A stretch of DNA of 64,000 nucleotides from Planctomycetaceae bacterium (lineage in GTDB: Bacteria > Planctomycetota > Planctomycetia > Planctomycetales > Planctomycetaceae), in contig JABISG010000109.1 of the NCBI GenBank assembly GCA_018699955.1, positions 1 to 64,000 on the forward strand. The letters are read 5' to 3'. The notes beneath the pieces are model-generated. The model saw only the letters and a list, made by a program, of their open reading frames with translations. It was not told the DNA's origin and did not search any database. Shown piece after piece: positions 1 through 64,000 of the stretch (positions are counted from its first letter, which is position 1; the number at the start of each line of letters is the position of its first letter). The translations under genes were made by a program, and so were the position numbers.

Positions 1-360
1 GAACTGCTTCTTCCGATTCTCCTCCAACCGTTCGGCAAGGCGATCGGCATCGAGTTTTAGCAGGGGGGCGACATCAGCGGCGAATTGCGCGGCATCGACA
101 ATCTGTGCCGGATTCGCGTACAGGCTGCGAACGGAAATCGTGGTTGCCAGCAACCGTCCATTGCGATCAACAATGTCGCCCGGACGTGCCGCAACCGACT
201 CCACAAAGGTCCGTTGACGGTTCGCGCGATCGGAAAACGCGAGCCGGTCGATCCACTGCAGTTGAACCAACCGAACGCCCAAAGCCACCGCGAAGACTGC
301 CAGCACGGCGACAACCGTTCGCGTCCTCCAGTCGGTTTCACGTTTGACGCTGTGGTTCAT
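1..360 (-). CDS. ftsI: FtsI-type penicillin-binding protein, N-terminal 120 residues (cut by window edge)
   Basis: Septal or elongation transpeptidase (class B PBP) that cross-links peptidoglycan. The frame is open from the ATG at 360 to the left edge. After a short basic start (MNHSVKRETDWRTRT) comes one membrane segment (about residues 15-32), then the PBP dimerisation-domain signature with RPGDIVDRNGRLLATT followed by SVRSLYANP, as in FtsI/PBP2. The catalytic transpeptidase domain lies outside the window. It sits 26 nt downstream of the FtsL-like gene, last in the visible dcw series mraZ, rsmH, LysM gene, ftsL-like, ftsI. Gene order and the dimerisation motif make FtsI the best name; a PBP2-like paralogue is less likely in this context. 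Confidence 0.87.
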   Translation of the reverse strand, partial: MNHSVKRETDWRTRTVVAVLAVFAVALGVRLVQLQWIDRLAFSDRANRQRTFVESVAARPGDIVDRNGRLLATTISVRSLYANPAQIVDAAQFAADVAPLLKLDADRLAERLEENRKKQF

Positions 361-386
361 TTCCAATCGCCAAACGGAGGCTCGGA

Positions 387-650
387 TTATTGATCACCGC
401 GTTTTACCGGCGGTTTGCCATGAGGCTCGACTCGCAATTCCCCGCTCTCCAACGCATCAATTGTCTGCGCGGGAGCGCCCAATCGTTGTGTTTCGAGCCG
501 CATGCGAATGTGGGTATCGTGCAACACGTCGCGGCGAAAACGCTGTCGAGTCACCGCTCGCCTGAGATCCAGATTCCGCTTCTCCAGCGCAATTCCGGCC
601 AACGAAATCAGGACGACCAGTACGAGCGCACTTCCGAACCGGAAATACAT
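387..650 (-). CDS. FtsL-like small bitopic membrane protein
   Basis: An 87-residue protein with a short cytoplasmic start (MYFRFGS), one hydrophobic helix (about residues 6-22) and then a charged, heptad-like helix rich in Arg, Leu and Glu. This is the topology of the divisome protein FtsL, which partners FtsB/FtsQ and activates the FtsI/FtsW pair. FtsL is poorly conserved, so the call rests on topology and on its position just before ftsI. The ATG at 650 is chosen because GAGG lies 8 nt upstream. The same frame stays open further upstream into the LysM gene, so a longer form from a GTG near 734 cannot be excluded. Confidence 0.68.
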   Translation of the reverse strand: MYFRFGSALVLVVLISLAGIALEKRNLDLRRAVTRQRFRRDVLHDTHIRMRLETQRLGAPAQTIDALESGELRVEPHGKPPVKRGDQ

Positions 651-751
651 AACGACCGCCTCGGGTTCCGACAGCAGGAACAAGGAAGGCTGCAGAAGGC
701 GAATCGAAAACGGACCGATTCCACTTTCAGCAGTTGCCACACTGTTTACTT

Positions 752-2368
752 CTATCGGAAGTCCTGTGATCGCCGCACGAGTTGGACCCGGCTCGCATCG
801 GACGGAAGTTGGAGAACTGTGCCGATTTTGAGCTTTGCCGGATCGGAAATGCTGTCGCGATTCAATGCGTACACCTGGACCCAACGCGAAGCCCGTCCCA
901 GGTGGCTCTTTGCAATCGCGGTCAGCGTGTCTTCGGCACCCACACGGTACAACGGCGTTCCGTTGGCGTTTGTGAAGAATCCGGGGGTCCTGTCAGAGCT
1001 GACGACAGTCTCTTTTCCACCCACCGGTTTGGCCGTTCGCCACGGACAAAGCGACGGAAAACTCGATTCCAACGTCTGCGTCGCCGGGACCAGCACCTTC
1101 ATCCCGATTCGCAGCCGTCTGGGGTCTGGAATGCGACGCTGGTTGTACGAGGCGAGCGCCTTGTAATAACGGCCGGCCCCGTATTGCTTCCTGGAAATGT
1201 CCCAGAAATTGTCGCCCTGTTGAACAACGTAGACCGTCGGACGGTCGTCGCCGATGTTGGCCGGTACCTCGGCAGTTTGCGGCAGCAAGTGATCCGGCTG
1301 TCGGTACGTTTGCCCGCCGCCATCTCCGAACGGCTGTGAAAACTCGTCGTCTTCGAACGAGTCCTGCTGGCCGTATTGTTCTTGCTGCGGACTTGTCCCC
1401 GGCTCAGGAGCCGGCCCAAGGTTGCTGAACTCCTCATCGGAATAGTCTCCGGCATCTTCTTGCGGCGATTCATCGAAGGATCCGAAATCGTCGGAGCGCT
1501 GCACTCGTGTCGTGCTGCCCCAATCGGACGATTCCGACTGCTGCGTATTGGCGTAATCGCCGGAACGATTGCTCGACCAATCGTCCGCTTCCTGCTCATC
1601 GCCAAAATCGTGGCTGTGGTTGTGCTGATGACTGTCAAACTCCGATCGGCCCGCCGACTGCTGATTTGTCTCCCGGCGAGAATTGCCCGACTGATCGGCT
1701 TCGGCGAACGGGTTGAATTCATCGTCTTGCTGTTGTTGCTGCTGGTACGTTCCTGCCTGCTCCGACTCAGCCGGCCCCAGCCCGAATGGCTCTTCCTCGT
1801 CATCTTCTGCGGTCTGTTGTTGCGCCGACTCGTCGCGTCGTCGGCCACCCAGAAGGTCGGCAATATTCCAACTCTTCTGCTTGGGCTGCTCTTCCGCCCG
1901 GCTGTTTCTGGAATCGTTGTCATCGAGTCCGAATTCCGGCTCGTCATCTTCGTGCGTGTGACTGTGTGACGCCTGAGAAAACGGATCGTCCCGTCGGGCG
2001 GAACGACTATTTCCCGAGTCCCACTCGTCGGCCCCGTACTCGCTTTGATGATCTTTCTTCAGATCGGAAATCTGCTCAAAGTCGCTACGACGTTCCTGGC
2101 GTCTTCGCGGCGGAACATCAAAACTGTTTGCAGTCCGTTCACGGTCGTCGCCATGATCGTGTCCGTGATTGTGACCAGGCTCGCCTCCAAAGTTTTCGCT
2201 GTCCGCATCACCTTCAGATGGCGCGGCATCGTCGCTGGCTGTTTCGGTGGCGGCGACAAAGCCGTCATCCAGCCCTTTTTGCTTATTCATTTTCGAATAC
2301 ACGACAAACGCGAACGCACCGACCAACAGCACGCACAACGCCAAACCGATTTTCGTCTCTTTTGCCAT
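752..2368 (-). CDS. LysM-domain membrane protein with His-rich acidic linker, inserted in the dcw cluster
   Basis: A 538-residue protein: a short N-terminus (MAKETKIGL), one membrane helix (about residues 7-25), then roughly 340 residues of acidic low-complexity sequence rich in Asp, Glu, Ser, Gln and His, then two LysM modules (about 376-425 and 472-520). LysM binds N-acetylglucosamine polymers, so a role tethering peptidoglycan to the membrane is inferred. The linker has three HxHxH-type clusters (GHNHGHDHGDD, SHSHTHEDDE, SHQHNHSHDF) and a Q6 run. The ATG at 2368 is preferred because GGGAG lies 7 nt upstream and it leaves a 92-nt gap to rsmH. An in-frame ATG at 2563 would add 65 residues but overlap rsmH by 103 nt. 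Canonical dcw clusters do not have this gene between rsmH and ftsL. Confidence 0.85.
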   Translation of the reverse strand: MAKETKIGLALCVLLVGAFAFVVYSKMNKQKGLDDGFVAATETASDDAAPSEGDADSENFGGEPGHNHGHDHGDDRERTANSFDVPPRRRQERRSDFEQISDLKKDHQSEYGADEWDSGNSRSARRDDPFSQASHSHTHEDDEPEFGLDDNDSRNSRAEEQPKQKSWNIADLLGGRRRDESAQQQTAEDDEEEPFGLGPAESEQAGTYQQQQQQDDEFNPFAEADQSGNSRRETNQQSAGRSEFDSHQHNHSHDFGDEQEADDWSSNRSGDYANTQQSESSDWGSTTRVQRSDDFGSFDESPQEDAGDYSDEEFSNLGPAPEPGTSPQQEQYGQQDSFEDDEFSQPFGDGGGQTYRQPDHLLPQTAEVPANIGDDRPTVYVVQQGDNFWDISRKQYGAGRYYKALASYNQRRIPDPRRLRIGMKVLVPATQTLESSFPSLCPWRTAKPVGGKETVVSSDRTPGFFTNANGTPLYRVGAEDTLTAIAKSHLGRASRWVQVYALNRDSISDPAKLKIGTVLQLPSDASRVQLVRRSQDFR

Positions 2369-2460
2369 GCCCGTACTCCCGGACGAAAAATCCCACTCGG
2401 AATCAGTCTTGCTTGCCTCGGCGGCATCAACACGCGTGCTTCCGGCGGAATCGTCCTGTT

Positions 2461-3375
2461 TCACAGCCTGATCGCTGCCCGCAGTTTGGCCGTTCTCGAA
2501 CGTGGATTGACCTTCTGCTCCACCGCCGATGCCGTCACGGGTTTTGTCGTTAGGTTTTGCCATCGCTTAACATCCCGAAATGCGTTTTTGACCAGCCGGT
2601 CTTCCAGTGAGTGGAACGATATGACAACCGCTTTCCCGCCGGGGGAAAGGCTCGAAAATAAACCTTCTTGCAGAAACTCTTCGAGATGCTGCAATTCGTC
2701 GTTGACCGCAATCCGTAAGGCTTGAAAGACCCGCGTTGCCGGATTCTTTCGCGCCTGGCTGCGCGCCGCACCAGGTACGGCCTCGCAAACCGCCTGCACC
2801 AATTCGGCGGCAGTCCGTACCGGTGCCTTTGTCCGCTGTTCGGTCAGCCGTTTCGCAATTTGTTTGCTGAACCGCTCTTCTCCCCAGTTGTGGAGAATGT
2901 CGGCCAGTTCGGCTTCGTTGCATTCTTCGATCAGCTTCCATGCCGGCTTGCCCCGCGAAATGTCAAATCGCAAATCGAGTGGACCTTGTGATTCAAAACC
3001 AAATCCCCGGTCATCGTCGGCGAGTTGGTCGGATGACAGTCCCAAATCCAACAGCACACGATCGACCGTCGATAACTCGAGTTTCTCCAGGATTTCGGGC
3101 AGTTCGGCATAACTTGCTTGATGTAATGAACAGTGAGCAACATCGAGCGATTGCGACGCATAACCAAGCATCATCGAGTCGCGATCGAGGCCGATCAGCT
3201 GTCCTGCAGGCGAAATGTGTTTTAATATCTCTTTACTATGTCCAGCCGCGCCGACGGTTCCGTCAACCACCGTCATACCGGGCTGTGCATCCAGGTATCG
3301 AAGCACCTCTCGCAACAGCACCGGTCGATGTAACGGCCCGGCCGTCTCGCCGGAATCCTGCTCGCGGGAGGGCAT
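2461..3375 (-). CDS. rsmH: 16S rRNA (cytosine-1402-N4)-methyltransferase RsmH (MraW)
   Basis: Cytoplasmic SAM-dependent enzyme that methylates N4 of C1402 in 16S rRNA. The 304 residues match the usual family length. Visible marks are the HRPVLLREVL start region, the SAM-binding VVDGTVGAAGHS loop, LLDLGLSSDQLADDDRGFGF in the middle, the VFQALRIAVNDEL and VVISFHSLEDRLVK blocks, and the typical C-terminal NPRSRTAKLRAAIRL. It is the second gene of the dcw series, 369 nt downstream of mraZ. That gap is large for this pair and carries two hairpins. No clear Shine-Dalgarno sequence precedes the ATG at 3375. Confidence 0.97.
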   Translation of the reverse strand: MPSREQDSGETAGPLHRPVLLREVLRYLDAQPGMTVVDGTVGAAGHSKEILKHISPAGQLIGLDRDSMMLGYASQSLDVAHCSLHQASYAELPEILEKLELSTVDRVLLDLGLSSDQLADDDRGFGFESQGPLDLRFDISRGKPAWKLIEECNEAELADILHNWGEERFSKQIAKRLTEQRTKAPVRTAAELVQAVCEAVPGAARSQARKNPATRVFQALRIAVNDELQHLEEFLQEGLFSSLSPGGKAVVISFHSLEDRLVKNAFRDVKRWQNLTTKPVTASAVEQKVNPRSRTAKLRAAIRL

Positions 3376-3566
3376 GAATAGCGAATTGTCAAATTGAGGA
3401 ATGGCAAATTGCGAAATGCAGGAACGACTTGTGGGTGATCGGGGTGTCGTTCAAAGATGAGAGGAGACTCAATCGACGGGACCCCGATGTGATTTTTGGG
3501 GAGCCTGTCGCAGGAAGTGGAGTCTTGTAGGCGATTCGCCGAATCAGGGAAAGCCCAATTCAGACC

Positions 3567-3610
3567 CATTCGCCTCGGGCGGCTTCCGTGCCGCCCGTTG
3601 GAGGCGAATG
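3567..3610. repeat. 44-bp near-perfect inverted repeat
   Basis: Outer arms CATTCGCCTC / GAGGCGAATG and inner arms GGGCGGC / GCCGCCC surround a TTCCGT loop, with a four-base GTTG bulge on one side. That gives a 17-bp potential stem between mraZ and rsmH. Confidence 0.8.
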
Positions 3611-3620
3611 ACCCGCAGTC

Positions 3621-3640
3621 TCATCGACTTTCGTCGATGA
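3621..3640 (-). repeat. Hairpin with GAAA tetraloop
   Basis: On the minus strand TCATCGAC-GAAA-GTCGATGA forms an 8-bp stem closed by a GNRA-type loop. The stem can be extended by GTC/GAC with one bulged base. It lies about 105 nt after the mraZ stop codon. Confidence 0.7.
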
Positions 3641-3744
3641 AGACCGCCTTTCAATGTGACACGCCATCCTTGGGTGCCAATTCCGCACAGCCCGGTCAGC
3701 CAGCGGAAGTCTCCATCAAACTCCAGGTCGAATAGTCGTCCTGA

Positions 3745-4188
3745 CTATTCGAATGCTTTTCTTGCCATCTCGTCGAAATCGGCTGTGTGTTTTTCGAGGA
3801 ACTGCTCCCAGGTGGAACTGTCCCAAATCTCGGCGTGGTCGTGTACGCCCAGCAACATCACGTCGCGATCCAATTGGGCGTATTTCTTCAATCGCTCGGG
3901 AATGCGAATCCGCCCCTGCCCATCCATGTCCACCCGCTCGGCACGGGCGTAAAACAACCGCAGAAAGTTCTGAACTTCGGCACGATTCGTCGTTCGTTCG
4001 GCCAAACGCGTCGCCAGCTTCTCGAATGCATCCAGCGAATACAGACCGAGCGAATGCTCTGTTTCGGGAGCAATGTAAAGACAGGTTGCTTCCTCGCCCG
4101 CCACCGCAAATTGCGAGCGCAGTCGCTTGGGAACCGCCAACCGGTGCTTCTCGTCGATCGTTCGTGAGTAGGTTCCCGTCAGTGCCAT
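3745..4188 (-). CDS. mraZ: Transcriptional regulator MraZ
   Basis: AbrB/SpoVT-like DNA-binding protein, first gene of the dcw cluster and a regulator of its own operon. It has 147 residues, the expected size. Two MraZ repeats are visible: GTYSRTIDEKHRLAVPKRLR at the N-terminus, and DGQGRIRIPERLKKYAQL with VMLLGVHDHAEIWD in the second half, containing the paired D-x-x-x/G-R-x-x-I/V-P signature. The ATG at 4188 is downstream of GGGGAAGAG and of a set of TGG boxes that probably form its operator. A sigma70-like promoter lies further upstream. Confidence 0.97.
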   Translation of the reverse strand: MALTGTYSRTIDEKHRLAVPKRLRSQFAVAGEEATCLYIAPETEHSLGLYSLDAFEKLATRLAERTTNRAEVQNFLRLFYARAERVDMDGQGRIRIPERLKKYAQLDRDVMLLGVHDHAEIWDSSTWEQFLEKHTADFDEMARKAFE

Positions 4189-4228
4189 TCATTACCACTC
4201 TTCCCCACTGGTCACCACAAGGCACCAA
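4186..4228 (-). promoter_or_regulatory. MraZ operator: five TGG boxes at exact 10-bp spacing
   Basis: Read on the minus strand, TGG occurs at 4227, 4217, 4207, 4197 and 4188-4186. The first four steps carry TGGT, TGGT, TGGG and TGGT; the last overlaps the start codon with its register shifted by one base at most. The central three are preceded by G (GTGG at 4218-4215, 4208-4205 and 4198-4195). MraZ proteins are known to bind short direct repeats of TGGG/GTGG type spaced about 10 bp apart. The array lies between the predicted transcription start and the mraZ start codon and covers the ribosome binding site, which suits autorepression. Confidence 0.78.
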
Positions 4229-4255
4229 ATTTAACAACCCTGTTCTGATCGTCAA
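4228..4255 (-). promoter_or_regulatory. Predicted sigma70-type promoter of the dcw operon
   Basis: On the minus strand TTGACG (4255-4250) and TAAATT (4233-4228) are separated by 16 bp. Transcription would start near 4221, just before the TGG boxes. This is the best promoter-like sequence seen in the window. Confidence 0.65.
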
Positions 4256-4397
4256 GTTTCATTTGATGAAACGGCTTTCTTTGATGCTTCAAAATCGTCG
4301 CAGGTGCCTATGACAACGAGGATTGCAGAATCTGAGAAAATTCTGAGAAGTCAGAAGAGCGCGTCGAAACGGCCGCGAACCAGAAAAATTCCGGCCG

Positions 4398-5525
4398 TTA
4401 TCCGCGCAATAGATCGCGGTAGAGTTGAGCGTATGCGGACGCCGTACTATCCCACGTAAGACTCGATGCCACATAGTGTTGCGACTTGACGGCCATCGTA
4501 TTCAACCCGTCGGGGCGGGTTAGAATCTGTTCGATTCCTTCAGTCAGCGATGCGGGGTTCCCCACCGGGACAAGTAATCCCAAATCCCCACTTCCCCCCC
4601 CACCCTGCAACAACTCGGTCGTTCCTTCCACTTGGGTTGCAATTACCAGCAAGCCGGCGGCCATCGCTTCGAGAACCACGTTCGGCATCCCTTCCCAGTG
4701 AGACGGCAACGCCAGACACGTGGCCGCTTTCATCAACCCCGGCACATCGTTTCGGCGACCAAGAAGATGCACGCAATGCTGGAGTCCACTCGCCAGAATC
4801 GTGGCTTCCATTTCCTCGCGCAAGGGCCCGTCGCCCACAAACAGGGCATGCACATCGTCGCGTTTCGCGGCCAACAATCGCAGCGCGTGGATCAGATCGA
4901 GCGGACCCTTCTGCGCGTCGAGTCGCCCAACGAAAAGCACGATCGGTGAGCCGGCGGGAACTCCAAACTGAGTGGTGTCGATCGGCGTGGCATCGCGATA
5001 CCGTTCCGCATCGACACCGTTGGGAATCACGACAAGTTTTTCCGAGGGCAATTCTCCCCTCTCAATGGAGAATTTGGCGACCGCTTCGCTCACACAGACG
5101 TGCCGTTCCACCCAGCGATCAGTTTTACGGTCAAGCCACAACCGAAAACGACTTCGCTGCTCGGCCACACGAATGCCCGAGACAATGTGCGGCACACGCG
5201 CCATTCGGCCGGCAATCCGGCCGACAATGTTGGCGTGATACAAATAGGTTTGCAGAATCGCCGGTCGTTGCTTTCGCAGCAGCGATGACAGCCGCGGAAT
5301 CACGCCCAAGCTGCCCACACCGCGCGCTCCCAGACACGTCACCGGAATGTCGCGGCTCTCCAACTCCACAACCAGTTCGCCCTCACCGGCAAGGCAATAG
5401 ACCACCGGCGCCCAGTGCCGGCGATCCAACCGCGTCACCAACTGCACCAACGCCCGCTCCGCCCCGCCCGGATCTAGCTCGGTGATGCAAAACGCGATCG
5501 GAATTGGACCATCAACGGAAGACAA
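4398..5525 (-). CDS. GT4-family glycosyltransferase
   Basis: A 375-residue GT-B fold transferase of the GT4 family, which moves sugars from nucleotide-sugar donors to envelope glycans or exopolysaccharide. Visible are the N-terminal acceptor-domain motif ELDPGGAERAL, the donor-domain start VLFVGRLDAQKGPLDL, FVGDGPLREEME, and the E-x7-E region HWEGMPNVVLEAMAAG. The start is taken as TTG at 5525 because AGGAGG lies 8 nt upstream. The frame remains open to another TTG at 5570. A G8 run (4594-4601, coding GGGG inside QGGGGSGDLG) lies near the donor site and could slip. Donor and acceptor cannot be told from the sequence. Confidence 0.88.
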   Translation of the reverse strand: MSSVDGPIPIAFCITELDPGGAERALVQLVTRLDRRHWAPVVYCLAGEGELVVELESRDIPVTCLGARGVGSLGVIPRLSSLLRKQRPAILQTYLYHANIVGRIAGRMARVPHIVSGIRVAEQRSRFRLWLDRKTDRWVERHVCVSEAVAKFSIERGELPSEKLVVIPNGVDAERYRDATPIDTTQFGVPAGSPIVLFVGRLDAQKGPLDLIHALRLLAAKRDDVHALFVGDGPLREEMEATILASGLQHCVHLLGRRNDVPGLMKAATCLALPSHWEGMPNVVLEAMAAGLLVIATQVEGTTELLQGGGGSGDLGLLVPVGNPASLTEGIEQILTRPDGLNTMAVKSQHYVASSLTWDSTASAYAQLYRDLLRG

Positions 5526-5682
5526 ACTGATCGGCCTCCTGCAGGGTTTTGCGCGTGTGACACGCCGCAATTGAGTCTTATGGCTGAATTATCGGCATGT
5601 TTCATCATATACTACACAGCTGCGACTCAACGAGTCGCCGTGTTTCTGCATCTCTCCTAACGGATCGGGAATTCCGACAAAC

Positions 5683-6678
5683 ATGCTTTCCATCATCGTC
5701 CCCCTGTTCAACGAGTCCGATAGTCTGACACAGTTGCATCGCGAGATTTGTCAGTCGTGCGATCAGCACGAAATCGAATTCGAGATCATTTATATCGACG
5801 ACGGCTCCAGCGATGGTTCGTGGCCGGTTGTCAAATCGCTGTCGTTGGCCGACGAGCGTGCCTCGGGAATTAAGTTTCGCCGCAACTTCGGTAAGGCAGG
5901 CGCTCTCACGGCCGGTATGCGGGCCGCACGTGGCGACGTCATTATGATGATGGACGCAGACCTCCAAGACGATCCGGCCGAAATCCCTAAGTTTCTGGCC
6001 AAGCTGGAAGAAGGCTACGATGTCGTCAACGGCTGGAAACAACGCCGGCTCGATCCGTGGCACAAAGTGTATCCCAGTAAAGTTTTCAACGGCATGGTCA
6101 GTCGTCTCACCGGGTTGAAACTGCACGACCACAACTGTGGCCTGAAACTGTTTCGTGCCGAAGTCGCCAACGAAATCCGCATCTATGGCGAACTGCATCG
6201 CTTCATCGCGGTGTTGGCGCATGCCCGTGGTTTCCGCGTGACCGAAATCCCGATCCAGCACAGGTCGCGGCAACACGGCGTCTCGAAATACGGCGTCCGC
6301 CGTTTCCTGCGCGGATTTCTCGACCTGTTGACGGTCACCTTTCTGATTGGCTTCGGCCAACGACCACAGCACATGCTGGGCGCATTCGGCCTCGGTTTCT
6401 TCGGACTGGGAATGCTCGGTTTGAGTTATCTCAGCGCGGTCTGGGCGCACACCAACCTCTTTAGCGCGATGACACCTGAGGAAATGAAGGAAGCGGCAAT
6501 TGGCGGCCGGCCGCTATTGGCCTATTCTATTGCGGCCACACTGCTTGGCGCACAGGCCATCTCGCTCGGCCTATTGGCCGAACTGATCGTCTCCAACACC
6601 GGCCGCGACAGCGACACCTTCAGCATCGCCGAACGAACGGGGACGACAGCGGAGAACCGCGAGTCGGTGGAAGTTTAG
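5683..6678 (+). CDS. GT2-family polyprenyl-phosphate glycosyltransferase (GtrB/DPM-like)
   Basis: A 331-residue membrane glycosyltransferase that probably loads a sugar onto undecaprenyl phosphate. The N-terminal GT-A domain shows [13 protein letters not shown], the DDGSSDGSW nucleotide-sugar site, the metal-binding [22 protein letters not shown] and the [13 protein letters not shown] motif. Two hydrophobic hairpin segments follow (about 230-255 and 270-305), as in GtrB and bacterial dolichol-phosphate-mannose synthase relatives. It is divergent from the GT4 gene and convergent with the next gene, with only 7 nt between stop codons. The two glycosyltransferases may act in the same glycan pathway. 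Confidence 0.92.
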
Positions 6679-6685
6679 TCGCCAA

Positions 6686-8323
6686 TCACTCCGATTTCAG
6701 AATCGCGCGGCGATTCTTCAGATCGTACTGCCCGCCGGTTGCGACGCTTTTGTAATCGTGGCCGTCGTTGTCTGGCTTGCCGTGTGAGTAGTCGTAGAAG
6801 TGTGCGCCGTTGCGGCCGATGATGTTGGCCGTGTGTCCTTGCACCACCAATGCCGTCGCTTCGTCGATGCCGATGCCCAGCAGTTGCGGGAATGTTTCCA
6901 TCACGGAGGTCATGTCGGCGAACCGTTTGCGCTGGCTGAAATGCTGATCGATGGCAACGCCGGGGAGAAAGTTGAACCCGCGTTCGTATCCCTCGGCCAT
7001 CATCACGCGGTTGCCCAGCGGGTGGCCGCGCACCATGTATTCGGCTTGAATCGACGCACCGGCGGAACTCCCACCGATTACCCCGCCTCGTCGCAGCACG
7101 TCGTGAAACAGCTTCACTGCGCCGCTGCCATCGTAGGCATCGACGAACCGCCATTGTCTCCCGCCGCCGAACCAAACGCCGCTGGCTTTCTTGAGTACCT
7201 CGATAAATTCGGCAGCCGCCAACTCGGCCGGTGTGTTCACCGGCAGTACTTTGACATTCTTCGCCCCGGCAGCGGTCAAGTAGCGAGGAACGCGCTGTCG
7301 GCGAGCGATAACATCGGGTACGGCAGTCGGCAACACAACAATCAACGCTTCCGGCCCGCCTGCCAGTTCGATGAACTTTTTCGTCACCGCTTCCGGCATC
7401 CCGCCACCGCCGACGATGACCAAAGATCCCTTTTCGACATTCGGCACACTTGGCATTTTGACAGGGAATGTCGGCAGCGCACGGGCTAATGCCGCGCGCC
7501 GCAAAGCAATCAGGTCGGCGAATTCACGCGATTTGACCAGTATCTCGCGGACCGGCCGTGTCTTCGATGCCGGCAACAGAATCGTTACCGTGGATTCGCC
7601 GACAACCCGCATCCGTCGGCCCGTCACCAACAACCCGGTTCCCTCATCAATCCCCACCCCCACCAGTCCACCGCGTTTCTTCAGTACGCCGAGCAATCGC
7701 GGTTTGCGTTTTCGCGCCAGAAAATGCTGATCGATGACGGTTCCCGGCAACAGATCGAAACCGGTCTTCACCACGGCTTCCGGGTTGCCGGAGGCGATCA
7801 TCACCCGCGACATAATCGCCGCCCCCGCCGATGTCCCGCCGATAATGCCGCCGCGCTTCAACACATTGCCGAGTGCCTGTTCGACGGCCGTCCCAAGATA
7901 CGCATCGGCGATCCGCGACTGGCTGCCACCACCGAACCAGACCCCGGTTGCTTCGGTCAACGGCTTGATGAACTCATTACTGTCAGCCTGTTTTCTGTCG
8001 GTCGCATGCAGCACGACAACAGACTTCGCCCCCCGTTTCTTCCATTCCTCGGATAACGATTTGATGTTCCCGTCGGTGATCTCGCCGCGCGCTGTCGGAA
8101 TGACAACGATCTTCGCCTGCTTTCCGCCGGCAGTTTGTACGAACAGTTTCGTCAGTTCTTCCGGCAACTTGCCGCCACCGCAGATCAACAGCGAGCCTTT
8201 GATTCCATCCGGTTCAATCCGCCTTGGATTTGAAACCGGAGCATCGTTGGCCGCGCATTGAGCAATGAACGACAACGAGACGAAAAGTACGATCCAACTT
8301 CGGCTGTACCGGCCAATGCTCAT
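6686..8323 (-). CDS. Secreted tandem peptidase S51 (cyanophycinase-like) protein
   Basis: A 545-residue exported protein with two S51 domains in one chain. After a signal peptide (about residues 1-27), the first domain has GGTSAGAAIM with nucleophile Ser165, then DQHFLARKRKPR and GIDEGTGLLV. The second has GGSSAGAS with Ser near 420, then DQHFSQRKRFADM and GIDEATALVV. Both halves therefore keep the nucleophile and the conserved D-x-H and DE motifs. S51 enzymes include cyanophycinase and alpha-aspartyl dipeptidase; the substrate here is unknown. The ATG at 8323 is preferred over 8374 because GAAGG lies 7 nt upstream and the signal peptide begins there. Confidence 0.88.
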   Translation of the reverse strand: MSIGRYSRSWIVLFVSLSFIAQCAANDAPVSNPRRIEPDGIKGSLLICGGGKLPEELTKLFVQTAGGKQAKIVVIPTARGEITDGNIKSLSEEWKKRGAKSVVVLHATDRKQADSNEFIKPLTEATGVWFGGGSQSRIADAYLGTAVEQALGNVLKRGGIIGGTSAGAAIMSRVMIASGNPEAVVKTGFDLLPGTVIDQHFLARKRKPRLLGVLKKRGGLVGVGIDEGTGLLVTGRRMRVVGESTVTILLPASKTRPVREILVKSREFADLIALRRAALARALPTFPVKMPSVPNVEKGSLVIVGGGGMPEAVTKKFIELAGGPEALIVVLPTAVPDVIARRQRVPRYLTAAGAKNVKVLPVNTPAELAAAEFIEVLKKASGVWFGGGRQWRFVDAYDGSGAVKLFHDVLRRGGVIGGSSAGASIQAEYMVRGHPLGNRVMMAEGYERGFNFLPGVAIDQHFSQRKRFADMTSVMETFPQLLGIGIDEATALVVQGHTANIIGRNGAHFYDYSHGKPDNDGHDYKSVATGGQYDLKNRRAILKSE

Positions 8324-8576
8324 GGGAAGACCTTCAACAAACACTCGAAAATCGCGACGGAACGGTATCGCCAACTCACCCGAGACTAACCTCCGTCTCG
8401 CCTTGCAGCAACAGGCTCGTCAATCTCGTTTTCCCAAGCCCGGCTACGGCTTTGTCTCGGCGCGACGCTGAACGTTTAACAATTACAGATGCAATTTGGA
8501 CTACCATGTGTCAGAATGACAAACGTCCAATCGCTGCTTTTTTCCGAACCCACTCACTCGCGGATGCCGTCACTCG

Positions 8577-9428
8577 ATGTTCGAATTGTTAGCCCAACAA
8601 TCACCACCCGAAATCGATTCGGAAATCGTCTACGAAACTTCGCTGTTCGACGTGTTGTTTTTTGGACTGGGATGTCCACTCATCTCGCTCGTGTTCTGGC
8701 TTGTGTCGTTTGCCTTCATGATTTGGATGGTGATTTCGTGCGTGCGGAAAGATCCGGACCGGTATTTGTGGGTGTGGATCATTGTCTTTGTGCCGTTCGG
8801 GTCGGTCGTCTATTTCTTCCTGCGATGGTTGCCGAGTAACGACATTCGGCTGCCGACATTTATGCGGCAATGGACGCGTGGGCGCGAGATCGATCGCCTG
8901 CGAACGGCCGCTGTGCAGATTGGCAATCCCCATCAGCACATTCAACTGGGCGATGTGCTGCAGGAGGTGAACAGGCACGGCGAAGCCGGCGATGCCTATG
9001 CCCAAGCGCTCGAAAAAGAACCCGACAATCTCCAGGCGTTGTGGGGGGCGGCATCCGTCAGCAAGCACTTTAAAGACTATGAGACCGTTTCCGAACACTG
9101 CAAGAAAGTGCTCGACATCGATCCCCAGTACAAGTTCGGCGATGTTTCGTTTGCCTATGGCGAGGCACTTTCCCGTTTGGACATAATCGACCCCGCCATC
9201 GAACATTTAGAAGAACATGTGCGCCGCTGGCCAAATCCCGAGGCACAGTACACGCTCGCATACATTCACGCCGACGAGGGAAACCATCAGCAGGCACGCG
9301 ATCATCTGCACGCCATGCTGCTGGGCATCAACAGCTCTCCGCGCGGCATTGCGCGTAAACACGGAATATGGAAAAGCAAAGGCAAACGCCTGTTGCGCCG
9401 GGTGAATTCGATGGAGTCGCGTGATTGA
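8577..9428 (+). CDS. Membrane-anchored TPR protein with PLDc_N-like N-terminus
   Basis: A 283-residue protein. The first 85 residues contain two hydrophobic segments (about 25-50 and 62-83), the second reading WVWIIVFVPFGSVVYFFLRW, which resembles the phospholipase D N-terminal-like membrane module. The rest consists of TPR-like helical pairs such as HIQLGDVLQEVNRHGEAGDA, AYAQALEKEPDNLQALWGAA and SEHCKKVLDIDPQYKFGDVS. This suggests a scaffold at the inner membrane. No catalytic motif was seen. It stands alone between a minus-strand gene and an SMP-30 gene, and no partner is evident. Confidence 0.85.
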   Translation: MFELLAQQSPPEIDSEIVYETSLFDVLFFGLGCPLISLVFWLVSFAFMIWMVISCVRKDPDRYLWVWIIVFVPFGSVVYFFLRWLPSNDIRLPTFMRQWTRGREIDRLRTAAVQIGNPHQHIQLGDVLQEVNRHGEAGDAYAQALEKEPDNLQALWGAASVSKHFKDYETVSEHCKKVLDIDPQYKFGDVSFAYGEALSRLDIIDPAIEHLEEHVRRWPNPEAQYTLAYIHADEGNHQQARDHLHAMLLGINSSPRGIARKHGIWKSKGKRLLRRVNSMESRD

Positions 9429-9437
9429 CACTTTCCC

Positions 9438-9575
9438 TCGTCACAAGCTCTGCCTGGGATCAAGTGAGACGTGTCGCTTTGCGAATCTTTGCGTCCTCAG
9501 CCTCTTTGCGTTAAAAAAGAATGAACCGGATTCATCAAGAGTTTCTCCGTGCCTCAGTGTCTCCGTAGTTTAATT
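9438..9575. repeat. Dispersed-repeat remnants
   Basis: The gap 9429-9624 holds three short stretches resembling dispersed repeats: an imperfect palindrome around CAAGCTCTGCCTGGGA (9443-9460), a TTTGCG-rich stretch (9478-9513) like the arms of the element at 12398-12631, and CTCCGTGCCTCAGTGTCTCC (9545-9564). No gene is seen here. Confidence 0.45.
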
Positions 9576-9624
9576 CAACGCCGCCATTCATCACATTCCG
9601 CCAGACGTTCAAGGATTCTCTGCC

Positions 9625-10641
9625 ATGAAACTGCATTTGCCAACGCTTGCTGTTGCCCTGCTCACCGTTTCCTTCGCCACCGCCGGTGAAGCGAAACCGA
9701 CCGGTGATCTGGCGATCCTTCCCAAGGGGGCAACTCTGGATGAACTTTGGAACGAAGGGGATTTCACTGAGGGTGTGGCAGCCGGTCCGGATGGCATGAT
9801 TTACTTCAGCGACATCCCGTTCGACGAAAGACCCGGCCGCGTGATGAAACTCGATCCAGCGACCGGAAAAGTCACCGTCCACTCTGCCGACAGCGGCAAA
9901 AGCAACGGCTTGTTTTTCGACAGCAAGGGGCAGCTGCTGGCAAGTTGCGGCGCAATGTTCGGCCGGCGCGCATTGGTGGTCATCACACCCGACGGTGAAG
10001 TGAAACCGCTCGTTGAGAAATTCAACGGCCGACGGCTCAACTCTCCCAACGACCTCGTCGTGCATCCCGACGGCAGCATCTACTTCAGCGACCCGCGTTA
10101 CGCAGGTGACGAAAAAGTCGAACTCGACTTGATGAGCGTCTACCGCTTCAACCCGGCCGACGACTCACTGATCCGCGTTACCACGCACAAGCAAATCGAA
10201 AAGCCGAACGGCGTTCATGTCTCGCCCGACGGCAAGACGCTCTACGTTGCCGAGACCAACAACGGCACGCTCGACGTCCGCAAGAAAGATCCCAACACGA
10301 AACTGGGCCGCATGACGCTCAACGCCTTTCGGATCAAGAAAGACGGCACGCTTGGCAAGAAACGTGTGCTGGCGGACTTTGGTGATGAAGTCGGCACCGA
10401 TGGAATGTCGGTTGATGTGAAGGGCAACATCTACGCAGCCGTTCGCTCCGCCAGCCGCCACGGTATTGTGATCTACAGCCCCCAGGGCAAAGAACGCGGC
10501 TACATCCCCACCGCCGACCTACCCACCAACTGCAGCTTCGGCATCGGCAAGGAGTCAAAAACGTTGTACGTCACCGCGGGTAAAGGGCTGTATCGGATCC
10601 GTTTGAAGGTTGATGGCTTTCATCCCTCGCGGAAGAAGTAG
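9625..10641 (+). CDS. Secreted SMP-30/gluconolactonase-family beta-propeller protein
   Basis: A 338-residue six-bladed beta-propeller of the SMP-30/LRE family, related to gluconolactonases that hydrolyse sugar lactones. A signal peptide covers about residues 1-20 (LPTLAVALLTVSFATAGEA). Family motifs are EGVAAGPDGMIYFSDIP (metal-binding Glu), RRLNSPNDLVVHPDGSIYF with the conserved N-D, and EKPNGVHVSPDGKTLYVAET. The conserved Glu, Asn and Asp suggest a divalent-metal lactonase active site. The terminator at 10653-10685 follows immediately. It is monocistronic as far as can be seen. Confidence 0.9.
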   Translation: MKLHLPTLAVALLTVSFATAGEAKPTGDLAILPKGATLDELWNEGDFTEGVAAGPDGMIYFSDIPFDERPGRVMKLDPATGKVTVHSADSGKSNGLFFDSKGQLLASCGAMFGRRALVVITPDGEVKPLVEKFNGRRLNSPNDLVVHPDGSIYFSDPRYAGDEKVELDLMSVYRFNPADDSLIRVTTHKQIEKPNGVHVSPDGKTLYVAETNNGTLDVRKKDPNTKLGRMTLNAFRIKKDGTLGKKRVLADFGDEVGTDGMSVDVKGNIYAAVRSASRHGIVIYSPQGKERGYIPTADLPTNCSFGIGKESKTLYVTAGKGLYRIRLKVDGFHPSRKK

Positions 10642-10652
10642 CGGCCGCGACC

Positions 10653-10685
10653 AGAAACCCGGTTTTTTGAAAAAACCGGGTTTCT
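10653..10685. terminator. 33-bp perfect palindrome, bidirectional terminator
   Basis: Two 16-nt arms (AGAAACCCGGTTTTTT / AAAAAACCGGGTTTCT) meet around a single G, so each strand gives a GC-rich stem and a T-run. It lies between convergent genes ending at 10641 (+) and 10704 (-). The same 33-mer occurs at 14135-14167 with C as the central base. Confidence 0.8.
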
Positions 10686-10703
10686 CAAGCGACCTTCGGC
10701 GGT

Positions 10704-11357
10704 TCAATCATCCGTGTCATCGGGCCGAATCCTCACCCGCAAGGCAAACTTGCGGAAACCAGCTTCCTGCGCGATTCGTTTCATTTCGACTATCGATCCA
10801 TGCGGGCAACGATGGTCAGCACGAATGACGACAGGAATTTCGGCGGGGTTGAACCCAAGATCCTCAAACAACCTTGACTCCCGCCGAAGAAAAGGAAAGC
10901 ACTGATCGACCGGCATCTGTTCGCCTGCGAGAAACAACACAGGTTTATCCGGCCGATGACCGCCGAAGTCGTTGTCGAATCCAATATTGAGGAGGAGATC
11001 CCTTTCCCTTTCATTTCCGTTGGCTGGTGCAAAATGCCACGATGGGGGCCTGACACGCTCGTCATGCTTTAGGTATTCCCTAGCGACGTAGAGGGGAGCA
11101 AACAGCAAGAGCCAGATCGTCATCAGGAGCAGGCAGTCAGCGATCACCAAATTCGGGATGTAGGTGGAACACAGCATCGGCAGCCGGGATTCAACTCGCA
11201 CGTGCTTCCGAACGCCGTAGTCCCCCCGCAATTCATCACCGACATCATCCAGTCCGCTCAAAAACTCCTGCAGCACGTCAGCATCCTCGTCGTACTCCGG
11301 CAAGAGAATGACGTCATCGATTGAGTCGTCTTCATTCAGCTGACGATCATGTTCCAC
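10704..11357 (-). CDS. Orphan ExbD/TolR-like single-pass membrane protein
   Basis: A 217-residue protein with an acidic N-terminal segment (about 1-50), one membrane helix (about 72-93, IADCLLLMTIWLLLFAPLYV) and a C-terminal domain ending IPVVIRADHRCPHGSIVEMK followed by a helix. That tail resembles the ExbD/TolR periplasmic fold, where V-x-I-R-A-D is typical. ExbD normally works with ExbB/TolQ, and no such partner is in the window. The usual ExbD membrane Asp is not obvious here (IAD at the start of the helix is a candidate). GTG at 11357 is taken as start because GGAGGG lies about 8 nt upstream. The assignment is tentative. Confidence 0.6.
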   Translation of the reverse strand: MEHDRQLNEDDSIDDVILLPEYDEDADVLQEFLSGLDDVGDELRGDYGVRKHVRVESRLPMLCSTYIPNLVIADCLLLMTIWLLLFAPLYVAREYLKHDERVRPPSWHFAPANGNERERDLLLNIGFDNDFGGHRPDKPVLFLAGEQMPVDQCFPFLRRESRLFEDLGFNPAEIPVVIRADHRCPHGSIVEMKRIAQEAGFRKFALRVRIRPDDTDD

Positions 11358-11477
11358 GGCCGTTCCCTCCAGCGTGCAGTATCACTGTACACATGGACTT
11401 TGGCAACGGAATTCTTGGGATGCGAAGAGAGGTCGCTGGTGGTTGCGTACCGGCCGGCATGAAGCCGACGGCTCGCC

Positions 11478-12353
11478 TTACTGTTCCCAGACGCGGATGG
11501 TGCGATCGAATGAAGCGGTTGCCAGGCGGCGGCCGTCTTTGGAGAAATCGATCGAATAGATTGCGTTCTCGTGGCCGTTGAGTATCTCGCGGGCTGCGCC
11601 GCTTTTTACGTCCCACAGACGTACCGATTCGTCCATACTGCCGGATGCCAGTGTGCGGCCGTCGGGCGAGAAGGCGATGCACTTCACATACTTGTCGTGG
11701 CCGGTGAATGTTGCTTTCAGTTCACCGCTGGCGGCATCCCACAGCCTTACGGTTTTGTCGCTGCAGCCGGCGGCGACCTGTTTGCCGTCGGGCGAAAAGG
11801 CGACCCCCTGCACTGCCCCCAAATGCCCCTTCAGTGACGTTAGCTGTTTTCCGGTGAGAAGATCCCACAATCGCAGCGTGCCGTCGTTGCTACCCGAGGC
11901 GAGCCGTTTGCCGTCGGGTGAAAAGGCGACGGTGTAGATGGCGTCGGAGTGGCCGCTCAGATTCTGCGTCGCCGCGCGTGCGGCCGTATCCCACAGGCGG
12001 ACCACATTGTCGTATCCGCCGGAAGCAAGCATCTTGCCGTCGGCCGACATTGCCATGCATTCAATGTATTGTTGATGCCCGGTCATCGTCGTCAGTAGTG
12101 CGCCGTCCGCAGGGTTCCAGGTTTTCAGCGACTTATCCAGGCTGGCCGAAAATAGCTGTTTGCCGTCGGGCGAAAAGACCACCGTGCAAACACCGTCCCC
12201 ATGCCCGCGCAGCGTCGCCCGTTCTTCACCAGTTGCGAGGTTCCACAGTTTGATTGTGTTGTCCAAACTCGCCGACGCCAGCGTCTTGCCATCGGGCGAA
12301 AACGATGCGTAATAAACGGCGTTGGGATGTCGCAGCGTGAAAATGAGTTTCAT
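11478..12353 (-). CDS. Seven-bladed WD40 beta-propeller protein
   Basis: A 291-residue protein built entirely of seven WD40 repeats of about 41 residues, each with a GH dipeptide (RH in the first), FSPDGK and a terminal [LV]W[DNE]. Seven repeats close one propeller, and there is no extra domain, signal peptide or membrane segment, so it is probably a cytoplasmic interaction scaffold. The repeats are unusually alike (for example AFSPDGKRLASGSNDGTLRL and AFSPDGRTLASGSMDESVRL), which indicates recent internal duplication or homogenisation. It lies between the ExbD-like gene and a DUF1501 gene with no obvious operon link. Confidence 0.93.
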   Translation of the reverse strand: MKLIFTLRHPNAVYYASFSPDGKTLASASLDNTIKLWNLATGEERATLRGHGDGVCTVVFSPDGKQLFSASLDKSLKTWNPADGALLTTMTGHQQYIECMAMSADGKMLASGGYDNVVRLWDTAARAATQNLSGHSDAIYTVAFSPDGKRLASGSNDGTLRLWDLLTGKQLTSLKGHLGAVQGVAFSPDGKQVAAGCSDKTVRLWDAASGELKATFTGHDKYVKCIAFSPDGRTLASGSMDESVRLWDVKSGAAREILNGHENAIYSIDFSKDGRRLATASFDRTIRVWEQ

Positions 12354-12397
12354 TCTTCGACTCTCGACGTTTTCGTTTGGTTATCGTGGAATGATTT

Positions 12398-12631
12398 GAC
12401 GCAAAGGCGCGAAGATGCAGAGATTTCGCAAAGGGAAAAAGGGAAGAGAAAATCGGGCACTTCCAAGCGCTGGTTCTTGGTCACTGTTGTTGATGACCAG
12501 GAAGCCAGGAAAGCAGGAATTTGAGGACAGTCTGTTTTCCTGCTTTCCTGGCTTCCTAATTCAATTCTAAACGACCAGGTACACTCTTTGGTAATTCTCT
12601 GCGATCCTCTGCGCCTTCGCGACTTTGCGTC
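12398..12631. repeat. 234-bp nested inverted-repeat element (MITE- or REP-like)
   Basis: Outer imperfect arms of about 35 bp (12398-12433, starting GACGCAAAGGCGCGAAG; 12597-12631, ending CGCGACTTTGCGTC) enclose a perfect 21-bp inverted repeat (12499-12519 and 12537-12557, AGGAAGCCAGGAAAGCAGGA plus A) around a 17-nt loop. There is no open frame of its own. It fills the gap between the WD40 gene and the DUF1501 gene. Confidence 0.72.
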
Positions 12632-12641
12632 AGACCATTCT

Positions 12642-14003
12642 TCAAACCAATTCCGGCAATGGCTGGTAGGCGTTGTGGTCGATGAGGAATCGGGGGCGGC
12701 CGTGCAGGTCGTTGATGGTGGCGCTGTTGGTGTCGATGCCCATGTTGCGATAGAGCGAGGCAAAGACTTCCTGGAAATGCACCGGGCGGTCTTTGGCATG
12801 TTCGCCCAGGCGGTTGGTTGAGCCGATGACTTGTCCCGCTTGAATGCCGCCGCCGGCCAACAGGCCGCAGGAGACGCGGGGCCAATGATCGCGACCGCCC
12901 TTTTTGTTGATTCGTGGTGTGCGACCAAATTCACCCCAGACAATAACCGACACGTCGTCGATCATGCCCCGCTCGGTGAGGTCGTCGATGAGCGCTGTCA
13001 CCCCTTGATCGAGACGCGGCAAGTGATCGCGGGCGTTCTCGAAGTTGGTGCCGTGCGGACGACCGTGCCAATCCCAACGGCCGTAAGCCAGTGAAACAAC
13101 CCGCGCGCCGGCTTCTACCAGTCGTCGCGCTGCCAGAAAGTAATCGTTCATCAGCGGGCCGGCATCGCCGTAGCCGGCCGGCACATTGTCGCCGCGACCG
13201 TAACGGTCCCGCATCTCTGGGCTTTCCTGTTCGAGATCGAGTGCGTCGGCCAGTCGGCTGGAAGTGAGAATGCCGAACGCCTGTTGCTGATAGGCATCGA
13301 GTCCTTCAATCGCACCGCTGGCATCAACATCACGACGGAGGCGGTCGAGTCCCGTCAGTAAACTGCGGCGGTCGGAGAGATGTTCCAGACTGACGCCGTT
13401 CAATTCCAGATTGCCAGTGCCATCGGCATTGGGAGCGAACGGCGCATGTGCCTGTCCGGCAAAACCGGCTTGCCCCGTGTCCGACCAACTGCTTGATCTC
13501 ATTTTTGGTGACAGACTGACGAACGGCGGCATGCCCTCGCGTGCCTGCCCCTGCAATTTGGAGACGGCCGAGCCGAACGATGGCCAACCGCCGACCGGCT
13601 GATTTCGAACGGGCCAACCGGTTAGACACTGAAACGCCGCGTGCCGTCCTTCGGAACCGACGATCGAACGGATGATGGCCATGCGGTCCATCATCTGGGC
13701 CATGCCGGGAAGATGTTCGCAGATATCGATGCCGGGGACATTGGTTGGGATGGGGGAAAACTCGCCGCGAATTTCAATAGGCGCTTCGGGCTTCAAGTCG
13801 AACATGTCCTGATGCGGCGGTCCGCCCGACAGGAAGATCATGATGATCGACTTGTTTGAACGTCCCGTCTCCGACTGCGCTTCGGCCTGCAGCAATTGGC
13901 TGAGCGTCAACCCACCCATCGCCAGACCACCGACACGCAAGAACGAGCGCCGCGAAATGCCGTCGCAGAACGTCGAATCTGATTTTCCGCCAATCGTCAA
14001 CAT
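12642..14003 (-). CDS. DUF1501 protein, Tat-exported
   Basis: A 453-residue member of the planctomycete-expanded DUF1501 family, which has an alkaline phosphatase/sulfatase-like fold and unknown function. The twin-arginine leader is [20 protein letters not shown] near the N-terminus, so export by Tat is likely. Family blocks are [53 protein letters not shown] and [16 protein letters not shown] near the end. The ATG at 14003 has GGGGAG about 6 nt upstream. DUF1501 genes are usually paired with DUF1549/DUF1553 genes, but none is adjacent here. Confidence 0.93.
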
Positions 14004-14134
14004 GAAAGACTCCCCTTTGTCCTTAAACTCGGCAACCCTTCAGCATGAAGTATACCGAAAATTGCTGGAGTTTCCCAACTCAATTGCGAGCAAGGCTTGA
14101 GTGGGGAGATAAGGGGAGGGGAGCCAGCGTCGTA

Positions 14135-14167
14135 AGAAACCCGGTTTTTTCAAAAAACCGGGTTTCT
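14135..14167. terminator. 33-bp perfect palindrome, second copy
   Basis: Identical to the palindrome at 10653-10685 apart from the central base (C instead of G). It follows the stop of the minus-strand lysA gene at 14187 and supplies a GC stem plus a T-run for that strand. A head-on role is unlikely because the next gene (start at 14003) runs the same way. Confidence 0.75.
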
Positions 14168-14186
14168 GTGCTTTCCGACTGAATCC

Positions 14187-15440
14187 TCAAATGCCGGGAT
14201 AATCGAGCGTGGCGAAATAGTCGTCCAGCGTTTCCGCCCGGCGAATTTGCCGGACTGTGCCGTCTTCCTGCAGCAACAACTCGGCGGAACGGAGTTTGCC
14301 GTTGTACTGAAATCCCATCGCGTGTCCGTGGGCGCCGGCATCGTGAACGACGAGCAGATCGCCGCTCTCGATTCGCGGCAATTGGCGGTCGATTGCGAAC
14401 TTGTCGTTGTTTTCACAAAGCGATCCGACAACATCGACAGTCGTTTCTGCTGGTGCGTGTTCTTTGCCGAGTACCGTCAGGTGATGGTAGGCCCCGTACA
14501 TGCCGGGCCGCATCAGGTTGGCCATGCAGGCATCGACGCCGACGTAGTCCTTGTAAGTATGCTTCTCGTGGATGGCCGTTGTGACGAGGAAGCCGAACGG
14601 GCCGGTCACCATGCGGCCGTTCTCCATCGAGAGTCCCAGCGGATGGAGGTCGGCCGGTTCGATTAATTCCTTGTAAACCGCTTCGACACCGGCACCAACA
14701 AATTCGAGATCAACCGGTTCATCGTCCGGCCGGTAGGGAATGCCGATGCCGCCGCCGACATTGACGAACTCCAGCCGAATGTCGAGGCGCTCATGAACTT
14801 CGACAGCCAGTTCAAACAACATGCGGGCGGTTTCGACGAACGAATTTGGGTTGAGGTCGTTGGAGACGACCATTGTGTGCAGACCAAATCGGCGAACGCC
14901 TTTGTCTTTCAGCGTTTTGTACGCCTCGAATAACTGCTCGCGAGTGACGCCGTATTTTGCCTCTTCCGGTTTGCCGATGATTGCGTTGCCGCCGCGAAGC
15001 GGACCGGGGTTGTAACGCAGCGAGATCAACTCAGGTAGACCCGCCGTCTTCTCCAGGAATTCGATGTGGGTGACGTCGTCGAGGTTGATTATCGCCCCCA
15101 ACTCTTTCGCCTTCACGAAATCTTCTGCCGGCGTATCGTTGGACGAGAACATGATCGCCTCGCCGGTGATGCCGGCCGCCTCGCACAGCAATAGTTCCGC
15201 CATGCTGGAACAATCGCCGCCAAATCCTTCCTCATTCAGGATCGATAACAGATGCGGGTTCGGCGTTGCCTTGATGGCAAAGTGCTCCCGAAAGCGATCG
15301 CACCACCCGAACGCGGCAATTAACCGTCGCGCATTTTCGCGGATGCCGCGCTCGTCGTAGATATGAAACGGCGTGGGGAATTCGCGAGCAATCTCGCGAA
15401 TCTTTGCCTCATCAAACGGCAGGCTTTTCTCGACCATCAA
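14187..15440 (-). CDS. lysA: Diaminopimelate decarboxylase
   Basis: PLP-dependent fold-III decarboxylase that converts meso-diaminopimelate to lysine in the last step of lysine synthesis, in the cytoplasm. At 417 residues it fits the family. The PLP lysine is Lys57 in HFAIKATPNPH. Further marks are GGDCSSMAELLL, GGNAIIGKPEEAKYG, the glycine-rich VNVGGGIGIPYRP, SMENGRM and the substrate-binding GSLCENNDKFA near the C-terminus. It has GLHTMVVSND where many LysA proteins have H-x-G-S, a variant of a LysA subgroup also seen in other phyla. Ends at a strong terminator and is apparently monocistronic. Confidence 0.92.
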   Translation of the reverse strand: MMVEKSLPFDEAKIREIAREFPTPFHIYDERGIRENARRLIAAFGWCDRFREHFAIKATPNPHLLSILNEEGFGGDCSSMAELLLCEAAGITGEAIMFSSNDTPAEDFVKAKELGAIINLDDVTHIEFLEKTAGLPELISLRYNPGPLRGGNAIIGKPEEAKYGVTREQLFEAYKTLKDKGVRRFGLHTMVVSNDLNPNSFVETARMLFELAVEVHERLDIRLEFVNVGGGIGIPYRPDDEPVDLEFVGAGVEAVYKELIEPADLHPLGLSMENGRMVTGPFGFLVTTAIHEKHTYKDYVGVDACMANLMRPGMYGAYHHLTVLGKEHAPAETTVDVVGSLCENNDKFAIDRQLPRIESGDLLVVHDAGAHGHAMGFQYNGKLRSAELLLQEDGTVRQIRRAETLDDYFATLDYPGI

Positions 15441-15470
15441 CAGGAACCTTGAATCAAATATCTCTAGACT

Positions 15471-15520
15471 GGTTCACAAGCTCCAGCTTGGGAACCGACA
15501 CTCGCGAAGCTCTGCTTCGC
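15471..15520. repeat. Two adjacent hairpin repeats
   Basis: GGTTCACAAGCT-CC-AGCTTGGGAACC (15471-15496, one mismatch) is followed by GCGAAGC-TCT-GCTTCGC (15504-15520). They occupy the short gap between the esterase-like gene and lysA. The motif type (CAAGCTCCAGCTTGGGAAC) recurs widely in bacterial intergenic regions. Confidence 0.6.
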
Positions 15521-15552
15521 TCAAAGGAACTCAGAGTTTCGACACCCGTGGG

Positions 15553-16560
15553 TTATTCGCCCCGACGTTTCACTCCAGCCGCACGCGTCTTTCTCTTCTG
15601 GGCCGCCAGCCATTCGCAGCCGGCGTGGGCGATGCCTTCGTGGCCTCCCTCGAAGATTGTGACGCGGGCCGGGCCGGCGTGACGACGTAAATGAAGTTGG
15701 CGACCGTATGACTTATCGACAACCTGGTCACTCTTCAGCGGCGCTGCGAGTTTTCGCTGTTCCCACAGTTCGGTCATTTCACGCTCCGAAACGAGCGAAT
15801 GCCTTCCCGCTTTCGCGACAACATTGAACGCCTGCAGTGTGTGCCGCACGGGCACCGAACCGGTGTGTCCGTCGTTGACGCCGGCGTTCAAATCGAGCGG
15901 CAGATCTCCTACATGGTGCAGATGGAACAGCGGCGAACGCGCCTTGTACTCGGCATCGACCGCTGCGGATGAACCGGGAGCCCCTCCACAACTGTTGGCA
16001 GTCATTCTCGCGTATCCGCCAGGCTTTCCATCCTTCACGTGGAAACGGTACCAGTCGGCCAGATTGCTGATGCCGACCCAAGCCGACGCTGCCGAAAATC
16101 GCTGAGGGTAATAGGCAGCCATCAGCATTGTCATGTGTCCGCCGCCCGAAGTTCCCGCCAGATAAACGCGCGATTCGTCCACCTTGAACCGCCGGATGGC
16201 ATCGTCAATCGCATCGAGCACATCCTGCCGCGCGAGTTCCGAACCGCATGCCTGCGGGCGATTGTTCGGTCCACGGAAGTTCGGGTGAATGTAAATCCAA
16301 TCGCGCTGGACCGCTTCCTTCATCCAGGCGTCCGCCTTCTGGCGGTAGTCGGCACTCCACGAATGCAGCATGACCAGCAGCGGTCGCGACTGTGTACTTG
16401 CCGACTCGGGTACCCAATACTGCGACTTTTGCGGCGTACCGTCGAGCGAACTCGTGATTGTGATTTCCGTCAACGCAGGCAACTCTGCCGCGACGACAGT
16501 ATCCGCACGCGACAGCGCGCCTGCAAGCATTAACACCAAAATAACAAAACGGACTGTCAT
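15553..16560 (-). CDS. Secreted alpha/beta hydrolase (esterase/peptidase S9-like)
   Basis: A 335-residue exported hydrolase. The signal peptide spans about residues 1-25 (RFVILVLMLAGALSRADTVV). The alpha/beta hydrolase core shows LLVMLHSWSADY (oxyanion region), the nucleophile elbow AGTSGGGHMTML, an acid candidate in VNDGHTGSVP, and the His candidate in IFEGGHEGIAHAG. It resembles prolyl-oligopeptidase-type and PHB-depolymerase-type esterases; the substrate is unknown. The ATG at 16560 is chosen over 16584 because AGGA lies about 9 nt upstream and the signal peptide starts there. A basic C-terminal tail (KRKTRAAGVKRRGE) is unusual for a secreted enzyme. Confidence 0.85.
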   Translation of the reverse strand: MTVRFVILVLMLAGALSRADTVVAAELPALTEITITSSLDGTPQKSQYWVPESASTQSRPLLVMLHSWSADYRQKADAWMKEAVQRDWIYIHPNFRGPNNRPQACGSELARQDVLDAIDDAIRRFKVDESRVYLAGTSGGGHMTMLMAAYYPQRFSAASAWVGISNLADWYRFHVKDGKPGGYARMTANSCGGAPGSSAAVDAEYKARSPLFHLHHVGDLPLDLNAGVNDGHTGSVPVRHTLQAFNVVAKAGRHSLVSEREMTELWEQRKLAAPLKSDQVVDKSYGRQLHLRRHAGPARVTIFEGGHEGIAHAGCEWLAAQKRKTRAAGVKRRGE

Positions 16561-16619
16561 GCGTTGATCCTGATTTCCCATCACTTATTGAGACTCAGAT
16601 AAATAATGTCACTGAAGAT

Positions 16620-16641
16620 CCCACGGGGCGTAGCCCGTGGG
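16620..16641. repeat. Dispersed palindrome, CCCACGGG family
   Basis: CCCACGGG-GCGTAG-CCCGTGGG, followed by CTTTGG. A related copy with the same CTTTGG flank is at 40134-40155. Confidence 0.65.
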
Positions 16642-16681
16642 CTTTGGAACGCGGTGTTAACGGGCAGAGACAGTGAGACAA

Positions 16682-17197
16682 CTACTTCTGTTTCGGTGTG
16701 TCTTCTTTGGCCTTTGCTGGTTTTTCAATGCTGCCCCACATGTGACCGCCCACCTTGCCGTGCTGCCAGGTGCCGGCATAGCGATCACCGTAGAACATGA
16801 CCCGTGCGGTGAACGTACCCAGTCCCGGTATCGCAAAGTTCGTCATCGTGATGACCGGCGTATCGCCCGCCCACAGCATTTTGAGAGTTATCGGAACCTT
16901 GACGTCGTTGTTGCCGTACTTGATTCGCGCGGTGAAAATCCAGTAGTCGGCCCGCCCTTTCAACTTGGCAACGCTATCCAACTCATAACGTTCCGCCCGT
17001 GGGGGCTTGCCGTTGTTGCCATCGATTGAGAATGTGCCGATGAGAGCTGATCCGGTCATTTTTTCGGCGAATGCTTTCTCCAAAGCTGCCTTTTCGGCGT
17101 CACCCTTCTGGGCCGGTTTTTCGTCTGCCGCCGATGCGACGTTCAATGCGACGGCTGAAACCAGCAGGACGACGAGCATGCGAGAAACAGAAATCAT
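16682..17197 (-). CDS. Secreted hypothetical protein
   Basis: A 171-residue protein with a clear signal peptide (about residues 1-23, RMLVVLLVSAVALNVASA), then a charged linker and a beta-rich domain with ALIGTFSIDGNNG, DYWIFTARIKYGNNDVKVPI and VMFYGDRYAGTWQHG. The last block (G-x-Y-x-G-T-W) resembles lipocalin-like or planctomycete-specific beta-sandwich modules, but no family is recognised with confidence. The C-terminus is Lys-rich. GGAGAA about 8 nt upstream supports the ATG at 17197. It is divergent from mazG. Confidence 0.78.
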   Translation of the reverse strand: MISVSRMLVVLLVSAVALNVASAADEKPAQKGDAEKAALEKAFAEKMTGSALIGTFSIDGNNGKPPRAERYELDSVAKLKGRADYWIFTARIKYGNNDVKVPITLKMLWAGDTPVITMTNFAIPGLGTFTARVMFYGDRYAGTWQHGKVGGHMWGSIEKPAKAKEDTPKQK

Positions 17198-17385
17198 GGC
17201 CTATTCTCCTCACGGGAATGTAAACTTACCGATCGAAATATACGCAGATGGGCCGTCATCATATCGGCCTGTTGCCCACAATCTACTTTACAGCGGTGCA
17301 CGTTCGCCGGGCAAGTCAACGTTGGGCGTCCGCCGTCGTTTCCATGACTTTTGACCCCCTGCCCCTTCACCCCTATAGTTGCGGC

Positions 17386-18303
17386 ATGAATAAGCCGAAC
17401 CAACCAGACAATCAACCGATTCCCGGTACCCCTCCCGATGATGCAATCGTTGGTCCGGCATTTCGCAAACTGTGCGAGGTCGTGGCGAAGCTCCGTTCTC
17501 CGGAAGGATGTCCGTGGGACAGAGTGCAGACACTGGAAACCATCAAGCGGTTCACGCTGGAAGAAACTTACGAACTGCTCGAAGCCATCGACAGCGGCGA
17601 CGACACCGCGATTGTGGAAGAACTGGGCGACGTGTTGCTGCAGGTGATTCTCGACGCGCAGATCGGAGCCGACGAAACGCGGTTTTCACTTGGTGATGTC
17701 ATCGAGGGAATCACACACAAACTCATCGAGCGTCATCCACATGTTTTCGGCGACGCCAAAGCCGAAACCGGTGCCGACGTTAAGAAACATTGGGAGAGAA
17801 TCAAACAGCAGGAAAAGCAGCGAGACTCGGTCCTCGACGGAATTCCGCCGGCGCTGCCGCAATTGGCTCGTGCAGCCAAACTTTGCAGCAAGGCGGCCCG
17901 CGTGGGATACGATTTCCCACATCGCGACATGCTGTTCGACAAATTACGCGAAGAGATTGGCGAACTGGCGCAGGAACTTTACGCCGACGGCAACGTTCCG
18001 TCGGTGTCCGCCACCGTCGATGCCGAGGTTACCCCCGACGTAGCGGTCGATGATGTCGAGCAACGAAACAGGATTGAAGGGGAACTCGGCGACGTGCTGT
18101 TCGTCATCGCCAACATCGCCCGCCGTTGGAAAATCGACCCCGAAGAGGCGCTACGAAAAAGCAATCGCAAATTCGCCCGCCGGTTTCAGTCGATCGAGCA
18201 GTCCCTGAAACAGCAGGGCCGCGACATTCGCGACGCCACCCTGCGCGAGATGGAAGACATTTACCAGGAAACAAAGAAACGCGAAGGCGAGCCGCCGGTG
18301 TAA
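17386..18303 (+). CDS. mazG: Nucleoside triphosphate pyrophosphohydrolase MazG
   Basis: House-cleaning NTPase that hydrolyses NTPs to NMP and pyrophosphate. The 305 residues contain two MazG domains. The first has [14 protein letters not shown], the metal-binding [10 protein letters not shown] and [10 protein letters not shown]. The second has [24 protein letters not shown] and [20 protein letters not shown]. The linker in the second domain is expanded by about 20 residues ([20 protein letters not shown]), making the protein longer than E. coli MazG. The ATG at 17386 begins the conserved protein; the frame is open 46 codons further but with unrelated sequence. Confidence 0.95.
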
Positions 18304-18321
18304 ACCGGCTGGTAGTTTCGG

Positions 18322-20355
18322 TCACTTCAACGGATCGACGTTTACGTCCAACAGCGAATAAAAAGATTTCAGCGACGCGATCTCCGTTTTCACACGGTCA
18401 CTGGCTTCGGTGAACATTACAGAAGTCGGTGCGGCCAATGCCGCCAATTGCAAAACGTCGAACTGTTCCAACAGGCCGAAGCAGAACAGTTCCGGCGCAT
18501 CGTTAACGCCGAGATCCTGCTCGATGATCTCCTTCAGGCTACCGTACGATTTCCGCAATTCCACTTGTTCCACAGCGGCCGGATTCAACGCAGCAGCGGT
18601 CAACGCCATCAGGCTGGTGCGCGGCCCAATCGCGAGGAACCGAACCGGTGAGCCGTGATGCTTCTTCGACCACGCCGCGATGGCGGCCAATTGAGCCGCC
18701 TGCACGCCGAGTGGCCGTTTGCCGACGGCCGAGACCAGTAGTCCGAACAGAAAGTCACGTTTGGCGATCTTCGATTCGCCCATGTAAAATGGGTCGATGG
18801 CGAGTACGCGATGTCCCGCTTTCAGCAGGGCCTGCGATTCGGCGGCAACGCTTTTTCGGCCCGCGTCGGCGATGAGAATAACCGTCGATTTCGCCTCTTT
18901 TTCCGTCAGTTCCGTCGCGGGAACCGTCCAGTCGCCGCCGATGCGAAGACGCCAGTCGATGGCCGTGCCTTCTTCCAATTCCGTCTTCGCGCCTTCGATT
19001 GCCTGCACGCCGTACTCATCCAGCCGCAACAACTCGGCCAACACCTTTCGCCGTTCTGCTTGCCATTTTTGAATCGTATTCGCATCCTTTGGCAACGCCG
19101 CATTGTGCGGCAGAGTCTTGCTGAGCGACAACGCCAAGGTGTGAAAGTCGGCATTCTCTTCCGGTAGCTTGACCAGCAGGTCGGCTTTCGATTTCAACTC
19201 GTCTTTCGACACAATTTCCGTCGCATCAAACGACTCCTCGCCCGCGAAGAAATGATCGCCGATCATGCGGTAGAGTTGTTGCCGATTGTCGAGACCGAAG
19301 TTATGCGTGCCTGGATCTTCGTTGATGTGTGACCTGAGATTCTTCTCCTTGCCGTACAGTGCAAAAATCGGCGCGGCAGCCTGCATCAACGGCTCCAACG
19401 CATGATCGGCGCGGAAGCAACAGTTATCTTCCGCGTTGAACGTCAACAGCGTCGGCTGCGGTGCGCGCATGGCCGTCAGTTGTGAATAGTCGGCGGTGAT
19501 TCCCAAATCGACGGGCGTCTGCTCCGAATCGCCCAGGTCGGAGAAATAACGGGCGCGGGTCCGAAAGCTGGAATAACCGGCCACCGGGTTCGACAGCGTC
19601 ACCCGCGTATCGAGCGCGCTAATAAAGATTGTCTGCCATCCACCTCCCGACAGCCCGGTCACCGCAACACGTTTCGCGTCAGCATGTTCGTGATCCAGCA
19701 GAATGTCGATGCCCCGTTTCATCGCCAGATAATGCGTGGCGATGCCGCTGGTACCGCACAGGTCAATCTGATTCATCCGGTAATGGCCAAAACCGTCTGT
19801 GTATAATTGCCCCATGCCCATCCACTCCAGATTGAGGGCCAGCATGCCGCGTTTTGCCTGGTTGATGCACCGTAGCTGCTTGTTTTCGCCCGCTTTGCCG
19901 AACTCGCGGCCGTGACCGTTGACGTTCAACACCACCGGCACTTTGCCGGTTAGATTGTCCGGTTCGTATAACAGCGCGGGAATCCACAACCCCGGCAGCG
20001 ATTCGTACCGCAGTTTGCGAATGCGGTATCCCGGTCCGCCCGGCAGCGTTTCCATCCATTCGATTTTCGTCTTCGCGTCGCGCCAGCCTGCGGCTTCGCC
20101 GCGATAGACAACGCGGTCCAGCGTCTCCTGCCGCATGCGGTTGGCGTGCTTCTCCCAGTCGGCGACGTCTTTCACCTGCGGCATGGGAAGCACCCGCGAT
20201 TCGGTAAACTCCTGCACTTCCTGCAGCGGCAGGTTGGGATCGATGATGCGTTTGGAGAGCACCGTTTCCAACTCGTCCGTTTCGCCCGCCAGTAGCGTGG
20301 ACGCAACCAACACAACGAACGGCACAACGAAAAATCGAATCGGCTTCCGCATCAT
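18322..20355 (-). CDS. Large secreted alpha/beta hydrolase (acetylxylan-esterase-like)
   Basis: A 677-residue exported protein with two alpha/beta hydrolase-like halves. A signal peptide is at the N-terminus (FFVVPFVVLVASTLLAGE). The first half has VVLNVNGHGREFGKAGENKQ, the nucleophile elbow VAVTGLSGGGWQTIFIS, TLLTFNAEDNCCFRADHAL (acid region) and DPGTHNFGLDNRQQLY (His). The second half (about 400-677) has a Rossmann-like core, STVILIADAGRKSVAAESQA and RVLAIDPFYMGES, without a clear nucleophile and may be structural. Similar proteins in planctomycetes act on acetylated or sulfated glycans, which is inference here. AGGAGAAG precedes the start. Confidence 0.82.
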   Translation of the reverse strand: MMRKPIRFFVVPFVVLVASTLLAGETDELETVLSKRIIDPNLPLQEVQEFTESRVLPMPQVKDVADWEKHANRMRQETLDRVVYRGEAAGWRDAKTKIEWMETLPGGPGYRIRKLRYESLPGLWIPALLYEPDNLTGKVPVVLNVNGHGREFGKAGENKQLRCINQAKRGMLALNLEWMGMGQLYTDGFGHYRMNQIDLCGTSGIATHYLAMKRGIDILLDHEHADAKRVAVTGLSGGGWQTIFISALDTRVTLSNPVAGYSSFRTRARYFSDLGDSEQTPVDLGITADYSQLTAMRAPQPTLLTFNAEDNCCFRADHALEPLMQAAAPIFALYGKEKNLRSHINEDPGTHNFGLDNRQQLYRMIGDHFFAGEESFDATEIVSKDELKSKADLLVKLPEENADFHTLALSLSKTLPHNAALPKDANTIQKWQAERRKVLAELLRLDEYGVQAIEGAKTELEEGTAIDWRLRIGGDWTVPATELTEKEAKSTVILIADAGRKSVAAESQALLKAGHRVLAIDPFYMGESKIAKRDFLFGLLVSAVGKRPLGVQAAQLAAIAAWSKKHHGSPVRFLAIGPRTSLMALTAAALNPAAVEQVELRKSYGSLKEIIEQDLGVNDAPELFCFGLLEQFDVLQLAALAAPTSVMFTEASDRVKTEIASLKSFYSLLDVNVDPLK

Positions 20356-20582
20356 CAGTCTTCTCCTGGTTTGGCAGACAACCGCGCCAGCGCGCAGTTA
20401 ATGTCACATCTCGACTTCAGCCTACCGCGAGGAATGACGAAAATCGAGTAGACCGCGAATATGGCTTGCCGTTTACCGGACCGCAAGACCGCGTGGTGCC
20501 ATCACCGCTTGCATGTTATGATTGACCTACTGTCAGCCTGAACCGGTTTTCTCACCAACTGACCATTACTCACGGCACCGAC

Positions 20583-21980
20583 ATGTTCAGTATCCTCGAT
20601 CATCAACAGTCGTTGTGCGACGGAATCACACGGCGGCAGGCGCTGCGCGTCGGCAGTATCGGTCTGGGCGGTTTGTCGCTGCCAAGAGTGCTGCAGGCGG
20701 CCGAGTCTCGCGGCAGTGATGCCGCCCATCCGGTTCGCGCGAAATCGGTCATTCTCTTCTGGCTGACCGGCGGCGTTCCGCAGCATGATACGTGGGACCC
20801 CAAACCGGAAGGTCCGTCGCCCTCTCGTTCGGAATTTGGCACGATTGCCACCCGCACGCCGGGATTGAATGTCGGCGCGCTGATGCCGCGCACAGCCCAA
20901 TTGACCGATCGGATTGCCGTCATTCGATCAATGCACACCGGCGACAACTCGCACTCGTCGAGCGGCTACCAGATGTTGACGGGGATTCCACATATTCCGT
21001 TGAGCCGGGAAAACGCACTGCCCGGTGCGCCCAATGACTGGCCTTCGGTGGGAGCACTGCTTCGCACGCAACGGCAGGACCGCGACGGACTGCCGGCGGC
21101 CATCACATTGCCGCGGCACATTGCCAACGTGGGAGAAAAATTGTGGCCGGGACAGGACGGCGGATTCCTCGGCCGCAAGTTTGATCCCTGGTTGCTGACC
21201 TGTGACCCATCGACTCCCAACTTTCAGATTCCGGATCTCTCCCTTCCGAAGGACGTGTCACAATTGCGGCTTGATCGCCGGCTGTCGTTACTGAAACAAG
21301 TCAACGGTGAACTCGATCACCTCGAACGGCACGCGGCAGCAGGGAAGTTCGATCTGCGGACGCAACAGGCAATCAGCTTGTTGACCGGCCAACGAGCACG
21401 GAACGCATTTGATCTCTCGCAAGAAACACCGGCAATGCGGGAACGCTACGGGAAGTCGAAGTTTGCCCAGAGTGTGTTGCTCGCGCGGCGGCTCGTTGAG
21501 GCGGGGACTTCGCTCGTGCAGGTCAACTGGCAGCGCATTGAAGGTAAGGAAAATCACGGCAGTTGGGATACGCATCTCAAACATCACGAGTCGCTCAAGG
21601 GCTGGCTGATGCCGATCATGGATCGGTCCTACTCGGCACTCATCGAAGACCTCGAAGAACGCGGCTTGCTCGATGAAACGCTGATCGCCTGGGTCGGCGA
21701 ATTCGGACACACACCGAAGATCAATGCCCGCGCCGGTCGCGATCATTGGGGAAGCGCGTTTTCCATTGCCCTTGCCGGCGGCGGCATCAAGGGGGGAATC
21801 GTCCACGGGGCCACCGATGCGCAAGCCGGTCAAGTCGTCTCAGATCGGGTCGCGCCGAGTGATTATGTGGCAACCGTGTTACACTGCATGGGAATCCGAC
21901 CGGAGACAATTATTTACGACACGCAGTCCCGCCCCCTTCCACTCAGCCGCGGCCAGATTCTCGACAGTCTGGTGGTTTGA
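20583..21980 (+). CDS. DUF1501 protein, Tat-exported
   Basis: A 465-residue DUF1501 protein of unknown function. The twin-arginine signal is TRRQALRVGSIGLGGLSLP. Conserved blocks: VILFWLTGGVPQHDTWDPKP, HSSSGYQMLTGIPHIPL, NWQRIEGKENHGSWDTH, LIAWVGEFGHTPKINARAGR and DYVATVLHCMGIRPETIIYD. It is the first gene of a plus-strand series; the next DUF1501 gene starts 167 nt downstream. The two are clearly different paralogues, not a recent tandem copy. Confidence 0.93.
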   Translation: MFSILDHQQSLCDGITRRQALRVGSIGLGGLSLPRVLQAAESRGSDAAHPVRAKSVILFWLTGGVPQHDTWDPKPEGPSPSRSEFGTIATRTPGLNVGALMPRTAQLTDRIAVIRSMHTGDNSHSSSGYQMLTGIPHIPLSRENALPGAPNDWPSVGALLRTQRQDRDGLPAAITLPRHIANVGEKLWPGQDGGFLGRKFDPWLLTCDPSTPNFQIPDLSLPKDVSQLRLDRRLSLLKQVNGELDHLERHAAAGKFDLRTQQAISLLTGQRARNAFDLSQETPAMRERYGKSKFAQSVLLARRLVEAGTSLVQVNWQRIEGKENHGSWDTHLKHHESLKGWLMPIMDRSYSALIEDLEERGLLDETLIAWVGEFGHTPKINARAGRDHWGSAFSIALAGGGIKGGIVHGATDAQAGQVVSDRVAPSDYVATVLHCMGIRPETIIYDTQSRPLPLSRGQILDSLVV

Positions 21981-22147
21981 ATCCCGCAGAGTCGAACCCT
22001 GCAGTATGCGTCCTCACCGAGACAGCACCCGATTGTCCCACTGCATCGGCGTCGCTTCAATATCTTCCCGCCGTCGGCGCATGCTAGAATAGATTCGCTG
22101 TTGCCAGATTCCGCTGGGTGACGCGAGATTCAATATCAGGAGACGAT

Positions 22148-23539
22148 ATGTTGACGAACTCACTGAGTCGCCGGAATTTTGTCAGCCTGTCGATGGGCGG
22201 ATTGGCGGGGTTGGGAATTGCCCCCGCATTGGCTGCCGCCGTGAAGCAGCAAGCGGCGAACAGTGCGGCGAAAAATGTGTTGGTGATCTTTGAACAAGGC
22301 GGCGTCTCGCACACCGATACCTGGGACCCAAAGCCAAACGCCAACCCGGTCCATCGCAGCCCGTTCAAGACCATCGACACCAACGTTCCGGGAATGCAAT
22401 TCACCGAGTTGCTTTCTCGAACTGCAAAACTTGCTGACAAAATTTCGGTCGTCCGCTGCATGCGACAACCGAAACCGAACATCGGCAATTCACATCCACT
22501 CGGTTCGCAGTATCTGTTTTCGGGAGCCGACCCGACGGGGCCGGTTGAAATTCCGGACATCGGCAGTGTCGTCTCACACGAAAAAGGAACCGCGGCCCCG
22601 CATCTGCCCGCCTATGTCTTCGAGGGAAGTGGCGAGCAATCGAAGATGACGCGGCTCGGTTTTCTGTCGGCCAGCCACAAGGCGTATCAAATTCGTCACG
22701 GCAAAGTCTCGGGGCTGAAGCTGGAAGGAATCACAAAGGACCGTTTGCACGGCCGCCGCAAATTGCTGGCGAATCTGAACATCGGCCTAACCGGAGCCGC
22801 TCGGCCGGAAGTGCGGGCGATGGAAAGTTTCGCCGCGCAGGCCGAAGACATGCTCACCAATCCGAAAACGTTGGCCGCGTTCGATGTTGAGAGCGAACCT
22901 GATCACATTAAGAAGCTGTATCATCCCGACGAAGACAACCGCCGACATCGCGGCAACATGTACATGCTGGGACGCAAGCTGATCGAATCGGGCGTGCGGT
23001 TCGTCACCATCAACACACAATGGCCATCCAATGGCAAACTGTGGCCCGGTGGCGGGAACATGAACTGGGATCATCACGACGCGATCTACTCCAAGGGGAA
23101 TACGAACATCAAAGGAGGCGGCGCCGGCGCCGGACGTTTCGGCATTGGAACCTGGCCGATGATGCCAAGCACCGACTGGGCGTTTTCCGGTTTGATTGCC
23201 GACATGGATCAACGCGGCCTGCTCGATGAATGCCTCGTCTGCTTTGTCACTGAGTTCGGCCGCACGCCGAAGGTCAACGAACGAGAAGGCCGCGATCACT
23301 GGGTGCATGCATTCTCATTTGCATTTGCCGGCGCCGGCGTTCCCGGCGGGCAAATTGTCGGCCAGACTGATTCCGACGGCGCCTACGTCACCAGCCCAAC
23401 GGCATACACGATTGAAGATTACGGCGCGACCGTGTTCACAAAGCTGGGCATCGACGTCAACGAGCCAATTTACACACCCGAAGACCGACCAATATTTCTT
23501 TCCAAAGGCGGCCGGCCGATCAATGAATTGTTTTCGTGA
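22148..23539 (+). CDS. DUF1501 protein, Tat-exported
   Basis: A 463-residue DUF1501 protein. The twin-arginine leader is LSRRNFVSLSMGGLAGLGIA. Family blocks are VLVIFEQGGVSHTDTWDPKP, GNSHPLGSQYLFSGADPTGP, MNWDHHDAIYSKGN and LVCFVTEFGRTPKVNEREGR. The ATG at 22148 follows AGGAG with 6-nt spacing. A TAGAAT hexamer 58 nt upstream may be a -10 element. The DUF1549/DUF1553 gene follows after 111 nt, the usual pairing for this family, suggesting joint work at the cell surface. Confidence 0.94.
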   Translation: MLTNSLSRRNFVSLSMGGLAGLGIAPALAAAVKQQAANSAAKNVLVIFEQGGVSHTDTWDPKPNANPVHRSPFKTIDTNVPGMQFTELLSRTAKLADKISVVRCMRQPKPNIGNSHPLGSQYLFSGADPTGPVEIPDIGSVVSHEKGTAAPHLPAYVFEGSGEQSKMTRLGFLSASHKAYQIRHGKVSGLKLEGITKDRLHGRRKLLANLNIGLTGAARPEVRAMESFAAQAEDMLTNPKTLAAFDVESEPDHIKKLYHPDEDNRRHRGNMYMLGRKLIESGVRFVTINTQWPSNGKLWPGGGNMNWDHHDAIYSKGNTNIKGGGAGAGRFGIGTWPMMPSTDWAFSGLIADMDQRGLLDECLVCFVTEFGRTPKVNEREGRDHWVHAFSFAFAGAGVPGGQIVGQTDSDGAYVTSPTAYTIEDYGATVFTKLGIDVNEPIYTPEDRPIFLSKGGRPINELFS

Positions 23540-23650
23540 ACATGTTATTCAAGCCCAGTTTATTTATCACACGCCTCAAAGCCCTTGGGTTGCGGCCCGA
23601 GGGACCGAACAGCTTCACCAAACATCTTCAAAATCAAGAATAGAGCTGCG

Positions 23651-26230
23651 ATGCGATTTCCGATTTTGTTCATCCTGATTTCGTTGACGTCGGCTGTCTC
23701 TGTCGCTGCGGCAGAAAAGCCACTGAAGCGACTGGATGTCACGCCAAAAACCGTCAGCCTGTCCGGTCCACGCGGCGGCGTGCAGTTGCTGGTGAGCGGC
23801 ATTCACGCCAACGGCCACGCACGTGATTTGACTCGCGACTGCCAATTCAAGGTGACGGGGCCGGCACGTATTGAAAACGGCTACGTCGTTCCCACCGGCA
23901 ACGGATCGGGATCAATTGTTGTTTCCATCGGATCGATGCGACAGACAATTCCATTCAAAGTGGAGCGTTTTGATCGGCCGCTGCCGATTTCGTTTCGTTG
24001 GGAAGCCTTGGCCGTACTGACCAAACAGGGATGCAACAGCGGATCGTGCCACGGCAAACCAAACGGTCGCGGCTCGCTCGAACTTTCTCTGAATGCATTT
24101 GATCCCCGGCTGGATGAACGAAGTCTCATTCGTGGAGCGTTCGTCCGTTTCACGCACCCTGTCGAGCCGGCTGAAAGTTTGTTGCTGAAGAAGCCGACGT
24201 TGCGCGTGCCACACGGGGGTGGAAAACGCTTGCGCAAAGACCGCGAATCGTATGCAATCCTCAAACAGTGGATTGCCGAAGGCTGTCGCCCCGAACAGCG
24301 GGATGGGCCTCAATGCGTGAAGGTGGAAGTCACGCCAAATGATGGGCGGGTCATTCGACTTGGACCGGCAAGTGAGAACCAGGCGGCCGATGCCGCTCAA
24401 CAGCAGGTTCGCGTGACGGCTCATTTCTCCGACGGCAGTATTCGCGACGTGACACGGATCGCGACGTTCAGCGTTTCGAATGACAGTGTGGCAACCGTCG
24501 ATGCCAACGGCTTGGTAACCGGGCTGGATCGCGGACAAACAGCCGTCGTCGTTCGCTATCTGGACGACATCGTTTCTGTTTACCTGACGGTCGTTCGCGA
24601 CATCTCGGGTTTCGTCTGGGTGAAGCCTGCGGAGAACGGTTACGTCGATCAACTGGTTCACGCGAAGTTGCGGCAACTACAATATTTGCCGTCCGGAAAT
24701 TGTGACGATGCCACGTTCATTCGACGGTTGTCGTTGGACGTGCGTGGACTTCTGCCGTCGATGGAAGAAACCGAGGAGTTCCTGGCCGACAAGAAAACGG
24801 ACAAGCGTCGCCGGTTGATTGATCGATTTCTCGACTCGCGCGAATTCGCCCGGTTCTGGGGCCTGAGGTTGGCCGACCTGTTGCGAATCAATCGTGAGAC
24901 TCTCTCTGAAGAACGGGCTGCGGATTACAGCCGTTGGGTGTTCGAGACGGTCGAGCAAAATATGCGGTACGATCAATTCGTGCGGGAATTACTGACCGCC
25001 ACCGGAAAGACGGCGGACGTGCAGGCGGCCAATTTCTTTCGCACGACGAACGAAACGAAGATGGTGGCGGAAACGGTTGCCCAGTTGTTCATGGGATCGC
25101 GTCTGAAGTGCGCCCAATGCCACAATCACCCGTACGAAAGTTGGACACAGGACAACTATTACCAGATCGCCTCGGTGTTTCATGGGATCGATCGGAAGCA
25201 ACTCGAAGTTCCCAAGGGAGCGAAGAAGCGAAAACCGAATCAACGTGAAGTTGGAATGTTCATCGGAATGACAGCGGGACGTGGCATGAGCAACCCACGA
25301 ACCGGCGTCCCTCAAAAGCCGTGGCCGATCGACGTCGAAAGAAAGCCAAACCAAGACCGCCGGACGGCATTTGTCGAATGGTTAACGGCACCGAACAACC
25401 CTTTCTTCTCTCGCGTAGCCGTGAATCGAATTTGGGCGCATCTTCTCGGCCGGGGACTTGTTGAACCGATCGACGATTTCCGCTCGTCCAATCCAGCGGT
25501 CAATGTGGAATTGCTCGATGCCCTCGCAGCAGATTTTCAGAAATCCGGTTTCGACCGCAAACACATCATGCGAGTCATCCTCAATAGCCGAACCTATCAG
25601 CGAAGTTCAGACACGAATCAATTCAACGAGACCGACGAGAATCTGTTGTCGCACGCCCGTGTCCGGTTACTGACGGCCGAGCAGCTGCAGGATGCCGTCT
25701 TCCGATTGTGCGACGGGCCGCAAAGGTTTGCGGAATTTGAACATGAACTGGCTGCAGCCGACAAACTGCTGGCAACAACACTGAAAGAAAACCAGGAAGA
25801 CCAAGATGCCGCTGCGGTTGTGAAGTCGAAGCAACAACGCGACGCAGCCCGCGCTCGGTTGAACTCTTATTACATGACGCAGCAGCCTTATCCACAACTG
25901 ACGTCGTTCTTGTCTGCGTTCGGTCAGCCGCCGCGCAAGACCGCCTGTGCCTGCGAACGCCGCGAAGAAGCGAATCTGGACCAGGCATTACAGTTGATGA
26001 ACAGCGGCTTGATCCGTGATCGCGTTGGCCGGGCCGCGGACCGCTTCGGGAAATTGCCAAACGAGCAATTCATTCGTGAGTTGTATCTGGCAGCCGTCAG
26101 CCGTCGCCCCAGTGACGCCGAGCGAAAAACGATTTCGGATTATCTGAAGGCCGGTGCTGATCGCGGCAAGGCTTTCGAAGATGTGATCTGGGCGATCATC
26201 AACACGAACGAATTCATGTTTCAGCATTAA
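23651..26230 (+). CDS. DUF1549/DUF1553 protein with Ig-like (BIG2) domain and haem-type motifs
   Basis: An 859-residue exported protein. Order: signal peptide (1-22); a CX4CH motif (Cys128, Cys133, His134 in GCNSGSCHGKPNGRGS); a BIG2-like domain (about 253-316); DUF1549 (about 355-555, starting FIRRLSLDVRGLLPS) containing CAQCH at 487-491; and DUF1553 (about 570-830, with FSRVAVNRIWAHLLGRGLVE). The CxxCH site suggests covalent haem c. CX4CH is a less common haem site, known from some multihaem cytochromes. Substrate and reaction are unknown. The next gene begins 20 nt after the stop, so this is an operon. Confidence 0.92.
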   Translation: MRFPILFILISLTSAVSVAAAEKPLKRLDVTPKTVSLSGPRGGVQLLVSGIHANGHARDLTRDCQFKVTGPARIENGYVVPTGNGSGSIVVSIGSMRQTIPFKVERFDRPLPISFRWEALAVLTKQGCNSGSCHGKPNGRGSLELSLNAFDPRLDERSLIRGAFVRFTHPVEPAESLLLKKPTLRVPHGGGKRLRKDRESYAILKQWIAEGCRPEQRDGPQCVKVEVTPNDGRVIRLGPASENQAADAAQQQVRVTAHFSDGSIRDVTRIATFSVSNDSVATVDANGLVTGLDRGQTAVVVRYLDDIVSVYLTVVRDISGFVWVKPAENGYVDQLVHAKLRQLQYLPSGNCDDATFIRRLSLDVRGLLPSMEETEEFLADKKTDKRRRLIDRFLDSREFARFWGLRLADLLRINRETLSEERAADYSRWVFETVEQNMRYDQFVRELLTATGKTADVQAANFFRTTNETKMVAETVAQLFMGSRLKCAQCHNHPYESWTQDNYYQIASVFHGIDRKQLEVPKGAKKRKPNQREVGMFIGMTAGRGMSNPRTGVPQKPWPIDVERKPNQDRRTAFVEWLTAPNNPFFSRVAVNRIWAHLLGRGLVEPIDDFRSSNPAVNVELLDALAADFQKSGFDRKHIMRVILNSRTYQRSSDTNQFNETDENLLSHARVRLLTAEQLQDAVFRLCDGPQRFAEFEHELAAADKLLATTLKENQEDQDAAAVVKSKQQRDAARARLNSYYMTQQPYPQLTSFLSAFGQPPRKTACACERREEANLDQALQLMNSGLIRDRVGRAADRFGKLPNEQFIRELYLAAVSRRPSDAERKTISDYLKAGADRGKAFEDVIWAIINTNEFMFQH

Positions 26231-26250
26231 CAACAGATTGAAGTCAATCC

Positions 26251-28032
26251 ATGCAACGAATGCTTTTCATATTGTTATTGCTGCCTTCGCAGTCAGTGAT
26301 TGCCGAAGAGATCAGTTTCAAGGAACAGATCGCGCCGATTCTCGTGCGGCGATGTCTCGGTTGCCACGACAATCGCAAGACCGAGGGGCGGTATGCGCTG
26401 CATACATTCGAGCAGTTACTGAAAAAAGGCGACAGCGGCGAGGCGCCCATCGTCGCTGGAAAGCCGGATCAAAGTTTTCTGCTGCAGAAGCTGGTGGACG
26501 AGGATGAATTCACCCGCATGCCGCAGGAAGACGATCCGCTGAGCAAGACAGAAATCGCCCTGTTCAAGCAGTGGATCTCACAGGGGGCAAACTTCGACGG
26601 GCCGAGCAAAACGAATCGGTTGATCACATTGCTACCACCGCGACAACATCCACAGCCACCAGAGAACTATCGAACGTCGGTACCGGTGTTCGCCGTGCGG
26701 TTTTCTCCCGACGGAAAGTTGCTATACACGGGCGGCGTTCATGAATTGCTGGTATGGAGTGTGGCGACAGGAACGTTGCGGGACCGCATCCCCGGTTTGC
26801 CGCAACGAATTCACGCCATCCGTTTCAGTCCCGACGGCAACAGGGTTATTGTCGGCGGGGGCGCGCCGGGCGATTACGGTGAAATTCGGTCGATCGATCT
26901 GCGAAGTAAACAGGTTCGGCTCATCGCCGCTTGGGAAGACGTTGTTCTCGACCTCGCATTGACCAACGACGGCAAGCGGGTTGTTGCCGGCGGTGCCGAT
27001 CATTCCGTGCGAGCTTACGACCTGGCAACCGGCCGGGAATCATGGCGAACGCAGCAACACGTCGACTGGGTGACGGCCCTCGACATCACCGACTATCGTT
27101 TCGCCGAAGAACACGTCCCCAACAACGACGCTTCCGGCTTCTTTACGTTCAACGAACACGAACAGGCAAGTGGCTCCCACGTTCGACAACACTGGCAGTT
27201 CCCCGGCAAACATTACATCGTCCGCGAAGCGAACTGGGAGCTTGAAGTCGGAGAAGCCGAGACCGTCTCGTTGACGAAGATCACGATCACCGGCATCGGA
27301 AAAACTTACAAAGTGAAACGCGAAGCAATCGACGCCAAGAGCCTGCCGGAGCATGCGGCGGCGATTGAACACCTCAAGTCTCTCCACAAGACGTGGGGAA
27401 CAAACATGGTGGGAACGCCTTTCGTCGTTTCGTCGTCGAGTGATCGCACGGTGAAGGTGTTTGCTCTCGATTCCGGCAATTTATTCACGACATACAAAGG
27501 CCATCGCCGAGAGTACGGACCGCTGAAGGGGTTACACCGCGTGTTCGGCATTCAAGCGGAACCGGGAACGCGCCGCGTGTGGTCGGGCGGCGAGGGACAT
27601 CATTTTCATGGCTGGAATCCGGTGACGGTTCGTGACGAGGACGGAACGGCCGCCGACATGGAAGCGAGATTTGCCAAGGAATATTCGGTCGATCACATCC
27701 GCCACGATTTCGGCGACGCCGTGTTCGCGTTGGTTCGATCGGGATCGGAACTCTTCGCAGCGGCTGCCGACGGTCAGGTAAAGAACTATGCAATCGGGTC
27801 TCCGGCAGCGAAGTTTGATTTGAACCGAGTATCGACACTCAACACCTATACCGGCCAACGTGACTTTCTATTCGCACTCGATGTGAACGAATCCGGCCGC
27901 CGAATTGCGACGGCCGGATTCACCGGCGATGTCGTCATCTGGGATCTGGAAAAGACGGAACCAATCGGTCGCTTCATCGCATCGCCCGGTGTTGAACGGC
28001 CGCGATTACAAAGTGCAGTTGGCGACCGATGA
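26251..28032 (+). CDS. Secreted PSCyt1 cytochrome-WD40 fusion
   Basis: A 593-residue exported protein. A short signal peptide (about 1-18) is followed by a planctomycete cytochrome C domain with CLGCH (Cys35, Cys38, His39) and a typical M-P axial region (EFTRMPQEDDPLS). From about residue 140 there are WD40-type blades: FAVRFSPDGKLLYTGG, AIRFSPDGNRVIVGGGAPGD, ALTNDGKRVVAGGADHSVRA and, at the end, RRIATAGFTGDVVIWDLEKT. The propeller is interrupted near residue 300 by a roughly 80-residue His-rich beta segment. Position 20 nt after the DUF1549/1553 gene implies co-expression and probably one complex. Confidence 0.9.
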   Translation: MQRMLFILLLLPSQSVIAEEISFKEQIAPILVRRCLGCHDNRKTEGRYALHTFEQLLKKGDSGEAPIVAGKPDQSFLLQKLVDEDEFTRMPQEDDPLSKTEIALFKQWISQGANFDGPSKTNRLITLLPPRQHPQPPENYRTSVPVFAVRFSPDGKLLYTGGVHELLVWSVATGTLRDRIPGLPQRIHAIRFSPDGNRVIVGGGAPGDYGEIRSIDLRSKQVRLIAAWEDVVLDLALTNDGKRVVAGGADHSVRAYDLATGRESWRTQQHVDWVTALDITDYRFAEEHVPNNDASGFFTFNEHEQASGSHVRQHWQFPGKHYIVREANWELEVGEAETVSLTKITITGIGKTYKVKREAIDAKSLPEHAAAIEHLKSLHKTWGTNMVGTPFVVSSSSDRTVKVFALDSGNLFTTYKGHRREYGPLKGLHRVFGIQAEPGTRRVWSGGEGHHFHGWNPVTVRDEDGTAADMEARFAKEYSVDHIRHDFGDAVFALVRSGSELFAAAADGQVKNYAIGSPAAKFDLNRVSTLNTYTGQRDFLFALDVNESGRRIATAGFTGDVVIWDLEKTEPIGRFIASPGVERPRLQSAVGDR

Positions 28033-28087
28033 TCGGCTGCAGTTTTGTCGTGAGGTGACACCACATCCGCCCATCGGAGACGGCGTT

Positions 28088-29161
28088 ATGCATTTTGTGG
28101 AGTACCTGGAAAAAAGCCTGCCCTACGTGCTGCCGGCATTGTTGGCTGCCGCGGGTTGCGCGTTGGTGTTCCTCCTGGTGCAGTGGATGCTGGCGGCCCG
28201 CCGAAAGGAAATCGATCCGGGCCGCAACGTTCGCCGGCAACTTGTTCGCCTGCTGCTGACGGCGATCGTTCTCGCTTCCGTCGTGCTCATCATGTCGTTC
28301 ATCAAACAGACACGAGAGTCGGCGACCGTGCTGGCCGGGCTGCTGGGAATCGTTTTTAGTGCGGCCATTACAATTTCTTCGGCGACCTTCATATCCAACG
28401 CGATGGCCGGGCTGATGCTGCGGGCCGTGCGAAACTTCCGTGTCGGCGATTACGTCCGTGTGGGTGATCACTTTGGCCGAGTCTCCGAGCGCGGCCTGTT
28501 TCACGTCGAATTACAAACCGAAGATCGCGATCTGGCGACTTTGCCCAACTTGTATCTTGTTTCCAAGCCGGTAACGGTCGTCCGCGCTTCCGGAACGATC
28601 GTATCGACCACCGTTTCTCTGGGATACGACGAGTCGCACGTCAAAGTTGAGGCGGCGCTACAAGAGGCGGCAATCGCTGCGGCGCTCGAAGAGCCGTTCG
28701 TTTACATCCTGGAGCTGGGCGACTATTCGATTACCTATCGAATCGCCGGCTTCCTGCCGGAAGTCAAACGGTTGCTCAGCGCGCGATCTCGTCTGCGCAC
28801 ATGCGTGCTCGATGCGCTGCATGCGGCGGATGTCGAAATCGTTTCCCCAATGTTCATGAATCAACGCCAGCTCTCACAAACAGCAGTCGCCCCTGCATCC
28901 AAAGTCGTATCCGCGACAACAGTCTCAAGTGAGGAAGCGACGCCGGAAGATATCATGTTCGACAAGGCCGAACGCGCCGAACAGCTTGAGTCGCACGGCA
29001 AGCTGAGCGAGGACATTACAAACCTCGAAAGTCAACTTGCGGCCACTGATGAAGCGAAGCGAAAGGAATTGGAATCGACACTCAAGCAACTCCGCGGGCA
29101 ACGCGATGCCGTCGATCAAAGTCTGGCCGATTCGGTTCCGCAGGAAGAAGAGCGAGAATAA
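28088..29161 (+). CDS. MscS-family small-conductance mechanosensitive channel
   Basis: A 357-residue inner-membrane protein. There are three hydrophobic segments in the first 120 residues; the pore-lining helix and start of the beta domain read SNAMAGLMLRAVRNFRVGDY followed by VRVGDHFGRVSERGLFHVEL, the MscS hallmark. A cytoplasmic alpha/beta region follows. The C-terminal 75 residues are an acidic coiled coil (ERAEQLESHGKLSEDITNLE) not found in basic MscS. The ATG at 28088 follows GGAGACGGCGTT. It lies 55 nt after the PSCyt1-WD40 gene. Its link to the DUF1549 operon is unexplained and may be only transcriptional. Confidence 0.88.
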   Translation: MHFVEYLEKSLPYVLPALLAAAGCALVFLLVQWMLAARRKEIDPGRNVRRQLVRLLLTAIVLASVVLIMSFIKQTRESATVLAGLLGIVFSAAITISSATFISNAMAGLMLRAVRNFRVGDYVRVGDHFGRVSERGLFHVELQTEDRDLATLPNLYLVSKPVTVVRASGTIVSTTVSLGYDESHVKVEAALQEAAIAAALEEPFVYILELGDYSITYRIAGFLPEVKRLLSARSRLRTCVLDALHAADVEIVSPMFMNQRQLSQTAVAPASKVVSATTVSSEEATPEDIMFDKAERAEQLESHGKLSEDITNLESQLAATDEAKRKELESTLKQLRGQRDAVDQSLADSVPQEEERE

Positions 29162-29213
29162 TGCGGCCAGCCCACAATGTTGAGCCGACCGTCATCTCCC
29201 CGTCAATGACACG

Positions 29214-30983
29214 TCAATTCTTTCGCACGTACGCGTAGTAGGCGCCGTAAACGGTGCCGTCTTCGGTGATGAAGCGGGCCGACAGTCGCGTCCGTCCGGC
29301 TTTCAGTGGCAGCTTGAAAGTCACATCGTGTGTCCCGGGACTGATCGAGTTTGAAACGACCTTCTGACCACCAATTTCGATTTCGGCTTTGACGATGCGA
29401 AGCGCCTTGCCCGGACGCGCCCGGTAGGGTGTCACTCCCGGCACGTTCGCTCCCGGTTTCAGGGCGGCATCGAGTGTCTTTTCCGTTTCCTTCGCCCAGC
29501 GACGAATCTCGATTTCGTAGTCGCCGTCGGCGACAACTTTGACGTTCCAGAAACCGGTGTTCTTGGCGCCGGTTAATGCGCTACGAACGTGAGCCTGATT
29601 CCACGGCGTTGAACCGGTCGTGATCCAGTCGTGGCAGGTGAGCGTTGTCGGGTTCTGCGCCGGATGTCCGAGGTAAATGGCCGCATCCTGTTTGAACGTC
29701 GGCAGCAGTTCCTGCCACCAGGCATCGTAGAAGTCTGTCAGCCGTCCGACGACTTTGGGATGCGCGGTTGCGACGTCTTTCTTCTGGCCCGGATCGGCTT
29801 GCATGTCGAACAACTGCTTGCCGTTAATCAATCGCCAACGTGAGGTCATCACGGAACTCTTCCGCCACTTGATCGGATCTTTCACACGCTGCGAATCCGT
29901 CACCAGAATACGATCCGGCCACCTTTCCTCTTCGACGCCGCGCAGCAGCGTGGCGATACTGATCCCGTCGAACTTGACGTCCTTGGGCGCATCGATGTCA
30001 CACAAATCAATCAGTGTCGGCACCACATCGACGTGCGCGGTAATCGGTTCGACATCTCGACCGCCGGTGAGACCACCTTTCGGCCAATAAACGAAAAACG
30101 GCACACGGTGTCCGCCGTCAAATTCGCTGCCCTTCTTGCCCCGCATTCCGGCGTTGAAAACGCGGTCGCCGCTCGACGTGCCGTTGTCGGTGGTGAAGAT
30201 GAAAATTGTGTTTTCGGTGAGACCTTCGTCATCGAGAAACTTTCGCAGCGCGCCGACGTTGTGATCGATATTGGCAATCATTCCGAAGAAGTTCTTCACA
30301 CCGACGTTGAGTTTGCCGTAGGGTTTGCTGAAATCCTCCGGCGAGTGCATCGGCCCGTGTGGCGCGTTTGTGACGATGTACGTGAAGAACGGTTTCCCGG
30401 CTTCCTTTTGTGTCTTGATGAACTTCTTTGCGTAGTCAAAGAAGACATCGCTGCAGAATCCCTTGACCGGTTCCGGCTTCGAATTGTGAAAGTAACTTCC
30501 GTCGAAGTAGGCGTTGTCCCAGTAGTCGGGCGTCTGACCGACTCCACCGCCGCCATGCCTCAGCACCTCGGTGAAGCCACGATCTTCGGGCCGGAATGGG
30601 TAATTGTCGCCCAGATGCCACTTGCCGAACATGCCGGTTGCGTATCCACCATCTTTGAAGATCTGCCCGACTGTCACTTCGTTTTCGCGGAGCATCGAAC
30701 GGCCCATAATTGTATGCCACACGCCGGTCCGGTTCGTCCAGTGTCCGGTCAGCAGCGCACTTCGTGTCGGCGAACAAGTCGGCGAAACATGGTAGTCTTT
30801 CAGCCGAACCGACTCGGCATGCAGCCGGTCGATATTCGGCGTTTTGAGAACCGGGTTTCCGTGGCAACCGAGATCGCCGTAACCCTGGTCATCAGTCATA
30901 ACGAGGACGACGTTTGGTTTTGCAGCCAACGCCACGTGATATGTCGAGGCCAGCACAATCGCGGCCAGCAGAATGTTTTTCAT
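29214..30983 (-). CDS. Secreted arylsulfatase-type sulfatase
   Basis: A 589-residue type I sulfatase that hydrolyses sulfate esters, probably of algal or host polysaccharides. The signal peptide is about residues 1-21. The catalytic Cys70 in VSPTCSPTRSALLTGH (C-x-P-x-R) would be oxidised to formylglycine by an enzyme encoded elsewhere. Metal-binding parts are NVVLVMTDDQGYGDLG and IFTTDNGTSSGD; GKWHLGD is the usual second motif. A C-terminal beta-rich extension of about 110 residues (after residue 480) reads ADGDYEIEIRRWAKETEKTL and may bind carbohydrate. ATG at 30983 is supported by GAGGAAA 8 nt upstream. Confidence 0.95.
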   Translation of the reverse strand: MKNILLAAIVLASTYHVALAAKPNVVLVMTDDQGYGDLGCHGNPVLKTPNIDRLHAESVRLKDYHVSPTCSPTRSALLTGHWTNRTGVWHTIMGRSMLRENEVTVGQIFKDGGYATGMFGKWHLGDNYPFRPEDRGFTEVLRHGGGGVGQTPDYWDNAYFDGSYFHNSKPEPVKGFCSDVFFDYAKKFIKTQKEAGKPFFTYIVTNAPHGPMHSPEDFSKPYGKLNVGVKNFFGMIANIDHNVGALRKFLDDEGLTENTIFIFTTDNGTSSGDRVFNAGMRGKKGSEFDGGHRVPFFVYWPKGGLTGGRDVEPITAHVDVVPTLIDLCDIDAPKDVKFDGISIATLLRGVEEERWPDRILVTDSQRVKDPIKWRKSSVMTSRWRLINGKQLFDMQADPGQKKDVATAHPKVVGRLTDFYDAWWQELLPTFKQDAAIYLGHPAQNPTTLTCHDWITTGSTPWNQAHVRSALTGAKNTGFWNVKVVADGDYEIEIRRWAKETEKTLDAALKPGANVPGVTPYRARPGKALRIVKAEIEIGGQKVVSNSISPGTHDVTFKLPLKAGRTRLSARFITEDGTVYGAYYAYVRKN

Positions 30984-31277
30984 CGGGTGTTTCCTCGTGG
31001 AATAGAATCGTATTGGCTCGATCTCGTGGTGGTTTGATCTCGCGCTGATAGTACGCCAAATCCAACGGGATAAAAACTGTCTTGTCAATTTTCCGAGCGA
31101 ACTGAACGATACAGCAGAGCAGAAGTGGGGCAATTCATAATTCAATAGTCGAAAGCCGACTGCGCAAGGAGTATTATTCGAGATAGCCGGTTCGTACCGA
31201 AAAGCGTGACACTCAGGCGCCGAACGCCGAACGCTTGCGATCTGGTGCGAAGTCGCTCCGTAGCGGAGGCCTGGCTT

Positions 31278-33332
31278 ATGATTTTGCAAATCGCCGATGT
31301 TGCCTGGCTGGTTGTGTGCGCGGCGCTGGTGTTCCTGATGCAGGCAGGTTTCTTGTGTCTCGAATCCGGTATGACGCGATCGAAGAACAGCATCAACGTC
31401 GCGCTGAAGAACGTTGCCGACTTTGGAATCTCCGTCGTTCTCTTTTGGGGAATTGGGTTCGGCCTGATGTTCGGCGCGTCGCAAAACGGGTGGCTGGGGA
31501 CGACACACTTCTTTGTCTCATTCAACGGCGGTGAGCCATCACTGGCAGCATTCTTTCTGTTTCAGGCCATGTTCTGTGGAACGGCGACGACGATCGTTTC
31601 GGGGGCCGTCGCAGAACGGATGCGATTTTCCGGCTATCTGGTTGTTGCAGTCTTGTTGTCGGCTCTTGTCTACACACTCTTTGGTCACTGGGCATGGGCG
31701 AGCGTTTTCAACGGCCGAGGAGGGTGGTTGCAGCAGCGCGGATTTGTTGATTTCGCCGGCTCCACTGTCGTTCACAGTGTCGGTGGATGGGTGGCATTGG
31801 CCGCAGCTTTGGTCATCGGTCCTCGCCGCGGCAAATTCGGCGCCGACGGAACGCCTCGGAGATTTGGACGACAGAACGTCCCCATGGCAAGCCTGGGAGT
31901 GCTGCTGCTGTGGATTGGTTGGTTCGGCTTCAACGGTGGCAGCACGTTCCACATGAACGATCAAGTCCCTTCCATCATCGCGAACACAACACTTGGTGGA
32001 GCGGCCGGAATGGTCTCTGCATTAGCTCTTGCCTGGTGGAAATACGGACGTCCCGATGCGAATGCTGTATTGAACGGCGCTTTGGCCGGGCTGGTTTCAG
32101 TCACGGCGAATTGTCATGCAATCGAAGCCCCGGCCGCAATTCTGATCGGTGGGATTGGCGGGGCGGTCATGTTAATCACGGCATCGTTGCTGGAACGGTT
32201 TCAAATCGATGATGTTGTGGGTGCGATACCGGTGCACGTTGGTGCCGGTGTGTGGGGGACGGTTGCCGTCGCATTATTTGCAGACCTGAACTCTCTTGGC
32301 ACAGGTCTTACGCGACCTGCTCAACTCGGATCGCAATTACTCGGCGTTGCCGTCTGTTGCTGCTGGGCGTTTGGAGTCTCCTATGTCACGTTGAAATTGA
32401 TCGACCGGCGGTTCCCGTTGCGAGTTTCGGCCGAGGACGAAGAGAAGGGACTGAATGTTGCCGAGCATGGCGAATCGACCGAGTTATTCGATCTGCTGAC
32501 CACGATGAATCTGCAAACGCGAGCCGGCAATTGGAATTTGCGCGTTCCAGTCGAGCCGTTCACCGAAGTTGGCGAGATCGCCGTGATGTACAATCAGGTT
32601 CTGGATTCGCTGAGTCGCGCGTCCGAGGAGAAGCAAAAGTACGCCGAGAAGCTGGAGCGTTCCAACCAGGACCTAACAGATTTCGCGTTCATTGCCTCGC
32701 ACGACCTGCATGCACCGCTGCGACGAGTGCGAAGTTTCTGCAACCTGTTGCAACAACGATATCGCGAGACGCTGGACGAAGAGGCCAAGGAGTTCATGGA
32801 CATCATCGTCAGCGAAGCCGACGCGATGCAGGTTCTCATCGATGATTTGTTGAACTTTTCACGCGTAACATCGCACGGCAAACCGATCGCGAGTACCGAC
32901 AGTGAGCAGGTGTTCGATAGCACGCTGCAACGTCTGCATGCGACGATTCACGAAAGCGAAGCACAAATAACCCACGGACCATTACCCACGGTGCATGCCG
33001 ACACCACACAACTGGGCCAGCTATTCCAGAACCTGTTGAGCAACGCAATCAAATATTGTCGCGGGCAGCCAAGAGTTCACGTTTCGGCAACCAGCCAAAA
33101 CGGTGAGATCGTATTCTCGGTGCGTGACAACGGAATCGGCGTTCCCCCGGAACACGCGGAAGACATTTTCTTCATGCTGAAACGGTTGCATAGCGCCGAC
33201 GAATATCCCGGAACCGGTGTCGGGCTTGCCATCTGCAAACGAATCATCGAGCGCCACGGCGGCCGCATCTGGATCGATTCGATGCACGAACAGGGAAGCG
33301 AATTCTTCTTTACGATGCCAATCGTCGAGTGA
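31278..33332 (+). CDS. Ammonium transporter-histidine kinase fusion (ammonium sensor kinase)
   Basis: A 684-residue membrane sensor. The first 385 residues are an Amt/AmtB channel with eleven helices: FQAMFCGTATTIVSGAVAER (Phe gate), DFAGSTVVHSVGG (His166 of the twin-His pair), WIGWFGFNGGSTF, and IPVHVGAGVWGTVA (His320). A HAMP-like segment (about 395-440, VEPFTEVGEIAVMYNQVLDS) leads to a coiled DHp domain with phospho-acceptor His475 in FIASHDLHAPLRRV, then an ATPase domain with NLLSNAIKYC, VRDNGIGVPPEHAED and GTGVGLAICKRIIERHGG. GGAGG 8 nt upstream fixes the ATG at 31278. The architecture equals the ammonium sensor kinase Amt5 of Kuenenia. No response regulator is adjacent. Confidence 0.95.
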   Translation: MILQIADVAWLVVCAALVFLMQAGFLCLESGMTRSKNSINVALKNVADFGISVVLFWGIGFGLMFGASQNGWLGTTHFFVSFNGGEPSLAAFFLFQAMFCGTATTIVSGAVAERMRFSGYLVVAVLLSALVYTLFGHWAWASVFNGRGGWLQQRGFVDFAGSTVVHSVGGWVALAAALVIGPRRGKFGADGTPRRFGRQNVPMASLGVLLLWIGWFGFNGGSTFHMNDQVPSIIANTTLGGAAGMVSALALAWWKYGRPDANAVLNGALAGLVSVTANCHAIEAPAAILIGGIGGAVMLITASLLERFQIDDVVGAIPVHVGAGVWGTVAVALFADLNSLGTGLTRPAQLGSQLLGVAVCCCWAFGVSYVTLKLIDRRFPLRVSAEDEEKGLNVAEHGESTELFDLLTTMNLQTRAGNWNLRVPVEPFTEVGEIAVMYNQVLDSLSRASEEKQKYAEKLERSNQDLTDFAFIASHDLHAPLRRVRSFCNLLQQRYRETLDEEAKEFMDIIVSEADAMQVLIDDLLNFSRVTSHGKPIASTDSEQVFDSTLQRLHATIHESEAQITHGPLPTVHADTTQLGQLFQNLLSNAIKYCRGQPRVHVSATSQNGEIVFSVRDNGIGVPPEHAEDIFFMLKRLHSADEYPGTGVGLAICKRIIERHGGRIWIDSMHEQGSEFFFTMPIVE

Positions 33333-33349
33333 CGACTTTTTCAGTCAAT

Positions 33350-33418
33350 GTGGGGTGCGTCCGAGCGCAGCGGCAGACGCACCGCGATGATGCGCAGTCC
33401 GGCGAACTACCACCCCAC
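33350..33418. repeat. Nested inverted repeats downstream of the sensor kinase
   Basis: Outer arms GTGGGGTG (33350-33357) and CACCCCAC (33411-33418) enclose GGTGCGTC (33354-33361) / GACGCACC (33376-33383). No gene is seen between 33333 and 33588. Confidence 0.55.
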
Positions 33419-33523
33419 GTGACGTTTGCGCCACAGTGGCGTTCGAACAGAGATGCTCTATACTCACGTTCTCAATCGTGGCGGACGAGGCGCCCGCAGT
33501 CCAGCAGATTTCGACGATTTCGT

Positions 33524-33553
33524 TTCCGAATAACGTTCGCACGTTATTCGGAA
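33524..33553. repeat. 13-bp-stem hairpin upstream of the CPCC gene
   Basis: TTCCGAATAACGT-TCGC-ACGTTATTCGGAA, a perfect stem with a 4-nt loop, 36 nt before the ATG at 33589. It could be an operator, a leader structure or a dispersed palindrome. Confidence 0.65.
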
Positions 33554-33588
33554 TTGGTCCTGATAAACATTAGTTATCCGACTGAATC

Positions 33589-34170
33589 ATGGCTGACTCC
33601 GACGCATCATCAATTGATTCTCAACCAGTGGCGTGTCCATGCTGCGGTTATGCCACCCTCGACGAACGCGGTGGATGGGAAATTTGTGACATCTGCTGGT
33701 GGGAGGATGACGGGCAGGACAACCACAACGCAACAATGGTTGCAGGTGGGCCAAACGCCAACGTTTCACTCGCTCGCGCTCGGTTGAACTTCATTACCGA
33801 CGGCATCTTCCACCCCGAACGGGTCGATCTACGTAAACAGCAGGTCCCGACGGACGGCATCGATCAGCTACGAACATTTACCTACTCATCCGATACTCAA
33901 ACACTAGCCGAGAGTGGCACGGATTGGTCCGTGTTGCTCGCGCAACTGGATGACGATTCGGCAACGTCCTTCTTTGCTTCCGGTGATGGCGTGGTATACC
34001 GACGTCGTTATCTTGATACGGTGATGCTGCCCGGCGTTATTGACATCGTTGAATGGAGCGCGAAATTAGCACAATGGATATACCGCTTAAATGATGCAGA
34101 CGGTCGCCCTGTTGCCAAGACCTTCACTGCGACTGATCTCGAACACGACACACCGAAACACGTCGGATAA
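33589..34170 (+). CDS. CPCC-family cysteine-rich (zinc-ribbon-like) protein
   Basis: A 193-residue cytoplasmic protein. The N-terminal third carries the CPCC-family signature VACPCCGYATLDERGGWEIC followed by DICWWEDDGQDNHN, four cysteines in two C-x-x-C pairs likely to bind zinc. The rest is not recognisable; it has a predicted mixed alpha/beta stretch with SVLLAQLDDDSATSFFASGD. CPCC proteins are small and scattered in bacteria, and their function is unknown. It is 256 nt downstream of the ammonium sensor kinase and not clearly in its operon. Confidence 0.82.
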   Translation: MADSDASSIDSQPVACPCCGYATLDERGGWEICDICWWEDDGQDNHNATMVAGGPNANVSLARARLNFITDGIFHPERVDLRKQQVPTDGIDQLRTFTYSSDTQTLAESGTDWSVLLAQLDDDSATSFFASGDGVVYRRRYLDTVMLPGVIDIVEWSAKLAQWIYRLNDADGRPVAKTFTATDLEHDTPKHVG

Positions 34171-34293
34171 CAAAACGCTCAACCTGATCCGGTGCTGGCG
34201 GGTGGGTTAGCTTGGTCGTTGCCGTCCCCCCAACGCCGCATCTTCAGGCACCGGCGCAACGAGCGATGTTGTGAACGGTTACAGGCCGCAGCC

Positions 34294-35982
<1,689 letters not shown>

Positions 35983-36559
35983 CAATACTCCAATAAAAGT
36001 TCTCGACGCAAAATAAATTGCTCCGCACCGATCCGCAGGACGAACGGAGTCGTCTGCGAACGCACGGCGCCGTCTCTGAAAAATGGGCACTGTTTGAACA
36101 ACGAGCACTATGTGAACATAGCGCTCGAGTGCGGAAGCGGGTCTGTCAATCGGGCTTGCGATCTTGCAATTCCACGATCACAGCAGGCCAAACAACACAA
36201 CCAATATGCCGTTTGAGCCGAACGAACCCTCCAGGCGGTGCCGGGACATTTGATGCCAACGGCCGTCGGGGGAAGCGTTGTGGTGGGACCAAGTAAGGCG
36301 GGCGAGGGGATCAACGATCCCCATGCGGGTGCATGGTGCTTCTTAGCTTTGCTTAACAATTTCCAAGGTCATATCCTAGAGGGTGGCCGACCCTGGCAGA
36401 AGCTTCAAAACGAAAGAAAGCTCAAATTTCGTCAGGATTGGCGATTTGTGTAAGATACAAGGTCGGCATCTCGCAGAAATTGCAAGAACTGTTCGACAGG
36501 TCGATCAGCGGTTGTACGCACAAGTCTCTTCGAGCAAACACTTCAACCAGTGGCCCACC
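35983..36559. other. Long intergenic region between divergent SulP and SGNH genes
   Basis: No convincing gene. Contains three short hairpins: CGAGCACTATG-TGAA-CATAGCGCTCG (36102-36127, one G-T pair), GGGGATC-AAC-GATCCCC (36306-36322) and CCATGC-GGGT-GCATGG (36321-36336), the last two overlapping. The plus frame is open upstream of the SGNH start from 36383, but that sequence shows no protein-like features. Confidence 0.55.
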
Positions 36560-37567
36560 ATGAATGTCAGCAGGAAGTCGCGCGTTCTCAGGAGCTTGTT
36601 GTCCGTTGGCCGATCGATCCTTCTCTGTCTGGCCACCGCGATTTCCCTATTGGTTTGGAACAACGCAATCCCCTGGATGATTGCCGCGTGGCTGTTGGCG
36701 TTCACGTTGCTGGTTCCGTTTCGGCGTGGCGAGCTTGTTTGCTTGAGCGTCTGTCTGATCATTCTGGTCGCGAAGCGACTCACCCCCGCACCCGGTCTTC
36801 TGGTGCTGCTTGGAGTGATGTTCGCCGTCATCGCGGTACGACTCTGGATTCGCTTTAAGAAGTCGACAGAGACATCGCAACAGCATGCTTGGGTCAGCGT
36901 GCTGGCTCTTTGGGTTGCCTGGGTCGGCATGACTTACGATTGGTACGCCTTCTCCCATTGCCGCCACCCGGTGACCCTTCATCCAGACCGCCCCGTGGTC
37001 TGCATCGGCGACAGCATGACGTCGCTGGGAAAATTCGGAGGCTACCCGGACGATCTTCAAAAACTGATCGCCCGCCCGGTGGTGAATCTGGGCATCGGCG
37101 GCACCTCGGCTAAACAGGCGGTGGAAGAGCACTTGCCGTACCTGCTGCAGCACAACCCGCAGGTGGTCGTCATCGAATTTGGCGCACACGACTTTCTTCG
37201 CGGTCACAGCCGCGCATCAACCAAAGCCTACCTGGAAACGCTCATCGACAAGGTGCGGGCAAACGGGGCCGAGGTCGTGCTGATGGAAATTCCCCGGGCT
37301 TATTTGAGCGACCCGTATTGGGGCCTCGAACGTGAAATCGCGCGGCAGCAGGATGTGGAATTGATTCCCGATTCGGCCATGCGGATGCTGTTCCTTCGCA
37401 GCCCGACATATCCGCCGGGAACCTGGTTGGGCGAGCCGTACCTGACCGACGACACCGGCATTCACGCCAACGCACGCGGGCAACTGGTTCTCGCCGCCGC
37501 CGTGGCCAAGGCTTTGGAGCGAATGTACGGCCCAGGAATTCTCTGTGGACCGGCAGACGGAAACTGA
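36560..37567 (+). CDS. Membrane-anchored SGNH/GDSL-family hydrolase
   Basis: A 335-residue protein with three to four hydrophobic segments in the first 130 residues, then an extracytoplasmic SGNH hydrolase domain. Block I is VVCIGDSMTSLGKFGGYP (nucleophile Ser in GDSM), the Gly block NLGIGGTSAKQA, block III IEFGAHDFLRGHS (G-x-H-D in place of G-x-N-D) and block V DDTGIHANARGQ with the D-x-x-H dyad. Such enzymes are esterases or acyl-transfer enzymes on carbohydrates. The Asn-to-His change in block III is unusual. The ATG at 36560 begins the membrane region but lacks a good Shine-Dalgarno. Confidence 0.8.
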   Translation: MNVSRKSRVLRSLLSVGRSILLCLATAISLLVWNNAIPWMIAAWLLAFTLLVPFRRGELVCLSVCLIILVAKRLTPAPGLLVLLGVMFAVIAVRLWIRFKKSTETSQQHAWVSVLALWVAWVGMTYDWYAFSHCRHPVTLHPDRPVVCIGDSMTSLGKFGGYPDDLQKLIARPVVNLGIGGTSAKQAVEEHLPYLLQHNPQVVVIEFGAHDFLRGHSRASTKAYLETLIDKVRANGAEVVLMEIPRAYLSDPYWGLEREIARQQDVELIPDSAMRMLFLRSPTYPPGTWLGEPYLTDDTGIHANARGQLVLAAAVAKALERMYGPGILCGPADGN

Positions 37568-37716
37568 CTGTTGCGTATCTGTCGGAATCGCAATAAACAG
37601 TCACGCGATGCTGGCAGAAAGAGTTTTTGGTAGACTTTGTTTCCTCTGCTCGGCAGCACCGGGCAGGTTCGCTTGGTCGTTGGGCCAGAGATAATACTCG
37701 GAACAGAATCGCAATC

Positions 37717-38421
37717 ATGAGTAAGAAGATTCGAGATGTTGTCATCTACTTCGCTATTGCCTTCGGGCTGACGTTTCTTGCTACTCAATTGCCGGATCTG
37801 GCATTTGGTGCCTTCAAGCTCAAGCTTCTCCTCTACGGTTTCGGCCCGTTAGTGAGTGGGCTGATTTGCTATTGGTTGCTCAAGACGCCGAACGCCATCG
37901 GGGTTTCGTTGTTGGGAACCCGACCGGTGTTCAGCGTCGCTGTGTGCATCGTCCCCCTCACAACGTTCTGCCTGACCCAAACCAAACATGATCTGACGGT
38001 GATCCTGGTTTATGCCCTGACGCAATTCGTGTACTGCTTCGGTGAGGAGTTCGGCTGGAGGCACTATCTGCAAAACGCAACGAGCTTCATGAACGAATGG
38101 CTGCAGAGTTTTCTGGTCGGGTTGTTGTGGTTCTCCTGGCATTTCTCTTTTCTCGATCTCGAAGACATGTCTTCCAAGATGAGAGGAGGGAGGGATTTGC
38201 CACTCTGGAAATTCGCTCCAATAATGATCGTCTTGCTGTCATTGGTGTCATATTTGTTTGGAATGATGGTGAAGAGGTCAAGATCAGTCCTCTTTCCAAC
38301 CGTAGGGCATCTTCTGTTCAAGACAAACCTCGTTACCATGATCGTCACGGGGTGTGTGATGTGTGCAATCCTTGTCTTTTGGAATAGACTTCCGTTTGGC
38401 GAAAGAGAGGATGTCGCTTGA
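37717..38421 (+). CDS. CPBP-family intramembrane metalloprotease-like protein
   Basis: A 234-residue polytopic membrane protein with six to seven hydrophobic segments. The CPBP (CAAX protease/bacteriocin-processing) motifs are visible: CFGEEFGWRHYL (EExxWR), LLWFSWHFSFL (FxxxH-like) and FPTVGHLLFKTNL with H in the third motif. The family includes prenyl-protein proteases and bacteriocin self-immunity proteins; no bacteriocin gene is near. The upstream frame extension lacks membrane features, so ATG at 37717 is preferred though its ribosome site is weak. It follows the SGNH gene by 149 nt. Confidence 0.82.
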   Translation: MSKKIRDVVIYFAIAFGLTFLATQLPDLAFGAFKLKLLLYGFGPLVSGLICYWLLKTPNAIGVSLLGTRPVFSVAVCIVPLTTFCLTQTKHDLTVILVYALTQFVYCFGEEFGWRHYLQNATSFMNEWLQSFLVGLLWFSWHFSFLDLEDMSSKMRGGRDLPLWKFAPIMIVLLSLVSYLFGMMVKRSRSVLFPTVGHLLFKTNLVTMIVTGCVMCAILVFWNRLPFGEREDVA

Positions 38422-38538
38422 ACTACCGTGCCAATGCTCGTGAAGGGGACAGCCAGCCGCTGAGCTCAACGTTGTGCCACCAAAAGTTGCGGATGATCTG
38501 ATCGACAACTTGCCATATGCGGCGGGGTGGCCTCGTTG

Positions 38539-38578
38539 TTGGGGGCGATTCGCGGAGACTTCGGAGCGTAGCCCCCAG
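38539..38578. repeat. Inverted repeat TTGGGGGC / GCCCCCAG
   Basis: Eight-base arms (one mismatch at the ends) about 24 nt apart in the gap between the convergent CPBP and DUF1501 genes. The rest of 38422-38647 holds only short palindromes such as ACCGGCCGGT and no gene. Confidence 0.45.
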
Positions 38579-38647
38579 AACCTCTACTTGCGGAATGCCG
38601 CAGAATCGCTGTCTAAACCGGCCGGTTGACACCGGTGGCTCGCCTTT

Positions 38648-40105
38648 TCAGGCCAGGATGCCCTTCACCACTTCACCATGAATGTCGGTCAGGCGGAAGC
38701 GGCGGCCTTGGAATTTGTAGGTGAGGCGTTCGTGATCGATGCCCAACAGGTGCATGATAGTGGCCTGGAAATCGTGGACGTGGACGGGGTCTTTTGCGGG
38801 GTTGTAGGCGAAGTCGTCTGACTCGCCGTAGCTTGTGCCGCGTTTGATGCCGCCGCCGGCCATCCAGGTGGTGAAGACGTAGGGGTGATGATCGCGGCCC
38901 AGCGATTTGCGGTCGTTGATGTCTCCCTGGCAGAACGGCGTGCGGCCGAACTCGCCGCCCCATATCACCAGCGTGTCGTCCAGCAGGCCGCGTTGTTTGA
39001 GGTCCTTGATCAGTGCGGCCGAGGGTTGGTCGGTGTCGGTGCATTGGATCTTGAATTGGGTGCTGAGATTGCGGTGATGGTCCCAACCGGCGTGGAAACA
39101 CTGCACGAATCGCACACCGCGCTCGACGAGTCGCCGCGCCATCAGGCAGTTGTACGCGAACGATCCCTGCCGCGTGACGTCGGGGCCGTAACTTTCCAAC
39201 ACGTGTTTCGGTTCGGTGCTGAAGTCGGTCAGGTCCGGCACGCTCGCCTGCATGCGGTATGCCATTTCGTACTGAGCGATACGCGTCGCGATTTCCGGGT
39301 CGCCGAATTCGTCGTACTTCAATTGATTGAGCGTCTTCAGGTCATCGAGCAAACCACGGCGAACATCGCGGCTGACACCGTCGGGATTCGAGAGATAGAG
39401 CACCGGATTGCCATTGCCACGGAATTTTACGCCCTGGTACTTGGTCGGCAGAAACCCGCTGCCCCAGTAGAAATCGTAGAAAATCTGGCCGCAGCTCGCT
39501 TCCTTGTCGCGTGACGTCATCACAACGAAGCCGGGCAGTTCCTGCGTCTCGCTTCCCAGCCCGTAGGTTGCCCATGCGCCCATGCTCGGTCGGCCTGGCA
39601 GTTCGGCTCCGGTGAGAAAGAAGGTGATGGCCGGCGCGTGGTTCACCTGTGTGGTGTGCATCGATTTGATGAAACAGATTTCATCGGCGACGCTGCCAAT
39701 GTGCGGCAGAAAACCGCTGAGCCATGCACCGCATTCGCCATACTGTTTGAACTTGGAAAACGCCGGCAGAACGGCTTTGCTTTTGCCGGCGGTCATGGTG
39801 CTGAGCCGCTGGTTTTTGTGGACCGATTCGGGCAGTTCTTTGCCCCGCCACTTTTCCATCTGCGGCTTGTGGTCGTACATATCGACGTGCGGCGGCGCGC
39901 CGTTCTGCAGTAGATAGATGACGTTCTTCACCTTCGGCGGAAAGTGCGGCAGGTCCCGCAATCCGCCAAGCTGCGTCATCCCCTCACCGGCCGACAAACT
40001 GCCCGGCAGCAGCGACGCCAGCGCCGGAACGCCCAGCCCCATGGCATTCCGCGCAAAGAACTGCCGCCGCGTAAGATCCGCCGCTCGTTTGTTAAATGGG
40101 TTCAT
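38648..40105 (-). CDS. DUF1501 protein, Tat-exported
   Basis: A 485-residue DUF1501 protein. The Tat signal is LTRRQFFARNAMGLGVPALA. Family blocks: IYLLQNGAPPHVDMYDHKPQ, TTQVNHAPAITFFLTGAELP, CFHAGWDHHRNLSTQF and LVIWGGEFGRTPFCQGDIND. It follows the PSCyt1/DUF1549/DUF1553 gene by 58 nt, the standard planctomycete pair. The ATG at 40105 is preferred; an in-frame GTG at 40117 would add four residues. Function unknown. Confidence 0.94.
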   Translation of the reverse strand: MNPFNKRAADLTRRQFFARNAMGLGVPALASLLPGSLSAGEGMTQLGGLRDLPHFPPKVKNVIYLLQNGAPPHVDMYDHKPQMEKWRGKELPESVHKNQRLSTMTAGKSKAVLPAFSKFKQYGECGAWLSGFLPHIGSVADEICFIKSMHTTQVNHAPAITFFLTGAELPGRPSMGAWATYGLGSETQELPGFVVMTSRDKEASCGQIFYDFYWGSGFLPTKYQGVKFRGNGNPVLYLSNPDGVSRDVRRGLLDDLKTLNQLKYDEFGDPEIATRIAQYEMAYRMQASVPDLTDFSTEPKHVLESYGPDVTRQGSFAYNCLMARRLVERGVRFVQCFHAGWDHHRNLSTQFKIQCTDTDQPSAALIKDLKQRGLLDDTLVIWGGEFGRTPFCQGDINDRKSLGRDHHPYVFTTWMAGGGIKRGTSYGESDDFAYNPAKDPVHVHDFQATIMHLLGIDHERLTYKFQGRRFRLTDIHGEVVKGILA

Positions 40106-40133
40106 TGGATGTCTCACGCGTTAACCGATCGGT

Positions 40134-40155
40134 CCCACGGGACGCGGCTCGTGGG
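40134..40155. repeat. Dispersed palindrome, CCCACGGG family, second copy
   Basis: CCCACGGG-ACGCGG-CTCGTGGG followed by CTTTGG, as at 16620-16641. It sits in the short spacer inside the DUF1549/DUF1501 pair. Confidence 0.6.
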
Positions 40156-40163
40156 CTTTGGGG

Positions 40164-42587
40164 TTATTCCTTTGTGATCGTCTCGTCGAGATTCAAGATG
40201 ATCGTTGTGATTCCTGTGAACGCGGCCACTTCGGTTGCGTCGAGTTCTTCATCCGGCTTCGACTCGCCGACGGCAATCAACTTCTTCGCTGCAGCCGGAT
40301 CGTTTTTGTAGTGTTCGCGTAATGTCTTCAATCGCCCGGTGAATACTGCCAGTTCCAGCGGCTTCGGTTCGCGCGCCGTCAATCGTCGGAATGCCTCGGC
40401 GATGCGTGCTGCATCTGATTGGTCTGGAGTGAGCAATATGCGTTGCGCCAGCGCGCGGGCCGCTTCGACGTAGGTTACGTCGTTCAAGGTGACCAATGCG
40501 TGCAGCGGTGTGTTGGTGCGGGCGACTTTAACCTCGCAGGTTTGTCGGCGAGCGACGTCGAAGAAAATTGTCGGGCCGACAATTCGCCTCCAGAACTGAT
40601 ACAGGCTGCGGCGATAGAGCGCTTCGCCTTTGTCTTGCTGGTAACGAATTTTGCCGAAGGTTGCCTCTTCCCAAATGCCGGTCGGCTGATACCCCTTCAC
40701 CGGAGGGCCGCCGACTTTTTCAACCAACAGGCCGCTGGCTGCCAGCGCCTGATCGCGAATCATCCACGATGGCAGCCGAAATCGCGAACCGCGTGCCAGC
40801 AACCGGTTCTCCGGGTCGCGTTCGACCAGGGCCGGTTTGACTATCGACGATTGTCGATAGGTTGCACTGGTGACGATTAACCGCAGCATGTGTTTGACGT
40901 TCCAGGCGTTATCCGCATGCGAATTCTTGACCGACGGCTGCGCGACCGTCGGCGAGATGAACTCCGTCGCCAACCAATCGAGCAGTTGCGGATGCGACGG
41001 TGTATCGCCCTGCAGGCCGAAGTTTTCGGTGGTCTTCACCAGACCGACACCGAAGAACATCTGCCAAAAGCGATTGACGGTAACGCGTGCTGTGAGCGGA
41101 TGTGCGGGATCGACCAGCCAGTTGGCTAATGCCAGACGATTCGCCGGCGCTCCGTCAGCCAGCGGAGGCAGCGTCGCCGGCACACCGTGCGTCACTTTGT
41201 CACCGTACTTATTGTACGCTCCGCGAACGAGCATGAACGTGTCGCGCGGCTTGGCACGGTCGCGCATCACCATCGTGCGTGAGAACGAGCGTTCGTATCC
41301 TTCACGTTTTTTCTTTGCCGCCTCAGCTTCTTTTTTCGCTGCAACAACCTGTGGGTCGGCGTCCACTTTTTTCGCGTCATCGAGGCGGGTACGCGCCTGC
41401 TTTATCACCTCATCACGCTTCTTGTTTGCCTCAGCTTCAGCCGTCCGAAGCTTCTGCAGCTGTTGTTTTTGTTTGGGCGACGACAACCGGATGATGGGGT
41501 TGGCCAGTCCGCCGGCATCGTTGCGTCCGGTCTCGTCGACCGAATTGAAGTACGCCGAAATCTGGTAGTATTCCTTCTGCAGAAACGGATCGTACTTGTG
41601 ATCGTGACAACGGCAGCAATTGAACGTCAGCCCCATCCAAACGGTGCCGGTCGTCTCCACGCGATCCTGCACATAATCAACGCGCGACTCCTCGGCAATA
41701 CGGCCTCCCTCGCCGTTAATCATGTGGTTGCGATGAAACCCGGTTGCGATCAATTGATCCTGCGACGGGTTTGCCAACAGGTCGCCCGCCAATTGTTCGA
41801 TTGTGAATTGATCGAAAGGCATGTTGCCGTTGAGGGCGGAAATCACCCAGTCGCGCCAAAAGTACATCGTCCGTGTTGGGTCGCCCTGGTAACCGTTCGT
41901 GTCGGCATAGCGGGCAGCATCGAGCCAATCCCACACCATCCGCTCGCCGAATCGAGAAGACTTCAGCAATCGATCAACAACTCGTTCGTAAGCGCCCGGC
42001 GACTTGTCGGCCAGAAAGGCAGCGACCTCTTCGGGAGTCGGTGGCAGACCGGTCAAGTCGAGCGTCACCCGCCGTATCAACGTCTCCCGCCGCGTCATTG
42101 GCGAAGGCGAGAGTTTCTCGCGCTGCAGTCGTGCCAACACAAACCGGTCGATGGGATTGCGAACCCAATCTTCCTTTTGCACGGCCGGCAAAGCGGGCCG
42201 CTTCGGCGCGACAAACGCCCAGTGTTTCCCCCACGTCGCGCCTTCATCGATCCAGCGTTTCAGCACGTCAATCTGCTGCGCGGTGAGCTTGCGTGGCGAG
42301 TCAGCCGGCGGCATCACTTCGTCACTGTCGGTCGTAATAAGTCGGCGAAACAGTTCACTCTTGCCGCTTTGCCCCGGAACGACAATCGGCTCTTTGGTCC
42401 GCAGCGTGCTGTCCTTTTCGTCGAGCCGCAGATCGGCCTCGCGAGATTTCTGGTCCGGCCCGTGACACTGCAGGCAATTATCCGACAGAATCGGCAGCAC
42501 ATCTCGCGAAAAATCAACCGGCTCGGCCGCGAACGCACCGTCGGCCAGCAGAATGAATAGTATTATTGCAATCGCAGGCTTGCCCAT
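40164..42587 (-). CDS. PSCyt1/DUF1549/DUF1553 protein
   Basis: An 807-residue exported protein with the standard three-part architecture. The signal peptide (1-21) is followed by a PSCyt1 cytochrome domain with CLQCH (Cys38, Cys41, His42) and VMPPADSPRKL as the Met axial region, then DUF1549 (about 145-345: LIRRVTLDLTGLPPTPEEV, ARYADTNGYQ, FNCCRCHDHKYDPF) and DUF1553 (about 470-770: HPLTARVTVNRFWQMFFGVG, RPPS-like SFRLPSWMIRDQAL). A Lys/Glu-rich coiled linker lies at about 365-430. It is upstream of and co-directional with the DUF1501 gene. Confidence 0.95.
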   Translation of the reverse strand: MGKPAIAIILFILLADGAFAAEPVDFSRDVLPILSDNCLQCHGPDQKSREADLRLDEKDSTLRTKEPIVVPGQSGKSELFRRLITTDSDEVMPPADSPRKLTAQQIDVLKRWIDEGATWGKHWAFVAPKRPALPAVQKEDWVRNPIDRFVLARLQREKLSPSPMTRRETLIRRVTLDLTGLPPTPEEVAAFLADKSPGAYERVVDRLLKSSRFGERMVWDWLDAARYADTNGYQGDPTRTMYFWRDWVISALNGNMPFDQFTIEQLAGDLLANPSQDQLIATGFHRNHMINGEGGRIAEESRVDYVQDRVETTGTVWMGLTFNCCRCHDHKYDPFLQKEYYQISAYFNSVDETGRNDAGGLANPIIRLSSPKQKQQLQKLRTAEAEANKKRDEVIKQARTRLDDAKKVDADPQVVAAKKEAEAAKKKREGYERSFSRTMVMRDRAKPRDTFMLVRGAYNKYGDKVTHGVPATLPPLADGAPANRLALANWLVDPAHPLTARVTVNRFWQMFFGVGLVKTTENFGLQGDTPSHPQLLDWLATEFISPTVAQPSVKNSHADNAWNVKHMLRLIVTSATYRQSSIVKPALVERDPENRLLARGSRFRLPSWMIRDQALAASGLLVEKVGGPPVKGYQPTGIWEEATFGKIRYQQDKGEALYRRSLYQFWRRIVGPTIFFDVARRQTCEVKVARTNTPLHALVTLNDVTYVEAARALAQRILLTPDQSDAARIAEAFRRLTAREPKPLELAVFTGRLKTLREHYKNDPAAAKKLIAVGESKPDEELDATEVAAFTGITTIILNLDETITKE

Positions 42588-42841
42588 AATTTAACCGTAT
42601 GATTTCTGCGGGTGTGTTGCAGTGCCATGCGTCGATTCGCCACTACCTACGATGTTAACCTACGCCCGGACGTCTGGAAAGCAAATCGGAGCGGCGGGTC
42701 AGCTTTTGCACGTCACTGCCTTTCAGGCATGCATGTTTGGTCACTTCTGGCCGAAATCCAGCGGGCTTTGCATCGCTGTCACCAACGTGGTTCAATAACA
42801 GTGGTTCTGACACCCAATTGACTACCTGAAGAGAACATCCC

Positions 42842-45800
42842 ATGTCGTTCGACCACGGATTGATGCGAGGAAGACTCGCCGCGATCACTGTTGGCGTGTT
42901 TCTTGTGACTGTTTCAAGTCTCCTGGCACAACAACCCAAGTCGTATCTCGTGGCCGAGACCGAGCCGCTTTCTGCGGCCGAACAGCAGAAGAAATTTCAT
43001 TTGCCGCCCGGTTTTGAGATTCAGCTTGTCGCATCGGAACCGGCAATCGGGCAGCCGATGAACATGAACTTCGATGCGGCCGGTCGGTTGTGGGTCACTC
43101 ATTCTATTGAGTATCCGTATCCCGCGCAAGGCGATGTTGAGCCGCGTAATTCAAAATTTCCCGACGTTGGCGATCACGAGCCGCGCGATCGGCTGACGGT
43201 GTTTTCCGGCATCGGGCCGGACGGCACGCCGGCGAAGACGTGGAATTTTATCGACGGCCTCAACATCCCGATGGGACATACGGCGGTGAAAGGTGGAGTG
43301 ATCGTCTACAGCATTCCGAACATCTATTTCTGCCCCGACGCGGACGGCGATGGAAAATCGGATTCGCGACGGGTGTTATACGGCAAATTCGGCAATACCG
43401 ACACGCACGGCATGAACAACGGTTTCACCCGCTGGATCGACGGTTGGATTTACGCCTGCCACGGGTTCAGCAACACATCGAATGTGAAAGGGGCCGACGG
43501 CCATGCGTTTCAAATGAACTCCGGCAACACCTATCGCTTTCGTGAAGATGGCTTGCGGATTGAACAATTTACGTGGGGGCAGGTGAATCCGTTCGGACTG
43601 ACATTCGATCCGCTGGGCAACGTCTATTCGGCCGACTGTCATTCGATGCCGCTGATGCTGCTACTGCGAGGCGCCTATTATTCCAGCTTCAGCAAACCGC
43701 ACGACGGTCTGGGATTCGGCCCCGACATGATCGACCACAGTCATGGTTCAACCGGCATTTGCGGCCCGGCATATTACGCCGCGACTCATTTTCCCGCTGA
43801 GTATCGCGACAACATTTTCCTCTGCAATCCGGTCACCGGGCAGGTTCATCGCGATCGGCTGAAGGACGTCGGCTCGACGCGGCTGGTTGACACGCTGCCC
43901 GACTTCATCACCTGCGACGATCCGTGGTTCCGTCCGGTCGATTTGCAGGTCGGTCCAGACGGAGCGCTGTATCTCGCCGACTTTTATAATGCGATCATCG
44001 GTCACTACGAAGTCCCGCTGAAACATTCTCGCCGCGACCGTGAGCGCGGACGCGTGTGGCGGATTGTCTATCGTGGAACGGATAAGAAGCTTGAATCGCC
44101 GACGGCGCCCAACCTTAGACAATCCGACTTGGCGCAGCTCCTGAAGAAGCTCGGCGACGACAACCTCACCGTGCGGACACTGGCAACAAACGAGATTGTA
44201 GACCGATTTGGTGTCCAGGCCGTTCCGGCGGTTCGCGAGTTGATGGCGGGTGAATCTTTGCCGACACAACGGGCGCACGGGTTGTGGGTGCTATTTCGCC
44301 TGAAACAACTCGATGTTGCCACCGCCGAAATGCTGAGCCGCGACGAAAGCAGGTTGGTGCGGACACATCTGGCGCGATCGTTAGCCGAACGTGATCCGTG
44401 GCAGCCGGAACATTTCTCGATCGTTCGCCGGTTGCTCGTTGACCGCGGCGCATTTGTGCGCCGCGCGGCGGCCGACGCATTGGGGCGGCAACCGCAGATT
44501 GGAAACGTTCGCCCGCTGCTGGCGCTGTTGGCCGGTGTCTCCAAGACAGACACCCATTTGCGGCACACGGGAAAGATTGCGCTGCGAAACCAACTGCGAG
44601 ATAAGACCGTCATCGCCCAACTTGACGATCTGCAACTGAAAAGGGGCGATCGACAACAATTGGCGGCAGTTGCAATCGCAGTTTCAACAGCAAACACCGC
44701 CGACTGGTTGGCGAAGCAATTGGAAGAACTTGCCGCGAAGGAGTCGGAATACGAAAGTTACGTGAAACACATTGCGCGTCATGGTTCCGCCACGTCGCTC
44801 GAAAGTCTGGCAACCATAATCCGCAAACGATTTGCAGGCGATTTTGTGTCCCAGCATCAGCAACTGTTAGCCATTCAAACAGGATTGGAGCAGCGCGGCG
44901 TGACGGGCAGTCGTACGATTCGCGATTGGGCTAAACAGTTGGCTCGCACGTTATTCACTGTGGACGCGAGCACGACGGTCGCTTGGACTCATTCGCGGTT
45001 GGCCGGCAAAAAGCAACAAAACGACGCATGGACGGTGCAACAACGAAAGTGTGACGACGGCAAGCAGGCGGCATTCTTTTGCACGCTACCCAGCGGGGAA
45101 AACGCAACGGGCGTGATGCGGTCGGAAGCATTCGTGCTGCCGGATGTTCTTTCGTTCTACCTCGCCGGTCATGGCGGTCACCCGAAACAGCCGCGCCATA
45201 CAAAGAATGCCGTGCGGCTGCGAAGCGCGAACACCGGCACCGTACTCGCTGAAACATTTCCTCCCCGCAACGATACGGCCCGGCAAGTTAAGTGGACGTT
45301 GCCGAAGCATGCCGGCGAAAAGGTTTATCTCGAATTGATCGACGGCGATGACAACGCCCATGGCTATGCCTGGTTGGCCGTTGGTCGATTCTCCCTCGCC
45401 GGACTCAATGCGGAAGAGTTTTCAAGTTTTCACGCCGCCGCAAATCTGGTGGATCGGTTCCAACTGACGGAACTGCAGCCCAAACTCGGCAAGCTGCTTG
45501 CAAACGAGAAACTACAGACATCACAGCGCACTGCAGCTGCCGAAGCGCTGCTTGCGTTGAAATCGGACGCCCGTCTGTCGTCGTTGACTCCTCTGTTAGG
45601 AATCCCCACAACCGCCGACTCGATGCGCGACGCCATCTTCGAAGGCGTTCGGCGACGCGACGACAAACAGATTGCGCAGGTTCTTTCTGTGGCAATGGCG
45701 AGCGTCTCAGCTGCGGAGCAAAGCGCTCTCGCCAATTCGCTGGTTGGCGATGCGAAGGGTGGGGAAGCCCTATTGAAATTGGTGTCCGACGGAAGAGCGT

Positions 45801-46384
45801 CGGCCCGGCTGCTCACGCTGCCAACGGTGAGACAGAAACTGGATGTGCTGAAACTCCACGATGCCGACCGCCGGATTGCAGAGTTGACATCGCGACTGCC
45901 GTCCCAGAATGCGACGATCGCCAAGTTGGTTGCAGCGCGGCGTGAGTCATTTTCTACAACGGCGGCATCGGCCCTGCGCGGTTTGGAACTCTTCAAACAG
46001 AATTGTGCTGCGTGTCATCGCATTGGTAAAGAGGGCGCACTCATCGCGCCGCAACTGGACGGCATCGGCCTGCGGCCCGTCGATCGTCTGCTGGAAGACG
46101 TACTCGATCCCAACCGCAACGTCGACGCCGCGTTCCGCTCGACGACAATCATTCTCAATAGCGGCAAAGTCCGCACCGGCCTCTTCCGTCGCGAGCAAGG
46201 GGCGACGCTTGTCTTCGCCGACGAGAAAGGCAAGGAGTTCAGCATCGGCAAAGCAGAGATTGAGGAACGAGCCAAATCACCCTTGTCTCCCATGCCAGGC
46301 AATTTCGGTGAAAAACTGAAGGCCGCAGAATTTAACGATTTATTGGCATATCTGCTGCAGCAGAGGGCGAAACCGGTGAAGTAG
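42842..46384 (+). CDS. PVC-type haem-binding CxxCH protein with beta-propeller and HEAT-like domains
   Basis: A 1180-residue exported protein. After the N-terminal export signal (about 10-31) comes a membrane-bound-dehydrogenase-type beta-propeller (about 50-420: PPGFEIQLVASEPAIGQPMN, IGHYEVPLKHSRRDRERGRV), then HEAT-like alpha repeats (about 425-700) with LLVDRGAFVRRAAADALGRQ, a beta-sandwich, more helices, and a C-terminal cytochrome c with NCAACHRIGKEGALIAPQLD (Cys1055, Cys1058, His1059). The propeller probably oxidises a sugar or alcohol and the haem takes the electrons, but this is inference. It is the first of three large secreted proteins on the plus strand. Confidence 0.93.
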   Translation: MSFDHGLMRGRLAAITVGVFLVTVSSLLAQQPKSYLVAETEPLSAAEQQKKFHLPPGFEIQLVASEPAIGQPMNMNFDAAGRLWVTHSIEYPYPAQGDVEPRNSKFPDVGDHEPRDRLTVFSGIGPDGTPAKTWNFIDGLNIPMGHTAVKGGVIVYSIPNIYFCPDADGDGKSDSRRVLYGKFGNTDTHGMNNGFTRWIDGWIYACHGFSNTSNVKGADGHAFQMNSGNTYRFREDGLRIEQFTWGQVNPFGLTFDPLGNVYSADCHSMPLMLLLRGAYYSSFSKPHDGLGFGPDMIDHSHGSTGICGPAYYAATHFPAEYRDNIFLCNPVTGQVHRDRLKDVGSTRLVDTLPDFITCDDPWFRPVDLQVGPDGALYLADFYNAIIGHYEVPLKHSRRDRERGRVWRIVYRGTDKKLESPTAPNLRQSDLAQLLKKLGDDNLTVRTLATNEIVDRFGVQAVPAVRELMAGESLPTQRAHGLWVLFRLKQLDVATAEMLSRDESRLVRTHLARSLAERDPWQPEHFSIVRRLLVDRGAFVRRAAADALGRQPQIGNVRPLLALLAGVSKTDTHLRHTGKIALRNQLRDKTVIAQLDDLQLKRGDRQQLAAVAIAVSTANTADWLAKQLEELAAKESEYESYVKHIARHGSATSLESLATIIRKRFAGDFVSQHQQLLAIQTGLEQRGVTGSRTIRDWAKQLARTLFTVDASTTVAWTHSRLAGKKQQNDAWTVQQRKCDDGKQAAFFCTLPSGENATGVMRSEAFVLPDVLSFYLAGHGGHPKQPRHTKNAVRLRSANTGTVLAETFPPRNDTARQVKWTLPKHAGEKVYLELIDGDDNAHGYAWLAVGRFSLAGLNAEEFSSFHAAANLVDRFQLTELQPKLGKLLANEKLQTSQRTAAAEALLALKSDARLSSLTPLLGIPTTADSMRDAIFEGVRRRDDKQIAQVLSVAMASVSAAEQSALANSLVGDAKGGEALLKLVSDGRASARLLTLPTVRQKLDVLKLHDADRRIAELTSRLPSQNATIAKLVAARRESFSTTAASALRGLELFKQNCAACHRIGKEGALIAPQLDGIGLRPVDRLLEDVLDPNRNVDAAFRSTTIILNSGKVRTGLFRREQGATLVFADEKGKEFSIGKAEIEERAKSPLSPMPGNFGEKLKAAEFNDLLAYLLQQRAKPVK

Positions 46385-46605
46385 ACAGCAGCGGCTCGCC
46401 TGACTTCGGTGTCGTATTTCGAGGTGATTCGCTTCTCCTTGCCATCGCATTGGCCGGCCTAACCGCACTGTTTTTTCGCCAACAGTTTCGCCGGGCCGGT
46501 CTGTCCGGTTAGAATGGGAAGCCACAATTGATTAACAATTCGGGGGCTTTAGACTTCCCCCAAGACCGTAATTACGCATCGCCCACCAGAGAGGGAGAAC
46601 CCACG

Positions 46606-48276
46606 ATGAGACACCCCCGCCGATTCACCGCATTGGCCTGCCTACTCCTGTTGACGGGTCTGACGCCGCTAACAGCCGGTGAAAAAGAAGACGGTTTTAA
46701 GAGTATCTTCGACGGCAAGACGCTCGACGGTTGGGACGGCAATCCCAAGTTCTGGCATGTCGAAGACGGAACCATTACCGGGCAAACCACCAAAGACAAT
46801 CCTACCAAAGGCAATACGTTCATCATCTGGCGCGGCGAAACGGCCGACTTCGAATTGAAGTTGCAGTATCGCATCATCGACGGTAACAGCGGCATTCAGT
46901 ACCGCAGCTTCCGGCTGAAAAATGGAGCCGACAAATGGCGGATCGGCGGATATCAAGGTGACTTCGAAGCCGGCGACACGTACTCGGGAATTTTGTACGG
47001 CGAGCAGTTCCGTGGAATTCTCGCCAAGCGGGGCGACAAAACCGTCTTGAGCCGAACGGACGGCAAGTTCAAGGTCACCACTGTGGGCAGCGTCGGTGAT
47101 ACGAAAGAAATTCAGGCAAAGATCAAGAAGGAAGACTGGAACGACTACCACATCACCGCCAAGGGATTTCATTTCATTCACAGAATCAACGGCGTGACGA
47201 CGATCGATTGCACCGACAACGACGAGAAACAGCGCCGGGCCTCGGGAATTCTTGCTTTGCAACTGCACGCCGGACCGCCGATGAAAGTGCAGTTCCGCAA
47301 CATCCGCATCAAACGCACCAAGCCCGCGAAGAAAGCGGCCAAGCTCGATCTAAAAAAAAAAGATCGTAAGGTGACCAGAAAGGTTGTGCTGATTGCCGGA
47401 GTCAAGAGTCACGGCTATGGCGCTCACGAACACAAAGCGGGCTGCATACTGTTGGCCGAAGCGCTGAATGCCAGCGGGTTGCCAATCGAAGCCAGCGTCG
47501 TCACCGAGGGATGGCCGAAGGACGCCAGTGTTCTCGACGATGCCGATTCGATCGTCATCTATGCCGACGGTGGCGGCCGGCATCCGTTCAATGCCCACAT
47601 CGAAGAAATCGATAAGTTGATGAAGAAGGGCGTCGGGCTGGTCTGCATTCATTACGGCGTCGAAGTCCCCAAGGGAAAATCGGGCAACGCGTTTCTCGAT
47701 TGGACCGGTGGATATTTTGAAACCGACTGGTCGGTCAACCCGCACTGGACGGCCAACTACCGGCAGTTTCAGAAACATCCCACCACGCAGGGCGTCCAGC
47801 CGTTTTCGATTCGGGACGAATGGTATTACCACATGCGGTTTCGCGAGAAGTTTCAGGACGTCACCCCCATTCTGACCGACCTGCCGCCGACGGACACGCT
47901 GGTGAAAGCCGACGGCACACTCGCCCGCCCCGACAACGCACACAACAACAACGCCTTCGTCCGCAAAGCCGTATTGGAAGACAAGCAACCGCAACACATG
48001 GCTTGGGCACGCAATCGTCCCGACGGTGGCCGCGGTTTCGGTTTCACCGGCGGACACGATCATTGGAACTGGGGCCACAACCAGTTCCGCAAACTCGTAC
48101 TGAACGCCATCGTCTGGACGGCACACGGCGAAGTACCGAAAGCCGGTGTGCCGTCAAAGCCGCTGACCGTCAAAGACCTGATGGCCAACCAGGACTATGA
48201 AGTTGCAAAGAACTTCAACCCGGCCCGCATCCAGGCGATGTTGGATCAGTGGAATCGGCAATCGGCCGCGAAGTAG
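46606..48276 (+). CDS. Secreted DUF1080-ThuA fusion protein
   Basis: A 556-residue exported protein. Signal peptide (about 1-24), then DUF1080 (3-keto-disaccharide hydrolase/LamG-like, about 30-240) with SIFDGKTLDGWDGNPKFWHV and IIDGNSGIQYRSFRL, then a Lys-rich linker containing LDLKKKDRK, then a ThuA/trehalose-utilisation-type domain (about 260-500: VVLIAGVKSHGYGAHEHKAG, GVGLVCIHYGVEVPKGKSG, WARNRPDGGRGFGFTGGHDH). The pairing points to carbohydrate processing. The linker is coded by an A10 run (47352-47361). The ATG at 46606 is preceded by AGGGAG. A possible -10 (TAGAAT) is at 46510. Confidence 0.93.
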   Translation: MRHPRRFTALACLLLLTGLTPLTAGEKEDGFKSIFDGKTLDGWDGNPKFWHVEDGTITGQTTKDNPTKGNTFIIWRGETADFELKLQYRIIDGNSGIQYRSFRLKNGADKWRIGGYQGDFEAGDTYSGILYGEQFRGILAKRGDKTVLSRTDGKFKVTTVGSVGDTKEIQAKIKKEDWNDYHITAKGFHFIHRINGVTTIDCTDNDEKQRRASGILALQLHAGPPMKVQFRNIRIKRTKPAKKAAKLDLKKKDRKVTRKVVLIAGVKSHGYGAHEHKAGCILLAEALNASGLPIEASVVTEGWPKDASVLDDADSIVIYADGGGRHPFNAHIEEIDKLMKKGVGLVCIHYGVEVPKGKSGNAFLDWTGGYFETDWSVNPHWTANYRQFQKHPTTQGVQPFSIRDEWYYHMRFREKFQDVTPILTDLPPTDTLVKADGTLARPDNAHNNNAFVRKAVLEDKQPQHMAWARNRPDGGRGFGFTGGHDHWNWGHNQFRKLVLNAIVWTAHGEVPKAGVPSKPLTVKDLMANQDYEVAKNFNPARIQAMLDQWNRQSAAK

Positions 48277-48385
48277 TAAGACGTGTGAGAGCGTGAATAC
48301 GATCAGATATCAGACAGTTCCTGAGCAGCAGATTCAGCCGCAAATATTTTTGATTCTCAGTCATCGCATGCAAAGAAAGAACGTC

Positions 48386-51300
48386 ATGAATTACCCGCTT
48401 TGCGCACTGCTGCTGGCATGCACGCTTGCGACAAATAATGCACAGGCTGCCGATCCCACAGGCGATCTCGGCAAACGCGATCCGATTGATGCACTCTCGG
48501 GACTCGATGTCGGCGATGGCCTGCAGGCGGAATTATTCGCCGCCGAGCCGATGCTGCTCAGCCCGTCGAATATCGACGTCGATCATCGCGGTCGCATCTG
48601 GGTTTGTGAAGTGGTGAACTATCGGAAGTTCGCCAACAAGAACAACCCCTTCCGCGAAAAAGGGGACCGTATTCTCATCCTCGAAGACTACGACCAGGAC
48701 GGGAAGATCGACAAGAAATCGGTATTTTACCAGGGACGCGACATCGATTCGGCCCACGGCGTTTGCGTGCTGGGCAACACGGTACTCGTCTCGGCTCTCG
48801 ATAAGGTGCTGATCCTCACCGACACCGATGGCGACGAGAAGGCAGACGTCAAGAAGGTGCTGTTCAGCGGAATCTCCGGTTCGCAGCACGATCACGGCAT
48901 TCACTCGTTCAGCTTCGGACCCGATGGCCGGCTGTATTTCAACTTTGGGAACGTCGGCAAGCAGATCAAAGACAAGGACGGCAAACCGATCGTCGATAAG
49001 GCAGGCAACGTCGTCACCGCCGACCGCAAACCGTATCAAGAAGGAATGGTCTTCCGCTGCAATCTGGATGGCAGCAACTTGGAAACACTCGGTTGGAATT
49101 TCCGCAACAACTGGGAAGTGGCCGTCGATTCCTTCGGCACATTATGGCAAAGCGATAACGACGACGACGGCAACCGCGGCGTGCGAATCAACTTCGTGAT
49201 GGAATTTGGCAACTACGGCTACAAAGACGAACTGACCGGAGCCGGCTGGAGAGAACCACGAACCGGCATGCACGAGGAAATCCCCAAACGCCACTGGCAT
49301 TTGAGGGACCCCGGTGTTGTCCCCAACCTGCTGCAAACCGGCGCCGGTTCGCCGACAGGCATCATGATCTATGAAGGAAAATTGCTACCCAAGAAGTTTC
49401 ACAACCAGATCATTCATACCGATGCCGGCCCAAATATCGTGCGGTCATACCCTGTAAGAAATGACGGCGCCGGCTACAAGGCTGAGACCGTGAACATTCT
49501 CGACGGAGCGCGCGACAAATGGTTCCGACCGTCCGATGTATGTGTTGCACCCGATGGATCGTTGATCATCGCCGACTGGTACGATCCTGGCGTCGGCGGT
49601 CACCGCATGGGCGATCCGCAACGCGGACGGCTATTCCGCATCACACCGAAAGGCCACAAGGGTTACGTGATTCCCAGGTACGATTTTGAAACCGTCGATG
49701 GGGCGATCAAGGCGTTACAAAGTCCGAATCTTTCGGCCCGGCATCTGGCATGGACTGCGCTCCACAAAATGCAGACAAAAGCAGAACCAGCTTTGTCGAA
49801 ATTGTACTCGAGTAGCGACAACCCCCGCTTCCGCGCCCGCGCCTTGTGGCTGCTGGGACAGATCGAAGATCGCGGCGAACTGTCTGTTTCCAATGCATTG
49901 AAAGACAAAGACCCCAACATCCGCATCACCGGTTTGCGGCTGGCGCGATTGCTTGGCCTCGAATTGGAGCCAATCATCAAGCGATTGGTCAGCGACCCGT
50001 CGGCACACGTGCGTCGCGAATGCACGATTGCGTTGCGTGAAATCGATGCCGACGATGCAACGCCGTTGTGGGTTGAGTTGGCAACGCGTCATCAAGCGGG
50101 CGACCGCTGGTCGCTCGAAGCGCTCGGCATCGCAGCACGCGGTCGTTGGGATGCCTGCCTGACCGCTTGGTTGGCGGAAGTTGGTGACGACTGGAACAAC
50201 TCCGCAGGACGTGAAATCGTCTGGCGATCGCGGGCAAAACAGTCGCCCACACTGTTGGCCAAATTGCTCGCCGACGACAAGGTTCCCGCAGAAGAACTGT
50301 CAGGTGATCTCCGTGCGTTCGATTTCCTCTCGGGGCCGGAGAAAGACGCCGCGTTGGTCGAGTTGGCGTTTGTGACGAAGTCAAGCAACAAGGAACGGCA
50401 GGCGTTGGTTTCGACGGAGGCAATTTCCCGTCTGCAGGGCTTTGATGTCAACAAGAATCCGCAACACAAAACCGCCCTGAATCGTATCCTCGACGGCGAG
50501 CGCGGAACGGGCCAATTTGTGGAACTGGTTGCGAAATTCAATCTCAAAGAACGATATCCCGAATTGCTGGTGATGGCGCAAGCCCATCCGACTGAGCAAA
50601 TCGGCATCGAGGCGATCCGCATATTGTTGAGCAAGCAGCAGCGCGCATTGATCATTGGTGGCTTGAGCCACAAAGACCCGGAGCTTGCCGGTGCCACCGC
50701 GCAGGCATTGGGTTACTCGGCCAACGGCGAAATCGTCGGCATCTTACTACCGCTGATGGATGATGCTGAAAGGCCCTTGCAACTGCGGCGGCAGGCGGTG
50801 TTGTCGATCGCAAAGATTCGTGGCGGAGCACTCCAACTCGTCAAACGCGCACAAGCGGGCAAGCTCGCAAAACCGCTCAAGCCGGCAGCGGCGGCAGCGC
50901 TACATTCGTCGAGCTTCAACGACGTCAAACAGCAGGCACTGAAGCTGTTCCCACTTCCGCCATCGAAGAACAACAAGCCGCTGCCGTCTCTAGCACAGTT
51001 GGTCAAGATGAAAGGCGACGTCAAAAACGGCCGCGTCGTGTTTAACACCACCGCCACCTGCGCCAAGTGCCACGTCGTGAACGACTTTGGCAAAGAAGTG
51101 GGACCGAACCTGTCGGAAATCGGCAGTAAGTTGAGTCGGCAGGCGTTTTACGATTCGATTCTGTTTCCCAGTGCGGGCATCAGCCACAACTTCGAGACGT
51201 ACACGCTGGTGCTGGAGAGCGGCAACGTGGTCAACGGCATCCTCATCAGCCGCACACCGCAGTCGGTCACCATCAAAGATATCGAAGCGATCACGCGGAC

Positions 51301-51445
51301 CTTCAAGACCTCTGACATTGAGTTGATGAAGAAGGAAAACACCTCGCTGATGCCGGCCGACATTCAGAAACTGGTAACGGCCAAAGAACTGGTCGATATT
51401 GTCGAATACATGTCTACGCTGAAGAAGAAGCCCGGAAAAAAGTAG
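48386..51445 (+). CDS. PVC-type haem-binding CxxCH protein
   Basis: A 1019-residue exported protein built like the one at 42842-46384. The signal peptide is about residues 1-21, the beta-propeller about 35-400 (ALSGLDVGDGLQAELFAAEP, GARDKWFRPSDVCVAPDGSL, GVGGHRMGDPQRGRLFRITP), then HEAT-like repeats (about 430-850) and a C-terminal cytochrome c domain with CAKCHVVNDFGKEVGPNLSE (Cys892, Cys895, His896). It is 109 nt after the DUF1080-ThuA gene and probably co-transcribed. Sugar dehydrogenase activity is inferred from the propeller type only. A hairpin at 51456 follows the stop. Confidence 0.92.
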   Translation: MNYPLCALLLACTLATNNAQAADPTGDLGKRDPIDALSGLDVGDGLQAELFAAEPMLLSPSNIDVDHRGRIWVCEVVNYRKFANKNNPFREKGDRILILEDYDQDGKIDKKSVFYQGRDIDSAHGVCVLGNTVLVSALDKVLILTDTDGDEKADVKKVLFSGISGSQHDHGIHSFSFGPDGRLYFNFGNVGKQIKDKDGKPIVDKAGNVVTADRKPYQEGMVFRCNLDGSNLETLGWNFRNNWEVAVDSFGTLWQSDNDDDGNRGVRINFVMEFGNYGYKDELTGAGWREPRTGMHEEIPKRHWHLRDPGVVPNLLQTGAGSPTGIMIYEGKLLPKKFHNQIIHTDAGPNIVRSYPVRNDGAGYKAETVNILDGARDKWFRPSDVCVAPDGSLIIADWYDPGVGGHRMGDPQRGRLFRITPKGHKGYVIPRYDFETVDGAIKALQSPNLSARHLAWTALHKMQTKAEPALSKLYSSSDNPRFRARALWLLGQIEDRGELSVSNALKDKDPNIRITGLRLARLLGLELEPIIKRLVSDPSAHVRRECTIALREIDADDATPLWVELATRHQAGDRWSLEALGIAARGRWDACLTAWLAEVGDDWNNSAGREIVWRSRAKQSPTLLAKLLADDKVPAEELSGDLRAFDFLSGPEKDAALVELAFVTKSSNKERQALVSTEAISRLQGFDVNKNPQHKTALNRILDGERGTGQFVELVAKFNLKERYPELLVMAQAHPTEQIGIEAIRILLSKQQRALIIGGLSHKDPELAGATAQALGYSANGEIVGILLPLMDDAERPLQLRRQAVLSIAKIRGGALQLVKRAQAGKLAKPLKPAAAAALHSSSFNDVKQQALKLFPLPPSKNNKPLPSLAQLVKMKGDVKNGRVVFNTTATCAKCHVVNDFGKEVGPNLSEIGSKLSRQAFYDSILFPSAGISHNFETYTLVLESGNVVNGILISRTPQSVTIKDIEAITRTFKTSDIELMKKENTSLMPADIQKLVTAKELVDIVEYMSTLKKKPGKK

Positions 51446-51455
51446 GCTGAATTTA

Positions 51456-51478
51456 GCTGCGATGCAACGCATCGCAGC
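51456..51478. terminator. Hairpin after the haem-binding protein gene
   Basis: GCTGCGATGC-AAC-GCATCGCAGC, a perfect 10-bp stem with a 3-nt loop 11 nt after the stop at 51445. It is not followed by a T-run on the plus strand, so factor-independent termination is uncertain. Confidence 0.5.
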
Positions 51479-51650
51479 CGCATTAACGTCGCGTTGCCAA
51501 TTCAGCGCCGCGGTCGCGCTGCGCATCTGGTCTCGCCAGCCAATGGTTGTAAATGCGAGCCACGGGCAGTATCTTTGCGAACGCCCTTCGACCACAATTG
51601 CTCGCCCTTGGCAGCGGCGTTCACTCTATACTGACAGCGAGGAACACATC

Positions 51651-52850
<1,200 letters not shown>

Positions 52851-52878
52851 TAGTTCGCCTTTCCCCCTTCATTAATGG

Positions 52879-52937
52879 GCGCCACTGGCGTGTCGCCAGT
52901 GCCTACCGTATTGCACTGGCGACACGCCAGTGGCACC
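52879..52937. repeat. GTGCCACTGGCG inverted repeat, copy 1
   Basis: Arms of 24 nt with one mismatch (GCGCCACTGGCGTGTCGCCA.. / ..GCGACACGCCAGTGGCAC) around an 11-nt spacer with TACCG. Each arm is itself a small palindrome (ACTGGCG-TGT-CGCCAGT). It ends 17 nt before the symporter start codon. Confidence 0.8.
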
Positions 52938-52953
52938 TGACAGGAAGTCACAC

Positions 52954-54579
52954 ATGAAGAAACTCGCGCTGCACTATCAGATTCTGATCGCGATGGTGCT
53001 GGGGGCGGTGATTGGCGTTCTCGTCAATCCCGGCGATGTCCAGTTGGACGATGCCGCGGTAACGATTACTGCAGCGGGTACTGCATTGGACGACAGAATC
53101 CATGTCAGGACGGATATCGGCGAATCGATTCGAGTCGATATATTTTCCAGCGGAGATGCGTTTGAGGCTCAGTACCCCGGATTTTTCCAGCTCGCTGAAT
53201 CGTGGAGCGATGATGGTGACGACGGCCCGTTGACAATCAAAGTCACCGGTCGGCACGTGCATCTCACCGAAGATGGCCGCAGCATCGACGTGATGTACAC
53301 CCGCAATTTGAATGGCCGAAAATTCGTTTCCAAGAGTTCCGCCTCCAACGCAGCCGAATTTAAGTCGAAGTTTCCGCAGTGGACGCAACTCTACGACGAA
53401 CACGGCGGGGGTATCGTTTCGCAGGTGACGCGCTGGTCGCGGTTCGTCGGCGACATGTTCCTGCGGCTGCTGAAGATGATCACCGTGCCGTTAATTATCA
53501 CATCGCTGGTGACGGGAGTCGCCGGACTGGGAAAAACGTCGAGGCTGGGTACGATGTTCGGCAAGACAATGTTGTACTACCTGACGACCAGCCTGCTGGC
53601 CATTGTGACCGGGATTGTGATTGTGAATCTCGTCCAGCCTGGAGTCGGTGCCGACATTCCCGGAACGAGCGGCAAGAGCGCCATCGCCGATCAACAACAG
53701 TCGCTAACGGGCGTACTCGTCGATCAAGTGCAGGCGATGGTACCGGAGAACCCGATCCACTCCATCGCCAACGGCGATTTTCTGTCGATCATTGTCTTCA
53801 GTATTCTGTTAGGAATTTTCATCATTCGCACGGGAGGGGATAGCGGCGAGCGGCTGAGAGGTTTTTTTGAGGCCGGCTTCGAAGTGATGATGCAGATGAC
53901 GCTGTTCATCATCAGCCTGGCACCGATTGGGGTGTTCGCGTTCATGCTGTTCGCAACCGCTTCACAAGGGTTGGAAATCTTCCGCATTCTGGCGTGGTAT
54001 ATGCTTGCCGTCTTTTTGGCGCTGCTCGTCCATGCGACGATTACATTGCCGTTGATCGTCAAGTTTGTCGCTCGCCGTTCACCGCTCGATTATGCACGAG
54101 CGATGAGTCCGGCTTTGATGACCGCGTTCTCGACGGCATCGTCAAACGGAACTCTTCCGTTGACAATCACGTGTGTCGAAGAGCGGGCCGGCGTGTCGAA
54201 CCGGGTCAGTTCATTCGTGTTGCCGTTGGGGGCGACCATCAACATGGACGGTACGGCACTCTATGAAGCGGTCGCCGTACTGTTCATCGCCCAAGGCTAC
54301 GCCACCGTGCACCCCGAGTTTCACTTGACGCTCGGCATGCAGGTGGTGGTTGCGTTGACGGCGCTATTGGCCAGCGTGGGAGCGGCCGGCATTCCACATG
54401 CGGGACTGGTGATGATGCTGATTGTGCTAGATGCGGTTGGATTGCCTACCGAAGCACAGGGAGTCATCATCGCCGTCGATCGCGTGCTCGACATGTGTCG
54501 CACGTCGGTCAACGTCTGGAGCGATTCGTGCGGCTGTGCGGTGATGGACCGATTTGAGAAGGTGGCCCCGCAACCGTAA
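52954..54579 (+). CDS. SLC1-family dicarboxylate/amino acid:cation symporter with inserted domain
   Basis: A 541-residue membrane symporter of the glutamate/C4-dicarboxylate family. SLC1 hallmarks: MFLRLLKMITVPLIITSLVT, AFSTASSNGTLPLTI (HP1), NMDGTALYEA (helix 7), SVGAAGIPHAGLVMMLIVLD (HP2) and DRVLDMCRTSVNVWSDSCGC (helix 8, with the Arg that favours acidic substrates). Between helix 1 and the LLKM helix there is an unusual hydrophilic stretch of about 120 residues (about 28-150: IRVDIFSSGDAFEAQYPGFF, KVTGRHVHLTEDGRSIDVMY), far longer than in GltPh. It should face the periplasm. AGGAAG precedes the ATG at 52954. Confidence 0.92.
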   Translation: MKKLALHYQILIAMVLGAVIGVLVNPGDVQLDDAAVTITAAGTALDDRIHVRTDIGESIRVDIFSSGDAFEAQYPGFFQLAESWSDDGDDGPLTIKVTGRHVHLTEDGRSIDVMYTRNLNGRKFVSKSSASNAAEFKSKFPQWTQLYDEHGGGIVSQVTRWSRFVGDMFLRLLKMITVPLIITSLVTGVAGLGKTSRLGTMFGKTMLYYLTTSLLAIVTGIVIVNLVQPGVGADIPGTSGKSAIADQQQSLTGVLVDQVQAMVPENPIHSIANGDFLSIIVFSILLGIFIIRTGGDSGERLRGFFEAGFEVMMQMTLFIISLAPIGVFAFMLFATASQGLEIFRILAWYMLAVFLALLVHATITLPLIVKFVARRSPLDYARAMSPALMTAFSTASSNGTLPLTITCVEERAGVSNRVSSFVLPLGATINMDGTALYEAVAVLFIAQGYATVHPEFHLTLGMQVVVALTALLASVGAAGIPHAGLVMMLIVLDAVGLPTEAQGVIIAVDRVLDMCRTSVNVWSDSCGCAVMDRFEKVAPQP

Positions 54580-54883
54580 CCCGCCGCTGGGGCGTATCCA
54601 TATCGACGTATCGATACGCACAGCTGCATTTAGCCGCAGGGCTTGCCCAGCGTTTCGTCGGTCACCCTGTGATTGACACGTCCCGCCAGCGGGACAGCTA
54701 AATGGACCGTCGAAATCAGGGTTTTCCTGAAAAATCGCCCCGGAAAACTGCTAATGACCTGAACCGCCGGTTTTCGCTAGAATCCCGCGAGTCGATGGAC
54801 TTCCCGACGACGCAGCTGCGTCATCCATAAGCGCGGGAATGATCTGAGAAATGACACGTGGGGTGCAACTGATGGAGCGTAGC
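54580..54883. other. Intergenic region and leader of the TlpA-like gene
   Basis: No gene. It holds GTCCCGC-CA-GCGGGAC (54680-54695), a promoter-like ATGACC (54754-54759) and TAGAAT (54778-54783) pair with 18-bp spacing, and a 56-nt structured segment (54783-54838) with three nested pairings: TCCCGCG/CGCGGGA, ATGGA/TCCAT and GACGCAG/CTGCGTC. Confidence 0.55.
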
Positions 54884-56782
54884 ATGGCGAGCCGATCAAG
54901 AAGTGCTGTGGCAACGTTGGGTTTGCTGCTGTTTTGTGCCGCTGCCGAAGCCGCCGATCCGCCATCGGTCAAGCTGGCGTTGTCGTTCAAGCCAGCGCAG
55001 AAGAACGTCGAGATGGAAACGCCTGCGGCCGACGAACTCGGCAGATGCCAGGTCAAAGTCGAACGAACAGGCAAGTCGTCGGGTTGGGTGGTCTACGGTC
55101 CTGCGGGACAAACTCTTCGCCGTTATGCCGACACCAACGGCGATAACGTGGTCGATCAATGGCAGTACTACCAGAACGGACTGGAGGTCTACCGCGACAT
55201 CGATAGCAACTTCAACAACAAGATCGATCAGTCCCGCTGGTTGAACATGGCCGGCTCTCGATGGGGACTCGACACCAATGAAGACGGTAAGATAGACGTC
55301 TGGAAAGCGATTTCGGCCGAGGAGGCAAGCCGCGAAGTCGTTCAAGCGCTCGTCGCGGGTAATGAGGCTGCCTTGTCGGCGTTATTGGTCAATGCCGATG
55401 ATCTGAAGTCACTGGGGTTGAACAAGACACTTTCTTCCAAGATTCTCGAAGCCGTCGCCGATCCGGCAAAGAAGATGCGTGCCGCGATGACCGGTTCGAA
55501 AACGCTGACGACAAGAACTCGTTGGATGCGTTTCGACAGTTTGATGCCGAGTACCATACCGGCAGATGAAAACGTCAACAGCACCGACCTGACCGTATAC
55601 GAAAACGCGATGGCAATTGTTGAGACCGGAGGAAAGTCGGGACTGCTGCAGATTGGTGAAATGGTGCGCATCGGCCAGACCTGGAAGCTGACGCAGATTC
55701 CACAGCCGTTGGAAGGCAATTCCATTCAAGTCACCATCGGCGGCTTTTTGATGCAGCCGGCATTAGCCGGCGGACCGACTCCGGGCGATATTTCGCCGGA
55801 AGTCCGCACGTTGCTTCTGGAACTGCAAAAACTCGATGCGGCCAGCCCGACACCAACGGCGGGTGCTGCGGAACTCACCAAATACAACATCAAACGTGCC
55901 GACTTGCTAGCAGCCCTGACGGCCGCTTCATCCACTGCCCAGGAACGCGAACAATGGACGCGGCAAATGGTGGACGGTATTGCCGCGGCCGTGCAAAGTG
56001 GGACGTATCCCCAAGGAATCGATCGGCTGGCAACGATTCTGTCCGATGTCCGCAAGACGCCCGGTTCGCCGTTGGTTGCTTATGTTACCTACCGACAGTT
56101 GCTGGCCGACTTCAGTCTCAAGATGCAAAACACGCCGGCGTCGAAACGGCCCGATGTGCAGAAACAGTGGCTCAAGGAATTGGAAGACTTCGCGGGCGAT
56201 TTCCCCGATGCATCGGACACGCCGGACGCGATGTTGCAGTTGGCCATTGCCGAGGAATTTGGCGGTGAAGAAAAAACCGCCCGCGGGTGGTACGACAAGG
56301 TCGCAGGCAAGTTCTCACAAACCGAGGCAGGCGCACGCGCGACCGGTGCCCTTCGGCGGTTGGATCTCGTCGGCAAACCATTTCGTTTCAGCGCGGCGGG
56401 TCTGAGCGGTGGCACGATCGACGCCGGCGATTACCGTGGCAAGGTGCTGCTCGTGCTCTTCTGGTCGACGTGGTGTAAGCCATGTACCGAAGACCTGCCG
56501 CAGATCAGCGAATTGTACAAGCAGTATCGCAGCAAGGGATTCGAAATCGTCGGCATCAACCTCGACTCGACGACCGATCCGGTTGGCAGCTATTTGAAAC
56601 AGCACAAAGTGACGTGGCCGCAGATTCACGAACCGGGCGGACTCGACAGCCGGCCGGCGCGTGAATTCGGAATCATTTCTTTGCCGACGATGTTCGTTAT
56701 CGACAAGACAGGCAAAACAGTCGCCCGCAACACTTCTGTTGATGACTTGAAGAAACAGCTTCCCGAGTTGTTGAAGAAGTGA
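54884..56782 (+). CDS. Exported TlpA/ResA-like thioredoxin with calcium-loop repeats
   Basis: A 632-residue exported protein. Signal peptide about 1-24. Residues about 80-150 hold three EF-hand/dockerin-like loops, DTNGDNVVDQW, DIDSNFNNKIDQSRW and DTNEDGKIDVW, likely Ca2+-binding. A mid-region of about 300 helical residues follows, then a C-terminal TlpA/ResA thioredoxin domain (about 500-632) with LFWSTWCKPCTEDLPQI (Cys531, Cys534) and LPTMFVIDKTG (cis-Pro). This domain reduces extracytoplasmic disulfides, e.g. in apocytochrome c. ATG at 54884 chosen for GGAG 6 nt upstream; ATGs at 54851 and 54872 are in frame. Confidence 0.88.
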   Translation: MASRSRSAVATLGLLLFCAAAEAADPPSVKLALSFKPAQKNVEMETPAADELGRCQVKVERTGKSSGWVVYGPAGQTLRRYADTNGDNVVDQWQYYQNGLEVYRDIDSNFNNKIDQSRWLNMAGSRWGLDTNEDGKIDVWKAISAEEASREVVQALVAGNEAALSALLVNADDLKSLGLNKTLSSKILEAVADPAKKMRAAMTGSKTLTTRTRWMRFDSLMPSTIPADENVNSTDLTVYENAMAIVETGGKSGLLQIGEMVRIGQTWKLTQIPQPLEGNSIQVTIGGFLMQPALAGGPTPGDISPEVRTLLLELQKLDAASPTPTAGAAELTKYNIKRADLLAALTAASSTAQEREQWTRQMVDGIAAAVQSGTYPQGIDRLATILSDVRKTPGSPLVAYVTYRQLLADFSLKMQNTPASKRPDVQKQWLKELEDFAGDFPDASDTPDAMLQLAIAEEFGGEEKTARGWYDKVAGKFSQTEAGARATGALRRLDLVGKPFRFSAAGLSGGTIDAGDYRGKVLLVLFWSTWCKPCTEDLPQISELYKQYRSKGFEIVGINLDSTTDPVGSYLKQHKVTWPQIHEPGGLDSRPAREFGIISLPTMFVIDKTGKTVARNTSVDDLKKQLPELLKK

Positions 56783-56830
56783 TTCGCTCGCGGATGGCTT
56801 AACCGTTCCAGGGTTCGATCGTCGGGTTGG

Positions 56831-56890
56831 GGTGCCACTGGCGTGTCGCCAGTGTTTACCGCGCTGCACTGGCGACACGCCAGTGGCACC
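56831..56890. repeat. GTGCCACTGGCG inverted repeat, copy 2
   Basis: Perfect 24-nt arms (GGTGCCACTGGCGTGTCGCC.. / ..GGCGACACGCCAGTGGCACC) around TTTACCGCGCT-like spacer. Same family as 52879-52937, again just upstream of a plus-strand gene. A partial copy (GGTGCCACTGGCG) is at 58211-58223. Confidence 0.82.
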
Positions 56891-56927
56891 CGTTTGTCGC
56901 GGATTGACAGGATAGCAAAAGACCACG

Positions 56928-58175
56928 ATGCAGCCGATTCTGAAACGCGTTCGACATGGTGTGGCGAATGTAGTTAAGGGGATGGTCATCAATCACCACC
57001 ATCGTTCCGGTGCGCTGCTGTTCAGCGACACGACGCTGCGAGACGGCGAGCAAATGCCCGGTGCGACGCTCGAACCCGACGACAAATTGCAAATTGCCCG
57101 CGCTCTGGAAGCGTTGGGCGTGCATTCTCTCGACGCCGGTTTCCCCGCGTCTTCACAGGCCGACATTGAAGCGATCCGCCGAATGGCGGGTGTGATCAAG
57201 AAGCCCGTACTCACGGCCCTCTGCCGCACGATGCGAGGCGATATTGACGCTGCTGAAGAAGCCCTCAGCGATGTTGCGTTTGGGAAGCGAGGCGTCAGTC
57301 TGTTTTGCGGGACCAGTCCGCTGCATCGCGAACACAAGTTGAATAAGAGTCGAGCCGAAGTGCTGGAGATCATTACCGACACCGTGGCCTATGCGGCCGA
57401 GCGGTTTGTCATTGTCGCCTTCAGCCCGGAAGACGCCAGTCGGACCGAAATCGATTACTTATGTGAAACGTATCGCAATGCGATCGATGCCGGTGCGACA
57501 ACCATCGGCTTTCCCGATACGGTCGGCCTGTTGACGCCGGAGAAAGCGCGGGACTTCATTCGCCGCATTCAGGATGGCGTGCCAAACATCGAGAAGGCAT
57601 TGCTAGCCGTTCATTTCCACAACGATTTGGGATTGGCCGTTGCCAACACGCTGGCATGCGTTGAGGAAGGCGTCAACGTGGTGCAGTGTACGATCAACGG
57701 CATTGGCGAGCGGGCCGGCAATGCCGCGCTGGAAGAAGTCGCAATGGCAGTCGCGCTGAATCCCGACCAGTACGATCGCACGGTCAGCATCGACACGACA
57801 CGGTTGGCCCCGTTATGCAAAATGGTGGCGGAATTGACCGGAGTCCCACTCCCGACCAACAAGCCGATTGGCGGGGACAATATTTTTGCCAGCGAGGCCG
57901 GCATTCATCAGGACGGGTTGCTCAAGAACCCCGATACCTATCTGCCCTACCGTCCAGAGCAGGTGGGGGCCGATGGGATCAAACTGATCATCGGCCGACA
58001 CAGCGGCCGCCGTGCCGTCGCGCATCGGCTGGGTGAACTGGGGATTGAAGCAACCGAAGCGGAAGTGCTCGATCTGTTGGAAGCGATCAAGCGGCTGCCC
58101 AAAGGAGTGACTGTCGATGACGCCCGCCTGCGCGAGTTGTCTGGACTACTTGGGACTACACCAACACTGGATTAG
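56928..58175 (+). CDS. 2-isopropylmalate synthase-like enzyme lacking the regulatory domain
   Basis: A 415-residue HMGL-like TIM-barrel aldolase. Substrate- and metal-binding motifs are [35 protein letters not shown] (HxH) and [16 protein letters not shown]. The C-terminal part matches the LeuA accessory region ([16 protein letters not shown]), but the allosteric leucine-binding domain of full LeuA (about 510 residues) is missing. It could be a leucine-insensitive isopropylmalate synthase, or a homocitrate- or citramalate-type synthase. The ATG at 56928 lacks a good ribosome site; 56982 is an in-frame alternative. Confidence 0.85.
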
Positions 58176-58234
58176 TCGGTTGGGTGTCGCTGGATTCGAC
58201 TCATGAATTGGGTGCCACTGGCGCAGCGATTCGC

Positions 58235-58258
58235 AGTGACCGCCTTCATGCGGTCACT
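58235..58258. repeat. Hairpin between convergent genes
   Basis: AGTGACCGC-CTTCAT-GCGGTCACT, a perfect 9-bp stem between the stops at 58175 (+) and 58282 (-), so it may act for both strands. Confidence 0.55.
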
Positions 58259-58281
58259 ACGAACCTGTTGATATCGCGCTA

Positions 58282-58893
58282 CTAGTCGTTCAGCGCTTCG
58301 TGGACCTTGCCAACCATTTTGGCTGACGGCTTGAGCGTCTTGTCGCCATCGTCTTTCCACTTCGACGGACAACCTTCGTCTGCCTTTTTCGACAAGTACA
58401 GGTTGGCTTTGAACTTTCGCATCAACTCGTCGATGTTGCGGCCCATGTTGTAGAAGTTGACTTCGGAATTCATCAGCGTGCCATCGGGGCTGATGATGAA
58501 CGTGCCGCGCAACGCCAATCCGGTGTTTTCGTCGTACACACCAAACGTGCGGGCGAGATTTCCGGTTGGATCGGCGCCCATCTGGTACTTAACGTCGGCA
58601 AGTTCTTTCTCGTCGGCCTGCCAGGCGAGATGCACAAATTGCGTGTCGCAGCTGACGGTGATGACTTCGGCACCCATCTTCTTGAAACGGTCCTGCTGCT
58701 CTGACAGAGCAGAAAATTCCGTTGCTCAGACGAAGGTGAAGTCGGCGGGGTAGAAGAACAGAATGGTCCACTTCCCCTGCGACTTGAGTTCTTCGAGGCT
58801 GACTTTGCCGAAGTCGCCCGCCGTGGGATCAAAGGTGTCCATTTCGAAATCCGGCACCGGTGCGCCGAGTTTCAGTTGACAGCAATCGCTCAT
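58282..58893 (-). CDS. Selenocysteine-containing peroxiredoxin (AhpC/typical 2-Cys Prx), in-frame TGA at codon 56
   Basis: A thiol/selenol peroxidase reducing H2O2 and organic peroxides. It reads from the ATG at 58893 (MSDCCQLKLGAPVPDFEMDT) through an in-frame TGA to the stop at 58282, giving 203 residues, the normal Prx1/AhpC length. Around the TGA (58728-58726) the protein reads FFYPADFTFV-U-ATEFSALSEQQ. Family members have FYPADFTFVCPTE, so TGA replaces the peroxidatic Cys exactly. The following part is standard Prx (AEVITVSCDTQFVHLAW, RGTFIISPDGTLMNSEVNFY), with a resolving Cys in DEGCPSKWKDDGDKTLKPS. A SECIS-like stem-loop begins 13 nt after the TGA. Read-through as selenocysteine is strongly suggested; the shorter ORF from 58677 would lack the catalytic half. 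Confidence 0.9.
58696..58712 (-). promoter_or_regulatory. Bacterial SECIS-like stem-loop
   Basis: On the minus strand CTGCTCT-GTC-AGAGCAG forms a 7-bp stem with loop GUC, 13 nt after the TGA; the loop starts 20 nt after it. Known bacterial SECIS elements lie within the coding region right after the UGA, with the apical loop about 16-37 nt away and a G among its first two bases. All of these conditions are met. Confidence 0.8.
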
Positions 58894-59022
58894 TTCAGAT
58901 GTCTCCTTTTAATTGACGTGCTATGTTCGCAAACGCCGCTCGTGGTCTCACGGTCGGTGAAATATTCCGACGTCGCGAAACCACAAGCGGACGATGTCAT
59001 TGAAACGGGGTTCCTGTGGGTC

Positions 59023-60090
59023 TTACAGGCCCGCCTTGATAATGCTCAGGCTGCCGGGATTCTTCGTGCCCCCCTCGGCCGCACTTCCGAATTCCGTCAC
59101 GAAGAGGTTGCCGTCTTTGTCGAAGGCAACTGCGGTCGGCTTGTCGAGCTTCAAAACCAACGTTGCCTTGACTTCGTCTCCGTCGATGGTCAGTTCAAAC
59201 AGGCCGCCTTTGGCCGTATCGGCCCAAGAAAAGTCGGTCGCGTAAAGTTTTCCGGTCTTCGGGCTGTAGGCGAGGCCGGCGATGTCGCTGAGGCCGGTCT
59301 TGTAACTCTTCTTCAATTTGCCGGTGGCCGGATCGTAAATGGTCAGCAGGCTGTCGCCGGGAACGGTCATTTCACCCATCTGACCGACGACCAAGTCTTT
59401 GCCATCGGGACTGAATGTGATGGCGACCGGGGCATCGACACTGGTGGCTTCTTTGGTGGCGATTGTTGGCAGCAACTCGCCCGGCTTTCCATCGGTGATC
59501 ATGCTCTTGGAAACCCAACCTTTCGTGTCATCACCGTTGCAGGTGACGAAAATTGCACCGCCGCCCACTGCGACTCCGTAGAAATTGCCTTCGCCCTTGG
59601 CCGTCACTCCCTCTTTCATTGTGATCGGGCCGAGCGTATGCACGGCGGAATCTTCTTTGGCTGCTTCTGCGGGCGATTCGGTACCGACTTTATAAACCCG
59701 AACGAATTCTGCGCCGTCCTTGCGGCTTCCGTCACCCACGACCAGATTTTCACCATCAATGAAAGCGACACCAAGCGGTCCGACGTCATATTTCGGGCCT
59801 TTGCCGTACACGTCGTTGCCGGGCGTGTGAATCTCGATTGCGATTCGCTTTGTGCGATCTTTTTCAGCAGGCAGATAGCGGTACACGCCGTGCCGGTTGG
59901 CGATAAAGACGTGTCCGGTTCCCTCCTGGATCGCCAATCCACTCGGATTGAGCAGGTTGGTCACGAGTACCTTGGCAGTCACTGCCGCCGCTTCTTCGCC
60001 TTCGTTCTGCGCGATGGCAGAATCGCAGACAAACAATCCGGCAAACAGCGTCAACGCGCACAACATCAGTGTCGGTCGATTCGGACGCAT
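59023..60090 (-). CDS. Secreted beta-propeller (NHL/SMP-30-like) protein
   Basis: A 355-residue exported protein with signal peptide about 1-27 (LMLCALTLFAGLFVCDSAIA). The mature part shows repeated propeller-strand patterns: NPSGLAIQEGTGHVFIANRH, GPLGVAFIDGENLVVGDGSR, APVAITFSPDGKDLVVGQMG, IAGLAYSPKTGKLYATDFSW and KPTAVAFDKDGNLFVTEFGS, about six blades. No catalytic motif is certain, so it may be a lactonase-like enzyme or a binding protein. It is co-directional with the peroxiredoxin but 130 nt upstream of it, so an operon is possible but unproven. Confidence 0.85.
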   Translation of the reverse strand: MRPNRPTLMLCALTLFAGLFVCDSAIAQNEGEEAAAVTAKVLVTNLLNPSGLAIQEGTGHVFIANRHGVYRYLPAEKDRTKRIAIEIHTPGNDVYGKGPKYDVGPLGVAFIDGENLVVGDGSRKDGAEFVRVYKVGTESPAEAAKEDSAVHTLGPITMKEGVTAKGEGNFYGVAVGGGAIFVTCNGDDTKGWVSKSMITDGKPGELLPTIATKEATSVDAPVAITFSPDGKDLVVGQMGEMTVPGDSLLTIYDPATGKLKKSYKTGLSDIAGLAYSPKTGKLYATDFSWADTAKGGLFELTIDGDEVKATLVLKLDKPTAVAFDKDGNLFVTEFGSAAEGGTKNPGSLSIIKAGL

Positions 60091-60245
60091 GGCGGTCTCA
60101 CTTTCTCTCGATAGGGTGAATCCGAGGGGATAGATTTTCTACTCAAGGCGCTGATGGTACCGGAACAAAACCGGGAATGCAATCAGCGGTGCGGGGTGTT
60201 CGGTTGTGGAAACCTTTGCTTGCGCTGCGGGTTGGTATTCCGCAC

Positions 60246-61304
60246 TCACTCGGGCAACTTGGGGGCTTCGTGCATGGGGTAGTCGCCGCTCTTCAACCCT
60301 TCCTTCAGAAACGTCACGAGGTCCTTTTTTTCCTCGGCGGTGAGCTTCAGTGGGAAGATGTCTTCGGAGAGGAAGGGATTGTCGATTCCTCCTCCGACGT
60401 AATGCTCGACAACCTCTTCCAGTGTTTTCAGGCTGCCATCGTGCATGTATGGTGCCGAGCGGCCGATGTCGCGGAGTGTGGGTGTCTTGAAGGCACCCCG
60501 ATTGCCTCCGAGTTTCTGTACGGCGAAGCGGCCAACGTCGTATTCCTTCTTGTCCATGCCAATTCCGACATTATGAAAACCGTTGTCGGTAAAGTTCGGT
60601 CCCGCATGGCAGGCACTGCACAGGGCCTTATTGAAGAAGACATACCGTCCCCGCTCGGCCGCTTCAGAAAGTGCCTTCTTGTCGCCCGCCTTGTAGCGGT
60701 CGAATGGCGAATTTCCGGCCAGCACGGTCCGCTCGTAGGCGGCGATTGCCTTGGCCATGTTGTCGAACGTCACATCGGTTTTGAAGACCTTCTGAAACTG
60801 CTGCTTGTAGCCTTCAATCTTGTTGAGCTTCTCGACGACCGCCTTTTCCGTTATCGCCATTTCAATTGGGTTCTGAATGGGTCCCTTGGCCTGTGCTTCG
60901 AGCGATGGTTCGCGGCCGTCCCAAAACTGGAATTGGCCATACGCCGTGTTCAGCACGGTGGGGGAATTGCGGCCGCCTTTCTGTCCATCGACACCGGTGG
61001 CGAACTGCTCGCCGTTGCTCCAACCTTTCTTCGGATCGTGACAGGAGACGCAAGCAATGGTGTTGTCTTTCGAGAGCCGCTTGTCCCAGTACAGCTGTTT
61101 GCCGAGCGAAATCTTCTCAGCGGTCGGCAAATTGTCTTTGGGATGCGAGACCTTCCCCAACCCCGCGGGAACGGCCGATTTGGCGTCTTCATCCGCCGCC
61201 TGTAGGCCAAAAGCCAGACTGAATACGAGGAGAATGGCCGACAACCCGGCGGTCAGCCCGAACAGTTTCCATCGGCCACATAAAGCGTCACTGGTGTTTT
61301 CCAT
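60246..61304 (-). CDS. Di-haem cytochrome c peroxidase (CcpA/MauG family)
   Basis: A 352-residue exported or membrane-anchored di-haem peroxidase reducing H2O2 with electrons from cytochrome c. An N-terminal hydrophobic segment (about 15-36) is followed by two haem c sites: CVSCH (Cys85, Cys88, His89) and CSACH (Cys229, Cys232, His233). Further family blocks are GKQLYWDKRLSKDNTIACVS, RNSPTVLNTAYGQFQFWDGR, FDRYKAGDKKALSEAAERGR, FKTPTLRDIGRSAPYMHDGS and TLEEVVEHYVGGG. Being near the selenocysteine peroxiredoxin, it adds a second peroxide-detoxifying system in a different compartment. Confidence 0.95.
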   Translation of the reverse strand: MENTSDALCGRWKLFGLTAGLSAILLVFSLAFGLQAADEDAKSAVPAGLGKVSHPKDNLPTAEKISLGKQLYWDKRLSKDNTIACVSCHDPKKGWSNGEQFATGVDGQKGGRNSPTVLNTAYGQFQFWDGREPSLEAQAKGPIQNPIEMAITEKAVVEKLNKIEGYKQQFQKVFKTDVTFDNMAKAIAAYERTVLAGNSPFDRYKAGDKKALSEAAERGRYVFFNKALCSACHAGPNFTDNGFHNVGIGMDKKEYDVGRFAVQKLGGNRGAFKTPTLRDIGRSAPYMHDGSLKTLEEVVEHYVGGGIDNPFLSEDIFPLKLTAEEKKDLVTFLKEGLKSGDYPMHEAPKLPE

Positions 61305-61493
61305 CGTTGCGTACCTCTTTCGGCAATCTCTGGCCCTGTCGATTATCTCCAGCCGCTCGCGGGAGCAGCCAATTGTCTGGGTTCATTTTTAGCCAGCTCA
61401 AACGGATTGGCAAGTCTCAACCGTCAGCGCCGATTAGATGTTGCAAATGTCTACAGCGGCAACATGCGGCGGGACCGACCAAATTTCGCGCAA

Positions 61494-62252
61494 TCATCGT
61501 TGCAAGATTTCGTTCGTCACGTCGTCGCCACGCCAATAGGCTGCCGTTATCCGCGCGATGGCGGCGTCAACAAACGGTGCCAATCGTGCAGCCAGGATTG
61601 CAACAAGCAACGCAGTGACCATTCCGGTGAACACGTCGAGCGTGTAGTGAGCGCGCAGCACCAGCACGGCTGTCGCTTCAAAGGCCACGATCGCCGTCCC
61701 CAAGATCCACCACCAGCGGCCCTTCAATCGCGACAGTTCCACCGCTCCCAGAACGGCGATGCCCGTGTGTCCGGAGAAAAAGAAATCGTTCGCCACGCCG
61801 TAGGTCACCAGCAGCGTCGGCATACCGGGCGACCGCCAGATGATGCCTTCAGGCGGCGGCAATGCGCAGACTGCCTGACAGAATTGCCTGAGCGCAAACA
61901 ACATCAACAGCCCAAGGAAGGGTCGCAGACTGCGTCCGAAAATCGCCAACGCCAGCAAACCGATTCCCAGCAGATCGATGACGGCGGAACTTGCGATCAA
62001 CAGCGAATTCGCGACCCGCGGGTTCCGGTGCAATGACTGATGTAGCTGTTCCGTCCAAACGAAAACGGCGTCGTGGCGCGAGATGACTTCCCCGGCGACC
62101 ACAGCATCATCGCCCATCGGCGGACGTGTGCCGATGAGCCACTGCGTTAAGAACCAAAGACCGAGTCCGACAACGACAAACACAATCCGTAGCGAAACCA
62201 TCGCCAAAGTTGGCCGGCGGACGTCCAACGGCAAGCGGTCTTCGGCTGCCAT
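61494..62252 (-). CDS. PAP2-superfamily membrane phosphatase (sphingomyelin-synthase-like type)
   Basis: A 252-residue membrane protein with about six hydrophobic segments. The catalytic pattern is YGVANDFFFSGHTGIAVL and, later, RAHYTLDVFTGMVTAL, i.e. F-F-S-G-H-T with H-Y-x-x-D-V. This is the PAP2_C/sphingomyelin synthase arrangement (H, H, D) rather than the classic PAP2 K-x6-R-P start. The likely reaction is hydrolysis or exchange of a phospholipid or polyprenyl phosphate head group. It is 28 nt downstream of the acyltransferase gene, so the pair probably acts in phospholipid metabolism. GGAG precedes the ATG at 62252. Confidence 0.85.
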   Translation of the reverse strand: MAAEDRLPLDVRRPTLAMVSLRIVFVVVGLGLWFLTQWLIGTRPPMGDDAVVAGEVISRHDAVFVWTEQLHQSLHRNPRVANSLLIASSAVIDLLGIGLLALAIFGRSLRPFLGLLMLFALRQFCQAVCALPPPEGIIWRSPGMPTLLVTYGVANDFFFSGHTGIAVLGAVELSRLKGRWWWILGTAIVAFEATAVLVLRAHYTLDVFTGMVTALLVAILAARLAPFVDAAIARITAAYWRGDDVTNEILQR

Positions 62253-62280
62253 GCGGTTGTCTCCATGCGGAAGAGGCGAG

Positions 62281-63531
62281 TTATGATTCGGCAGTTTCTA
62301 AATCAATTGGCGAGACTTCCGTTTTCATCAGTGGTGCCGATTCGGTCGCGAGTTTTTCGAGCATCGTTGTCAATCGCTGTTCCAATAACGGCATAATCGG
62401 ATCGCCGTTTCCGCCGCGCTCACGCTTCGGCGAGACTTCGATTGCTTCGCCGACCTCGATGATGATTTTTTGCGGGCCGTGATGCCGGGCGGCGTCTGTC
62501 AGGTCTTCCTCGAACCGCTCGACCGTTTCCAACAGTCTTTCAACAGGGCTGTCGGGACGAATGTAGTCGCGGGGATAGAATGACATTTGCTGGGCGAGAT
62601 AACAGTCGGCCAACTGACGCCAACGTCGTTCGCGTTCCTCGAAATCGATCTCCCCGCCAATCATGTCGGGGACAATCGCCATCCGCAAATTCTTCACACG
62701 GGCGACAACGTCTCCCTGTTGCACTTCGCCCAGCCACTCCTCTTCGAGTGGGCCGAGTACGTGATCGATCAGCCGTTCCAGCCGGGTGAACAACGAGCCG
62801 GTCTGTGTGTCGCCCAGATATTCGACCTCTTTCAGGCACAACAGCGCCATGCCGACACGGCGAATCCGCGAGACCAACGGCCGGTGATCCTGCGGCTGCC
62901 AGGTGAGCCGATGTTCGATGTCGCGCAGTACCGGGGTGACCGCAGCCTGCAGATCGCCTTGAAACAGATAACGGATCGCAACCGGGTGAATGACGACCTT
63001 GTTCTCTGGATTCTGTTTCTCGCGTTTGCGGGCGGCCTGCCTGGCCATGAACGCCGTCCCCTCCATCAGCACGCCGAGCCGATCGTTGGTGCGGCTGATG
63101 ACTCCTTCGGGAAAGATGACGAGCGGCCGTTCGGCCGTCGTCAAAATGTCGATGGCGCAATTCAACGCCGGCCGGTCCATGCCTTCGCGGTAAACACTGA
63201 ATGCCCCCAATCGCTGCGCCATGAACGATGTGTACCAGCCCTGCTTGAAGACGTGCCAACTGGCCATGCTGTAGTGGTACATATTCAGTTCGATGTCGAG
63301 CAAGCCCATTGCCATCGGATCGCTGGGACGGCAATGATTTGGTGCCAGCACGATGCCATGCCCCGCATCGATCGACGCTTTCAACAATTCCAGCCCACGA
63401 AACTCGTGGCTGGTGATTCCATATTCCTTGCGCAAGTGCCCAGGCAACCACATTCGGCAGGCCCAAGCCCAGAACTTTCCGCGATACGGCGGAATGAATT
63501 CGTAGGGTTCTTCGATGACGACGTTATGCAT
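62281..63531 (-). CDS. PlsC-like lysophospholipid acyltransferase
   Basis: A 416-residue acyltransferase transferring acyl chains to lysophospholipid or glycerol-3-phosphate derivatives. Motif I is LAPNHCRPSDPMAMGL (H-x4-D as HCRPSD), followed by GAFSVYREGMDRPALN (motif II) and LVIFPEGVISRTNDRLG (motif III, FPEG). The C-terminal half (about 220-416) is mostly charged helices and longer than in PlsC, with HHGPQKIIIEVGEAIEVSPK. It is upstream of and co-directional with the PAP2 gene (28 nt). Regulation is not visible. Confidence 0.9.
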   Translation of the reverse strand: MHNVVIEEPYEFIPPYRGKFWAWACRMWLPGHLRKEYGITSHEFRGLELLKASIDAGHGIVLAPNHCRPSDPMAMGLLDIELNMYHYSMASWHVFKQGWYTSFMAQRLGAFSVYREGMDRPALNCAIDILTTAERPLVIFPEGVISRTNDRLGVLMEGTAFMARQAARKREKQNPENKVVIHPVAIRYLFQGDLQAAVTPVLRDIEHRLTWQPQDHRPLVSRIRRVGMALLCLKEVEYLGDTQTGSLFTRLERLIDHVLGPLEEEWLGEVQQGDVVARVKNLRMAIVPDMIGGEIDFEERERRWRQLADCYLAQQMSFYPRDYIRPDSPVERLLETVERFEEDLTDAARHHGPQKIIIEVGEAIEVSPKRERGGNGDPIMPLLEQRLTTMLEKLATESAPLMKTEVSPIDLETAES

Positions 63532-63780
63532 TTGGGCCTGTTGATCGAAATCTGAAGATCAGTTTGGTCTGTGGTCGTTGTGTTTGGCAGTCACACATTA
63601 TTGTCGTGACAGTATGACCTTACATAACGCACTGGGCGAAAAAACCGAAGCGAATTTCGTAAATTGGGCGCGGCAATCGGAAACCGGCGTGAAACGCGAT
63701 TCCCATTTCTTTCTGAAATCGGGTATCCTTAACAATCGGCACCATGCCGTTGGATTGTCCGCTGCCATTGGATTGTGTGA

Positions 63781-64000
63781 GTGACGGTTGTGATTGAACT
63801 TCGTTGTCCGGCCTGTAAGCAGAACATCAAACTCGATGAGTCGTTCACCGGACGGCGCATTGCCTGTGTCGGCTGCGCAAAGGAATTCACAGTTCCCGAT
63901 GCAAAACAACTTGCCGCCAGGAAAGCTGCCCGTCAAGACAAATCGGCCGCGCAGGCGACAGGGGCGAAGTCATCCTCGCCGGCCATGTCGGTCGCCATGC
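63781..64000 (+). CDS. Zinc-ribbon protein, N-terminal part (cut by window edge)
   Basis: The frame is open from GTG codons at 63781 and 63790 (an in-frame TGA lies at 63778) to the right edge, at least 70 residues. It begins with a zinc-ribbon module IELRCPACKQNIKLDE and RRIACVGCAKEFTVPD: two C-x-x-C pairs about 19 residues apart, as in MJ0042/GYF_2-type modules. It then continues in a Lys/Ala/Gln-rich low-complexity linker. Such modules often start longer planctomycete membrane proteins. Function cannot be given from the fragment. Confidence 0.75.
   Translation, partial: MTVVIELRCPACKQNIKLDESFTGRRIACVGCAKEFTVPDAKQLAARKAARQDKSAAQATGAKSSSPAMSVAM

Follow-up and report, generated by a model that had tools for sequence, protein, structure and literature searches.

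The mraZ gene of this planctomycete is preceded by an array of TGG boxes in exact 10-bp phase, which, judged from comparison with its relatives, is very probably the MraZ operator of the mraZ operon, i.e., a site of autoregulation. The array was found in the window, the whole 64,000-nucleotide stretch of Planctomycetaceae DNA that was analysed. It has at least three repeats with a GTGG/TGGG core at 10 bp, lies downstream of the -10 element at the mraZ promoter and is accompanied by a bona fide MraZ. We infer MraZ binding and repression at this place from the systems of E. coli, Mollicutes, and Burkholderia (PMC8475190, PMC5282649, PMC7761207).

Promoter and TGG array of the mraZ leader

The leader contains the following elements, with counts referring to 64 family leaders:

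4250..4255, minus strand: -35 element TTGACG; a TTGAC-like hexamer lies at equal distance in family leaders
4228..4233, minus strand: -10 element TAAATT, extended (TGn); TAAATT is the commonest -10 of the family (22/64)
4225..4227, minus strand: box 1 TGG, unit TTGGTGCCTT; accessory, adjoins the -10 element; TGG kept in 39/64
4215..4217, minus strand: core box 2 TGG, unit GTGGTGACCA; TGG in 64/64
4205..4207, minus strand: core box 3 TGG, unit GTGGGGAAGA; TGG in 62/64
4195..4197, minus strand: core box 4 TGG, unit GTGGTAATGA; TGG in 60/64
4185..4187, minus strand: fifth TGG in phase, arising from the start ATG and the G of an Ala codon; probably incidental

On the minus strand the full leader reads TTGACG-N16-TAAATT-TGGTGCCTTG-TGGTGACCAG-TGGGGAAGAG-TGGTAATGAA-TGGCACTGAC, with 16 nt between TTGACG (4255-4250) and TAAATT (4233-4228) and five TGGs exactly 10 bp apart (4227, 4217, 4207, 4197, and 4187). 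The first-pass annotation had placed the promoter and the first four TGGs correctly; the further TGG that it had put at 4188-4186 exists and is in phase, but occupies 4187-4185, while 4188-4186 is the ATG. Taken alone, the promoter match is unremarkable (one found in the mraZ leader region vs. 1.1 expected in shuffles), but the promoter is credible because relatives conserve it at a constant spacing to the array. Resampling the leader 100,000 times with a first-order Markov model gave four phased TGGs 5 times and five never. The genome-wide scans were pattern scans only; across the 7.1-Mb genome they found four phased TGGs at mraZ (twice, overlapping) and at a single unrelated place, and the reversed control pattern gave two matches.

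Conservation among Planctomycetaceae and other planctomycetes

A protein search of 81 family genomes, the relatives with named records being mostly Planctomycetaceae, yielded 64 canonical mraZ genes whose leaders were read. At least three TGGs phased at 10 bp are present in 63 of these leaders and at least four in 41, and each of the other periods tried between 6 and 16 bp gave three or more phased TGGs in at most one leader of the 64, which rules out a repeat period other than 10 bp. The aligned family consensus is TTGGGGCCnn - GTGGKGAnnn - GTGGGGAAAA - GTGGTGA, and its conserved core, which lies a few bp past the -10 element, has three boxes, GTGGKGAnnn-GTGGGGAAAA-GTGGTGA; a fourth, weaker box (box 1) stands next to the -10 element. 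In 39 of the 63 leaders with a picked promoter, box 2 follows 8-9 nt after the end of the -10 element, most often TAAATT.

Footprinting of planctomycete mraZ leaders, the check that the first-pass annotation had proposed, thus finds the 10-bp period conserved within the family and still discernible phylum-wide. Outside the family, 14 of 25 measured planctomycete leaders carry at least three TGGs at 10 bp, in units of the form AAAGTGGKGn, and none of the 25 has an array of at least three TGGs at other periods. A further 20 leaders of other planctomycete families were inspected by eye only. Some distant members of the phylum have no clear array in the leaders measured or inspected by eye.

The regulator, its operon, and co-loss of the array

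The operon read from the window comprises these genes:

3745..4188, minus strand: mraZ, 147 aa, DNA-binding repressor; ATG at 4188-4186; TIGR00242 at 104.9 bits, cut-off 98.35
2461..3375, minus strand: rsmH (mraW), 304 aa; TIGR00006 at 281 bits
752..2563, minus strand: gene for a LysM-domain protein (PF01476, two LysM stretches); the true start may lie further downstream
387..650, minus strand: short membrane/coiled-coil ORF in the ftsL position; 51% identity over 61 aa to its counterpart in the relative L275
1..366, minus strand: 5' portion of an ftsI-like gene for a penicillin-binding protein, truncated at the contig end; shares 40% identity with the L275 transpeptidase over 114 aa

The gene order mraZ-rsmH-LysM-small ORF-PBP is identical in L275, a complete relative, whose transpeptidase matches SpoVD/PBP2 models; the ORF at 387..650 is putatively called FtsL-like from its place and shape only. 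The mraZ ATG directly follows an in-frame TGA. An eleven-pair hairpin (TCGAATAGTC..GACTATTCGA) at 3728-3752 spans the mraZ stop codon, and after it comes a gap of about 370 nt between mraZ and rsmH. The mraZ product exceeds the cut-off of the MraZ equivalog model and has two MraZ domains (two PF02381 matches over cut-off). Both DxxxR motifs, D12..R16 and D89..R93, are present and invariant in 18 relatives, and a sequence search matched the product to the solved MraZ structures 1n0e, 9qlr, 9sx6, and 9qlg.

Canonical mraZ was not found in 17 of the 81 family genomes, 15 of which keep rsmH. In none of the 13 mraZ-less genomes that offer 700 nt of sequence upstream of rsmH did this stretch contain the array, the longest phased run being two TGGs, vs. 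63/64 genomes with mraZ (Fisher p = 8e-14, kinship not corrected for). The array is therefore lost where mraZ is absent even though rsmH stays, which indicates that its presence is tied to the regulator, rather than to the promoter or the genes downstream. A strict form of the pattern matched 45 times in the 81 genomes, 39 times at mraZ, with two control matches; it is missing from 45 of the 81 genomes, so the sites are degenerate. The six strict matches away from mraZ, compared with the two of the control, at the level of pattern matches made no shared second target apparent as an additional regulon member in these genomes. Two strict MraZ-type arrays off mraZ lie at G044:C410:2872-2894 and G061:C1239:4991-5013, and G044 is a genome without a detected mraZ.

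MraZ is a DNA-binding repressor that forms oligomeric rings. Such a ring would bind the 10-bp direct repeats along one face of the DNA, where boxes one helical turn apart could offer sites to adjacent subunits of the same ring. The array spans the predicted transcription start region, and MraZ would occupy the DNA between the -10 element and roughly position +35 relative to the predicted start. The MraZ complex would thus block transcription initiation or promoter escape, closing a probable negative feedback loop over mraZ, rsmH, the LysM gene, the ftsL-like ORF, and the ftsI-like gene.

Comparison with known MraZ sites

Eraso et al. in 2014 reportedly described the MraZ operator at the dcw promoter of E. 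coli, with boxes upstream of mraZ-rsmH. The E. coli mraZ leader, whose sequence we read directly, contains AGTGGGAAAT-TGTGGGGCAA-AGTGGGAATA, i.e., three boxes of the GTGGG type, exactly 10 bp apart and shortly after the -10 element, like the planctomycete core and at a nearly equal distance. From this match in sequence and place, we equate boxes 2-4 of the planctomycetes with the three in E. coli, which leaves box 1 as an extra; unlike in E. coli, the planctomycete array often has this fourth box adjoining the -10 element, and the operon lacks ftsZ. The MraZ site of Burkholderia cenocepacia has four repeats of 7 nt, separated by 3-nt spacers, across the transcription start, on a fragment proven by EMSA; it differs from ours in belonging to another phylum, with a leader of about 100 nt and a canonical dcw operon (PMC7761207). 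With four repeats there (PMC7761207) and at least four in 41/64 family leaders, a number of boxes above the usual three, on which the first-pass annotation had remarked, is not unusual.

The MraZ sites of Mollicutes are GTG direct repeats, (AAAGTGKN3)3 (PMC5282649), and M. genitalium has a single one, at mraZ (PMC5282649, PMC8475190). The planctomycete repeats share with them the 10-bp direct arrangement and the GTG core, whereas the Planctomycetaceae box GTGGGGAnnA is richer in G; the AAAGTGG units of other members of the phylum come close to AAAGTGK. The fit to the known MraZ target claimed by the first-pass annotation is borne out by direct 10-bp repeats that lie just downstream of the mraZ promoter and are conserved in the family. 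Our literature search on mraZ, planctomycetes, and dcw returned no title on MraZ sites in planctomycetes. Within the literature searched, novelty lies in the lineage, in the additional box beside the -10 element, and in the co-loss evidence, while the MraZ operator as a kind is already known.

Start codon, ribosome site, and the translational alternative

Boxes lying over the ribosome site and the start codon could act mainly as a translational or leader-RNA element that controls how mraZ is translated, whether MraZ takes part or not. The ribosome site and the ATG of the window are indeed covered by boxes 3-5, and across the family box 4 reads GGTG[AG] in 18 of 35 close leaders vs. 4 of 29 far ones (p = 0.002). 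In leaders near the ATG, box 4 often reads GTGGTGA, which contains the Shine-Dalgarno-like GGTGA, and the standard anti-SD GGATCACCTCCTTT was found in the host genome. This is as expected if box 4 of close leaders were a compromise that also serves as ribosome site, a double use that is weak in the window because box 4 reads GTGGTAA there.

The position of the array argues against this explanation. Box 2 is 29 nt from the ATG, and the ATG hence in phase with the array, in 20 of the 64 genomes, but in 29 of the 64 it lies 45-176 nt from the ATG and yet the array stays beside the -10 element. Far leaders of this sort include L046, L049, L057, and L061, among others. The overlap with start and ribosome site noted in the first-pass annotation thus exists in the window without being conserved, and the translational effect that it had considered possible can hence be no more than a local by-product. 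The fifth box was rejected as a selected element: ATGG occurs equally often where the start is in phase with the array (15/24) and where it is not (21/40; p = 0.60), and the fifth box is best read as a by-product of the start codon and a common Ala codon. As MraZ is, moreover, known to repress by binding DNA, we regard a translational element as improbable.

The MraZ paralogue and its leader

Most family genomes encode a second MraZ-domain protein; the host copy has 160 aa and is 22% identical to MraZ. Two features were located in the host genome:

C49:52688-52743 (L002:1081-1136): palindromes of the paralogue leader
C49:52823-53305 (L002:1216-1698): paralogue gene, 160 aa

Since the paralogue has an MraZ domain and its own leader uses TGGG half-sites, it might bind the array instead of MraZ. 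However, genomes with the paralogue but without mraZ have no array upstream of rsmH, and the array is present in genomes with mraZ in which no paralogue was detected, e.g., G042. As most mraZ-less genomes keep the paralogue and have no array, it cannot be the main ligand, and we consider binding by the paralogue in place of MraZ very unlikely.

The paralogue leader has a highly conserved architecture of its own, with two TGGG-N7-CCCA palindromes (GTGGG-N7-CCCA in the host) 41 or 42 bp apart in 39 of 47 family leaders, the second of which sits between the TTGA -35 and the TAnnnT -10 elements. The double-palindrome pattern occurs in 56 of 81 genomes, mostly once each (control 1/81), and some of its second matches resemble tRNA arms. 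Between the palindromes most paralogue leaders have a boxA-like GMTCTTTRAMAA, which is missing in the host genome and the neighbouring family f2. The rRNA-operon boxA-like sequences TGCTCTTTAACAA / GATCTTTGAAAA are seen in paralogue leaders such as L222, L223, L230, and L248, with no rRNA gene found nearby. An Rfam search of the paralogue leaders returned nothing except one nearby tRNA. Directly 3' of the paralogue gene, L002:1738-1877 holds a long inverted repeat of the GCAAACAGAAGAGAGAGAGCG / CGCTTTCTCTCTTCTGTTTGC type with a loop of about 90 nt.

The simplest guess is that the paralogue regulates itself via the palindromes. We tentatively suggest, as a possibility that is the less probable one, that FtsZ-less Planctomycetaceae may have two MraZ-family repressors using the same TGGG half-site in two geometries, namely a direct-repeat array at the mini-dcw operon, with box 4 doubling as ribosome site in compact leaders, and a double palindrome bound by the lone paralogue at its own promoter.

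G-quadruplex and chance explanations

A G-quadruplex has been proposed at the mraZ promoter of S. aureus, where its formation was reported (PMC11796246), and a switch of this kind could be imagined here, as both species have G-rich tracts shortly after the mraZ promoter and 58 of the 64 family arrays fit a pattern of four GG tracts whose loops do not exceed 9 nt. In contrast to S. aureus, the planctomycete tracts are short, phased at 10 bp, and tied to the presence of mraZ. Four GGG tracts occur in only 6 of the 64 arrays, and the window array has only one GGG run and no set of four GGG tracts with short loops. Neither the strict 10-bp spacing nor the conservation of T and A positions would be required for a quadruplex, and its loss together with mraZ would not be expected while rsmH stays. 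We thus hold a quadruplex switch to be highly improbable, and the G-tract of S. aureus may itself overlap MraZ boxes. Chance or compositional periodicity is practically negligible: TGG is a common trinucleotide and one unrelated fourfold match exists in the genome, but five boxes never arose in the resamplings and 63/64 relatives conserve the array at 10 bp only.

Implications of a probable MraZ circuit without FtsZ

The MraZ autoregulatory circuit is usually read as control of FtsZ-based division. The host genome gave no tubulin/FtsZ match in a search that was positive in 13 of 14 control genomes. The MraZ circuit, including its probable operator, is therefore kept in a lineage represented by a genome without an FtsZ match, on an operon reduced to mraZ-rsmH-lysM-ftsL-like-ftsI-like. 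Its retention without FtsZ argues that the target of MraZ control in these bacteria is not the Z-ring but peptidoglycan or RsmH dosage. This idea can be tested on the genomes that have naturally lost mraZ and with it the operator, while keeping rsmH.
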